DNA of 51,403 nucleotides. Source: Myceligenerans salitolerans. GTDB lineage: Bacteria; Actinomycetota; Actinomycetes; Actinomycetales; Cellulomonadaceae. Below the pieces are notes generated by a model, which was given only the letters and a program-made list of their open reading frames with translations, did no database searches and was not told the origin of the DNA. Both the position numbers and the translations under genes were made by a program. Positions 1-51,403 of the stretch are shown one piece after another (the stretch's first letter is position 1; each line of letters begins with the position of its first letter). The stretch is taken from NCBI RefSeq assembly GCF_017349295.1, contig NZ_JAFMPK010000018.1:1-51403 (forward strand), written 5' to 3'.

Positions 1-20
1 GCCGCCGGACCCCTCTTCAT

Positions 21-56
21 GAAGGCCCCCACTCACACACGTGAGCGGGGGCCTTC
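21..56. terminator. Strong hairpin, probable intrinsic terminator
   Basis: Two 16-base arms (21-36 and 41-56) pair with one mismatch around a 4-base ACAC loop. No long T-tract follows, which is usual in high-GC actinobacteria. It lies downstream of the minus-strand aldo/keto reductase and could also end a gene entering from the left, so it may work in both directions. Confidence 0.75.
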
Positions 57-148
57 AACACACCCACAACCAAACAACCACGCACGCCCAGCCACGAACA
101 CCCACACACCCCAACACGGCGGCTCGGTACCGGCACAAGCTGCGTGCC

Positions 149-1135
149 CTACGCCGGCTCCACGACCCGCTCGTGCTCGACGCGCGGCGTCAGCGGCTCG
201 ACGGCGTTCAGGCGAGCTCGGGCGTCGTCCGGCAGGCCGGTCCGGATCGCGGTGACGGCCGCATCGAGCTGTTCAGGCCTGCTGCCACCGAGGATGGGCT
301 TGACGGCAGGCTGGTGACCCGCCAGCCATGCCAGGACGACCTGGCCGCGGGTCAACCCCAGGGCTCCGGAGACCTCGTCGAGAACGGCGAGGCGACGGTC
401 CGTTCCCGGGTGCTGGAACTCCTCGGGGATCTGCTTGGCGGGGTTGTCGTAGGCGCCCGACAGGAGCGGTGTGTACGCCCAGATCTCCAGGTCGCCGGAC
501 GAGGCGGCGAGGTCGAGATGCTCGTCGGTGAGGAACCCGAAGCGGTGCCCGGCCCCTGGCATGCCCGGGCGGGGATGCAGGTACGAGTAGCTGTACTGCA
601 GCGCACGCACGGGCTCGCGCCCCTGGCCGAGCGCTCGCGTGCGGGCGGTCGCGACCCGCCAGGCCGCATGGTTCGACATGCCGAGCCGCGTCGCGAGACC
701 GCCGTCGTGCAGCGCCGAGAGGGTATCGGCGACGTCCTCGATCGGGACGGTCCGATCCTCCATGTGAGCCCAGGCCAGGTCGACATGGTCCGTGCCGAGG
801 CGGCGGAGACTGCTTTCGAGCTGGGCGCGCACCTCCCGGCTCCCGAGGCCCGTGCGTGACGCGGGCCAGCGGCCGGCGATCACGGGTTCGGCGCCGAACT
901 TCGTGGAGATCCGCACCCGCTCGCGCATGCCGGGACGAGCCGCGAGCCAGCGGCCCAGGACCTCCTCGCTCTGCCCGCCGTAGCCGGTGTCACTGTCCCA
1001 GAACGCATAGCAGTCCGCGGTGTCGATCCATGTCCCACCCGCCTCCACGAACCGGTCGAGCAGGTCGAACGCGGTCCGTTCGTCGACAGTGGTGCCGAAC
1101 TTCATGGCCCCGAGGGCAAGGTTCATCGTGTCCAT
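149..1135 (-). CDS. Aldo/keto reductase
   Basis: This is a 328-residue NAD(P)H-dependent oxidoreductase of the aldo/keto reductase superfamily, predicted to be a soluble cytoplasmic TIM barrel. The catalytic tetrad is visible: Asp38 and Tyr43 in DTADCY, Lys79 in STKFG and His124 in WAHMED. The GGSRPEQL stretch near the C-terminus fits the cofactor phosphate-binding segment, and the length is normal. A second Met is four codons in (base 1126), so the exact start is uncertain. The gene is divergent from a MerR regulator, with a perfect palindrome between them, so it is probably that regulator's target. The substrate cannot be inferred. Confidence 0.9.
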   Translation of the reverse strand: MDTMNLALGAMKFGTTVDERTAFDLLDRFVEAGGTWIDTADCYAFWDSDTGYGGQSEEVLGRWLAARPGMRERVRISTKFGAEPVIAGRWPASRTGLGSREVRAQLESSLRRLGTDHVDLAWAHMEDRTVPIEDVADTLSALHDGGLATRLGMSNHAAWRVATARTRALGQGREPVRALQYSYSYLHPRPGMPGAGHRFGFLTDEHLDLAASSGDLEIWAYTPLLSGAYDNPAKQIPEEFQHPGTDRRLAVLDEVSGALGLTRGQVVLAWLAGHQPAVKPILGGSRPEQLDAAVTAIRTGLPDDARARLNAVEPLTPRVEHERVVEPA

Positions 1136-1150
1136 GACGAATAGCGTGCG

Positions 1151-1170
1151 ACCTGGAGCGCGCTCCAGGT
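1151..1170. promoter_or_regulatory. 20-bp perfect palindrome, candidate MerR operator
   Basis: The sequence acctggagcgcgctccaggt is identical to its reverse complement. It sits 15 bp upstream of the aldo/keto reductase start and 29 bp upstream of the MerR-family start. MerR proteins typically bind such dyads inside promoters with unusually long spacers, so control of both divergent genes is the natural reading. The assignment to this regulator is inference from position. Confidence 0.7.
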
Positions 1171-1199
1171 CAAGCGGTGAGGACCGGCATCATGGATCC

Positions 1200-1613
1200 A
1201 TGACCGATACCTCGAGCACCCGTACCTACACGCCCGCGGAGGCCGCGTCCGAGTCGGGGTTCAGCATCGACACCCTGCGCTACTACGAGCGCGAAGGCCT
1301 GCTCGCGCCGATCTCCCGTACGTCCGGTGGCCGGCGGACCTACTCCGAGGCCGACCTGGGATGGCTGGGCCTTGTGCGCTGTCTGCGGGACACGGGCATG
1401 CCGATCGCCGACCTGAAGCAGTATGCGCAGCTCTGCCTCGACGCCTCGACCATGGATGAGCGGCTCTCCCTGCTCCAGGAGCACGACCGGCGGGTGCAGG
1501 AACAGGTCGACCTGCTGGTGGGGCAGCAGGAACGCCTGCGGGAGAAGATCGGCTGGTACCTGGCCAACGGTGCCACGCCCGCCGAGCAGGAACGAGCGTC
1601 TGCGCGGAGCTGA
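1200..1613 (+). CDS. MerR family transcriptional regulator
   Basis: This 137-residue regulator has the MerR winged-helix N-terminus (about residues 10-78: YTPAEAASESG, then DTLRYYEREGLL and RTYSEADL). A C-terminal dimerisation helix follows, with LLQEHDRRVQEQ and a second amphipathic helix. There are no conserved cysteines in a metal-binding arrangement, so it resembles the aldehyde- or drug-responsive MerR branch rather than metal sensors. I chose the ATG at 1200 because the preceding in-frame stretch is antisense to the reductase. It probably autoregulates and controls the divergent aldo/keto reductase through the palindrome at 1151-1170. The effector is unknown. Confidence 0.88.
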   Translation: MTDTSSTRTYTPAEAASESGFSIDTLRYYEREGLLAPISRTSGGRRTYSEADLGWLGLVRCLRDTGMPIADLKQYAQLCLDASTMDERLSLLQEHDRRVQEQVDLLVGQQERLREKIGWYLANGATPAEQERASARS

Positions 1614-1786
1614 TCCCCGCCGCACATATCCACACACCAACTGGTCCCCAGTGTGTGCACCGGCCATGGCATGGCCCACCGTCCAACGCGCCGGCGACGG
1701 CGGTTCCACGCTGTGGAATCCTGGTTCTGCCCCGCGGATCGGTGACACCGCGGGGCGACCCGGTTCACCGAGACGTGAGGAGCCAC

Positions 1787-2539
1787 GTGGCAAGCAGCAC
1801 CGGCGGCGTGCAGACCGTCGAACGCGCGATCGACCTGCTGGAGATCATGACGGATCTCGGGGGCGACGCGACCTTGAGCGAGCTCAGCGACCGGAGCGGG
1901 CTCCCTCTCCCGACCATCCACCGGCTGCTGCGCACCCTGGTGCAGCGGGGTTACGCCCGCCAGATGCCGTCGCGCCGGTACGCGCTCGGGGCCGGGGTGC
2001 TGCGGCTCGCGGACGCGGCCGGCCGGCAACTCGGTGCCGCGGCCCGTCCGCACCTCGAGCGGGTCGCCGCCGCACTCGGCGAGACCGCGAACCTCGCGAT
2101 GTTGGACCACGAGATGGCCGTGTACGTGGCGCAGGCGTCGTCCACCCGGTCCATGCGGATGTTCACCGAGGTGGGGCGCCGGGTCCACCTCCACTGCACG
2201 GGCGTGGGCAAGATGCTGCTCGCCGCGCTCCCCGAATCGCAGGTCCGGGCCATCGCGGAACGCACCGGGCTGCCCGCCGCGACCGACCACTCCATCACCG
2301 ACGCCGACGAGCTCGTCGCCGAGCTGGACCGGATCCGCGGGCGCGGCTATGCGATCGACGACGGCGAACAGGAGATCGGCGTCCGCTGCTTCGCGGTGGC
2401 GGTGCCCGGGGCGCCGCTGGCGACGGCGCTGTCGGTGTCCGGCCCGGCGGCCCGGGTGCCCCGGGAGTTCGCCGACGACGCCGTGCCCGTGCTGCGCGAG
2501 GAGGCGGCGAGAGTGGGTGACCGGCTCGCCGGACGCTAG
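1787..2539 (+). CDS. IclR family transcriptional regulator
   Basis: This 250-residue protein has an N-terminal winged helix (residues about 5-68: VQTVERAIDLLEIM, LSELSDRSGLPLPTIHRLLRTL, RRYALG). An IclR effector-binding GAF-like domain follows (about 75-248: STRSMRMFTEVGRR, CTGVGKMLLAAL, IDDGEQEIGVRCFAVAV). The GTG at 1787 is preceded by a gaggag ribosome site. It lies directly upstream of malate synthase and close to an IclR-type inverted repeat at 2563-2579. By analogy with IclR/AllR regulators of glyoxylate and allantoin metabolism, it probably represses malate synthase and perhaps glcDEF, with glyoxylate or a related acid as inducer (inference). Confidence 0.92.
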   Translation: MASSTGGVQTVERAIDLLEIMTDLGGDATLSELSDRSGLPLPTIHRLLRTLVQRGYARQMPSRRYALGAGVLRLADAAGRQLGAAARPHLERVAAALGETANLAMLDHEMAVYVAQASSTRSMRMFTEVGRRVHLHCTGVGKMLLAALPESQVRAIAERTGLPAATDHSITDADELVAELDRIRGRGYAIDDGEQEIGVRCFAVAVPGAPLATALSVSGPAARVPREFADDAVPVLREEAARVGDRLAGR

Positions 2540-2562
2540 ACTTTCCACGATCAGAATACACA

Positions 2563-2579
2563 ATTCCGCATAGCGGAAT
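2563..2579. promoter_or_regulatory. Candidate IclR-family operator upstream of malate synthase
   Basis: The sequence attccgcatagcggaat is a perfect 7-bp inverted repeat with a 3-base spacer. IclR/AllR-type regulators commonly bind TTCCGC-N3-GCGGAA-like sites. It lies 22 bases before the chosen malate synthase start and just after the IclR gene, an appropriate position for repressing the downstream gene. Confidence 0.75.
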
Positions 2580-2601
2580 CTTGAGCGAGGAGAGTGTCGA
2601 C

Positions 2602-4188
2602 GTGGAGACTCCGGACGGTATCGAGATCACCGGCGAGATCGGCGAGCGGTACGAGGAGGTGCTCACGCCGGCCGCCCTGGAACTGATCGTCAGGCTGCAC
2701 CGCGAACTGGCCGACCGGCGCCTGGAACTGCTGGAGGCCCGCGAGCGCCGCGTCGAGGACCTCGCGGCCGGCGGCACGCTGGGATTCCTGGAGGAGACCC
2801 GCCACATCCGCGAGGACGACTCGTGGCGTGTCGCGGACCCGGCGCCGGGAATCGTGGACCGCCGTGTCGAGATCACCGGCCCCACGGACCGCAGGATGAC
2901 CGTCAACGCGCTCAACAGCGGCGCCAAGGTGTGGCTCGCGGACCAGGAGGACGCGAACACGCCCCGGTGGAGTTCGGTGGTCGGCGGTCAGCTCAACCTG
3001 CTCGACGCCATCAACCGCACGATCGACTTCACGGCGGAGAACGGCAAGACGTACGCGCTGAAGCCGGACGCCGAGCTCGCCACCATCGTCATGCGCCCGC
3101 GCGGGTGGCACCTCCCGGAGAAGCACGTGCTCGTCGACGGGCGTGAGACCTCGGGCTCACTGGTCGACTTCGCGCTCTACCTTGCCACGGCGGGCATGCG
3201 GCAGTTCGCCAAGGGCCTGGGCCCCTACTTCTACCTGCCGAAGATCGAGTCCCACCTCGAGGCGAGGCTCTGGAACGACGCGTTCGTCCTGGCGCAGGAG
3301 TATCTCGGCATCCCGCAAGGCACGATCCGCGCCACGGTGCTCATCGAGACCTACCCGGCCGCGTTCGAGATGGAGGAGATCCTCTACGAGCTGCGTGACC
3401 ACTCCGCCGGCTTGAACGCGGGCCGCTGGGACTTCATGTTCTCCGTCATCAAGTCGTTCCGGACGCGCGGCACGGAGTTCATGCTGCCGGACCGCAACGC
3501 CGTGACGATGACGGTGCCGTTCATGCGCGCCTACACCGAGCTGCTGGTCAGGACGTGTCACAAGCGCGGCGCGCACGCGATCGGCGGCATGGCCGCGTTC
3601 ATCCCGAGCAAGGACGAAGAGGTCAACGCCACGGCCTTCGCCAAGGTGCGCGAGGACAAGACCCGCGAGGCCGGCGACGGTTTCGACGGGTCGTGGGTGG
3701 CGCACCCCGGCATGGTGGAGCTGTGCAAGGAGGTCTTCACCGACGTCCTGGGCGACCGGCCGAACCAGATCGACCGCACGCGCGACGACGTCGAGGTCAC
3801 CGCCGAGCAGCTGCTCGACGTCGCCGCCACTCCCGGCGACATCACGGAGACCGGCCTGCGCAACAACATCTCGGTCGGGATCCAGTACCTGCGCGCGTGG
3901 CTGGGCGGGCTGGGTGCCGTGGCGATCTTCAACCTCATGGAGGACGCCGCCACGGCCGAGATCTCCCGCAGCCAGGTCTGGCAGTGGCTGCACAACGACG
4001 TGACGCTCGCGGACACCGGGCGCCGGGTCACGAAGGAGCTCGTGCACGAGCTCGTCGCGGAGGAGATCGCGAAGCTGCCCGGCGACGCCGCCGGCTACGA
4101 GGAGGCGAAGCAGACGTTCCTCGAGGTCGCGGTCGCCGACGAGTACGCGGACTTCCTCACGCTCCCGGCGTACCGCCGCATGGACTGA
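2602..4188 (+). CDS. aceB: Malate synthase A
   Basis: The enzyme condenses glyoxylate with acetyl-CoA to (S)-malate, in the glyoxylate shunt and in glycolate or purine-derived glyoxylate assimilation. At 528 residues it has the length of the compact A isoform rather than the ~720-residue G isoform. Recognisable family segments include KVWLADQEDANTPRWSS, PRGWHLPEKHVLVDG, the ATVLIETYPAAFEMEEILYE region and the GMAAFIPSK stretch. An upstream in-frame TTG at 2581 is possible, but the GTG at 2602 has aggagag about 8 bases upstream. An IclR-type operator precedes it and a strong hairpin at 4244-4283 follows. Confidence 0.95.
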   Translation: METPDGIEITGEIGERYEEVLTPAALELIVRLHRELADRRLELLEARERRVEDLAAGGTLGFLEETRHIREDDSWRVADPAPGIVDRRVEITGPTDRRMTVNALNSGAKVWLADQEDANTPRWSSVVGGQLNLLDAINRTIDFTAENGKTYALKPDAELATIVMRPRGWHLPEKHVLVDGRETSGSLVDFALYLATAGMRQFAKGLGPYFYLPKIESHLEARLWNDAFVLAQEYLGIPQGTIRATVLIETYPAAFEMEEILYELRDHSAGLNAGRWDFMFSVIKSFRTRGTEFMLPDRNAVTMTVPFMRAYTELLVRTCHKRGAHAIGGMAAFIPSKDEEVNATAFAKVREDKTREAGDGFDGSWVAHPGMVELCKEVFTDVLGDRPNQIDRTRDDVEVTAEQLLDVAATPGDITETGLRNNISVGIQYLRAWLGGLGAVAIFNLMEDAATAEISRSQVWQWLHNDVTLADTGRRVTKELVHELVAEEIAKLPGDAAGYEEAKQTFLEVAVADEYADFLTLPAYRRMD

Positions 4189-4243
4189 CACCGCATGGAC
4201 TGACGCCGTACGGACCGTGGGCCCGTCCACGCGGTCCGGCCGC

Positions 4244-4283
4244 GCCGAGGTAGTACCTTCGCCCTGAAGGCCGCTACCTCGGC
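4244..4283 (+). terminator. Terminator hairpin after malate synthase
   Basis: Arms 4244-4253 (gccgaggtag) and 4274-4283 (ctacctcggc) pair perfectly over 10 bp. They enclose an inner ccttc/gaagg stem. It lies between malate synthase and glcD, suggesting that glcDEF is at least partly a separate transcription unit. Confidence 0.75.
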
Positions 4284-4330
4284 GGGGCCGGTTCCCGCAG
4301 AGGCAGGGCCCGTGCGACGAGGAGGTTGCG

Positions 4331-5833
4331 ATGCCCGACAGGACGTCCGGTCGGACGGCCGCACGCGCGTCCGACGCGGCGCTCGCCGCCGTGACGGCGG
4401 ACCTCTCCGCCGCGCTCGGCGGCGAGCGCGTCATCACGGACCGCGCACGGCGCCGGACCTACGAGTGCGACGGGCTCGCCGCCTATCGCGTGGTCCCGGG
4501 GCTGGTGGTCCTGGCACGGGACGCCGCCGACGTCGTGACGACCGTCCGTGCCTGCGCCACCCACGGCGTCCCTTTCGTGGCACGTGGCTCGGGGACAGGC
4601 CTGTCCGGCGGTGCGCTGCCGCACTCCGAGGGTGTGCTCGTGGTCATGTCACAGATGCGGGCCCTGCGCGAGATCGATGTCCGCGCCCAGCGCGCCGTCG
4701 TCGACCCCGGTGTCATCAACCTGCAGCTCACCGCGGCCACCACCCCGGACGGCCACTACTTCGCGCCCGACCCCTCCAGCCAGTCCGTGTGCTCGATCGG
4801 CGGGAACGTCGCCGAGAACTCCGGTGGAGCGCACTGCCTCAAGTACGGCTTCACCACGAACCACGTCACCGGGCTGGACCTCGTCACGCCCGCGGGGGAG
4901 CAGGTCGAGATCGGTGGCAAGGCGCCCGACCCGCCCGGCTACGACCTGCTCGGTGCGCTGGTGGGCAGCGAGGGCACGCTCGGGGTCGTCACGGCGGTGA
5001 CGGTCCGCCTCACGCGGCTGCCGCAGGAGGTGCGGACCCTTCTGGCCGCGTTCCGCACGATCGACGACGCCGGCGCCGCCACGTCCGCGATCATCGCGGC
5101 GGGCGTGATCCCCGCGGCGATCGAGATGATGGACGCCCTGTCCGTCGAGGCGGCGGAGGAGGCCGTGCACTGCGGCTACCCGGCCGGTGCGGGTGCGGTG
5201 CTCGTGGTCGAGCTCGACGGGCACGCCGCGGACGTGGCCGGCGAGTTCGACGACGTCGTGCGGCTGTGCGAGGACAACGGTGCGTTCGAGGTGCGGGTCG
5301 CGGCCGACGACACCGAGCGAGCGCTCGTCTGGAAGGGCCGCAAGTCCGCGTTCGCGGCGGTGGGGCGGATCAGCCCCGACTACATCGTGCAGGACGGCGT
5401 CATCCCGCGCACCGCGCTGCCCCAGGTGCTGCGGCGGATCACCGAACTGGGCGATGCCGCCGGGGTACGCGTGGCGAACGTGTTCCACGCCGGCGACGGC
5501 AACCTGCACCCGCTCGTGCTGTTCGACGGGTCGCAGGCCGGCGCCGTGGAACGCGCCGAGGGCGTCGCCGGCGGGATCCTCGACCTGTGCCTCGAGCACG
5601 GCGGCTCCATCACCGGCGAGCACGGCGTGGGGGCCGACAAGGCCAAGCACATGCCGCGCATGTTCACGGCCGAGGACCTCGGCGTCATGCAGGCGGTCCG
5701 GTGCGCGTTCGACCCGGACAACCTCTCGAACCCCGGCAAGATCTTCCCGACCCCGCGGCTGTGCGGGGAGCGGCCGGGGCGCAAGCAGGGTGAGCATCCC
5801 CTGTCGGAGGCCGGCGTGGCGGAGGTGTTCTGA
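4331..5833 (+). CDS. glcD: Glycolate oxidase FAD-binding subunit GlcD
   Basis: This 500-residue FAD-linked oxidase belongs to the VAO/PCMH flavoprotein family and oxidises glycolate (or D-lactate) to glyoxylate (or pyruvate). The FAD-binding region shows FVARGSGTGLSGGALPHSEG, VDPGVINLQL, CSIGGNVAENSGG and LVGSEGTLGVVT. The C-terminal cap holds the metal-site-like segment NVFHAGDGNLHPLVLFD and GSITGEHGVGADK. The start ATG has gaggagg upstream. Its stop shares one base with the start of glcE (TGATG), showing translational coupling. D-lactate dehydrogenase activity is an alternative, but the DEF arrangement beside malate synthase favours glycolate. Confidence 0.92.
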   Translation: MPDRTSGRTAARASDAALAAVTADLSAALGGERVITDRARRRTYECDGLAAYRVVPGLVVLARDAADVVTTVRACATHGVPFVARGSGTGLSGGALPHSEGVLVVMSQMRALREIDVRAQRAVVDPGVINLQLTAATTPDGHYFAPDPSSQSVCSIGGNVAENSGGAHCLKYGFTTNHVTGLDLVTPAGEQVEIGGKAPDPPGYDLLGALVGSEGTLGVVTAVTVRLTRLPQEVRTLLAAFRTIDDAGAATSAIIAAGVIPAAIEMMDALSVEAAEEAVHCGYPAGAGAVLVVELDGHAADVAGEFDDVVRLCEDNGAFEVRVAADDTERALVWKGRKSAFAAVGRISPDYIVQDGVIPRTALPQVLRRITELGDAAGVRVANVFHAGDGNLHPLVLFDGSQAGAVERAEGVAGGILDLCLEHGGSITGEHGVGADKAKHMPRMFTAEDLGVMQAVRCAFDPDNLSNPGKIFPTPRLCGERPGRKQGEHPLSEAGVAEVF

Positions 5834-7280
5834 TGGCGCGCCCCGCACAGGAACCGGACCCGGACCGGATCGCCGACCGCCTGCGGGAAGCCGATACGGC
5901 CGGCGAGGTCCGCGAGGCCGGGCCGGGCGACGTCGTCGACGGGGTCGCCACGGCGGTCGTCGCACGGCCGGCGACGGTCCACGGCGTGGCGGCCGTGCTG
6001 CGCGAGGCGGCGTCGCAGGGACTGGCCACGGTCGCCCGGGGCGGCGGAAGCGCGCTGGACTGGGCCGCTCCGCCGGAGCGGGCCGACCTGCTCCTCGACA
6101 TGACGGGCCTGGACCGGCTCGTCGAGCACGAGGCGGGTGACCTCGTCGTGGTCGCGGAGGCGGGCCTCCCGGTCGCGGCGCTGCTGGAGGCCACCGGCAC
6201 GGCCGGCCAGGAGCTCGTGGCGGACCTGCCGCCCCGGCGGCTGTCCGGAGGATCGACCGTCGGCGGCGCGCTGGCGACCGGCGTGTCGGGGCCCCGGCGC
6301 CTGCAGCGGGGAGCGCTGCGGGACCTCGTGCTCGGCGCGACCGTGGTGCTGGCCGACGGGACGGTGGCGTCCAGCGGCGGCAAGGTCGTCAAGAACGTCG
6401 CCGGGTACGACCTCGCCAAACTCGTGACCGGTTCCTACGGCACGCTCGGTGTGGTCGTGCGGGCCGCGTTCCGGCTGCACCCGGTCCGGCCCGCGCGCCG
6501 CTGGGTGGTGGCGGCCGGTCCGCCGGCCGACGCGGCAGCTCGTGCGCGGGACGTGGTCACGTCCCAGCTCGCTCCCGCCGCGGTGGAGATCGACCGTCCG
6601 GCCGGTTCCCGGGAGGTCACCGTCGCGGTCCTGCTGGAGGGTCAGGAGACCGCCGTCGTCCGGCGTGCCGCGCAGGTGGCCTCCCTCACCGGCGGCGACG
6701 TGCGGACCGGTCCACCGGCCTGGTGGGGGGCGCTGCCCGACGACGGCGGATCGGGCGCGGCGCCTGCGCCGAACGCGGGCCGCGCCGCGGGAGCAGCCGG
6801 CCCCGCGGTCCTCGCGAAGGCGACCGCGACCCTCACGGGAGTGGGTGAGCTGCTGGCGGCGGCGCGGGAGGCGGAGGACACGCACGGGGCGGGGGTCGCC
6901 GTGCGCGGGACGGCGGCCGGCGTGCTGTACGTCGCGATCGGTGAACACCCGGCCGGCGCCGCCCGGGACGAGGGGCCGTCAGCCCCGGGAGAACTCGGCC
7001 GCCGGGACGACGGGCCGTCCGGGAGCGCGACCGGTTCGGAGCGGCCGCGGGCGGCCGCGGGGCTCGATCCCGCGGTGGTGGCCGCCGTCGTCCGCGTGCT
7101 GCGGGCCGCCGCGCCGTCCCCGCGGGACGGGACCGTGACCGTGCTGCGCGCACCGCGGGACGTGCGCGAGGCCGTGGACGTGTGGGGGCCCGTGGGCGGG
7201 CTGGACCTCATGCAGGCGATCAAGCGGCGGCTGGATCCGGGGCGGAACCTCGCGCCCGGGCGGTTCGTGGGAGGAATCTG

Positions 7281-7281
<1 letters not shown>
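5833..7281 (+). CDS. glcE: Glycolate oxidase subunit GlcE (FAD-binding)
   Basis: The second flavin-binding subunit of glycolate oxidase, with PCMH-type motifs ARGGGSALDW, LSGGSTVGGALATGVSGP, VVKNVAGYDLAKLVTGS and YGTLGVVVRA. At 482 residues it is longer than typical GlcE (about 350-400). The extra length comes from two low-complexity Ala/Gly/Arg/Ser-rich insertions, at roughly residues 300-320 and 375-410. The C-terminus (LMQAIKRRLDPGRNLAPGRF) is the normal family ending. It is coupled by one-base overlaps to glcD and glcF. It probably forms the membrane-associated GlcDEF complex. Confidence 0.9.
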
Positions 7282-8648
<1,367 letters not shown>

Positions 8649-8721
8649 CCCGGAAGCGGCCGGGCCTCGGTGACGGCGCGTGGGAGAATGGAGCCCGCAT
8701 CTGCCGCCAGAGAGGACCACA

Positions 8722-10935
8722 GTGAACGATTCGCCCCCTGACCAGGGGAATGACCGCGAGGGCAACCGATCCGACCGTGACGGTCAGGGGCACCGGGGCC
8801 CCCGCCGTGACGGCCGGGGATACGGTGACCGGCCGCGGCGCGACCTCGGCGCCGACAGGCGTCGCGACGAGCGCGGTGACGACGGCCGTCGTGACGGGTT
8901 CCGTCGCGACGATCGCGGGCATGACTCCGGGGACCGTCGCGGCGGCGGGTTCCGGCGTGAGGGTGATGGCCGGGGCGGGTACGGCCGTCGTGACGGCGGT
9001 GCCCGTCGTGACGACCGTCCGCGCCGCGGCGACGACGAGCGCGGACCGCGCCGGGACGACCGCGCCGGTGACCGTCCGGGCGGCCGCTACGGCGAGCGCC
9101 GGCAGCGCGACGACCGTGGGCCTCGCTGGGGTGATCGCGGCCGTGACGGCCACGGCGGGCGCAACGACGGCCGTGACGACCGGTCCGGCGGCCGCGGCTA
9201 CGGCGAGCGTGTCCGCCGGGACGACGATCGCGGACCGCGCCGCGAGGACGGCGGTTCCGGGGGCCGGCCCCGCCGCGACTTCGGGGCGGACCGGCGCCGT
9301 GACGACCGGGACGGCGGGTTCCGTCGCGAGGACGGCCGCGGTGGGCCGCGGCGCGGGTACGACGGTGACCGCGGCCCCCGACGGGACGACCGCACCGGTG
9401 AACGGCCCGGTACCGGCGGTTACGGTGATCGTCCGCGACGTGACGGCCGCGGTCCGCGCGGCGCGGGCCGGGGCGGCGACGACCGGGGCGGTCACGGCTA
9501 CCGCCGCGACGACCGCGACCACGGTGACCGGCCGTGGCGCCGGCACGACGACGAGCGTGGTCCCCGGCGTGACGACCGGGGCTTCGGCGGCCGTCCGGAG
9601 CGGGACGAGCGTCGCTCCGGTGATCGCCGCGAGGGTTTCCGCCGGGACGACCGGCGGCACGACGATCGAGGTCCACGCCGGGACCACCGGCCCGACGGTG
9701 ACCGCCGTGGGGGGTCCGAGCGTCGCGACGACCGCGGTTTCCGGGGCGATCGCCGAGGCTCGGGCGACGACCGCGGGCCACGTCGGGACTCGCGCGACGA
9801 CCGTGGGACACGCGGAGGCTTCCGTGACGACCGCGGTCCGCGGCGGGACGACCGGGGCGGCGGCAGGGACTTCCGGGACGACCGGCGTGCGCGTGACGGC
9901 GACGACCGGCGTGACGGCCGTCCCGAGCGGGTGCCCGATCCGGAGATCGCCGAGGACGTGACGATCGGCCAGCTCGACCGTGAGGCGCGAGCACGGATGC
10001 GCGGGCTGGGCAAGGACAACGCGGAGAGGGTCGGGCTGCACCTGGTCATGGCCGGGCGCCTGCTCGACGCCGACCCGGAGACCGCCTACCTGCACGCCCA
10101 GGCGGCCGTGCGCCGGGCCGGCCGGATCGACGTCGTACGGGAGGCTGCCGGTCTGACGGCGTACCGGACCGGCCGCTTCGCGGAGGCGCTGCGCGAACTG
10201 CGGACCGTCCGGCGACTCAACGGCAGCTCGGAGCACCTGCCCCTGATGGCTGACGCCGAACGCGGGCTCGGACGGCCCGAGCGCGCGATCGCACTCGCCG
10301 CCACACCCGAGGCCGAGACCCTCGACGCCGCCGGGCGCACCGAGCTGGCGATCGTGGTCTCGGGGGCGCGGAGCGATCTCGGCGAGCACGATGCGGCGCT
10401 CGCCGTGCTCGACAAGATCCCCGCCGACGAGGCGCCCGGTGACCTCGGCCTGCGGGTCCTGCAGGCACGTGCGGTCGCGCTGGAGGCGGCGGGCCGCGCC
10501 GACGAAGCCGCAGCCGTGCTGGCGGACGTCGATCCCGAGGCCCTCGCGCGGGCGACGGGCGCCGAGGAACCGGAGGAGGACGTCGTCGTCTACGACGTCT
10601 ACGACGAGGAGGCGGACGTCGACGACGCCGTGGACGAGCTGGCCGCGGACGAGGACGCCGCGGAGGGTGACGCCGCCGAGGGTGACGCCGCCGAGATCCC
10701 CGCCGACGCCCCCGTGCCGTCGGACGCGGAGATCGAGGCGGAGGTCGCCGAGATCCTCGCCGAGGCCGGTATCGACGACGAGGCCGCCGCCGGGGCGACG
10801 GACGCGTCCGCCGAGCCGCCTTCCGCTGGGGAGCCGGCCCCCGCCGCCGAGCGGGCCCCTGCCGACGAGCCGGGCCAAGCCGACGAGCCGGGCCACGCCG
10901 AGGAGACCGGCACGAACCAGGGCCCGGCGGCATGA
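8722..10935 (+). CDS. TPR protein with long Arg/Asp/Gly-rich repeat N-terminus
   Basis: A 737-residue protein in two unlike parts. Residues about 1-410 are a low-complexity, highly charged region built from variations of [17 protein letters not shown] and GDRP, with almost no hydrophobic residues and therefore surely disordered. Residues about 415-620 are helical and TPR-like ([42 protein letters not shown] and following), equivalent to Rv1691. The C-terminal ~120 residues are Asp/Glu/Ala-rich and acidic. The basic/acidic patterning with RGG-like steps suggests RNA binding or condensate formation (inference). I chose the GTG at 8722 with gagagg upstream. It overlaps the HAD gene by 4 bases. 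Confidence 0.85.
8800..9930 (+). repeat. Degenerate coding repeat (Arg-Asp-Asp-Arg-Gly units)
   Basis: Short units of the type cgtgacgaccgcgg / ggtccgcgccg recur with variation throughout the 5' half of the TPR gene and encode the RRDDRG-rich region. Because the repeat is so GC-rich and regular, the +1 frame is also open (Thr/Ala/Val-rich) for over 400 codons, and the opposite strand is largely open too. The boundaries are approximate. Confidence 0.8.
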
Positions 10936-11924
10936 GCGGACTCGTTGCCAGCCCGGTCCCTCTGGCCGAGGCGTACGACCTCGCGCTCGTCGACCTGGAC
11001 GGTGTGGCCTACCGCGGCCACCTGCCGATCGATCACGCAGCCGCCAGCCTGACCACGGCGCGCGCGGGCGGGATGGCGCTCGTGTTCGTGACGAACAACG
11101 CCTCCCGCGAGCCCGAGGAGGTCGCCGCCCAGCTCACCGGGCTCGACATCCCGGCCGACGCCGACGAGGTGATGACCGCCGCCCAGGCGTGCGCCACCCT
11201 GCTGCGTACCCGGCTCGACCCCGGCGCGAAGGCGCTCGTCGTGGGCGGCAAGGGACTGGTCACGGCGGTGCGGGCGGCAGGATTCGACGTGGTGGCGTCC
11301 GCCGACGACCGTCCGGACGCCGTCGCGCAGGGATACGCGCCGCAGCTCGCGTGGGAGGACCTCGCCGAGGCGGCGTACGCCGTCGGGCGGGGCGCCTGGC
11401 ACGTGGCGAGCAACCTCGACCTGTCGCTGCCCACGGCGCGTGGCCTCGCCCCGGGCAACGGGGCGCTCGTGGGCGCGGTCACCGCGGCGACGGGCGTGAC
11501 CCCGTCGAGCGCGGGCAAGCCGGGGCCGGACATGTTCCGGATGGCCGCCGAACGGGCCGGGGCGGCACGCCCCCTCGTGATCGGTGACCGGCTGGACACC
11601 GACCTCGCCGGGGCGCGAGCCGCCGGATACCCGGGCCTGCACGTGCTGACCGGGGTGTCCACCGCGCGGGACGCCGTCCTGGCGAAGCCGGGCGAACGCC
11701 CGTCCTTCCTCGGGGCGGACCTGCGAGCGCTCCTGCAGCCGCATCCGGAGCCCGTGCACGACGGCGGCTCCTGGGTGTGCGGCACGGCGTCCGCCCGGGT
11801 GGAGGACGGTGTGCTGCGACCGGTCGAGGGCGAGGGCATCGATCTCGTCCGGGCGGCCTGCGCGGCGGCCTGGGCGGCGGCGGACGCCGGCCGGCCGGTG
11901 ACGGCGGTGCCCGACCTGATCTGA
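10932..11924 (+). CDS. HAD-IIA family phosphatase (NagD-like)
   Basis: This 330-residue haloacid dehalogenase-superfamily hydrolase, subclass IIA, is equivalent to Rv1692, which is reported as a glycerol-phosphate phosphatase. Motif I is DLDGV (Asp21 nucleophile, Asp23 acid/base), motif II is VTNNAS, motif III is the Lys in AGKPGPDMF, and motif IV is IGDRLDTD. The start overlaps the TPR gene stop by 4 bases (ATGA). The C-terminal ~60 residues (after LLQPHPEP) are an extra actinobacterial extension. The substrate here is not provable from sequence. Confidence 0.9.
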
Positions 11925-11975
11925 CGGAGCGGGGCCCTGCGGCGCGTCCGACGGCGTGCCCGGTGGCCGCCCGGC

Positions 11976-11991
11976 CCCGGCACGTGCCGGG
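11976..11991. other. 16-bp perfect palindrome in intergenic region
   Basis: cccggcacgtgccggg lies in the 176-bp gap between the HAD gene and the next small gene. It could be a short terminator stem or an operator for a promoter serving the tlyA-nadK-recN genes. Nothing in the sequence decides between these. Confidence 0.4.
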
Positions 11992-12100
11992 CGAACGTGC
12001 GGCGCGCGCCTGCCCGGCAGTGTCAGGTACGGCAGGTACCGTGTAGTCGCGGCGCTGTCGCAGCATGTCATGTCCCAGTCCGGCACGAGAGGGTGACCGA

Positions 12101-12364
12101 GTGACCGAGTCGTACGAGTCCGAGCCCCGCGACGGCGGCTGGGACGTGGACGCACAAGCCTTCGCCGGCACGTCCGTGATCGGTGGGGGACACGCCGACG
12201 GAGCCCCGGCGGGCGGTCCCGGCGTGGAGCAGGGCTCCGAGGCGGTCGTGGAGCAGGCGCTCCGCGCACTGGACGGGCTGGACGAGCTTCCGCCGGCGGA
12301 GCACGTGCAGCGGTTCGAGCAGGTGCACGAGGCCCTGCGCGCCCACCTGAGCGGCGACGCCTGA
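12101..12364 (+). CDS. Small conserved hypothetical protein (Rv1693 position)
   Basis: An 87-residue acidic protein. Its N-terminal half is Gly/Ser-rich and probably disordered. The C-terminal ~45 residues form a predicted amphipathic helix pair (VVEQALRALDGLDELPPAEHVQRFEQVHEALRAHL). The GTG at 12101 is preceded by gagaggg; an in-frame ATG at 12065 lacks a ribosome site. It ends 3 bases before tlyA, and the same small gene sits between the HAD and tlyA genes in mycobacteria. Function unknown. Confidence 0.75.
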   Translation: MTESYESEPRDGGWDVDAQAFAGTSVIGGGHADGAPAGGPGVEQGSEAVVEQALRALDGLDELPPAEHVQRFEQVHEALRAHLSGDA

Positions 12365-12367
12365 GTC

Positions 12368-13366
12368 GTGGCGACGGTGATGACAGCGCGCGCCCGCGTG
12401 GACGCCGAGCTCGTCCGGCGCGGCCTGGCCCGCTCGCGCCGCCACGCGGCCGAGCTCGTGGCGGCCGGCCGGGTCTCGGTCGACGGCCGGACGGTCGCCA
12501 AGCCGTCCGCGGCGGTCGCGGACGACGCCGGTGTCGCGGTCACGCCCGGTGACCCGGGGGAGGCCGCGTACGCCTCGCGTGCCGGGCTGAAGCTCGCGGG
12601 CGCGCTCGACGCCCTCGCCGCGGGCCGGCCTGCCGGTACCGGGTCCGGCGTCGCCGGTGTCACCCGGGCCGGGGACGTGTTCCTCGTCGCCCCGCCAGGC
12701 CCCACGACCGCGGCGTCCACCCCCGCGGCTCCCGTCCTCGAGGGCGCGTGGTGCGCCGATCTCGGGGCGTCCACCGGCGGGTTCACCGACGTGCTCCTGC
12801 GGCGCGGGGCCACCCACGTGGTCGCGATCGACGTCGGCCACGGACAGCTGCTGGAACGGCTGCGCGAGGATCCCCGGGTCACCGTCGTCGAGGGCAGGAA
12901 CGTGCGCGACCTCGGCCCTGCCGACCTGGAGCGCGCGCCCGACGTCGTCACGGGGGACCTCTCGTTCATCTCACTGACCCTCGTGCTCCCCGCGATCGCC
13001 GCCGTCCTGGCACCGCGCGGCACCGCGCTGCTGCTGGTCAAGCCCCAGTTCGAGGTCGGGCGGGAACAGCTGGGCCGGGGCGGCGTCGTCCGGGACCCGG
13101 CCCTGCACGCGACCGCGATCACGACCGTCGTCCGCGCGGCCGAACACGCGGGCCTGCGGCTGCGCGCGATCGTCCCCAGCCCGCTGCCCGGCCCGAGCGG
13201 GAACCGCGAGTTCTTCGTGTGGCTCGTGGCCGACGACGAGGTCCCGGCCGTCGGCCCACGGCAACTGTCCGACGCCGTCACGGCGGCCGTCGCCCCCGGC
13301 ACCCTGGACCGGAACGGCCGGGTGCCCGCCGACACGCGGCACCACCACGATCTGGAGCAGGCATGA
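12368..13366 (+). CDS. tlyA: TlyA family rRNA 2'-O-methyltransferase
   Basis: A 332-residue protein with an N-terminal S4 RNA-binding domain (about residues 8-65: RVDAELVRRGLARSRRHAAELV, GRVSVDGRTV). A Rossmann-like SAM methyltransferase (FtsJ/RrmJ type) follows. SAM motif I is DLGASTGGFTD, the catalytic segment DLSFISL follows, then LLVKPQFEVGRE. Mycobacterial TlyA 2'-O-methylates 16S C1409 and 23S C1920, conferring capreomycin sensitivity. An extra Pro/Ala/Gly-rich insertion of about 35 residues separates the two domains here. The ATG at 12380 is an alternative start. The stop overlaps the NAD kinase start (ATGA). Confidence 0.93.
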   Translation: MATVMTARARVDAELVRRGLARSRRHAAELVAAGRVSVDGRTVAKPSAAVADDAGVAVTPGDPGEAAYASRAGLKLAGALDALAAGRPAGTGSGVAGVTRAGDVFLVAPPGPTTAASTPAAPVLEGAWCADLGASTGGFTDVLLRRGATHVVAIDVGHGQLLERLREDPRVTVVEGRNVRDLGPADLERAPDVVTGDLSFISLTLVLPAIAAVLAPRGTALLLVKPQFEVGREQLGRGGVVRDPALHATAITTVVRAAEHAGLRLRAIVPSPLPGPSGNREFFVWLVADDEVPAVGPRQLSDAVTAAVAPGTLDRNGRVPADTRHHHDLEQA

Positions 13367-14292
13367 CACGGCGGGTGCTGATCGTCACGCACGGCGGACG
13401 CCCCGCGGCCGTCGCGGCGACCACCGAGGCGGTGCGCGAGCTCAAGGCGGCGGGCTTCGACCCGGCCCTGCACGACGACGCGCTCACCGAGGACTTCGGC
13501 GACCACATGGACGTCGCACGCCTGCGTGAGGGCGTCACCGAGTCCGAGCTGGTCATGGTGCTCGGCGGGGACGGCACCATCCTGCGGGCCGCGGAGCTCA
13601 CGCGCGGCACCGACGTGCCGCTCCTCGGCGTGAACCTGGGCCACGTCGGCTTCCTCGCGGAGTCCGAGCGGGACGACCTGCACGCGGCGGTCGAGCGCCT
13701 CGCGGCACGCGACTACACCGTCGAGAAGCGCGCGTGCGTCGAGGTGGACGTGCACCTGCCCGACGGCGGCGAGGTCCTCTCCGGCTGGGCGCTGAACGAG
13801 GTGACCATCGAGAAGGGACTCGGCGGGCGCATGCTGGAGGTCGGGGTCAGCGTGGACGGGCGACCGCTGTCCTCCTTCGGCTGCGACGGCGTCGTGATGT
13901 CCACGGCCACCGGATCGACGGCGCACGCCTTCTCCGGCGGCGGGCCGGTGATCTGGCCGGACGTCGACGCCGTGCTGTTCGTCCCGCTGAGTGCGCACGC
14001 CCTGTTCGCCCGCCCGCTGGTGGTGGGGCCCCGTAACGAGATCGGGGTGCGGGTGCTGCCCGCGTCGGCCGTGCCCGGGGTGCTCACCTGCGACGGGCGG
14101 CGGCGGATCGACGTGCCGCAGGGGTCCAACGTGCTCGTGCGGCGCGCGGGCGAGATCCGGCTGGCGCGGCTGAGCCAGGCGCCGTTCACCGACCGGCTGG
14201 TGTCGAAGTTCGACCTGCCCGTCGCGGGCTGGCGCGAGCGGGCGGTACGGTCTGATCCGTCCGGACAAACTTTCGAGCGTGGTGAGGAGTGA
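13363..14292 (+). CDS. nadK: NAD kinase
   Basis: Phosphorylates NAD+ to NADP+ in the cytoplasm. The 309-residue protein has the diagnostic GGDGTILRAAE motif, NLGHVGFLAE, ALNEVTIEKG, and the glycine-rich STATGSTAHAFSGGGPV segment. It is preceded by tlyA (4-base overlap) and followed by recN with a 2-base gap, in the same order as Rv1694-Rv1696 of M. tuberculosis. The last ~25 residues are poorly conserved in the family. Confidence 0.96.
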   Translation: MTRRVLIVTHGGRPAAVAATTEAVRELKAAGFDPALHDDALTEDFGDHMDVARLREGVTESELVMVLGGDGTILRAAELTRGTDVPLLGVNLGHVGFLAESERDDLHAAVERLAARDYTVEKRACVEVDVHLPDGGEVLSGWALNEVTIEKGLGGRMLEVGVSVDGRPLSSFGCDGVVMSTATGSTAHAFSGGGPVIWPDVDAVLFVPLSAHALFARPLVVGPRNEIGVRVLPASAVPGVLTCDGRRRIDVPQGSNVLVRRAGEIRLARLSQAPFTDRLVSKFDLPVAGWRERAVRSDPSGQTFERGEE

Positions 14293-14293
14293 C

Positions 14294-16063
14294 GTGCTCG
14301 AGGAGATCGCTATCGAGAACCTGGGCGTCATCCGCGGCGCTCGCGTGCCCCTGTCCGAGGGGCTGACCGTCATCACCGGTGAGACGGGCGCGGGCAAGAC
14401 GATGGTGCTCACGGGACTGAACCTGCTCATGGGCGGGAAGGCCGACCCGCAGTCGGTTCGTCCGGGCGCCGACCGCGCGGCCGTGGAGGGCAGGATCCGC
14501 GTGTCGGGGCATCCCACGGCGGCGGCGCGCGTGGACGAGGCCGGAGGCGAGTTGGAGGACGACGGCACCGTCGTGGTGCTGCGCACGATCGCCGACGGCC
14601 GCTCCCGTGCCCACCTGGGCGGCCGTGCCGTCCCGCAGGGCGTGCTCGCCGAGATCGCGGACGACCTCGTCACCGTACACGGGCAGGCCGAGCAGCTGCG
14701 CCTGCGCACGAGTGCCAAGCAGCGCGACGCGCTGGACGACTTCGCCGGGCCCGTCCACCAGGGCGTGCTCGCCGAGTACCGGACGGCCTGGTCCGAGCGC
14801 GCGGGCCTGCTGACGGAGATCTCCGGCTCGGAGGCCAGGGCCGCGGAGCGGGCCCGCGAGGTGGAGCTGCTGCGGATCGGGCTCGAGGAGATCGAGCGGG
14901 TCGATCCGCAGCCGGGCGAGGACACGGAGCTGGCGGCGCTGATCGAGCGGCTGTCGAACGCGGAGGCGCTGCGCGTCGCGGCGGGCGAGGCGCACCAGGC
15001 GATGGCCGGAGAGGACGAGACCGGCGCGCAGCGCAGCGCGATCGCGCTGATCGAGGCCGCGCGCAGAGCGCTGGAGGGCGGCGCGCGGTCCGACCCGGCG
15101 CTGGGCGAGCTGGCGACCCGGTCCGCCGAGGTCGGCTACCTGATCAACGACCTCGCGACCGACGTCGCCGCCTACCTGGACGATCTCCAGGCGGACCCCG
15201 GTGGCCTGGAGGCCGCCCACGCGCGCATGGCCGACCTGAACGGGCTGACCCGCAGCTACGGCGAGACGATCGACGACGTGCTGCAGTGGGCGAGCGACGC
15301 CGGCCTGCGCCTGCTGGACCTGGACGACGGCGGCGACCGACTGGAGTCCATGAAACGGCGCGTGGCCGAGCTCGACGCCGAGCTGGACCGGCTGGCGGGC
15401 GTCCTCACCGAGGCGCGCACCGCGGGTGCGGCCGAGCTGGCCGAGGCCGTCACCGCCGAGCTGCACGGCCTCGCGATGGGCGGTGCGCACCTGGAGGTCA
15501 CCGTCGCGCCGGCGGACACCCTCGGTCCGTACGGCGCCGACCAGGTCACCATGCTGCTCGTGCCCCACCCGGGCGCCCCGCCGAGTCCGCTCGGCAAGGG
15601 CGCCTCGGGAGGTGAGCTGTCGCGCGTCATGCTCGCGCTGGAGGTCGCGCTCGCCACGTCGCCGCACAAGCAGGAGAGCGGGACGCGGGACGGCGCCGAG
15701 GCCGCCGCCATGCGGCGGACCTTCGTGTTCGACGAGGTCGACGCCGGGGTCGGCGGGCGCGCCGCGGTCGAGGTGGGGCGGCGGCTGGCGCGCCTGGGAC
15801 GCACCACGCAGGTCGTCGTCGTGACGCACCTGGCGCAGGTCGCCGCGTTCGGCGACGCCCACCTCGTGGTCACGAAGTCGACGGGCGACACGGCGGGCGA
15901 CGACGATGCCGGCGACGGGATGATCACCGTCACGGGCGTGCGTGAGGTCACGGACGAGAGCCGTGTCGTCGAGCTGGCGCGCATGCTCTCGGGCCAGGAC
16001 GACTCCGCCACCGCTCGCCGGCACGCCCTGGAGCTCCTGGAGTCGTCGGTCGTGGGACGATGA
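14294..16063 (+). CDS. recN: DNA repair protein RecN
   Basis: An SMC-like ATPase of double-strand break repair, 589 residues. The N-terminus has Walker A GETGAGKTM near residue 30. A central coiled-coil region (about 160-380, rich in Glu/Arg/Leu) follows. The C-terminal half of the ATPase has the signature KGASGGELSRVMLALEV, Walker B FVFDEVDAGVGG and the D/H-loop VVVTHLAQVAAFGD. I chose the GTG at 14294 because ggtgaggag lies just before it; an earlier in-frame GTG at 14279 overlaps nadK. The stop overlaps the next start (ATGA). Confidence 0.95.
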   Translation: MLEEIAIENLGVIRGARVPLSEGLTVITGETGAGKTMVLTGLNLLMGGKADPQSVRPGADRAAVEGRIRVSGHPTAAARVDEAGGELEDDGTVVVLRTIADGRSRAHLGGRAVPQGVLAEIADDLVTVHGQAEQLRLRTSAKQRDALDDFAGPVHQGVLAEYRTAWSERAGLLTEISGSEARAAERAREVELLRIGLEEIERVDPQPGEDTELAALIERLSNAEALRVAAGEAHQAMAGEDETGAQRSAIALIEAARRALEGGARSDPALGELATRSAEVGYLINDLATDVAAYLDDLQADPGGLEAAHARMADLNGLTRSYGETIDDVLQWASDAGLRLLDLDDGGDRLESMKRRVAELDAELDRLAGVLTEARTAGAAELAEAVTAELHGLAMGGAHLEVTVAPADTLGPYGADQVTMLLVPHPGAPPSPLGKGASGGELSRVMLALEVALATSPHKQESGTRDGAEAAAMRRTFVFDEVDAGVGGRAAVEVGRRLARLGRTTQVVVVTHLAQVAAFGDAHLVVTKSTGDTAGDDDAGDGMITVTGVREVTDESRVVELARMLSGQDDSATARRHALELLESSVVGR

Positions 16064-17265
16064 GGGCGATGAAGCTCATCCTGACCAGGCCCGGCCAGCG
16101 CGACGAGGAGCGGGCGGACCCCGGCGGGCCCGTCACGGGGCCCGCGCGCGTCGGGAAGCGGACCAAGGAACTCACCGGCCGCCTGAACCCCGGCGACGTC
16201 GCCGTGATCGACCACGCGGACATCGACCGCGTGGCCGCCGACGCGCTCGTCGCCGCCCAGCCGGCCGCCGTGCTCAACGCCGCCCGGTCCATCTCCGGCC
16301 GCTACCCGAACACCGGTCCGGCGATCCTGCTCGAAGCCGGCATCCCGCTGGTCGACGACCTCGGGCCCGCCGTCATGGCGCTCGACGAGCGCACCCCGCT
16401 GGAGATCCTCGAAGGCCAGGTCATGGCGGGCGGCGAGGTCGTCGCCAAGGGGGAGCGTCAGACCGCCGCGTCGCTCGAGGAGGCGATGACCGCCGCCCGA
16501 GAGGGACTGTCGGTGGAGATCGAGCGGTTCGCCGAGAACACCATGACGTACCTGCGCCGCGAGCGGGACCTGCTGCTCGACGGCGTCGGCGTGCCGGAGA
16601 TCCGTACCTCCATCGCCGGGCGTCACGTGCTCATCGTGGTGCGCGGCTACCACTACCGCGAGGACCTCGCGATGCTGCGGTCGTACGTCAAGGAGAACCG
16701 CCCGGTCCTCATCGGCGTCGACGGCGGTGCGGACGCGATCATCGACGAGGGCTGGAAGCCCGACATGATCGTGGGGGACATGGACTCCGTCTCGGACCAC
16801 GCGCTCGCCAGCGGCGCGGAGGTCGTGGTGCACGCCTACCGGGACGGCAAGGCCCCGGGCCTGGAGCGCGTGCGAGAGCTCGGCGTGGAGCCCGTCGTCT
16901 TCCCCGCCACGGGCACCAGCGAGGACATCACGATGCTGCTCGCCGACGACAAGGGCGCCGAACTGATCGTCGCCGTCGGCACCCACGCCACCCTGGTGGA
17001 GTTCCTGGACAAGGGGCGCGCCGGGATGGCGTCGACGTTCCTCACCCGGCTGCGCGTGGGAGGCAAGCTCATCGACGCGAAGGGCGTCTCCCGGCTGTAC
17101 CGCACCCGCATCTCCAACACGCAGCTCACCATGCTGTCGCTGGCCGGCGTGTCGGCCGTCCTGGCGGCCATCGCCGCGACGTCCGCCGGCCAGACGTTCT
17201 TCGGCATCCTGGGCGCGCGCTTCGACGACCTCTGGTCGTGGCTGGGTAGCCTGTTCGGCGGCTGA
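16060..17265 (+). CDS. steA: SteA-like cytokinetic ring protein
   Basis: This 401-residue protein is equivalent to Rv1697 and C. glutamicum SteA. It has a thiamin pyrophosphokinase-like catalytic fold in the middle (VLIGVDGGADAIIDEGWKPDMIVGDMDSVSD, then ATGTSEDITMLLADDKGA). A single C-terminal transmembrane helix follows (LAGVSAVLAAIAATSAG region). In corynebacteria SteA works with the adjacent SteB to control cell-wall hydrolysis at division (established for that genus). The adjacent MctB/SteB-like gene makes the same pairing likely here. A second ATG three codons in (16069) could be the true start. Confidence 0.9.
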   Translation: MRAMKLILTRPGQRDEERADPGGPVTGPARVGKRTKELTGRLNPGDVAVIDHADIDRVAADALVAAQPAAVLNAARSISGRYPNTGPAILLEAGIPLVDDLGPAVMALDERTPLEILEGQVMAGGEVVAKGERQTAASLEEAMTAAREGLSVEIERFAENTMTYLRRERDLLLDGVGVPEIRTSIAGRHVLIVVRGYHYREDLAMLRSYVKENRPVLIGVDGGADAIIDEGWKPDMIVGDMDSVSDHALASGAEVVVHAYRDGKAPGLERVRELGVEPVVFPATGTSEDITMLLADDKGAELIVAVGTHATLVEFLDKGRAGMASTFLTRLRVGGKLIDAKGVSRLYRTRISNTQLTMLSLAGVSAVLAAIAATSAGQTFFGILGARFDDLWSWLGSLFGG

Positions 17266-17384
17266 CCCGCCGCACGTCTCCACCGTCCGTCCCTCCACCG
17301 CCGTATCGTGTCCCCACCCGCAACGTCGCACCGCGGGCCCCCGACCCGCCGCCCGCGCACAGAAATGAAGGACCTTCGCCCCTC

Positions 17385-18383
17385 GTGATCGATTTCCGCT
17401 ACCACCTCGTCTCGCTCATCTCGGTGTTCCTCGCGCTCGCGGTGGGCATCATCCTGGGAGCGGGGCCACTCCAGGGGGCGCTCGGCGAGACCCTCACCCG
17501 GCAGGTCGACACGCTGCGTGAGGAGCGCAACATCCTGCGCGCCCAGCTCGACGACACGACGAGCAGGCTGGCGGCCGACGAGGCCTTCCTGGCCGCCGCC
17601 GCGCCACGGCTCCTGGACGAGACGCTCACCGGCCGCCGCGTCGCCGTCGTCGGCCTGGGCGACGTGCCCTCCAGCGTCCGCTCGGGCGTGATCGACCAGC
17701 TCGAGACGGCCGGGGCCGAGGTCGTCGTCAGCGCGAAGCTCCCCACCAACTGGACCGACGTCGACGAGGAGTCCACCCGGACGACCGTCGCCGACGGGCT
17801 GCGGAACACGCTCGCCGACGCCGGCGTGGAGACGATCGAGGACAACGCGGCCGCCACACTGGCCTCGGCCGTGACGCTCGCGCTCACCGGCACCGACTCC
17901 ACCGGCGAACGCAGCACGACCGCGCTGGACCTGGAACAGCAGCTCGAGACGTTCGGGCTGCTGCGGACAGCCGACGACCAGCCCGTCCCGGCCACCTCCG
18001 TCGTCCTCCTGTCCACGGCCGCCGAGCCCGGCGCGGTGGAGGACACCGAGGCCGAGCCGGAACCCGGCGAGTCGGAGACGGCGACCCTCGAGCCCGCCAG
18101 CCCCCGCTACGTCGGCGACGTGTGGACCGGTGTGGTCGTGGGCGTCGAACAGGTCGCCGGGACGGCCGTGGTCGCGGGCCCCGCTGCCGACGGCGACGAC
18201 GTCGTGCAGCGCGTACGCTCCGACGACGATCTCGCACGCGAGGTGAGCACCGTGAGCGAGGTGACCGAACTGGCCGGCCGGATCACCGTGCCGCTGGCGC
18301 TCGCGGCGGCCCTCGCCGGACACGTGGACCAGTACGGCACCGAGCCGGACACGGCCGTGATCCCGCCGATGCCCGAGGACTGA
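17385..18383 (+). CDS. MctB/SteB-like envelope protein (DUF3186)
   Basis: This 332-residue protein has a single N-terminal signal-anchor helix (LVSLISVFLALAVGIILGAG). A coiled-coil-like stretch (VDTLREERNILRAQLDDTTSRL) and a large extracytoplasmic domain follow. It is the homologue of Rv1698, described as the copper-handling outer-membrane protein MctB. It also matches the SteB partner of SteA by gene order and architecture. This organism should lack a mycolate outer membrane, so a pore role is unlikely and a division/cell-wall role more plausible (inference). The GTG start at 17385 has gaagga about 11 bases upstream. Confidence 0.85.
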   Translation: MIDFRYHLVSLISVFLALAVGIILGAGPLQGALGETLTRQVDTLREERNILRAQLDDTTSRLAADEAFLAAAAPRLLDETLTGRRVAVVGLGDVPSSVRSGVIDQLETAGAEVVVSAKLPTNWTDVDEESTRTTVADGLRNTLADAGVETIEDNAAATLASAVTLALTGTDSTGERSTTALDLEQQLETFGLLRTADDQPVPATSVVLLSTAAEPGAVEDTEAEPEPGESETATLEPASPRYVGDVWTGVVVGVEQVAGTAVVAGPAADGDDVVQRVRSDDDLAREVSTVSEVTELAGRITVPLALAAALAGHVDQYGTEPDTAVIPPMPED

Positions 18384-18402
18384 CCGACGAAGGAGCGCTG
18401 AC

Positions 18403-19425
18403 ATGGGAGCTTTCCGGTTCGCCGCCGCGGCCCTGGCCGCGGGCGCGACGACCGCGTGGGCACGGGGGCGGCTCGACGACGCCGTGCGCTCGGGCGCGCT
18501 GAAGCACCTGCACGACAAGGTCGCGACCCCCGAGGCATGGACCCGGACCAACCACCGCGGTGAACCCGTCAGCCTGCTGGAGGGGCCGGCCGTGGCAGCC
18601 GGCCTCGTGGCCGGGTCGGTCGTGGCCGGCGGCCCCGCCGCGGGGCCGACGGCCTTCGCGACCGCCACCGCCGGGGCGTTCGGCGTGATCGACGACGTCG
18701 CCGAGGACGCCGACACCGCCGCGAAAGGGCTGCGCGGGCATCTCGGTGCGCTCGCTCGCGGCCAGGTCACCACGGGTGGGCTCAAGGTCCTGGGAATCTG
18801 CACGTCCGCTCTGGTCGCTGCCGCCGCCGGGACCCCGCGCCGGGGCGGCGCCCTCGCCCACCTGGTGGACATCGGGGTCAACGGCGCGCTCATCGGCGGC
18901 ACCGCGAATCTGGTGAACCTCTTCGACCTGCGGCCAGGGCGCGCGCTGAAGGCGGCGACCGCGGCGAGCCTCGCCGCCGGGATCGTGGCGGGTGCCGGGA
19001 CCCCGGGCCCGGGCGCCACGCCGACAGCGGGCGCGGCCACCGGAGCACTGCTCGGCGCCGTCGCCGCGGCCGCGCCCGCCGACCTCGGCGAGCGCGACAT
19101 GCTCGGCGACGGTGGCGCCAACGCGCTCGGTGCGATCGTCGGCGCCCAGCTCGCCTTCGGCGCCCCGCGCACGGTGCGGCTCGCCGCGCTGGCGGGCGTC
19201 GTCGGCCTGACGCTCGCCTCCGAGAAGGTGAGCTTCTCCCAGGTCATCCGGTCGACCCCGTGGCTGCACCGGATCGACATGCTGGGACGGCGGCCCGCGA
19301 CCCCCGTCACCACCGGACCCCGGGACGCGGCCGCTCCGGCGGCGACCCCGGCCGCTCCGGCGGCGACCCCGGCCGCTCGGGCGGCGACGAACCCGGCCGC
19401 CGGGGAGCCCGGCGGCACGCCTTGA
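18403..19425 (+). CDS. Degenerate MraY/WecA-like (GT4) membrane protein
   Basis: A 340-residue polytopic membrane protein rich in Ala/Gly helices. Its sequence retains the skeleton of polyprenyl-phosphate HexNAc-1-phosphate transferases: GVIDDVAEDADTAAKGL in place of the DD-containing loop, NLVNLFDLRPGRALK in place of NxxNxxDGxxGL, and MLGDGGANALGAIVG in place of the MGDxGS loop. Several residues differ from MraY/WecA, so catalysis is uncertain. The last ~40 residues are Ala/Pro/Thr repeats encoded by 21-bp tandem DNA repeats. It is followed by murJ with a TTGA overlap, so it is probably a partner in lipid II or wall-polymer handling (inference). Confidence 0.75.
   Translation: MGAFRFAAAALAAGATTAWARGRLDDAVRSGALKHLHDKVATPEAWTRTNHRGEPVSLLEGPAVAAGLVAGSVVAGGPAAGPTAFATATAGAFGVIDDVAEDADTAAKGLRGHLGALARGQVTTGGLKVLGICTSALVAAAAGTPRRGGALAHLVDIGVNGALIGGTANLVNLFDLRPGRALKAATAASLAAGIVAGAGTPGPGATPTAGAATGALLGAVAAAAPADLGERDMLGDGGANALGAIVGAQLAFGAPRTVRLAALAGVVGLTLASEKVSFSQVIRSTPWLHRIDMLGRRPATPVTTGPRDAAAPAATPAAPAATPAARAATNPAAGEPGGTP
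19331..19399 (+). repeat. 21-bp tandem repeat in coding sequence
   Basis: Three tandem units (19331-19351, 19352-19372, then a diverged third) encode an Ala/Pro/Thr-rich tail at the C-terminus of the GT4-like protein. The repeat probably varies in copy number between strains. Confidence 0.75.
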
Positions 19426-21164
19426 CGAGATCCGGCCTCGCGCGGGCCGCGCTGCTCGTCACCGCCGTCACCCTCGCGAGCCGCGTCGTCGGCTTCGGGC
19501 GCTGGCTCGCCCAGGGCCACTGGGTCGGCAACGGCACCTTCACCGACGCGTTCAACGCCGCGAACCTGCTGCCGAACGTCCTGTTCGAGGTCGCGGCCGG
19601 CGGGGCGCTCGCGGGCGCCGTCGTCCCCCTCGTGGCCGGGCCGCTCAGCCGCGCGTCGCTCACGGGCGAGGGCACCGACTCCGACCGGGAGCAGGCATCC
19701 CGCTCCGCCTCGGCACTGCTCGGCTGGACGCTGCTCGTGCTCGTGCCCGCCGGCGGGCTCATGGCGCTGCTCGCCGGACCCGTCGCCACCTGGCTCGTGG
19801 ACGGCGAACTGGTCGGCGTCGTCGCCGCGTTCCTCCGCGTCTTCGCCCTCCAGGTGCCGATGTACGGCATCGCCGTCGTCCTCGGCGGCATCCTTCAGGC
19901 CCACCAGCGGTTCTTCTGGCCCGCGTTCAGCCCGCTGGTCTCCAGCCTCGTCGTCATCGGCGCGTACTGGAGCTACGGCGCCCAGCTGTCCGAGCGAGGC
20001 ACCCAGGATCTCGCGGAGATCCCGGCCCGCGCCCTCGACTGGCTCGCCTGGGGCATCACGGCCGGTGTCCTCGCCCTCGCCCTGCCGCTCCTGCTGCCCG
20101 CGACGCGCACCGGGCTGCGGCTGCGGCCCACGCTCCGGTTCCCGCAGGGCGAGGGCCGGCGCGCCGCGCACCTCGCGTTCGCCGGTGTCGCGGCCCTCGT
20201 GGCGCAGCAGCTCGCCCTCGTCGTCGTCATGAAGGTGGGTACGGACCTGGGCGGGTACACCACCTGGCTGTACGCCTACAACGTCTACCTCCTGCCGTAC
20301 GCCGTGCTCGCGTTCCCCATCGCGACCAGCGCCTTCCCGCACTTCACCGCCCATGCGGCGGCCGGCCGCCGTGACGAGTTGCGCGCCCTCGTCGCCGGCA
20401 CCACCCGTACGCTCCTGGTGGTCACCGCGGCGGGCGTCGCCGCCCTCGTCGCCGCCGCGCCCGCCGTCGAGCTCGTCTTCGACCTCCTCGTCAGCGGCGA
20501 CGCCCCCGGCATGGCCTCCGCCCTCGCGTGGATGGCGCCCGGTCTCGTGGGCTACGCGCTGGTCCTGCACCTGTCGCGCGCCCTCTATGTCGTCGACCAC
20601 GGGCGCGCCGCGGTCACGGCCACCGCCACCGGCTGGGGCGTCATGGTGGCCGCCCTGCTCGCGGTCTGGGTGGGGCTCGGCGGGCCGGGTGCCCCCCGGT
20701 CCGGGGACGCGTCACCGGGGACGCCGGCGGCCACGCTCCTGGACCGCCTCGTCGTGGTCGACGGCGAGCCGGCTCCCGCCCTGGTGCTCGGCGCGCTCGG
20801 TGCCGCGGGGACCCTGGGCATGGCCGTCGCCGGCGCCGGACTGCTGGTCGCGGTGCGGCGGTACCTGGGGAGTGCGGCGCTCGCCGGGACGGGGCGGACG
20901 GGGCTGGCGCTCGTGGCCGGGGCCGTGCTCGGGGCGGCCGCCGGATACGGCGCCGGGTATCTGATCCGGCCGGAAGGGCTGCGGATCGACCCGGGCTTCG
21001 TCGCGTACCCCGGCGGGGACCGGCCGTTCGTGGTGGGCGAGTTCGTCGCGGCGCTCGGCTCGGGACTGGCGGCAGGGGTCGTGGCCGCGGCCGTCGTCGT
21101 CACCGTGGCGGCGATGTCCGACGGTGGTCTGCGCGCACGGCTCCGGCAGCTGACCAGGCGGTGA
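19422..21164 (+). CDS. murJ: Lipid II flippase MurJ (MviN family)
   Basis: A 580-residue MOP-superfamily membrane protein with about 14 predicted helices. It begins with the family signature [22 protein letters not shown] and [22 protein letters not shown]. It flips lipid II across the membrane for peptidoglycan synthesis. Conserved helix pieces [19 protein letters not shown] and the [16 protein letters not shown] segment are present. The TTG at 19422 overlaps the previous stop; in-frame sequence upstream is antisense-like low complexity. The C-terminal two helices and loop (after about residue 440) include a Gly/Pro-rich insertion. It lacks the cytoplasmic pseudokinase tail of mycobacterial MviN. 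Confidence 0.92.
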
Positions 21165-21267
21165 ACGGCCCGTGGTCGCGCGGCGACCGCGGTGTGACAC
21201 GAACTACGCGAGTTCTTCGCGCGTTTTCCCCGGGCGGACGGGGGGTGAGCGGGTAGGCTGGAGTTCC

Positions 21268-22936
<1,669 letters not shown>

Positions 22937-22944
<8 letters not shown>

Positions 22945-23671
22945 ACTGGTGGAGCTGGTGAGTAGCGAGCACACGGGACGGTCCGAGTCCTTGGAACCCC
23001 TCGAGGAGTTGTCGCGCCCACGGCCGGACGAGACACGCCGGCCCGCCGCGAGCGGCATCGCCGACGTCGTCGCGCCCCGTCCGGCGCGCCGCCTGGACAT
23101 GCCGTTCCAGGGGCGCGTGGTCGACATCGCCGTCGACGAGGTGGACCTGGGTGCGGCCGGCGTGGTCCGGCGCGAGTACACGAACCATCCCGGGTCGGTG
23201 ATCGTCGTCGCGCTGGACGACGACGGCAACGTGCTGCTGCTGCGCCAGTACCGGCACCCGGTGGGGGCGTTCCTGTGGGAGCTGCCGGCCGGACTGCTCG
23301 ACATCGACGGCGAGGACCCGCACATCGCGGCCGCCCGCGAGCTCGCGGAGGAGGCCGACGTCCGCGCCGCCCGCTGGGACGTGCTCGTCGACCTGCTGCC
23401 CAGCCCCGGCGGCAGCAACGAGGCGACCCGGGTGTTCCTGGCGCGCGATCTCACGCCCGTCCCGGAGCCCGAGCGGCACACCCGGGAGGCCGAGGAGGCC
23501 GACATGGTGGCCGTCCCCGTCCCGCTGGAGGAGGCGGCGGCGCTCGCGCTGGCAGGGCACCTGCACAACGGGCCGACGGTCTCGGGCATCCTCGCCGCCG
23601 TGATCGGCCGGGCGAACTCCTGGAGGACCCTGCGCCCCGTCACGTCGCCGTGGGAGTACCGCCGCAACTGA
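22937..23671 (+). CDS. NUDIX hydrolase, probable ADP-ribose pyrophosphatase
   Basis: A 244-residue protein equivalent to Rv1700. The NUDIX helix is visible as [23 protein letters not shown] around residues 130-155, preceded by WELPAG. The downstream [15 protein letters not shown] fits ADP-ribose hydrolases. The N-terminal ~45 residues are charged and not conserved. Three in-frame GTG codons (22937, 22949, 22958) could start it; the last has the best ribosome site (ggtggag) and the first two overlap pyrG. It is probably co-transcribed with pyrG. Confidence 0.9.
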
Positions 23672-23761
23672 CCGCCCGGCCTACCCGGCTCCTGCCAGGG
23701 CCGCTACCGTGTGCCTCTGGAGTGCGACACGTCGGACATGTGTCATGACGAAGGGGTACGG

Positions 23762-24532
23762 ATGAGGACCGGGACGGGCGACGTCGACGACCGTACTGCC
23801 GCGGCCGGCCGGTCCGGGCCGCCGCCGCGGGCCGGGAAGGGGCGGCGGATGCCCGCCTGGCTCGCCGCGATCCTGGGCGCGGTCGCCGGCCTCGTGCTCG
23901 CGGCAGGGATCGTGGCGGGCGTCCTGGCCGGCCTGAAGGACGAACTGCGGGACGCCTTCGTGCGCGTACTGCTGGACGACCTCAACCCGTTCACCACGTC
24001 GGAGGTGGACCACTCGACCGAACCGGTCCTGCTCGGCATGCGTGACCTGGCCCGGTTCGTCGCGGCGGACGCGGAGTACGAGGTGCTGGTGGACCTCGAG
24101 CAGGACGTGCGGTACCTGCCGGGATGGCTCGCGGGATCGCGCCTGGCGCTCGTGGTCAACGGGTCGGTGGAGTCGTACGTCGACTTCTCGGACCTGGACC
24201 CGGGAGCGATCGAGGTGTCCGACGACGGTACGGCCGTCACGGTGACCGTACCCGCGCCCCAGCTCGCCGACCCGCGTGTCGACCTGGCCGCCAGCCACGC
24301 CCTGAGCGAGGACAGGGGACTGGTCGACCGAGTCGGAGACCTGTTCGACAGCAACACGGACGTACGCCAGGAGGCCCTGGCGCAGGGCACCGACAAGATC
24401 GCCACGGCGGCCGAGGAGTCCGGGCTCACCGAACGGGCACGCGAGAACACCACGAAGACGCTGGAGGTCCTGGTCCGGTCGTTCGGCTACGAGACGGTGA
24501 CGGTCGAGTTCGAGGAACCGCGAGAGGGCTGA
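23762..24532 (+). CDS. DUF4230-like membrane-anchored protein
   Basis: A 256-residue protein with a basic cytoplasmic N-terminus (about 35 residues) and one transmembrane helix (LAAILGAVAGLVLAAGIVAGVL, written here only as its core). An extracytoplasmic domain follows, with YEVLVDLEQDVRYLPGWLAG, RLALVVNGSVESYVDFSDL and a C-terminal amphipathic helix. This matches the DUF4230 pattern. The ATG at 23762 has gaagggg upstream. A short inverted repeat GACAC-N9-GTGTC lies about 20-35 bases before it. It occupies the position of xerD in mycobacteria. Function unknown. Confidence 0.7.
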   Translation: MRTGTGDVDDRTAAAGRSGPPPRAGKGRRMPAWLAAILGAVAGLVLAAGIVAGVLAGLKDELRDAFVRVLLDDLNPFTTSEVDHSTEPVLLGMRDLARFVAADAEYEVLVDLEQDVRYLPGWLAGSRLALVVNGSVESYVDFSDLDPGAIEVSDDGTAVTVTVPAPQLADPRVDLAASHALSEDRGLVDRVGDLFDSNTDVRQEALAQGTDKIATAAEESGLTERARENTTKTLEVLVRSFGYETVTVEFEEPREG

Positions 24533-24616
24533 CGGCCGAGGCGTCGCCCCGCGCGCCGCGGCGCCGGCACGGACCTGGGCCGCCCGTCACGGGCGAACGT
24601 ATCAATCCGGGCGGGT

Positions 24617-24645
24617 TTAACCGTGGGCGCGCGCTGCGCTACTCT
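24617..24645 (+). promoter_or_regulatory. Probable promoter for leaderless mRNA
   Basis: A TTAACC -35-like hexamer (24617-24622), 17-bp spacer and TACTCT -10 hexamer (24640-24645) lie so that transcription would begin at or next to the GTG at 24652. No ribosome-binding site is present between them. Confidence 0.55.
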
Positions 24646-24651
24646 TCCGCG

Positions 24652-25641
24652 GTGACCAGCGAACCGGACATGCTTCCCCCTGTTTCGTCCCTGCCCGCGT
24701 GGCTCGTCCCCTCCGTGTACCTGAACTGGTCGGAGGACTGGCTGCGTGAGGCCGTCGCCGTCGCCACCGGTGGCAACGAGCACCTGCTGCCCCGCGGGGC
24801 CGACGGTCCGCAGCGCGGTGACGTGGTGGTCACGGTCGTCGGGTCGGACCCGGGCATCGTGGCGTCCGTGGAGCTGATGGGCACCACGCAGGGCGAGGAC
24901 TGGATCGCCGACGAGCTGTTCGGGCCGGACAAGCCCGTGCTCTGGGACGACCTGTTCAGCGGCGCGTCGGCGTACGCGCGCTCCTCCGGCTGGCTGCCGC
25001 AGGAGCACGCCCGGCTGGTGCTCGACGGCATCGCCGGACAGTTCCGCAACGGCGCCACCGGCACCCTCGAGCCCGGCGATTGCGAGACGGGCCGGCTCTC
25101 ACCCAACCTGCACGTGCTGCGCCTGCTGGGGCACCGCCAGATCACCGGCGCCGACCTGCGGCACGAGGAGCGCTGCTACTCGTGCGAGCAGTTCGTCGAC
25201 GTGACCGAGCTGCGCCCGCACGACGACGGCGCGCGCGCCGCCGGCAAGGACGGTGCCGCCCCGCGCGACCTGAACCGGCTCATCGGCGACACGTACCTCG
25301 TCTGCGACCCGTGTCACGAGCTCCTGCACCCCCACCCGATCGGCGCGCAGCGCGCCCGCATGCGCCCGGCGTGCCCGTCCTGCCACTCGCGCGGCACGGC
25401 GAAGCGGATCGTCTGGAACGAGGCGATCCACGACGAGATGCACCTGCAGCACGACGTCGTCTACGGCGGCTTCGACGTGCCGGTCCCGACGCCCGAGTGG
25501 TACTGCCCGCAGTGCCACGCGAACTTCGCGACCGGCGTGGTGGGCACGCGCGCCCTCGGCGGTGCCACGGCGATCCCGCCGGCCCCGGTGGACCTCGACG
25601 TGGCCCCGCCCGTCGAGGTGCCGGCGATGCCGGAGATCTGA
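24652..25641 (+). CDS. Zinc-ribbon/HNH-like conserved hypothetical protein
   Basis: A 329-residue protein. Residues about 1-150 form an unidentified alpha/beta domain. The C-terminal half carries at least three CxxC pairs: CYSC near residue 178, CDPCHELLHPH near 222, CPSCHSRG near 242 and CPQCHANF near 284. The spacing of CYSC...CDPCHELLH resembles HNH-type treble-clef fingers, but I see no clear catalytic HNH triad, so nuclease activity is uncertain. Nucleic-acid binding is the safest guess. The GTG start has no ribosome site and a promoter directly upstream, suggesting a leaderless transcript. Confidence 0.7.
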   Translation: MTSEPDMLPPVSSLPAWLVPSVYLNWSEDWLREAVAVATGGNEHLLPRGADGPQRGDVVVTVVGSDPGIVASVELMGTTQGEDWIADELFGPDKPVLWDDLFSGASAYARSSGWLPQEHARLVLDGIAGQFRNGATGTLEPGDCETGRLSPNLHVLRLLGHRQITGADLRHEERCYSCEQFVDVTELRPHDDGARAAGKDGAAPRDLNRLIGDTYLVCDPCHELLHPHPIGAQRARMRPACPSCHSRGTAKRIVWNEAIHDEMHLQHDVVYGGFDVPVPTPEWYCPQCHANFATGVVGTRALGGATAIPPAPVDLDVAPPVEVPAMPEI

Positions 25642-25730
25642 GCCGGGACGCCGCCACAGGTCTGCGCCTCAGCGCTCGGATCCACACGTCCACGGCCGGG
25701 CGCACGGTCCGCGCGAGACGGGTCCGACGC

Positions 25731-25754
25731 TCCGCGACCACGACCGGTCGCGGA
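25731..25754. terminator. Hairpin between convergent genes
   Basis: Arms tccgcgacc (25731-25739) and ggtcgcgga (25746-25754) pair perfectly over 9 bp around a 6-base loop. It lies in the 200-bp gap between the zinc-ribbon gene and the convergent membrane protein gene, so it can serve both. I see nothing else in the gap. Confidence 0.6.
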
Positions 25755-25842
25755 CCGCCGGGCCCGTCCCGTCGTGTGCGTCGTGCCGGTCCGGCACCCG
25801 AACGGACGGGAACGGCGCGCCGGTCGCCCGTCCGCCGTCCCG

Positions 25843-26781
25843 TCAGCGACCCGCGCGTGCCGGCCGCGCGGTCGCACGTGCCGCGAGCACGGCCGTGACC
25901 GCACCGGCCGCGTACACCAGGTACTGCACGATCTCGACGGTGCGATGCGCCGCGGGCAGGTCCACGAGCGTGAACAGGTTGATCATCGATCCGATCGACA
26001 GCACGGTCAGCACGCACAGGAGCGCCGCACCGACCCACCCGGCGGCCCGGCGGCCCCGGCCCACGAGCCACAGCCCGGTCAGCGTGCCCACCGCGGTCAG
26101 CGTGCTGATCAGCAACGAGACGACGTAGATCGCGAACTCTCCCGGGAACTGCGTCGTGATGCCGACCGTGAGGATCACCTCACCCACGAGCACGCAGACC
26201 AGGCCGATCACCGGTGCCCGGTCCCCTTCGGAGGGCGCGGCACCGCTCCGCTCCCTCCGGGCGGTGACCAGGGCGAGCACCACGGCCGCCCCCGCGAACA
26301 GGAGGGCCACGACCGTGAAGGCCGTCTGAGCCATGATCGCCGCGCGCGCCTCCCAGAGCACCTGGATGACTCCGATCACGACCAGCACGACGAGCTGTGC
26401 GCCCAGAAGGGCGGCTGCGGCCACCCGCAGGGCACCTGCACCGGCCGCACGGGGCCGCAGGCCGGAGACACCGGCGGCAAGGGTCATGGTGGCGGCCGCG
26501 CCGGCGACGGCGAGCACCCAGAACACGTTGTCCGTGCGGAACGCGAACGGGTCCAGGTCGACGCCCACGCGCAGGAACGTGAGAACCACCGGCGCCCACG
26601 CGGCGACCGTCAGCAGCACGACCGTGACCGCCGGCCAGGCGCTCGCGGCATCGGCCGGGACCGTGTCCTGCGGTGCGGGCTCCATGCCGAGCTGCGCCAG
26701 CTCCTCCTCGCGGGCAAGGCGTTCGGCGCCGCGGTCCGCGCCGGGCGTCTCGGATGTGGTGGGACCGGCGTTGTCCGTCAT
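25843..26781 (-). CDS. Polytopic membrane protein, function unknown
   Basis: A 312-residue protein with a ~50-residue Asp/Glu/Pro/Ala-rich cytoplasmic N-terminus (including LAREEELAQLG) followed by about 8 hydrophobic helices in pairs. No catalytic motif or transporter signature is recognised. The ATG at 26781 is preceded by ggag at good spacing; longer upstream reading in this frame is antisense to the leader of the cellulase gene. It is divergent from the GH48 gene with a 214-bp shared promoter region. A link to cellulose use is only positional. Confidence 0.75.
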   Translation of the reverse strand: MTDNAGPTTSETPGADRGAERLAREEELAQLGMEPAPQDTVPADAASAWPAVTVVLLTVAAWAPVVLTFLRVGVDLDPFAFRTDNVFWVLAVAGAAATMTLAAGVSGLRPRAAGAGALRVAAAALLGAQLVVLVVIGVIQVLWEARAAIMAQTAFTVVALLFAGAAVVLALVTARRERSGAAPSEGDRAPVIGLVCVLVGEVILTVGITTQFPGEFAIYVVSLLISTLTAVGTLTGLWLVGRGRRAAGWVGAALLCVLTVLSIGSMINLFTLVDLPAAHRTVEIVQYLVYAAGAVTAVLAARATARPARAGR

Positions 26782-26862
26782 CGTGCTCCGCGTGTGGTTC
26801 TGTTGTACCGAGGTCTGGCCCACTCTACAGCGGAGCAGGACATCCCGGACGGAACTGGGCGT

Positions 26863-26873
26863 GAACCCGGTTC
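26863..26873. promoter_or_regulatory. Weak candidate operator in the cellulase divergent region
   Basis: GAACC-C-GGTTC is a perfect 5-1-5 inverted repeat. It is followed 20-odd bases later by a GTTAAC core. Either could be a LacI-type site controlling the cellulase, but neither matches the TGGGAGCGCTCCCA CelR/CebR site known in other actinobacteria. Confidence 0.25.
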
Positions 26874-26995
26874 GGCGACGGGGTTGTGAATCGGTTAACG
26901 CCGTTGTTGCCGCGGGGTGCTGTGCCGGACCGTCGTCCAGGCGCCCGCACCGTCGCGGGTGTCGCGCCGATGGCGCAGGACCCAGGAGGGCAGCA

Positions 26996-29467
26996 ATGAC
27001 CCGAGAACCGAACCGGAGACGATGGCGGCGTTCTGCTGTCGCCGTCGGCACCCTCGCCGCGGTGGCCTTCGCCACCGCGGGCGCGACGGCGGCGGGCGTG
27101 GAGACCACGCGGACCGGTGTCACGCAGGGGACGCCGACGTCGGTGGAGGAGGCCCGTGCGCTGGCGGGCCCCTACGGCGACCGCTTCCTCGAGATGTACG
27201 ACAAGATCAAGGACCCGGCCAACGGCTACTTCTCCGATCAGGGCATCCCGTACCACGCGGTCGAGACGCTCATGGTCGAGGCACCCGACTACGGTCACGA
27301 GACCACGAGCGAGGCGTACTCGTTCTGGCTGTGGCTGGAGGCCTCGTACGGCGAGCTGACCGGAGACTGGGCACCCTTCAACGACGCGTGGGACACGCTC
27401 GAGGCGTACATGATCCCCACCACCGAGAACCAGCCGACGAACGGGGCGTACAACCCGGCCGAACCGGCGACCTACGCCCCCGAGCACGGGCACCCGAGCG
27501 AGTACCCGTCGGAGCTCGACAGCGGGGTCTCGGTGGGTACCGACCCGATCGCCGACGAGCTGAGCAGCACCTACGGCACCGACGAGATCTACGGCATGCA
27601 CTGGCTCGCGGACGTCGACAACGTGTACGGCTTCGGCGCGGCACCGGGGTCCTCGGAGCTCCTCGGCCCGGACTACGAGGGCACGAGCTACATCAACACC
27701 TTCCAGCGTGGCGAGCAGGAGTCCGTGTGGGAGACGATCCCGCAGCCGTCCATCGACGACTTCAGCTACGGCGGGCCGAACGGCTACCTCGACCTGTTCA
27801 CGGGTGACGCGCAGTACGCGCAGCAGTGGAAGTACACCAACGCCCCCGACGCGGACGCACGCTCCGTCGAGGCGGTGTACTGGGCCAAGAAGTTCGCCGA
27901 GGCCCAGGGCGCCGAGGGGCAGATCTCCGGCACCGTGGACAAGGCGTCGAAGATGGGCGACTACCTGCGGTACTCGCTCTTCGACAAGTACTACAAGGAG
28001 CCGGGCTGCGAGTCGCCGTCGTGCCCGGCGGGCTCCGGCAAGAGCTCGGCCCACTACCTGCTGTCCTGGTACTACGCGTGGGGCGGGGCGCTGGACACCA
28101 GCAGCCCGTGGGCCTGGCGCATCGGGTCCAGCCACGCACACTTCGGCTACCAGAACCCGATGGCGGCGTGGGCACTGTCCAACGATCCCGACCTGATCCC
28201 GGCGTCCGCGTCGGCGGAGTCGGACTGGGCCGAGAGCTACGACCGGCAGGTCGAGTTCTTCCAGTGGCTGCAGTCGGACGAGGGCGGTATCGCCGGCGGT
28301 GCGACGAACTCGGTGGGCGGCGACTACTCGGCGCACCCGGCGGGCACGCCCACCTTCTACGGCATGGCCTACGACGTGGCCCCGGTCTACCACGACCCGC
28401 CGTCGAACCAGTGGTTCGGCATGCAGGGCTGGGGGGTGGAGCGCATCGCGCAGATCTACCACGAGACCGGTGACTCCCGCGCCGAGGAGATCCTCGAGAA
28501 GTGGGTGCCGTGGGTCATCTCCGAGATCACGATCACGGACACCGACTGGGCGGTCCCGGCCACGCTGAGCTGGACGGGCGCACCCGACACCTGGAACCCG
28601 GACAACCCGGGTGACAACTCCGGGCTGCACGTCGAGGTGACCGACCACGGCCAGGACGTCGGTGTGGCCGGTGCGATCGCCAAGACGCTCACCTACTGGG
28701 CGGCTGCCTCCGGTGACCAGGCCGCGGCCGACACCGCCGGTGCCCTGCTCGACGCCATCTACGAGCAGAACACCGACGACCTGGGCGTGTCCACCCTCGA
28801 GACCCGCAGCGACTACAGCCGGTTCGACGACGTCTACGAGGGCGGCAGCGGCGACGGCATCTACGTGCCGAGCGACTGGAGCGGTACCTACCCGAACGGC
28901 GACGTGATCGAGCCGGGCGTGTCCTTCCTGGACATCCGCTCGTTCTACGAGGACGACCCGATGTTCGCGGAGGTTCAGGAGCACCTGGACGGCGGCCCCG
29001 CGCCCGAGTTCCGGTACCACCGCTTCTGGGCGCAGACGGCCGTGGCCACGGCGTTCGCCGAGTACGACCGCCTCATCGCGGACCCGCGCGACCCGGGTCC
29101 GACGCCGACCCCGACGGACGACCCGACGGACCCGCCCACGGACGACCCGACGGACCCGCCGACGGACGACCCCGAGTCGGCCTGTGAGGCGACGCTGACC
29201 GTGGTCAACTCCTGGGACGGCGGCTTCCAGGCGGCCGTCCGGGTGACGGCGAACGAGGCGGTCTCGGGCTGGTCGACCTCGTTCGACCTCTCCCCGGCCA
29301 CCTTCACCCAGGGCTGGAACGCGCAGTTCAGCACGTCGGGTTCCCAGGTGACGGCATCCGACGTCGGCTGGAACGGCTCGCTGCCGGCGGGTGGGTCCAC
29401 GGAGTTCGGCTTCCTCGGCAACGGCAGCCCGCCGTCGTCGGCGACGGTCGGCTGCACCGCGGACTGA
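26996..29467 (+). CDS. Secreted GH48 cellulase (reducing-end cellobiohydrolase) with CBM2
   Basis: An 823-residue secreted exoglucanase releasing cellobiose processively from cellulose. Residues 1-33 are a signal peptide with an Arg-rich n-region. Residues about 40-690 are the GH48 (alpha/alpha)6 barrel. The conserved segment VEAPDYGHETTSEAYSFWLW contains the likely catalytic acid Glu in ETTSEA, and family stretches GTSYINTFQRGEQESVWETI and NPMAAWALS are present. Residues about 701-727 are an acidic Pro/Thr/Asp linker. Residues about 730-823 are a CBM2 cellulose-binding domain with Cys near both ends and surface Trp residues (NSWDGGF, SGWSTSF, GWNAQF). The ATG at 26996 has aggaggg upstream. 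It is followed by a strong bidirectional terminator. Confidence 0.96.
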   Translation: MTREPNRRRWRRSAVAVGTLAAVAFATAGATAAGVETTRTGVTQGTPTSVEEARALAGPYGDRFLEMYDKIKDPANGYFSDQGIPYHAVETLMVEAPDYGHETTSEAYSFWLWLEASYGELTGDWAPFNDAWDTLEAYMIPTTENQPTNGAYNPAEPATYAPEHGHPSEYPSELDSGVSVGTDPIADELSSTYGTDEIYGMHWLADVDNVYGFGAAPGSSELLGPDYEGTSYINTFQRGEQESVWETIPQPSIDDFSYGGPNGYLDLFTGDAQYAQQWKYTNAPDADARSVEAVYWAKKFAEAQGAEGQISGTVDKASKMGDYLRYSLFDKYYKEPGCESPSCPAGSGKSSAHYLLSWYYAWGGALDTSSPWAWRIGSSHAHFGYQNPMAAWALSNDPDLIPASASAESDWAESYDRQVEFFQWLQSDEGGIAGGATNSVGGDYSAHPAGTPTFYGMAYDVAPVYHDPPSNQWFGMQGWGVERIAQIYHETGDSRAEEILEKWVPWVISEITITDTDWAVPATLSWTGAPDTWNPDNPGDNSGLHVEVTDHGQDVGVAGAIAKTLTYWAAASGDQAAADTAGALLDAIYEQNTDDLGVSTLETRSDYSRFDDVYEGGSGDGIYVPSDWSGTYPNGDVIEPGVSFLDIRSFYEDDPMFAEVQEHLDGGPAPEFRYHRFWAQTAVATAFAEYDRLIADPRDPGPTPTPTDDPTDPPTDDPTDPPTDDPESACEATLTVVNSWDGGFQAAVRVTANEAVSGWSTSFDLSPATFTQGWNAQFSTSGSQVTASDVGWNGSLPAGGSTEFGFLGNGSPPSSATVGCTAD
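29117..29173 (+). repeat. 24-bp tandem repeat encoding the GH48 linker
   Basis: Units 29117-29140 and 29141-29164 differ by one base and a third begins at 29165. They encode repeating DDPTDPPT, giving an unusually acidic linker between the catalytic and cellulose-binding domains. Confidence 0.85.
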
Positions 29468-29542
29468 CCTGAGCGGCCCGGGGAACACCCGGCGGCGGTC
29501 CGCGGCGGGCCGGCCGGCGGGTGCACCCCCCGCCGAGCGTGA

Positions 29543-29580
29543 CGACGGCGTGGCTCCGGAGTTCCGGGGCCACGCCGTCG
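29543..29580. terminator. Strong bidirectional terminator hairpin
   Basis: Arms cgacggcgtggc (29543-29554) and gccacgccgtcg (29569-29580) pair perfectly over 12 bp. The stem continues into an inner ccgga/tccgg stem with a 2-base loop. It lies between the convergent cellulase and heme A synthase genes. Confidence 0.85.
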
Positions 29581-29605
29581 CCGCGCTCGGGTCCGGCGCG
29601 GGAGG

Positions 29606-30646
29606 TCAGCGGACCCGGGTGGTGAGGAACACGCGGGTGGTGCCCGCGATCAGGAGGGCCGCACCCAGCATGTGCAGCCCCACCAGGAGGGCCGGCAGGC
29701 CGGTGAAGTACTGCACGTAGCCGATCCCGCCCTGTGCGAGCGTGATCGCGACCAACAGCCAGGCCGACCGGCGGGCGACGCGGAGCCGGTCCGGTCCGGC
29801 GGCGTCGTGGCCGGTGGCCGCGGCAGGCGGCGCCTGCTCGCGTCCCGTGCGTGCGCCGGGCCCGTGCAGCACGACCAGGTAGGCCGCCAGTGCGGCGAGG
29901 AACGCCCACACGACGGCCGCGTGGGCCTTCGACATCTCCGCGGGATCGAGCGCCAGCCGGTACCCGACCTCGGCGTCGCCGGAGTGCGGCCCGGCGCCTG
30001 TGGTCAGCACACCGAGGACGACCACGACGACGGTCAGGGCACCCAGCGCCCACGCCAGCGCACGAGCCGGTGCCGGGACGACGACCCGCGGCGGCCCGTC
30101 GCCCTCGGCGCTGCGGTGCAGCAGGTACAGGGACAGGGCCACCAGTGCGCCGGACACGCCGAAGTGCAGGGAGACCCAGCCCGGGTGCAGGTCGAGCAGT
30201 ACGACGACGCCGCCGATCACCGCTTGCGCGATCACGCCGATCCCGGGGACCAGCCCGAGCAGGCGATAGCCCCGGGTCCGTGCGGTGTCCGAGAACATGA
30301 CCAGGAACACGGCGAGCGCGAGGAGCCCGAGCACACCGGTCAGGGTGCGGTTCCCGAACTCGATGTACGGGTGCAGGGTGGTGGCCTCGTGGAACGCGGG
30401 GGTGAACCGGCCGGGTTCGCACTCGGGCCACGTGGAGCACCCCAGGCCGGACTCGGTGAGACGCACGGCGCCGCCGGTCACGATGATGCCCATCTGCCCG
30501 ATCAGGTTCGCCACGAGGATCGCGGGCGTCCATCGGCGCAACCGCGCGTGCAGGCGCGCGAGGAGGTTCGGGCCGGGGGCGGCGTCGGCCGCTGCGCCGC
30601 CGGCCGGGGCGGCGTCCGGGGCGGCCTGTGTGTCGGGCGTGCTCAC
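29606..30646 (-). CDS. ctaA: Heme A synthase (CtaA/COX15 family)
   Basis: Oxidises heme O to heme A for aa3-type cytochrome c oxidase, in the membrane. The 346-residue protein has about 8 helices and the family signatures: LIGQMGIIVTGGAVRLTESGLGCSTWPEC, FHEATTLHPYIEFGNRTLTG with heme-ligand histidines, GWVSLHFGVSGALVALSLYLLH, and the second half with SKAHAAVVWAF and LLVGLHMLGAALL (each quoted from the protein as short motifs). The first ~35 residues are Ala/Pro-rich cytoplasmic sequence. GTG start. In mycobacteria the same gene lies next to the ABC genes and sufR; here a protease gene intervenes. Confidence 0.94.
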   Translation of the reverse strand: MSTPDTQAAPDAAPAGGAAADAAPGPNLLARLHARLRRWTPAILVANLIGQMGIIVTGGAVRLTESGLGCSTWPECEPGRFTPAFHEATTLHPYIEFGNRTLTGVLGLLALAVFLVMFSDTARTRGYRLLGLVPGIGVIAQAVIGGVVVLLDLHPGWVSLHFGVSGALVALSLYLLHRSAEGDGPPRVVVPAPARALAWALGALTVVVVVLGVLTTGAGPHSGDAEVGYRLALDPAEMSKAHAAVVWAFLAALAAYLVVLHGPGARTGREQAPPAAATGHDAAGPDRLRVARRSAWLLVAITLAQGGIGYVQYFTGLPALLVGLHMLGAALLIAGTTRVFLTTRVR

Positions 30647-30664
30647 GCCCTCAACGGTAATGCC

Positions 30665-30701
30665 CGACGGCGGCCGCCCGGGTTACGGACGACCGCCGTC
30701 G
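30665..30701 (-). terminator. Possible terminator of the subtilase gene
   Basis: Arms cgacggcgg (30665-30673) and ccgccgtcg (30693-30701) pair perfectly over 9 bp with a 19-base loop. It lies between the subtilase stop and the ctaA start on the minus strand. The large loop makes it only moderately convincing. Confidence 0.4.
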
Positions 30702-30798
30702 TGCGTGGTGCTGGTCACGCCGGACGAGATGTCAGGATGTCACGGGGCCGCGGGGTCCGTGCGGGTCCTGACGTGGTGGCCTCGCCGGTGTCCGGACC

Positions 30799-32433
<1,635 letters not shown>

Positions 32434-32472
32434 GGTGTACCTCCCGGTGTCCGGGTTCTCCGGAATCGGACT

Positions 32473-32492
32473 GCGATGCGGCAAAGCATCGC
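32473..32492 (-). promoter_or_regulatory. Hairpin in the subtilase 5' region
   Basis: Arms gcgatgc (32473-32479) and gcatcgc (32486-32492) form a perfect 7-bp stem 40-60 bases before the protease start. It sits within a ~220-bp leader that is locally AT-rich and contains two direct copies of acgggaag. It may be an mRNA stabilising hairpin or an operator. Confidence 0.45.
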
Positions 32493-32633
32493 AAGGGTCA
32501 CGGGAAGCATAGGTTTGCATCAAGAAAAAACGTAGGCTTACGGGAAGATTGTCCGATGCCAAATAAGTCATACCGGATGTGTATGGGGAGAACCTCGCTC
32601 GCCCCGGGGGGCGCAGGGTCCGTGTCGCCCCGG

Positions 32634-32658
32634 GAGCCGCAGGTTCCGTGTGCGGCTC
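32634..32658 (-). terminator. Candidate terminator of the ABC exporter operon
   Basis: Arms gagccgca (32634-32641) and tgcggctc (32651-32658) pair perfectly over 8 bp with a 9-base loop. On the minus strand the stem begins within the stop codon of the ABC permease gene. It separates that operon from the subtilase promoter region. Confidence 0.5.
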
Positions 32659-33511
32659 AGTGCCACCGGAACCAGCGCGCCGCCGCGAGTGCCGCACCCA
32701 CCGTCCAGGCCGTCAGCACGAGCAGCGGCCCGCCCGTCAGGGCGCCGTCGAGCAGGGCGGCGCGAACCGCCTCGCCCAGTGCGCCGGACGGCAGCGCCGC
32801 CGCGAGCGGGCCCAGCGGTCCCAGCCGGTCCGGCGGCACCACGAGTCCGCCGCCGACCACCAGCAGGATCCACACGAGGTTCGCGACGGCCAAGACGCCC
32901 TCCGCGCGCATCGTCCCGGCCAGCAGCATCGCCAGCGCGGTGAAGCAGGCCGTGCCGAGCAGCAGGGCGACGCCGGCAGGGGCGAGGCCGGCGGGGTCGG
33001 GGCTCCAGCCGAGGACCGCGGCGACGGCACCCAGGACCGCGAGCTGCACCACGAGTACCGCGAGCACGGCGAGCGCCTTGCCGGCGAGCAGGCCGCCGCG
33101 CCCGAGCGGGGTGGTGGCGAGCAGGCGCAGCACACCGTTGCGCCGGTCGAAGGCGGTCGCGATCGCCTGCGACGTGAAGGCGCTCGAGACGACGGCCAGG
33201 GCCAGGACGCCGGGTACGGCGAAGTCGATGCGGCTGGTGCCGCCGGTGGCGATGCCGAGGAACGGTGCGGTGGCCATCCCGATCAGGACGAGTACGGGCA
33301 GGATCAGCGAGACGAGCAGCTGCTCGCCGTTGCGCAGCAGGGTGCGGGCCTCGAACGCGGCCTGGGTGAGGACGCGCCGGGAGGGGGAGGCGGCGGCCGG
33401 AGGGGCGGTGGCGTCCGCCGGGCGGGCGGAGCCGGGGCGGTCGTGCGGTTCGGCGTGCGGTTCGGCGTGCGGTGTCCGTGCGCCGCCGGCCGGGCGGGTC
33501 GTGTCGTTCAC
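32657..33511 (-). CDS. ABC transporter permease (ABC-2 type)
   Basis: A 284-residue membrane protein with a ~45-residue His/Pro/Ala-rich cytoplasmic N-terminus and six predicted helices. ABC-2 type features include FDRRNGVLRLLATTPLGRGGLLAGK, typical of the coupling region in exporters. The GTG start overlaps the ATPase stop (GTGA), so the two are translationally coupled. In actinobacteria this pair lies between ctaA and sufR, and the substrate is unknown. The link with heme A synthase and Fe-S genes suggests a role in respiratory-chain assembly (inference). Confidence 0.9.
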   Translation of the reverse strand: MNDTTRPAGGARTPHAEPHAEPHDRPGSARPADATAPPAAASPSRRVLTQAAFEARTLLRNGEQLLVSLILPVLVLIGMATAPFLGIATGGTSRIDFAVPGVLALAVVSSAFTSQAIATAFDRRNGVLRLLATTPLGRGGLLAGKALAVLAVLVVQLAVLGAVAAVLGWSPDPAGLAPAGVALLLGTACFTALAMLLAGTMRAEGVLAVANLVWILLVVGGGLVVPPDRLGPLGPLAAALPSGALGEAVRAALLDGALTGGPLLVLTAWTVGAALAAARWFRWH

Positions 33512-34587
33512 CGCAGCTGCCTTCCTGTCAGGTCGAGGAACACGTCCTCCAGGGTGCGGCCGCCGGTGGTGATCGTCCGGGCGAGCGCCCCGGCGCCGGC
33601 GAGCCAGGCGGTGACCGCGGCGAGCGCCGCCGGGTCGACGGGGCCCTCGGCGAGGTACACGCCGGGCTCCGTCTCGGCGACGCGCCAGCGTGCTCCCGCC
33701 GGTCGCGTGGCCGTTGCGGGGACGGGTGCCGCCGGTGGGCCGGTGGAGGCCGCCGGTGCGCCGGGGTGCCCGGTCGAGGCTCCGGCGGGCCCCGCGGCAG
33801 GGCGGCGCGTCGTGTCGTGCAGCGCCTTTTCCAGGTCGTCCGTGTCGAGTCCGGGCCGGGCCTCGACACGGACGCGGGAGGCCGTGGACGCCTGCGGGCC
33901 GTCGGCCGCGAGCAGTTCCGGGACCGTCCCGGCAGCGATGACGTGGCCGTGGTCGACGACGTGGACGTGGTCGGCGAGGTCGGCGGCCTCGTCCATGAGG
34001 TGGGTGGTGAGGACGACGGCGACGCCGTCGTCGCGCAGTTCGCGGACGAGGTCCCACACGGCGCGCCGGGACTGCGGGTCCATGCCCGCGCTGGGCTCGT
34101 CGAGGAAGACGACCTGTCCCCGCCCGACGAGAGCGCACGCGAGCGCGAGCCGCTGCCGCTGCCCGCCGGACAGCCGGCGGACGCTGGTGCGGGCGAAGCC
34201 GCCGATGCCGAGCCGTTCGGTCAGTTCTCCGACATCGCGCGGGGTGGCGTACATGGCGGCGACGTGGCGCAGTACCTCGCCGGCACGTGCGCCGGAGGGC
34301 AGGCCGCCGTCCTGCAGCATGACGCCGACGTGCGGGCGCAGGACGGTGGCGTCGGCGGCGGGGTCGAGGCCGAGGACCCGGACGGTTCCGCCGTCCGGCG
34401 TGCGCAGGCCTTCGCAGCATTCGACGGTGGTGGTCTTGCCGGCCCCGTTGGGGCCGAGCACGGCGGTCACGGCACCCGCTCGGGCGGTCAGGTCGAGGTG
34501 TTCGACGACGGCTCGGCCTCCGTACCGCTTGACGAGGCCGCGCACCTCCACGGCGGGGCGACCGGGTGCGGGCGGGGAGACGGTCAC
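33508..34587 (-). CDS. ABC transporter ATP-binding protein
   Basis: A 359-residue ABC ATPase of the DRR/CcmA-like exporter type. Walker A is GPNGAGKTTT near residue 47, the signature is RLSGGQRQRLALA, Walker B is VVFLDEPSAGMD, and the H-loop is VVLTTHLMDEA. The C-terminal ~110 residues are an extension with a Pro/Ala/Gly-rich linker (about 255-300) followed by a small folded domain ending in TLEDVFLDLTGRQLR, the usual ending of this ATPase class. GTG start; partner of the downstream permease. Confidence 0.93.
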   Translation of the reverse strand: MTVSPPAPGRPAVEVRGLVKRYGGRAVVEHLDLTARAGAVTAVLGPNGAGKTTTVECCEGLRTPDGGTVRVLGLDPAADATVLRPHVGVMLQDGGLPSGARAGEVLRHVAAMYATPRDVGELTERLGIGGFARTSVRRLSGGQRQRLALACALVGRGQVVFLDEPSAGMDPQSRRAVWDLVRELRDDGVAVVLTTHLMDEAADLADHVHVVDHGHVIAAGTVPELLAADGPQASTASRVRVEARPGLDTDDLEKALHDTTRRPAAGPAGASTGHPGAPAASTGPPAAPVPATATRPAGARWRVAETEPGVYLAEGPVDPAALAAVTAWLAGAGALARTITTGGRTLEDVFLDLTGRQLR

Positions 34588-34632
34588 CCGGGCAATCCTA
34601 TGGCCCGCGCCGAGCGGCGCTGCCGGGCGGGT

Positions 34633-35622
34633 CTACTCGCGCGGCCTGGTGGAGGCGGGCCCGAAGTTCATCCTGGCGAGCAGGAGCATGAAGACCGCGA
34701 AGCCGATCAGTGCGGGGACCGGGACCCACGTCCAGCCTGCCGTGGAGCCGACGACGAAGATCGCCGCGCCGGTCAGCGTCCACAGGACGACGGTGTAGAT
34801 GCCGAACCGGGCGGCAGCGGCGGGGTCCTCGTCGAAGCGGCTGCCGGCTTCGGCGTGGCGGCGGCTCTGCTCCAGCGCCCAGGGCTTGGTGCGGTTGGTC
34901 GAGGTGGTCGCCAGGTAGGCGAGGAGCACGACGCCGGCCACGAGGGCGAGTCCGTCCAGGGCGAGCCATGCGGGGGGTGCCGAGCCGAGGAGGTGGGCGA
35001 CCGCGAGCAGCGCGCCGAGGAGTACGAGCGCCCAGCCGAGCGCGAACAGCGCGGCGCGGCCGGCGGGCATCGGGTAGTTGTTCGTCGTCTCCTGGGCGAG
35101 CGACGCGCCCACGATCCAGCCGAGCGCTGCGGCGGCGGCCGCTGTGAACAGCGTCGGCAGCCAGGGGCCGGTCTCCGCCCGCGCGACGCCGGCAGCCGCG
35201 AGCACCGTGCCCACCAGCGAGCCCGCGAGCACGATCGACATCAGTACCGTCACGGCGACGTAGCCGGGCCGGGGGCGTACGCGGTGCCGCGCCGCCAGGG
35301 CTGCCGCCGACTCATGTCGCGCGCGGGTGGCATGGCCGTCCGCGGCGAGGAGGGCGTCGTCGTCGACGTCGCCGTGGGTGCGTGCGGCGCCGTCGGGCAC
35401 CGAGCCGGGAAACTGCCCCTGGACGATCGCGCGGACGTCGCCGAGCTCGTCGACGGCGCGGCGGGCGGCGTCGACGGGGGAGGCGCCGCCCACCGCCAGC
35501 TCGGTGACGCGGTCGACGAGGTTGGTGCGGATCTCCTCCTTGAGGTCCTGGACCTCGGGGGTCATCGCGACGCCCGCGAACGCCTCGTCGAGCAGCCGGT
35601 GGACCGAGGTGTTGTCGCTCAT
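34633..35622 (-). CDS. HAAS-domain membrane protein (PadR partner)
   Basis: A 329-residue protein. The N-terminal ~75 residues form a small helical domain (LLDEAFAGVAMTPEVQDLKEEIRTNL, then AVGGASPVDAARRAVDELGDV) resembling the HAAS / permease-prefix domain found with PadR regulators. About 8 transmembrane segments follow in the remainder. The ATG at 35622 has gaaggga upstream and overlaps the PadR stop (ATGA), so the two are co-translated. The likely role is a membrane sensor or transporter-like effector controlled by, or signalling through, PadR (inference). Confidence 0.8.
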   Translation of the reverse strand: MSDNTSVHRLLDEAFAGVAMTPEVQDLKEEIRTNLVDRVTELAVGGASPVDAARRAVDELGDVRAIVQGQFPGSVPDGAARTHGDVDDDALLAADGHATRARHESAAALAARHRVRPRPGYVAVTVLMSIVLAGSLVGTVLAAAGVARAETGPWLPTLFTAAAAAALGWIVGASLAQETTNNYPMPAGRAALFALGWALVLLGALLAVAHLLGSAPPAWLALDGLALVAGVVLLAYLATTSTNRTKPWALEQSRRHAEAGSRFDEDPAAAARFGIYTVVLWTLTGAAIFVVGSTAGWTWVPVPALIGFAVFMLLLARMNFGPASTRPRE

Positions 35623-35996
35623 CGGTGGGTTCCCTTCGTCCGGTCGCCCTCGGTGCCGAGGAGCGAGTCGATGATCCGGCGCGTGGCCACCCACGCCCGG
35701 ACGTTGTTCCGGTACACGGCGCGGCCGGCGTCCGTGATCCGGTAGTACTTGCGGCGGCCGCCCTGGGTCTCGTCGCCCCAGTAGGCCTCGACGAGACCGT
35801 CCTTCACGAGCCGGCGGTAGGCCGCGTAGAGCGTGGCCTCCTTGATCTCGTAGCCGCCGCCGGTCGCCTCGCGGATGGCCTTGTAGATCTCGAAGCCGTA
35901 CCGGTCTCGTGTGCGCAGCGTGCCGAGCACGATCGTGTCGGTGTGGCCGCGCAGCAGGTCGGCCGCGAAGGCGTCGGAGGAGTCGGTCTCGTTCAC
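35619..35996 (-). CDS. PadR family transcriptional regulator
   Basis: A 125-residue regulator with the PadR winged helix. TIVLGTLRTRDRYGFEIYKAI forms the first helices, EIKEATLYAAYRRLVKDGLVEAYW the recognition helix and wing, and GGRRKYYRITDAGRAVY the wing strand. The C-terminal helix mediates dimerisation. The GTG start has no ribosome site. An excellent promoter at 36004-36032 would start transcription at or next to the GTG, so the mRNA is probably leaderless. It forms an operon with the HAAS-domain membrane protein. Confidence 0.93.
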   Translation of the reverse strand: MNETDSSDAFAADLLRGHTDTIVLGTLRTRDRYGFEIYKAIREATGGGYEIKEATLYAAYRRLVKDGLVEAYWGDETQGGRRKYYRITDAGRAVYRNNVRAWVATRRIIDSLLGTEGDRTKGTHR

Positions 35997-36003
35997 GCCG
36001 AGT

Positions 36004-36032
36004 ACTGTATCTGATTAACTACCTGATGACAA
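36004..36032 (-). promoter_or_regulatory. Sigma70-type promoter for the padR operon
   Basis: On the minus strand TTGTCA (36032-36027), a 17-bp spacer and TACAGT (36009-36004) make a near-consensus housekeeping promoter. The expected start of transcription falls at about 35997, coinciding with the GTG start of padR at 35996. Confidence 0.8.
36007..36022. promoter_or_regulatory. Candidate PadR operator within the promoter spacer
   Basis: GTATCTGATTAACTAC is an imperfect dyad (10 of 16 positions symmetric, GTA/TAC ends). It lies between the -35 and -10 hexamers. PadR proteins typically autoregulate by binding such dyads over their own promoter. Confidence 0.45.
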
Positions 36033-36141
36033 AGACTTTTCTCGACCACGCGTCATCGGCGCGTCTCCGGGGGCGCGGATGTGATCTTCGCCTCGATCCG
36101 AGGAGTTCTGAGGTTCGCCTTCCTTGCCAAGCGCGATTTAG

Positions 36142-36157
36142 GGAACAAGGATGTTCC
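36142..36157. promoter_or_regulatory. Candidate SufR operator
   Basis: ggaaca-agga-tgttcc is a perfect 6-bp inverted repeat. It lies about 130 bases upstream of sufR in the sufR/padR divergent region, surrounded by a locally AT-richer stretch likely to hold the suf promoter. It does not match the published mycobacterial SufR box exactly, so the assignment is by position. Confidence 0.45.
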
Positions 36158-36288
36158 GTAAAGCGTTGCGGAGTGCTGGAACGTGGCGTCGCCACGGCAC
36201 CCGCATCGTGCCGGTTCCCGCCGAGGGGCCGCACCACCCGCCGGGCCCGCCGCCCGGCGACAGCAGGCACGACGACCCGGGAGGTGAG

Positions 36289-37197
36289 ATGAGCACACAG
36301 GTCTCCGCGGCCGCCACCGCGTCGCAGCCCGCGCATCCGCACGAGACGGACGGGACCACCCGCCGCCGCGTGCTGCAGCTCGTCGCCTCCGACGGCCCCG
36401 TCACGGCCACGCACCTGGCCTCCACGCTCGGCCTCACCGCACCGGCGGTCCGCCGCCACCTCACCCTCCTGGAGGACGAGGGCCGGATCGAGGTCCACGA
36501 GGGCCAGCCGGGCCCGGCCCGCCGCGGCCGTCCGGCGAGGCACTACGTCGTCACCCACGGCGGGCAGTCCGAACTGGCCGGCGGCTATCAGGAGATCGCC
36601 GCCGACCTGCTGCGCCACCTGCGCCGCCAGGGTGGCGACGAGGCCGTGGCGGCGTTCGCCCGCGAGCGGTACGACGCCTTCGTGCGGCGCTACGCCGCGC
36701 GGCTCGACGCGCCCGCCGCCCGTGCCGGGTCCGTGGGGTCCGACGACGCCTCGTCCCGCCCGGACGCCTCGGCGGCCGGCGCGTCCCGCACCGCCACGGC
36801 GGCGCCCGAGACAGCCACGGCGGCGCCCGACGTCGCCGCCCGCGCCGCCCGGCTCGCCGCACTCCTGAGCGAGGACGGCTACGCCGCCTCCGTGCGACCC
36901 GTGCCCGCGGCGGCGACACTGTCCGGGGACACCACCGACGCAGCCGCCCCCGCGTCCGCACCCAGCGGCGCGGTCGCGGTCGGCGGCGTCGTCCCCGCCG
37001 TCCAGCTCTGCCAGGGACACTGCCCGGTGCAGCACCTGGCCGAGGAACACAACGAGCTGTGCGAGGCCGAGGCGCGGGCGTTCACCGAGCTGCTCGGGAC
37101 GCACGTGCAGCGCCTGGCGACCATCGCGGGCGGAGCGCACGCCTGCACCACGAACATCCCCCTGGGAACGACCCCCACCACCGAAGGAACACGATGA
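36289..37197 (+). CDS. sufR: Fe-S sensing regulator SufR
   Basis: A 302-residue ArsR-like repressor of the suf operon. The N-terminal winged helix is clear ([44 protein letters not shown] written here as its known fold; short motifs [20 protein letters not shown] and [13 protein letters not shown]). The C-terminus holds the cluster ligands: CQGHC, then a Cys 13 residues later in HNELCEAEA, and another in GAHACTTN. An Ala/Thr/Pro-rich insertion of ~85 residues (about 145-240, with [13 protein letters not shown]) separates the two parts and is not usual for the family. The ATG has gggaggtga upstream. Its stop overlaps sufB (ATGA). Confidence 0.9.
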
Positions 37198-38624
37198 GTG
37201 CACCGACGCAGGAGCAGCGCACCGACGAGGAGATCATTGCCTCGATCGGCGGCTACGAGTACGGCTGGCGCGACAGCGACGAAGCCGGTCAGGCCGCTCA
37301 GCGCGGCCTGAACGAGGATGTCGTCCGCAACATCTCGGAGTTGAAGAAGGAGCCGGAGTGGATGCTGAAGCAGCGCCTGAAGGCGCTGCGCCTGTTCGAC
37401 AAGAAGCCGATGCCGTCGTGGGGCTCGGACCTGTCGGGCATCGACTTCGACGCGATCAAGTACTTCGTCCGCTCCACGGAGAAGCAGGCCACCTCCTGGG
37501 AGGACCTGCCCGACGACATCAAGCAGACGTACGACAAGCTCGGCATCCCGGAGGCGGAGAAGCAGCGTCTCGTCGCCGGCGTCGCCGCGCAGTACGAGTC
37601 CGAGGTCGTGTACCACCAGATCCGCGAGGACCTGGAGAAGCAGGGTGTCATCTTCGTCGACACCGACACGGGCCTGCGCGACTACCCGGAGCTCTTCCAG
37701 GAGTACTTCGGCACCGTCATCCCCGCCGGTGACAACAAGTTCTCCGCGCTGAACTCGGCCGTGTGGTCGGGCGGCTCGTTCGTCTACGTGCCGCCGGGCG
37801 TGCACGTCGAGATCCCGCTGCAGGCCTACTTCCGCATCAACACGGAGAACATGGGCCAGTTCGAGCGGACGCTGATCATCGCGGACGAGGGCTCCTACGT
37901 GCACTACGTCGAGGGCTGCACCGCGCCGATCTACCAGTCCGACTCGCTGCACTCGGCCGTCGTCGAGATCGTCGTGAAGAAGAACGCCCGCGTGCGCTAC
38001 ACGACGATCCAGAACTGGTCGAACAACGTGTACAACCTGGTCACCAAGCGCGCCACGGCCGCCGAGGGCGCCACCATGGAGTGGGTCGACGGCAACATCG
38101 GCTCCAAGGTCACCATGAAGTACCCGGCGATCTACCTGCTGGGCGAGCACGCCCGCGGCGAGACGCTGTCCATCGCCTTCGCGGGCGAGGGCCAGCACCA
38201 GGACGCCGGCGCGAAGATGGTGCACGCCGCACCGCACACGTCGAGCTCCATCGTGTCCAAGTCGGTGGCGCGCGGCGGCGGCCGCACGTCCTACCGAGGC
38301 CTCGTGCAGGTGCTGGAGGGCGCCAGCGCCAGCGCGTCCAACGTGCTGTGCGACGCCCTGCTCGTGGACCAGATCTCCCGCAGCGACACGTACCCGTACG
38401 TGGACGTGCGCGAGGACGACGTGTCCATGGGCCACGAGGCCACCGTGTCCCGCGTGAGCGAGGACCAGCTGTTCTACCTGATGTCCCGAGGCCTGGACGA
38501 GACCGAGGCCATGGCGATGATCGTGCGCGGGTTCGTGGAGCCCATCGCGCGCGAGCTGCCCATGGAGTACGCGCTCGAGCTCAACCGCCTCATCGAGCTC
38601 CAGATGGAAGGTTCCGTCGGCTGA
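37194..38624 (+). CDS. sufB: Fe-S cluster scaffold subunit SufB
   Basis: A 476-residue core subunit of the SufBCD scaffold on which Fe-S clusters are assembled. It is a right-handed beta helix with family motifs [35 protein letters not shown] (cluster/persulfide Cys), [16 protein letters not shown] and a C-terminal [19 protein letters not shown]. No intein is present, unlike mycobacterial SufB. The start overlaps the sufR stop, and sufD starts one base after its stop. Confidence 0.97.
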
Positions 38625-38625
38625 C

Positions 38626-39897
38626 ATGACCACTACCACTGATCTGACCACGGACCACTCGCGCGCCGTGGCCGACGGCTCCCACACCCATTCACCGGGC
38701 GCGGCGTCGGCGGCCCCGCAGGGCTCGCGCGCCGAACGCCTCACCTCGTTCTCGCTGGACGACATCCCCGTACCCACCGGACGCGAGGAGGAGTGGCGCT
38801 TCTCCCCGGTCGCCCGCATCCAGCCGCTGTTCGACGGCGGCCTGACGACCGCGGGCGCCGACGGCTCCGGCGTCCGGGTGAGCGTGGACGCCGCCCCCGA
38901 GGTGAAGGTCGAGACCGTCGGGCGCGACGACGCCCGCCTCGGCAAGGCCGGCAAGCCCGGCGACCGCACCGGCGTCGCGGCCTGGAACTCCTTCGAGCAG
39001 GCCACGATCGTGACCGTGCCCGCCGAGGCCGTCGCGTCCGACGTCACCTCCGTGCGGTTCGACGGCGAGCAGGCCGGCGCCACGCCGTCCGCCGCCCACG
39101 TGCTCGTCAAGGCCGAGCACCACGCCGAGGCCGTCGTCGTCATCGACCACGCCGGTCTCGCCACGCTCAACCAGACGGTCGAGATCGACGTCGCCGACGG
39201 CGCCCAGCTCACCGTCGTCTCCGTCCAGGACTGGGCCGACGGCGCCGTCCACGCCTCCAGCCACCGCGCCCGCATCGGCCGCGACGCCAAGCTCAAGCAC
39301 GTCGTGGTCACGTTCGGCGGCGACGTCGTGCGCATCACGCCCGACGCCGAGTTCACGGCCGAGGGCGGCGAGGTCGAGATGGTCGGCCTGTACTTCGCCG
39401 ACTCCGACCAGCACCAGGAGCACCGCCTCTTCGTGGACCACGCGGTCCCGCGCTGCAAGTCCCGCGTCACCTACAAGGGCGCCCTGCAGGGCTCCGGCGC
39501 GCACACCGTCTGGGTGGGCGACGTGCTCATCCAGGCCGACGCCGAGGGCACCGACACCTACGAGCTCAACCGCAACCTCGTCCTCACCGACGGCGCGCGC
39601 GCCGACTCCGTGCCCAACCTCGAGATCGAGACCGGCGAGATCGACGGCGCCGGCCACGCGTCCGCGACCGGCCGGTTCGACGACGAGCAGCTCTTCTACC
39701 TCATGGCCCGCGGCATCCCCGAGACCGACGCCCGCCGCCTCGTGGTGCGCGGCTTCTTCGCCGAGCTCATCCAGGAGATCGGCGTCGAGTCCGTCGAGGA
39801 GCGCCTCATCGCGTCCATCGAGGCCGAGCTGGAGAAGTCGATGAGCGTCATCACCGGCGCGGCCGCGCCGGCCGACGGCGCCGAAGAAGCGGAGTGA
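38626..39897 (+). CDS. sufD: Fe-S cluster assembly protein SufD
   Basis: A 423-residue SufB paralogue that completes the SufBC2D complex. The C-terminal region carries the conserved CKSRVTYKGALQGSGAHTVW, NLVLTDGARADSVPNLEIE and DDEQLFYLMARGIPETDARR motifs. The N-terminal ~45 residues are disordered. It begins one base after the sufB stop and ends 7 bases before the Rieske gene. Confidence 0.95.
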   Translation: MTTTTDLTTDHSRAVADGSHTHSPGAASAAPQGSRAERLTSFSLDDIPVPTGREEEWRFSPVARIQPLFDGGLTTAGADGSGVRVSVDAAPEVKVETVGRDDARLGKAGKPGDRTGVAAWNSFEQATIVTVPAEAVASDVTSVRFDGEQAGATPSAAHVLVKAEHHAEAVVVIDHAGLATLNQTVEIDVADGAQLTVVSVQDWADGAVHASSHRARIGRDAKLKHVVVTFGGDVVRITPDAEFTAEGGEVEMVGLYFADSDQHQEHRLFVDHAVPRCKSRVTYKGALQGSGAHTVWVGDVLIQADAEGTDTYELNRNLVLTDGARADSVPNLEIETGEIDGAGHASATGRFDDEQLFYLMARGIPETDARRLVVRGFFAELIQEIGVESVEERLIASIEAELEKSMSVITGAAAPADGAEEAE

Positions 39898-39904
39898 CCG
39901 GCCG

Positions 39905-40252
39905 GTGACCTTCCAAACCGCCTGCCTCACCGACGACCTGGCCCCCGAGGAGGCCATGCTCGTCGAACTGGACGGTGTCGACGGGGCACCCGTCCCCGTC
40001 GCCGTCGTCCGCGACGCCGACGGCGATTACCACGCCATCAGCGACATCTGCTCCCACGGGCAGGTGTCCCTGTCCGACGGCGAGGTCGAGGGCTGCCTCG
40101 TCGAGTGCTGGCTGCACGGCTCGCAGTTCGACGTGCGCACCGGTCAGCCCGTCCAGCTCCCCGCCATCCGGCCCGTCCCCGTCTACCCCGTGAAGGTGGA
40201 CGAAGGCAAGGTGCTCATCGACATCGACGAGCAACCCACCGGCGGCACCTGA
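39905..40252 (+). CDS. Rieske-type [2Fe-2S] ferredoxin
   Basis: A 115-residue ferredoxin of the non-heme dioxygenase ferredoxin type. Rieske ligands are CSH (ICSHGQV) and CWLH (VECWLHGSQFD), in the C-x-H...C-x2-H arrangement. It occurs within actinobacterial suf operons between sufD and sufC and probably supplies electrons during cluster assembly (inference). GTG start; ends 99 bases before sufC. Confidence 0.93.
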   Translation: MTFQTACLTDDLAPEEAMLVELDGVDGAPVPVAVVRDADGDYHAISDICSHGQVSLSDGEVEGCLVECWLHGSQFDVRTGQPVQLPAIRPVPVYPVKVDEGKVLIDIDEQPTGGT

Positions 40253-40351
40253 CCGCCCGGCGGCGCCGGGAACCGCACACCCGGCACCCAGCGCCACCAC
40301 GACCGCCGTCGTCCACCACACGAAGCTTCCGTCAGAACCTGGAGAGAACGT

Positions 40352-42708
<2,357 letters not shown>

Positions 42709-42765
42709 CGACGGCGCGGCGCGGTCGCGCCTAGGCTGGACCAGAGAACTTCGGAAGGAACAGGC

Positions 42766-43257
42766 GTGAGCTCGCTCGAGCAGATGTACCAGCAGGTGAT
42801 CCTGGATCACGCGAAGCATCCCGTGGGCCGGGGCCTGGTCGCGGTGGACGCCGACCACCTGCACGGGGAGTCGCACCAGGTGAACCCCACCTGCGGCGAC
42901 GAGGTGACACTGCGGGTCGACGTCCTGCCCGGCGTCGACGGCGGGCCCGCCCGGGTGGCCGGCGTGTCCTGGGAAGGACAGGGCTGCTCCATCTCGCAGG
43001 CGTCCGTCTCCGTGATGACGGAGCTGGTCAGCGACCAGCCGCTGGACGAGGTGGCGCGCCTCGACGCGCTGTTCCACGACCTGATGGGCTCGCGCGGCAA
43101 GGGGCTCGACGACGAGGGCGTCGAGGACGACCTCGGCGACGCCACCGCCTTCACCGGGGTCTCCAAGTACCCCGCCCGGATCAAGTGCGCGCTGCTCGGC
43201 TGGGCCGCGCTCAAGGACTCGCTGGTGCGCAGCGGCGCGTCGGCCACCAACGACTGA
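42766..43257 (+). CDS. sufU: SufU sulfur-acceptor protein
   Basis: A 163-residue zinc-binding IscU-like protein that accepts persulfide sulfur from SufS. Ligand cysteines are in NPTCGDEV, GQGCSISQAS and ARIKCALLGW. It contains the SufU-specific insertion between the second and third Cys (DLMGSRGKGLDDEGVEDDLGD region). GTG start with ggaagga upstream. A TAGGCT -10-like hexamer at 42732-42737 may provide an internal promoter. Confidence 0.95.
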   Translation: MSSLEQMYQQVILDHAKHPVGRGLVAVDADHLHGESHQVNPTCGDEVTLRVDVLPGVDGGPARVAGVSWEGQGCSISQASVSVMTELVSDQPLDEVARLDALFHDLMGSRGKGLDDEGVEDDLGDATAFTGVSKYPARIKCALLGWAALKDSLVRSGASATND

Positions 43258-43267
43258 GGTGACAGAC

Positions 43268-43672
43268 ATGACCGAGGGAACCACGACCGACGTCGGCCAG
43301 GAAGCGCCCGAGGCGCCCACGACGGAGGCTCCCACCACCGAGGCGGCGGCCGCAGCCGGCACGCCCGCGAACGTCGCCGACGTCGAGGAGGCGCTGCGCG
43401 ACGTGATCGACCCGGAACTGGGCATCAACGTCGTCGACCTGGGCCTCATCTACGGCGTGCAGATCGACCAGAACAGCTTCGCCACGATCGACATGACGCT
43501 CACGTCCGCGGCCTGCCCGCTCACCGACGTGATCGAGGACCAGTCCGCCCAGGCCCTGGAGGGCATCGTGACCGGCCACCGCATCAACTGGGTGTGGATG
43601 CCGCCGTGGGGCCCGGAGAAGATCACGGACGAGGGCAAGGAGCAGCTGCGGATGCTGGGGTTCAACGTCTGA
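43268..43672 (+). CDS. sufT: SufT-like MIP18 family (DUF59) protein
   Basis: A 134-residue Fe-S maturation factor. A disordered Thr/Glu/Ala-rich head of ~38 residues precedes the DUF59 core: VEEALRDVIDPELGINVVDLGLIY, then SAACPLTDVIEDQ with the conserved Cys. The ATG at 43268 has gaggtg at good spacing; a GTG at 43259 is less likely. Last gene of the suf operon. Confidence 0.93.
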   Translation: MTEGTTTDVGQEAPEAPTTEAPTTEAAAAAGTPANVADVEEALRDVIDPELGINVVDLGLIYGVQIDQNSFATIDMTLTSAACPLTDVIEDQSAQALEGIVTGHRINWVWMPPWGPEKITDEGKEQLRMLGFNV

Positions 43673-43675
43673 GCT

Positions 43676-45469
43676 TCACCCGGGTTTCGGGCTGGTCGGC
43701 TGACCAGGCCGGATGCGGGATGACCTGCGACAACGCTTTCGGGCGTGCGGGACGGTGGTGGACAGGGATGACCTTCTGAGGCCATCCGTTGCCCCACAGT
43801 TCCCCCACGGGATCCGAGGCGTTCTCGCAGGTGGAGGCTCAGTTCGCGGAAGTGTGCGGTGCGTCGTTCCCCCACAGGGAGCCGGTGGGACACCTGTCGG
43901 GTGGAGAGGACCACCCATGGCAGGCAAACCGGGCAAGCGCGTCTTCGGTGAGGTGGAGAAGCGCAAGAACGCCAAGACCGGCCAGGTCACGGGCTGGAGG
44001 GCCCGGTATGTCGGGCCGGACACGGAGCGACACCACCAGACGTGGACGTTCTGTTGGAGGTGCTGGATCGACGTTGAGCCGGGTATCGGTAAGACCACTG
44101 GGGACAGTCCGAGAAGCCAGGAGAGTTCCCGGCGGGCCGCTCCCGGTCTGCCGGCCAGGGCTCCGGCGGCCAGCGGCGCGTACGGGACGAACGCGGTCCC
44201 CGTTCTGGTGCAGTGGTCGAACATCGCCCAGTCTGGCTCGTGGCGGTTGAACTTGTTCTGGACGGCTGTGATCGGCGCGATCCGTCGTGCTGCCTCGAGC
44301 TGGATGGTGGTGACCTTGGACAGGCCGATGTGCCGGAGTTTGCCCTCGTCGCGGAGCGCGGCGAGTTCGCCGACCTGGTCCTCGAGCGGCACCTTGGAAT
44401 CAACGCGATGGAGGTAGTACAGGTCGATCCGGTCCACCGCGAGGCGTCGCAGGCTCATCTCCACGCACTGCCGCAGGTACTCCGGCCGTCCCACGGGTGC
44501 CCACCTGTTGGGTCCTTGTCGTGTCATGCCGCCCTTGGTGGCGATGACCAGGTGGTCGGGGTAGGGGTGCAGTGCCTTGCGGATGAGGTGTTCGACGGTC
44601 TCGGGACCGTAGGCGTCGGCGGTGTCGAGATGGTTGACGCCCAGGTCGACGGCGCGGCGCAGCACCTGCTTCGCCGCGTTGATGTCGGCGGGGTGGTACC
44701 AATGCCCGGGGCCGGTGAGTTGCATGGTGCCGTACCCGATCCGATGCACGGGCAGGTCCCCGCCGAGGAGGAACGTTCCGGAGGCTGCCGCGGGGCTGGC
44801 AGCATCGAGCGTGGTAGCGGTCATGCCGCTGTGTCTTCTTCGTGGGGCGGCCAGGGCGTCATGGACGTGCCGGTGGGCCAGGGCGGTGACCGCGTTGGCG
44901 CTGAGGTGAGTGGTGTCGATGGCGTGGACGACGGCGCCGGTGGCCGCGAGGTGTTCGGCGGCTTCCTTGTGCCAGGTGGCTTCGTCGCGGCTGGAGGTGT
45001 GCTGATCCTGGTAGCGGTTGTGCGTCCCGCGCCGGGTCAGGCGGCGGCGGATGACGTCGTCGTCCGCGGTGAGGCTCAGGAGCAGGTCAGGCGTGCGGGC
45101 CTGCTCGTTCAGCGCCCACAACAGGTCGGGGTCGACGCCGTCGAGACGCTGCATGACCAGGCCGGAGGCGACATACCGGTCCGTGATCACGATGGCACCT
45201 GCGGCGAGGCGTGGTTCGATCTCGTGCGCCAGGTGGTGGTACCGGTCGGCGGCGTACAGGCACGCGAGCGTCAGGCCGTCAGCGGCGTTCGTCATCCCGC
45301 GCGCCAGCGTCCCGATCGGCCCGTCCGAGGGCTCCGCGGTGCGGTGGACAGCGTGCCCGTCCTGGCCCAGCTGGATCGTCAGCGCGCGAGTCAGGGTCGA
45401 CTTCCCGACGCCGGAGGGCCCATCGACCGCGATGAACATCCCACCGCTCGCGGGCGGTGTGGTGGTCAT
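43676..45469 (-). CDS. Thymidylate kinase-aldo/keto reductase fusion with aberrant C-terminal tail
   Basis: A 597-codon open frame in three parts. Residues 1-~212 are a thymidylate-kinase-like P-loop enzyme: GPSGVGKST at 17-25, DRY at 97-99, and an Arg-rich lid RRRLTRRGTHNR. Residues 216-~474 are an aldo/keto reductase with HLDTADAYG (Asp, Tyr), VIATKGG (Lys) and YYLHRVD (His), ending abruptly after PIPGSTSIQHLQQN. Residues ~475-597 are translated antisense of the integrase remnant, so not a natural domain. There is no stop between the first two parts, but Met216 (base 44824) could start a separate reductase. The start overlaps the exonuclease stop (ATGA). Housekeeping tmk is normally elsewhere, so this is an accessory enzyme. 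Confidence 0.75.
   Translation of the reverse strand: MTTTPPASGGMFIAVDGPSGVGKSTLTRALTIQLGQDGHAVHRTAEPSDGPIGTLARGMTNAADGLTLACLYAADRYHHLAHEIEPRLAAGAIVITDRYVASGLVMQRLDGVDPDLLWALNEQARTPDLLLSLTADDDVIRRRLTRRGTHNRYQDQHTSSRDEATWHKEAAEHLAATGAVVHAIDTTHLSANAVTALAHRHVHDALAAPRRRHSGMTATTLDAASPAAASGTFLLGGDLPVHRIGYGTMQLTGPGHWYHPADINAAKQVLRRAVDLGVNHLDTADAYGPETVEHLIRKALHPYPDHLVIATKGGMTRQGPNRWAPVGRPEYLRQCVEMSLRRLAVDRIDLYYLHRVDSKVPLEDQVGELAALRDEGKLRHIGLSKVTTIQLEAARRIAPITAVQNKFNRHEPDWAMFDHCTRTGTAFVPYAPLAAGALAGRPGAARRELSWLLGLSPVVLPIPGSTSIQHLQQNVHVWWCRSVSGPTYRALQPVTWPVLAFLRFSTSPKTRLPGLPAMGGPLHPTGVPPAPCGGTTHRTLPRTEPPPARTPRIPWGNCGATDGLRRSSLSTTVPHARKRCRRSSRIRPGQPTSPKPG
43689..43710 (+). terminator. Weak hairpin after the suf operon
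   Basis: ctggtc (43692-43697), a 4-base loop and gaccag (43702-43707) form a 6-bp stem, extended by two further pairs across a mismatch, 20 bases after the sufT stop. It is a modest terminator candidate; no better one is seen before the integrase remnant. Confidence 0.4.
43917..44051 (+). pseudogene. Tyrosine integrase remnant (N-terminal arm domain only)
   Basis: From ATG 43917, preceded by gtggagagga, the 45 residues MAGKPGKRVFGEVEKR... GWRARYVGPD ... HHQTWTF have the look of the arm-type DNA-binding N-terminus of actinobacterial phage/ICE tyrosine recombinases: basic start, F-G-x-V-E, and an ARYVGPD strand. After TWTF the frame runs into DNA that is antisense to an aldo/keto reductase, so the core-binding and catalytic domains are gone. 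It probably marks the left edge of an integrated element next to the suf operon. The 240 bases between sufT and this ATG hold nothing else I recognise. The family call rests on motif resemblance only. Confidence 0.6.
44051..44824 (-). other. Aldo/keto reductase domain, truncated at C-terminus
   Basis: This is the reductase part of the preceding open frame, listed separately because it may be translated from its own ATG at 44824. The N-terminus TFLLGGDLPVHRIGYGTMQL is a complete family beginning and the catalytic Asp, Tyr, Lys and His are all present. The last barrel segment and C-terminal helices that normally follow PIPGSTS are missing, and the sequence passes straight into integrase-derived DNA. 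The C-terminal loop contributes to substrate and cofactor binding in this family, so activity is doubtful. Confidence 0.7.
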
Positions 45470-46107
45470 GGCAGGTCGAACAGGGTTGGGTCGGACGCCG
45501 CAGGTCTGACGGCGGCCGCAGAAGCTGCACCCAGCCCAGCGGCAAGGCCGAACTGGCGCAGCTCCTGGAGCATCGCGCCTTCACCCACGTCGCTGCCTGC
45601 GACGAGGTCCACGAACAGCCGGGCCGTCACCAGTGCGTCGTAGCCTGCGCGGTGGGGTCGCAGGCCGCCAGGAAGGTCGGTGTCGAGACGCCGGTGCCGC
45701 ACCAGGGCGCCGAGCCGGTAGCTGGGCAGACTCCAGGCGCGGCGCGCGAGCTTGAGCGTGTCGAACGCTTCGACCGGCTTCCAGCCGGGCAGGGAGCGGG
45801 TCAGGACGTCGAGGTCGACGTGGACGTTGTGCCCGACCGGGACCGCGTCGCCGAGAGCCGCAAGAACGTCGTCGGCCACCTCGGCGATGGTCGGGGAGCC
45901 GGCGACGTCATCGTTGCTGATGCCGTGGATGTTGCGAGCCTGCCACTGGATCGGGTGAGGCGGGCGTACGAGCCAGGAGCGCGGCTGGCCGATCCGGCCG
46001 TGCCGGATCGGAACGGCGGCGAGTTCGACGAGGTCGGGTGGCCGGTAGCCGTTGCCTTCGACGTCGACGACGACATAGTTGAGCTCATCCCAGCGGCCGG
46101 TGGTCAT
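45466..46107 (-). CDS. DEDDh 3'-5' exonuclease (RNase T/DNA Pol III epsilon-like)
   Basis: A 213-residue single-domain exonuclease. Exo I is VVVDVEGNG (Asp15, Glu17), exo II is VGHNVHVDLDVL (Asp98) and exo III is HRAGYDAL (His152, Asp157), giving the complete DEDDh metal-binding set. The C-terminal ~35 residues are Ala/Gly-rich. The ATG overlaps the radical SAM stop and its own stop overlaps the kinase start, both as ATGA, so all three are translationally coupled. In this setting it may act on a nucleotide or small nucleic-acid substrate rather than in replication (inference). Confidence 0.88.
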   Translation of the reverse strand: MTTGRWDELNYVVVDVEGNGYRPPDLVELAAVPIRHGRIGQPRSWLVRPPHPIQWQARNIHGISNDDVAGSPTIAEVADDVLAALGDAVPVGHNVHVDLDVLTRSLPGWKPVEAFDTLKLARRAWSLPSYRLGALVRHRRLDTDLPGGLRPHRAGYDALVTARLFVDLVAGSDVGEGAMLQELRQFGLAAGLGAASAAAVRPAASDPTLFDLP

Positions 46108-47276
46108 GACGGGTCCTCCTGGTCCGACGGCGTGGTCGAGTCCCAACCGAGGTCGGCGCGGCCGTGCAAGCGGTGCTTGTGCGGGTGGCGCTGGTCGTGG
46201 ATTTGGAAGCCGAGGCCGTGCTGGAGGAAGTAGCGGGGCTGCTCGTCCAGGCCGGCCACGACGGCGGCACGTTCGGTGATCTCCACGATCTCGACATCCT
46301 CCCTGCCCGGGAGCCGTTGCGCGAGGTCGTGAATGTCGTCAGAGGCCGGGACGTGGTGAGCGTCGGCACAGATCTTGAGTTGCTTGGCCGGGCAGATGTC
46401 GCACAGTTCCCGGATACCGTAGTGCCCGTTGTAGTCGGCCTCCTGGTGGGCGAAGGACACCGAGCAGGACGTCTTGCGGAACAACGGTCCGCCCGCGCCG
46501 TCGGCGAACGCATCCAGGATGCGCCGCTCGAGGGTCTCGGGCACGATCTTGCGCCGGGCCGTGTCGCTGTAGGGCTCGGGCAGATCGTTGGCCTTGTAGT
46601 AGTCGGCGATTTCGCCCCGGTAGAACAGCCCGGTGAACACCGTCGCGTGCGCGTGCCGGGACAGCTCGACTGCCTTGCCCAGGTGTTCGGGGGTGTCGTT
46701 CACGCCGGGTACGAGCGGGCGCCAGTACAGGATGACTCGGTACCGGTCGGCATGCTCGAACGCCGTCTTCAAGGACGCCTCGGCGATCGAGGACTTGACC
46801 GGCTCGATCCGCTCGTCGGCGATCCCCGAGTAGGTGATCAGGAGCGTCAGCCGGATGTGCCGTAGCCGGTTGAGCCGGGCGCAGTCCTCAGCGTCGATCC
46901 GGTAGCGGGTGATGACCAGGACGTGGTTGGTCAGCCCGAGTGTGTCCAGTGCTTCCAGCACCGTGAACAGGTGCTCCTTGACCCGGGGCAGGAACGGGTC
47001 GGTGGCGCGGTTGAAGATCTGGATCGGGGTCTTGTGCGGCTGGAAGTAGGGGTGGGAGATAAGTTCCCGGACGGCGTCGTCGTCGGACATCAGGGCACGC
47101 GGCTGGGTCATGTCCCACACGCCGTAGGTGTGCCGGATGCAGTACGCGCAGTCCAGCGGGCAGCCCTGGATGTGGTTCAGCGACAGGCCGGACTTGCGGT
47201 ACTCGACCACCTCACGAGCACGTTCGGGCAGCCGGGCGATCTGTTCACGAGACAAGAGCGGAACAGTGACGGGCAC
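46104..47276 (-). CDS. Radical SAM enzyme, SPL-like, with auxiliary Cys cluster
   Basis: A 390-residue enzyme. Cys39, Cys43 and Cys46 in GCPLDCAYC form the CX3CX2C motif that binds the SAM [4Fe-4S] cluster. The following barrel (IQIFNRATDPFLP, VLVITRYRID, LTLLITYSGIADERIEP, LYWRPLVPGVND) resembles spore photoproduct lyase-type proteins. The C-terminal part adds Cys271, Cys292, Cys295 and Cys303 (LCDIC...KIC), which could bind an auxiliary Fe-S cluster as in SPASM/twitch enzymes. The GTG at 47276 has ggggagg 6 bases upstream, better than the longer in-frame start at 47336. It is the first gene of a coupled operon and divergent from an HTH-TPR regulator. The reaction is unknown. Confidence 0.88.
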   Translation of the reverse strand: MPVTVPLLSREQIARLPERAREVVEYRKSGLSLNHIQGCPLDCAYCIRHTYGVWDMTQPRALMSDDDAVRELISHPYFQPHKTPIQIFNRATDPFLPRVKEHLFTVLEALDTLGLTNHVLVITRYRIDAEDCARLNRLRHIRLTLLITYSGIADERIEPVKSSIAEASLKTAFEHADRYRVILYWRPLVPGVNDTPEHLGKAVELSRHAHATVFTGLFYRGEIADYYKANDLPEPYSDTARRKIVPETLERRILDAFADGAGGPLFRKTSCSVSFAHQEADYNGHYGIRELCDICPAKQLKICADAHHVPASDDIHDLAQRLPGREDVEIVEITERAAVVAGLDEQPRYFLQHGLGFQIHDQRHPHKHRLHGRADLGWDSTTPSDQEDPS

Positions 47277-47392
47277 GGGCGCCTCCCCAAGGACGTGGAT
47301 TCCACCGCGCCGACCAGGCCGGCGGCGCACCCCCACTGTCTGTCACCCACCGCCTTGTGCTGGAGGGCATTCTGGGCGGCAGAGTCCGGCAA

Positions 47393-47454
47393 TCTGGAGT
47401 GACCTCGCACACACCGAGGCACGGCTCACTACCCTGAACGGGCGGCACTCCAGA
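47393..47454. promoter_or_regulatory. Long-range 9-bp inverted repeat flanking the regulator promoter
   Basis: TCTGGAGTG (47393-47401) and CACTCCAGA (47446-47454) are exact inverted copies separated by 44 bp. Between them lies a TACCCT -10-like hexamer (47430-47435). Two operator half-sites around a promoter, bound by the HTH-TPR regulator immediately downstream, is the simplest reading; an RNA hairpin is an alternative. Confidence 0.5.
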
Positions 47455-47482
47455 GGGACCACGAACGTCGGCGGAGGACGTC

Positions 47483-48784
47483 ATGGCCAACGACCACTTG
47501 CGACAGCGACGCGAATCCACGCCCTCGCCTTCGGGCAGCGGTCTGCCGATGTCGCGCAGAGAGCTGGCCGAGGCGGTCAACCAGTACCTCTGGCGCACCA
47601 CAGGCAAGGAGGTCCACCTCGATGTCGACACCCTCCGCCGCTACGAGAACGGACAGCCCCGCTGGCCAGGGGCGGACTACCGGGACGGGCTACGCGCGGT
47701 GCTCGGCGTGGGATCCGACGCCGACCTCGGGTTCCACCCGACCCGGCGCGGTCGGACCGCGGCACCGACGCACGATGTGGGAGCGTGGATCGCCACCTGG
47801 GCCCACAAGGATGCAGTGGCCAGCGCCGACTCCGAGATCCCGGCCACGGCGATCGATCTCTTGTGCCGCGCCGTGTTGTCCTACCCTCCTGCCGAGGGCG
47901 GACTCGATCGGCTGGAGCGAGCCAGGCCAGCCGTCGCCGGCGCCTTCGCGTCGTACCAGGCCGGCAGCTTCGAAGCGGCGGCGCTAAGGGCGTCCAAGGC
48001 TCTTGCCGCTCTGCGATCGGCGGAACACGGCCGCGCAACCACCGATGCCAGGGTGCGGGCGCTGGCGTACCAGGTCGCCGCGATCGTGCTGTCGAAGGCG
48101 GGCCGGACCGACATCGCGTGGATCGCCGCGGACCGAGGAGTCGCAGCGGCCGAGGCGAGCAACGACGCATGCCTGCGCCTGTCACTACTGCGTACAGCCG
48201 CGTTCTCGATGGCCGCCGCCGGTCACAGGGGCGACGCGCTGGTCACGATCAAGACCGCCACCAGAGAATTCCAGGGGCGCATGTCCAGGACCATGACGTC
48301 GGCAGCCGTCTACGGCACGATCCTGCTGACGGGCGCGGTCCTGCTGGCCGGAGCCGGCGACCAGAAGGCTGCCGCGACCTACCTCGACGAAGCACAGCGG
48401 GCCGCCATGGTCACCGATACCGATCGCAACGACCTGTGGACCGCGTTCGGCCCCACCAACGTCGCGATCCACCGGGCCAACGTCGCGGCCGCTGCCGGTG
48501 ACATGGACACCGTCCTGGCCGTCGGCGGCCCCCTCCGGGTCGAACACCTGCCCGCAGAACGGCGCGTGCGGCTGCACCTGGACGTCGCGCGCGCCAGCCT
48601 CGCCGCCGGGGATCATGGGGATGCCCTCGCCACGCTCGTTCGCGCCGAGGCTGCCGCGCCTTCGCAGGTGCGGCACCATCACATCACCAAAGACGTCGTG
48701 ACCTCGTTGATCACGGAGGCTGTTCGGCGACCCGGTCCGGAACTGACCCGCCTCGCCGGCCTGGTCGGCGTCCCCACCACCTAA
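47483..48784 (+). CDS. XRE-type HTH regulator with TPR-like C-terminus
   Basis: A 433-residue protein. The N-terminal ~75 residues form a helix-turn-helix (MSRRELAEAVNQYLWR, DVDTLRRYENGQPRWPG). The remainder is a solenoid of helical pairs (AFASYQAGSFEAAALRASKAL, RTAAFSMAAAGHRGDALVTI, ARASLAAGDHGDALATLVRAE) typical of TPR regulators that bind small peptides or metabolites. It is divergent from the radical SAM operon and upstream of the peptide/synthetase genes, so it is the likely pathway regulator. It may sense the peptide product (inference). It ends 6 bases before the convergent YdcF-like gene. Confidence 0.88.
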   Translation: MANDHLRQRRESTPSPSGSGLPMSRRELAEAVNQYLWRTTGKEVHLDVDTLRRYENGQPRWPGADYRDGLRAVLGVGSDADLGFHPTRRGRTAAPTHDVGAWIATWAHKDAVASADSEIPATAIDLLCRAVLSYPPAEGGLDRLERARPAVAGAFASYQAGSFEAAALRASKALAALRSAEHGRATTDARVRALAYQVAAIVLSKAGRTDIAWIAADRGVAAAEASNDACLRLSLLRTAAFSMAAAGHRGDALVTIKTATREFQGRMSRTMTSAAVYGTILLTGAVLLAGAGDQKAAATYLDEAQRAAMVTDTDRNDLWTAFGPTNVAIHRANVAAAAGDMDTVLAVGGPLRVEHLPAERRVRLHLDVARASLAAGDHGDALATLVRAEAAAPSQVRHHHITKDVVTSLITEAVRRPGPELTRLAGLVGVPTT

Positions 48785-48790
48785 GGACGG

Positions 48791-49453
48791 TCAGGACTCA
48801 CCGGCTTCTGCGATCAGTCGCTTGGTGTACCCGGCCTCCACGAGTCGCTCGTACGCGCCGTGGACGTCGTCGGGCACCTCGACCGGCACGGCGAACCCGG
48901 CGTCTGCGTACGCCCACAGCCGCTGTGTGTCTCCGACGAGCATGTTCAGCACCCGCTGCTCATCCCCGATGGACGCGATGTAGTCCTCCAGCGCCAACCA
49001 CCGGGCAGAACACACCACCTCCAGCTCCGGCCACACCTTCCGGACCGTGGCCCACGCCCGCCGGCCTTGATAGGGGCGGCTGATGATCGTCGCCGACTTC
49101 GGATCCAGCCCGCGCCCCAGCAGCAGTTCGCGGGTGAACGTGAAGTTCTCGCTGGTGTTGGTCGCCTTCGTCTCCAGCACGATCGCCTCGGGCGGGACGC
49201 CGAGGGTTTCGGCTCGTTCGGCGAAGTGCACCGCCTCTCCCCGCGGGAACCGCTCCAGAGTCGTGGGGGCGTTCGCGCCGGTGAAGACGACCAAGGGGAA
49301 CCGGCCCTGGCGATACAGGTCGGCCGCGTGCTCGGCCACGCTGATGTCATGACCACCCAGCCCGATCGCGATATCGGTGGCACGGCGCTCGTCGGGCATC
49401 TGATGGAACTCCCACAGAACCTGGGCGTCCCGGATCACGCTCGCAGAAGGCAT
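48791..49453 (-). CDS. YdcF/DUF218-like protein
   Basis: A 220-residue soluble protein with DUF218 features: GLGGHDISVAEHAADLYRQG, LVVFTGANAPTT, VLETKATNTSENFTFTRELL and TIISRPYQGRRAW. No transmembrane helix or signal peptide is visible, so it resembles cytoplasmic YdcF rather than envelope SanA/ElyC proteins. E. coli YdcF binds SAM, which is suggestive beside a radical SAM enzyme but not proof of a role. The ATG at 49453 is chosen because earlier in-frame sequence is antisense to the peptide gene. It is divergent from the small peptide gene with a 162-bp gap. Confidence 0.82.
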   Translation of the reverse strand: MPSASVIRDAQVLWEFHQMPDERRATDIAIGLGGHDISVAEHAADLYRQGRFPLVVFTGANAPTTLERFPRGEAVHFAERAETLGVPPEAIVLETKATNTSENFTFTRELLLGRGLDPKSATIISRPYQGRRAWATVRKVWPELEVVCSARWLALEDYIASIGDEQRVLNMLVGDTQRLWAYADAGFAVPVEVPDDVHGAYERLVEAGYTKRLIAEAGES

Positions 49454-49563
49454 GGCCGCCAGTCTGGCACGGGGCAGAACCGGGCGAGTTGCTGTCCTCG
49501 GGAGCGGCAGATTGCCGGGTGGCCGGTCGCAGAATGCCCTCCTGCTCCCGGTCCGGCGAGGGT

Positions 49564-49597
49564 GGTGACGCCGTCGAACACGGTCGGCGGCGTCACC
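49564..49597 (+). promoter_or_regulatory. Hairpin just upstream of the peptide gene
   Basis: Arms ggtgacgccg (49564-49573) and cggcgtcacc (49588-49597) pair perfectly over 10 bp with a 14-base loop. The hairpin ends 18 bases before the peptide ATG and just before its ggaagg ribosome site. It is either an operator dyad or a leader hairpin affecting translation or mRNA stability. Confidence 0.6.
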
Positions 49598-49615
49598 GAA
49601 TGGAAGGCAGCCGAC

Positions 49616-49747
49616 ATGAAGACGATGAACGTGGACGAGTTCTTCACCGGCCCGATCACGGCGGGCGTGCCCGAGCTGCGGGACCAGGCCGGCCGCAAGA
49701 TGCCCGGCGCCGCCGACTCCGACAAGCAGGGCGACCTGTGCGGCTGA
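49616..49747 (+). CDS. 43-residue peptide, candidate RiPP precursor
   Basis: The frame begins MKTMNVDEFFTGPITAGVPE, continues with ELRDQAGRKMPGAADSD and ends KQGDLCG. ggaagg lies 8 bases before the ATG. The peptide has no hydrophobic membrane segment and no known domain. An N-terminal VDEFF-containing part could be a recognition leader and the acidic, Cys-containing C-terminus a core, but no cleavage site is evident. It sits directly upstream of an asparagine-synthetase-like gene, separated by a 17-bp-stem hairpin. High-output precursor followed by attenuated enzyme genes is a common RiPP layout. It lacks the lasso leader YxxP and the B1/B2 lasso genes. It could also be a small regulator or an unrelated short gene. 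Confidence 0.6.
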   Translation: MKTMNVDEFFTGPITAGVPELRDQAGRKMPGAADSDKQGDLCG

Positions 49748-49763
49748 CCCGCCGCCCCTGACC

Positions 49764-49807
49764 GCTCGCGGGGACCGGGCCGCCTGGAGCGCCCGGTCCC
49801 CGCGAGC
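49764..49807 (+). terminator. 17-bp perfect hairpin (attenuator) after the peptide gene
   Basis: Arms 49764-49780 (gctcgcggggaccgggc) and 49791-49807 (gcccggtccccgcgagc) pair perfectly around a 10-base loop, 17 bases after the peptide stop and 28 before the next start. There is no T-tract, so it may reduce rather than abolish read-through and protect the upstream short mRNA. Confidence 0.8.
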
Positions 49808-49835
49808 TCCCACTCGTTGTTCGCGGAGGCCCACG

Positions 49836-50432
49836 ATGCTGAAATTCACCATCCGCCTGTCCGACCTGACCGACCCAGCCTGGAGTTGGGACGCCCGGGC
49901 GTGGCGTTCGGGCGGCGGCTGGATCGAACCGCTGGTCAACCCGTCGGTGGAGTCGTTCCTGGTCGTGACGGGGGAGCGGTCGTGTCTGGTCATTGCCCGC
50001 GAGCGCGACCTGCGCGGTCGCCTGTTCCCCGCGCCCCGCACCCTCGCCGACGCTCTGGCATGGCCGGGCGATCACGTCACTGTGGAGCTGACCCCGCAGG
50101 GCATCGCCGTTCACAACGGAGAGTTCGGCACTGCGCCCCTGTACATGACCGTCGCCGACGGGATAGCGGCGGGTTCGTGGAACGTCACCGATCTGCTCGG
50201 CCGGTTCGAGCCCGCGAAGCTCGTCGACACCGCCGTGACCCGAGCTCTGCTGCGTACGCCGGTGTACTCCAGCACCACCCTGTTCGACGGCGTACTGCGG
50301 CTGACCGAGCGCGCCACGGCCCACCTTGACACGCGCGGGGTCCAGGTCACCTACCCGGACCCGGCCGAGCATGTCCTGGCCGCGCGGGAACCGGGCGGCA
50401 CCGACCTGGTTGCGTCCTTCGACGAAGTCTGA
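49836..50432 (+). CDS. Asparagine-synthetase-like protein, N-terminal half (frameshifted)
   Basis: A 198-residue product corresponding to the glutaminase-like (Ntn) half of AsnB-family proteins. GEFGTAPLYMTVADG matches the conserved strand before the linker, and the segments ending in LTERATAHLDTRG and YPDPAEH match the region just before the synthetase domain. There is no Cys at position 2, so glutamine hydrolysis is not expected; this is as in beta-lactam synthetase and lasso cyclases. gcggagg precedes the ATG. The frame stops at TGA 50430, only 5 bases before the next GTG. Reading one base back at 50429 continues in frame into the synthetase half, so the two are most likely one gene broken by a one-base deletion. 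Confidence 0.75.
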   Translation: MLKFTIRLSDLTDPAWSWDARAWRSGGGWIEPLVNPSVESFLVVTGERSCLVIARERDLRGRLFPAPRTLADALAWPGDHVTVELTPQGIAVHNGEFGTAPLYMTVADGIAAGSWNVTDLLGRFEPAKLVDTAVTRALLRTPVYSSTTLFDGVLRLTERATAHLDTRGVQVTYPDPAEHVLAAREPGGTDLVASFDEV

Positions 50433-50437
50433 GCCAC

Positions 50438-51346
50438 GTGGTCGCTCGCCTGCCAGCTCCCGGGGGACAGGTCGCCGCCGAGCTGTCCGGCGGCGCGGAC
50501 TCGGCGGGCGTCGCCCTGACCGCTGCTGCGCGGCACGGCACCATCCGCACCGTGGGGCTCGTGGTCGACGGCGACATCGGCCGCGCCCAGGCCGGACGCC
50601 GCCAGACCCTGGTACGCCACCTCGGTGCTCACGACGTCGCCATCGCCGCTGCCTCGCATCCGCCGTTCGCGCCGGACGGCGTCCGTGGCCGGTGTGAGCC
50701 TCACGATCCGGAGGCCGCGTTCTACCGGGAGGCGTTCGACGCCCTGCGCGACGCCGCCCGCGACCACGCGGCCACCCTCGTCTACACGGGCCTGGGCGGG
50801 GACGAGATCAGCGCACTGCACCCACACGAGCGCGCGCCCGACCGAGCCGACAAGCTGGACAACCAGCGGGGGAGTGTGCCGTTGCCGGACTGGGCTGGGC
50901 CGGTGGTCCGTGCTGTAGCGGGCGACCTGGCCGCCGATGCCGCACCCGTCTCGGCGGTCCCGATCCCCACCCTGAACGCCTTCACCCTGCACAACCCCGC
51001 CTACCTCGACGCCGGCATCTGGCCCGTCGCGCCCCTCGCCCACCCCCTCGTGGTCCGGTTCGCCGAACAACTACCTGTGGAGTACCGGCGAGGCAAACAC
51101 CTCCTGCGCGAGCGTCTGCGGCGGGCAGGGCTACCCGAACGTGTCGTGCGGCCGACTCAGCCCGAGAACTTCCTGTCCCTGATGGACCGCGGAATGCGCG
51201 AGTACGGCGTGGCGCACCTGCGCGCCATGCTCGCGGAGTCGATTCTGGTCGACGGCGGCTACCTCGACGGTCAGATACTGCGGGTCGCGACCGGGGACCT
51301 GGAACGCACCGGGAGGTTCGAGTGGGTCTGCTGCACGGATAGGTGA
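50438..51346 (+). CDS. Asparagine-synthetase-like protein, C-terminal ATP-binding half
   Basis: A 302-residue AsnS-type domain. The PP-loop ELSGGADSAGVAL binds ATP pyrophosphate, YTGLGGDEISALHPHE is the second signature, and LPVEYRRGKHLLRERL matches the late helix with a catalytic Lys candidate. It would adenylate a carboxylate and form an amide, either within a peptide or to a free amine. The GTG at 50438 has only a weak ribosome site and the start is artificial if the gene is frameshifted. The intact protein would be about 504 residues. It is the likely amide-forming enzyme for the peptide encoded just upstream (inference). Confidence 0.8.
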   Translation: MVARLPAPGGQVAAELSGGADSAGVALTAAARHGTIRTVGLVVDGDIGRAQAGRRQTLVRHLGAHDVAIAAASHPPFAPDGVRGRCEPHDPEAAFYREAFDALRDAARDHAATLVYTGLGGDEISALHPHERAPDRADKLDNQRGSVPLPDWAGPVVRAVAGDLAADAAPVSAVPIPTLNAFTLHNPAYLDAGIWPVAPLAHPLVVRFAEQLPVEYRRGKHLLRERLRRAGLPERVVRPTQPENFLSLMDRGMREYGVAHLRAMLAESILVDGGYLDGQILRVATGDLERTGRFEWVCCTDR

Positions 51347-51387
51347 CAACTGACTTGCCTGCTTCGGCGGGCTGGAAGGATGTCATC

Positions 51388-51403
51388 GTGCCCAAGCCCT
51401 ATC
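51388..51403 (+). CDS. Start of a further gene, cut by the window edge
   Basis: ggaagg at 51374-51379 is followed 8 bases later by GTG with the frame V-P-K-P-Y. This suggests that the operon continues to the right. Too little is present to identify the product. Confidence 0.35.

Follow-up and report, generated by a model that had tools for sequence, protein, structure and literature searches.

A conserved short peptide and a Cys2-less AsnB-like enzyme in Myceligenerans salitolerans suggest a family of lactam-forming RiPP pathways

The window, the complete stretch of 51,403 nucleotides of M. salitolerans contig NZ_JAFMPK010000018.1 that was analysed, carries near its right end a group of genes whose positions had been given correctly in an earlier note. 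On the minus strand lie a thymidylate kinase and an aldo/keto reductase in a single frame (43676..45469), a DEDDh 3'-5' exonuclease (45466..46107) and a radical SAM protein (46104..47276). They are followed by an NsdA-like HTH-TPR regulator on the plus strand (47483..48784; NF053720, E 2.3e-11, below cut-off) and by a DUF218 (YdcF-like) protein on the minus strand (48791..49453), which is conserved in Myceligenerans. Next on the plus strand is a 43-residue peptide ORF (49616..49747, start at 49616 or 49625), preceded by GGAAGG at 49602-49607, which was taken by eye as the ribosome-binding site. An AsnB-like cyclase without Cys2 then occupies two frames. Its N-terminal part (49836..50432) gave a weak match to NF033561, and its ATP-binding synthetase domain (50438..51346, plus strand) contains the motifs SGGADS and TGLGGDE. 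The region 44042-51322 is collinear in two other Myceligenerans genomes (G001 and G002) at 84-88% DNA identity. The peptide is also conserved in both, and together these findings show that the set of genes in the window is more than a chance arrangement.

Two of the reading frames differ from those of the relatives. Both domains of the proposed kinase-reductase fusion are present, but they are encoded by two separate overlapping genes in both relatives, and the window alone has a one-base insertion near 44844 and more insertions near 43974-44040, at the reductase end. Likewise, the AsnB-like protein is present and lacks Cys2 as had been claimed, but it is not a single intact gene in the window. 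It is one ORF in the relatives (513 amino acids in G002, 509-514 in G001), and a one-base gap near 50428 is found in the window only. The contig end diverges as well, with further window-only differences at 51323-51398. These frameshifts represent either assembly errors or real decay. The C-terminal 17 residues of this protein, followed by methyltransferase, phosphotransferase and NsdA-like genes, are located on contig C26 of assembly G000, which probably follows the window contig.

Judged by linkage in other genomes, the window genes are best read as two separate modules, one of radical SAM protein, exonuclease and kinase, and one of peptide and AsnB-like enzyme. A search gave 21 radical SAM matches, from which 12 stretches of 11 genomes were fetched; the window's own match, genomes with short fragments only (G164, G379, G311, G243, G320) and one G337 fragment were left aside. 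The exonuclease gene follows the radical SAM gene in all 12 fetched loci outside Myceligenerans. Among the best 80 of at least 116 confirmed AsnB-like loci this radical SAM gene occurs within 10 kb only once, in Myceligenerans, and at none of the 79 loci outside this genus. A DUF218 homologue lies within 10 kb at one of the 79 other loci in this sample (L061). Sampling of 394 genomes from the class detected the AsnB-like protein in 13 and the radical SAM protein in 17; both were present in 2, one being the window's own. The proposal that the radical SAM protein, exonuclease and kinase act in the pathway of the peptide was thus not borne out, and neither was the suggestion that they point to a nucleotide donor. 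That all of them form one pathway to a peptide-nucleotide hybrid is hardly tenable, since the genes are unlinked elsewhere, even though the block is collinear in three Myceligenerans genomes; the single joint pathway was dropped on this linkage.

The neighbours of the radical SAM gene elsewhere, a kinase and, in Frankiaceae-type genomes, thymidylate-synthase-like and NDK-like genes, suggest nucleotide chemistry in that module. The 4'-thiothymidine cluster, a radical-SAM nucleoside cluster according to the accessible part of its report (PMC12691670), was weighed as a likeness by description only. The radical SAM protein itself gave weak matches to Radical_SAM, PA0069 and Rv2578c, all below cut-off. 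A Cys-rich stretch near the C-terminus, seen by eye, might hold an extra cluster, but profile searches found no auxiliary-cluster domain. A viperin-like defence role, offered earlier as an alternative, was dropped because the protein matched no PADLOC model at E 0.001, so that no viperin was detected.

A short ORF upstream of the AsnB-like gene was recognised at 73 of the best 80 of at least 116 loci with a precursor HMM built from ten seeds that were picked by eye and all contained the motif Lys-x2-[Gly/Glu]-x2-Asp, and 72 of these 73 ORFs carry it. The one exception, L055, resembles a frameshifted copy. The expectation that a short ORF always stands beside the AsnB-like gene thus held at 73 of these 80 loci, whereas seven gave no HMM match, and among those seven only L111 has the motif; no motif of the Lys-x5-Asp type was found at L075. 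Extraction of the cores demanded the motif, so that all 44 distinct cores have Lys at position 0 and Asp at +6; in these, position +3 is Gly in 41 and Glu in 3, and all but one of the 44 actinobacterial cores (43) retain a second Asp, at +10 or +12. The motif Lys is the sole Lys of its neighbourhood in only 12 of 72 rows, and the C-termini of the peptides vary among loci. In the window peptide the predicted ring residues are Lys28 (49697-49699) and Asp34 (49715-49717), and the second conserved Asp is Asp40. The window peptide has no Pfam or NCBIfam match, three other peptides of the family have no NCBIfam match, and neither a leader peptidase nor a recognition element could be identified.

The same spacing was found in Proteobacteria. 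Of 47 plasmid records 16 were fetched, 13 proteobacterial and 3 from Streptomyces. In an analysis without the precursor HMM, a short ORF containing K-x5-D stands upstream at 13 of 14 loci (13 proteobacterial plasmid loci and Acidovorax L111), several of these ORFs having been chosen with the motif in view; of the other short ORFs in the same stretches, 3 of 63 contain it. Among 14 representatives, a gap of five residues between K and D occurs in 13, and every other gap from 0 to 13 in at most five. Where the plasmid records annotate a short CDS immediately upstream, it contains K-x5-D in 7 of 9 cases. The proteobacterial ORFs fall into six peptide groups that are mostly dissimilar in sequence. 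The rhizobial and Myceligenerans phosphotransferases do not clearly form a single family. The arrangement typical of RiPPs, a conserved short precursor beside a modifying enzyme, is present in both sets of loci (73 of the best 80 of at least 116 loci; 13 of 14 proteobacterial loci). Such regular placement of a short ORF with an almost unvarying motif in front of the enzyme gene makes it very probable that the Cys2-less AsnB-like protein has this peptide as its partner and substrate, which bears out the earlier suggestion.

None of 85 enzyme genes, six incomplete ones being omitted from the count, has an in-frame start followed by Cys, which places the enzymes outside asparagine synthetase B and the glutamine amidotransferases. 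The [S/T]GGxDS-type loop and the GxGGDE motif of AsnB-superfamily ATP pyrophosphatases are both present: among 55 rows the loop reads SGG in 35, TGG in 19 and SAG in 1, and G220, D222, S223, G319, G321, G322, D323 and E324 are invariant. In a fold search with a structure model of the enzyme (pLDDT 92.3), beta-lactam synthetase (1jgt) and carbapenam synthetase (1q15) were the best PDB folds by E-value, with moderate TM-scores of 0.50-0.59, and 1jgt was also the best profile match; the highest TM-score, 0.64, belonged to the hydroxyamidotransferase TsnB9. The best-scoring folds and the absence of Cys2 favour lactam formation. A search of viral structures with the same model retrieved phage and giant-virus proteins that resemble asparagine synthetase, with E-values as low as 2.4e-11.

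The gene that follows the enzyme gene matches the type of peptide. Among the best 80 of at least 116 loci, GDxC peptides are followed by a methyltransferase gene (30/30), YDT and xDE peptides by a GNAT gene (23/23 and 11/11, 34/34 together) and DQG..ED peptides by an ABC exporter gene (7/8), a match that tracks the enzyme tree and so rests on few evolutionary changes. At 41 of these 80 loci there is an NsdA-like gene no more than about 5 kb away. A fold search with a model of the regulator returned generic TPR proteins, including Rap pheromone receptors (E about 0.002 to 0.008), so that sensing of the product by the regulator is a suggestion only.

The reading that is favoured, with somewhat better than even confidence, is a RiPP pathway built around a short precursor and a single free-standing AsnB-like synthetase. 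The synthetase would bind the precursor while the leader is still in place and use ATP to adenylate the conserved Asp (Asp34 here) on its side-chain carboxylate. The activated Asp would then be attacked by the epsilon-amine of the conserved Lys that stands six residues before it (Lys28), giving a seven-residue side-chain-to-side-chain lactam, which in Actinobacteria would be followed by a tail of 6-10 residues. Next to the synthetase gene comes a second gene that differs between lineages, for a methyltransferase here and in the GDxC group, a GNAT in others and an exporter in a third group, and the HTH-TPR regulator probably controls the cluster and may sense its product. The starting points, namely the linkage, the motif, the agreement between peptide type and following gene, the fold class, the ATP-site motifs and the missing Cys2, are observed; from these we infer the reactive carboxylate and amine, the order of the steps and the biological role.

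Lasso cyclases (C proteins, including the albusnodin/ikarugamycin type, NF033561) likewise belong to the AsnB superfamily, stand beside their precursor and form a lactam from an Asp or Glu side chain in an ATP-dependent reaction, as is predicted for this family. The leader might accordingly be cut just before the motif Lys, whose alpha-amine would be joined to Asp7 in a seven-residue N-terminal macrolactam; lasso peptides have rings of 7-9 residues followed by a tail, which would fit. This is nevertheless unlikely. In 14 genomes the contig that carries the AsnB-like gene gave no match to the lasso leader peptidase B2 (PF13471) within 600 kb of it, a test that is weak for three of them in which this contig is shorter than 9 kb. 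The cyclases score 15-42 bits, with maxima among the proteins scanned of 41.5 for NF033561 (cut-off 300) and 26.1 for NF033535 (cut-off 525), and 65 rows split from 10 NF033561-type rows with SH-aLRT 100. An albusnodin/ikarugamycin cyclase identity was rejected by these scores and the tree. Furthermore, reaction of an alpha-amine would need no conserved Lys, which here is the likely nucleophile. Beta-lactam and carbapenam synthetases close a lactam within one molecule, on small substrates, whereas the partner here is a peptide of 30-60 residues. By sequence alignment, without residue-level structure superposition, the positions of Tyr348 and Lys443 of beta-lactam synthetase, presumably catalytic there, are variable, so that catalysis may differ.

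In graspetides Lys is linked with Asp or Glu, and the makers are ATP-grasp ligases instead of an AsnB-like enzyme. The side-chain macrolactams or macrolactones in the accessible parts of the graspetide literature (PMC13097080, PMC8939145) resemble the predicted ring. AsnB-like enzymes acting on ribosomal peptides, as proposed here, are also on record: in the accessible part of a 2026 preprint, TsrC and ScdTA amidate the C-terminus and PesC, which draws on glutamine or ammonia, forms a nitrile there (PMC13060819). The enzyme could thus activate another carboxylate, the second Asp or the C-terminus, or join one to a small amine, and the second Asp in 43 of 44 cores and the TM-score of TsnB9 would agree with this. 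It is considered improbable, since the family has an internal Lys/Asp motif, glutamine use is not expected without Cys2, and the Lys-Asp spacing, not the variable C-terminus, persists across phyla. The peptide could also, instead of being a natural-product precursor, be a small protein with a carrier or regulatory function that serves the enzyme as a scaffold for building or attaching another group; the nearby NsdA-like regulator and AHL synthase genes near several rhizobial AsnB-like copies fit such a role. The agreement between the C-terminal type of the peptide and the next gene, an ABC exporter in one group, makes this quite improbable.

No description was found of the family of modified peptides to which this one seems to belong: six core strings occur in no paper searched, and nothing on the family emerged from literature on AsnB-like RiPP enzymes, rhizobia and PF00733, a body of text that includes few subscription journals and so gives no proof. 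Within RiPPs, the accessible part of the preprint names AsnB-like enzymes as makers of lasso rings and C-terminal changes only, and it mentions about 300 uncharacterised candidates of the AsnB-like kind in the neighbourhood of RiPP elements as 'potential underexplored space' (PMC13060819). The lactam pathway proposed here would be one coherent family among such candidates with a clear prediction, two residues at a fixed spacing and one enzyme, and intact precursor-enzyme pairs exist in sequenced, named strains. More tentatively, and with the balance leaning against it, it may be speculated that this is a new RiPP class that extends across Actinomycetota and Pseudomonadota. A free-standing enzyme resembling beta-lactam synthetase would staple Lys(i) to Asp(i+6) while the precursor is intact, and the product would be a peptide signal that HTH-TPR regulators read in Actinobacteria and that is tied to quorum-sensing loci in rhizobia. 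If the lactam prediction is true, the AsnB-like enzyme class would provide peptide staples on a genetically coded substrate.

All genes listed in the earlier note were found in the window, which is the whole of contig C12 in a draft genome of 49 contigs. A putative precursor peptide of 43 amino acids (49616-49747, + strand) precedes an AsnB-like enzyme read in two frames (49836-50432 and 50438-51346, +). In two further genomes of the same genus (G001 and G002) the stretch 44042-51322 is collinear, and the enzyme gene is a single ORF of 513 amino acids in G002 and 509-514, depending on the start, in G001. Compared to these relatives, only the window has a gap of one base near 50428 and an insertion of one base near 44844, as well as several additional differences at 43974-44040 and 51323-51398. 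The contig end falls inside the 3' part of the enzyme gene. The final 17 residues are carried by another contig, C26 (5176 bp), together with NsdA-like stretches and a methyltransferase and a phosphotransferase with 86% and 78% identity to their G002 counterparts; C26 is probably the contig following C12. The closest named relative having the block is Myceligenerans pegani.

A close match of the AsnB-like enzyme was found in 3 of 149 genomes (the window genome, G001 and G002) and not in G003 of the same genus. A locus scan with an alignment of 11 sequences as query yielded the best 80 of 116 loci used here, carrying 20 genus labels, among which Streptomyces dominates (49 loci). The short ORF, whose constant presence beside the enzyme gene the earlier note proposed to check, was found upstream in 73 of these best 80 of 116 loci with an iterated HMM, and 72 of these 73 ORFs hold Lys-x2-[Gly/Glu]-x2-Asp; seven loci gave no match. 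Enzyme matches are incomplete in four of these (L060, L067, L089 and L112), and L092 is masked. In L075 the ORF is leader-like but lacks the motif, and in L111 (Acidovorax) the HMM missed an ORF that ends in KIKGSSD plus seven residues. A second Asp, at +10 or +12 relative to the Lys, is present in the C-terminal region of 43 of 44 distinct actinobacterial cores and absent from most proteobacterial cores. Another ORF of ~75 amino acids is conserved in 17 Streptomyces loci, ~700 bp upstream of AsnB between regulator and precursor (e.g. L053).

Relatives were found by tblastn on 42 plasmid records, mostly of Rhizobium (23) and Bradyrhizobium (12). Upstream short ORFs, listed without the HMM in 13 proteobacterial plasmid loci and Acidovorax L111, include one with K-x5-D in 13 of the 14 loci, several being recognised with the motif in view. 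The sole exception, L181, seems to be a copy of L179 that has suffered a frameshift. By eye the cores fall into six groups: KPYLGDD (Xanthomonas), KRRLPGD and KVRLPGD (Mesorhizobium), KGGKPGD (Rhizobium, three loci), KGPFPSD and KAPFPND (Bradyrhizobium), KFLVRGD (two loci), KFQLSGD and KFVLSGD (Rhizobium and B. japonicum), and KIKGSSD (L111). The Lys-to-Asp distance is kept, the glycine at +3 is not. K-x5-D occurs in 3 of 63 other short ORFs of the same stretches; with four to five such ORFs per locus, a chance match in a single locus is not negligible. Thirteen of 14 representatives show the five-residue gap in their last 32 residues; no other gap is seen in more than five. Shuffle P values ranged from 0.03 to 0.41 each and should not be multiplied, the lineages being partly dependent. 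In nine plasmid records with an annotated CDS of at most 61 amino acids next upstream, seven of these CDSs have K-x5-D (L171, L172, L173, L174, L176, L178 and L184); in L177 and L183 an unannotated ORF has it instead.

The ATP-site motifs of the enzyme are conserved across a 55-sequence alignment, and no in-frame start yields Cys2 in any of 85 genes. The top profile match is 1jgt (E 1.3e-9). A model of the G002 enzyme (pLDDT 92.3, pTM 0.92) gave beta-lactam synthetase, carbapenam synthetase, TsnB9 and asparagine synthetases as best solved folds by E-value; TM-scores were moderate for the first two (0.50-0.59) and highest for TsnB9 (0.64). Ten NF033561-type cyclases stand apart from 65 AsnB-like rows (SH-aLRT 100; quick tree, midpoint root), and a search of 14 genomes, three of them uninformative (contig <9 kb), found no PF13471 lasso peptidase close to the gene. 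An S9-family peptidase, the family of the lasso isopeptidases, adjoins the Xanthomonas copy (L171:6965-8938). Neither enzyme nor peptide reached NCBIfam cut-offs in the scans made, and the peptide core strings were in no paper found. RiPPs made by AsnB-like enzymes already exist, but none was found with the architecture of the present system; lasso cyclases, TsrC, ScdTA and PesC are given as AS-like RiPP enzymes in PMC13060819.

Radical SAM (46104-47276, -), DEDDh exonuclease (45466-46107, -) and kinase-reductase (43676-45469, -) genes had been proposed to belong to the same pathway. The genes of the claimed fusion are present, but in G001 and G002 kinase and reductase are encoded separately, by genes that overlap. 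Among the best 80 of 116 AsnB-like loci, linkage of radical SAM, kinase-reductase and AsnB-like genes was confined to Myceligenerans; the genes form two modules, which as far as seen adjoin only there. Within flanks of at most 10 kb in these 80 loci, a radical SAM gene was found in M. pegani (L038) only, and single homologues of the exonuclease (L106), kinase (L082, 36%), reductase (L090, 31%) and DUF218 gene (48791-49453, - in the window; L061) occurred elsewhere. In 394 genomes of the class the radical SAM protein occurs in 17 and the AsnB-like protein in 13, own genome counted, and both only in G000, the window genome, and G311, there on different contigs. Twelve radical SAM loci (L139-L150) from 11 genomes outside the genus were fetched, leaving out five genomes with only short fragments: the exonuclease follows in 12/12, kinase homology is near in 5/12 and reductase in 1/12. 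Frankiaceae-type copies adjoin a thymidylate-synthase domain (L144) or an NDK domain (L146). Radical SAM and exonuclease are a conserved pair and, with these neighbours, look like a separate modified-nucleotide pathway. A PCMT-type (isoaspartyl methyltransferase-like) gene adjoins the reductase in G001 and G002 and the radical SAM-exonuclease pair in L146 (11083-12291), and in L099, L100, L105 and L114 a PCMT-like gene lies no more than 10 kb from the AsnB-like gene. None was seen in the window, where a SUF iron-sulphur assembly operon (36151-43672) follows instead, beside the island boundary. Aspartimides are given as products of RiPP-associated PIMTs in PMC13001092.

Peptide type and following gene correspond among the best 80 of 116 loci: GDxC with a methyltransferase (30/30), YDT (23/23) and xDE (11/11) with a GNAT, and DQG..ED with an ABC exporter (7/8). 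The classes were defined from the peptide only, by rules set after the sequences were seen. Methyltransferase rows form one clade of the enzyme tree and exporter rows another; because rows form clades, the match represents few changes and not 71 independent cases. A phosphotransferase, possibly a peptide kinase or for self-protection, follows rhizobial and mesorhizobial copies (L172, L175, L182, L183, L185 and L186), with a GNAT in five of these six and a GntR regulator in several. Type I secretion genes adjoin the Mesorhizobium amorphae copy (L175:7741-10808).

In the simplest reading, which we consider rather probable, the enzyme would use ATP to activate the Asp side chain, which the epsilon-amine of the Lys six residues before it would then attack. 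A side-chain amine is favoured as nucleophile because the Lys is conserved, and cyclisation ahead of leader removal because no leader peptidase was found. The second Asp may instead be the one that is activated, or may have a part in recognition. Confidence in the Lys-Asp reading is slightly lowered by the TsnB9 fold match and by the small number of changes on which the correspondence of peptide type and following gene rests. In 41 of the best 80 of 116 loci an NsdA-like regulator (47483-48784, + in the window) is encoded about 5 kb away or closer. A moderate model of the regulator (pLDDT 77.7) is similar to TPR proteins, some of them Rap pheromone receptors. Four fetched rhizobial copies (L173, L174, L183 and L184) lie near AHL synthase genes; the R. 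johnstonii 3841 locus lies near nifHDK as well as an AHL synthase gene. An antimicrobial role of the peptide product is one guess, and a role in signalling is a fair one.
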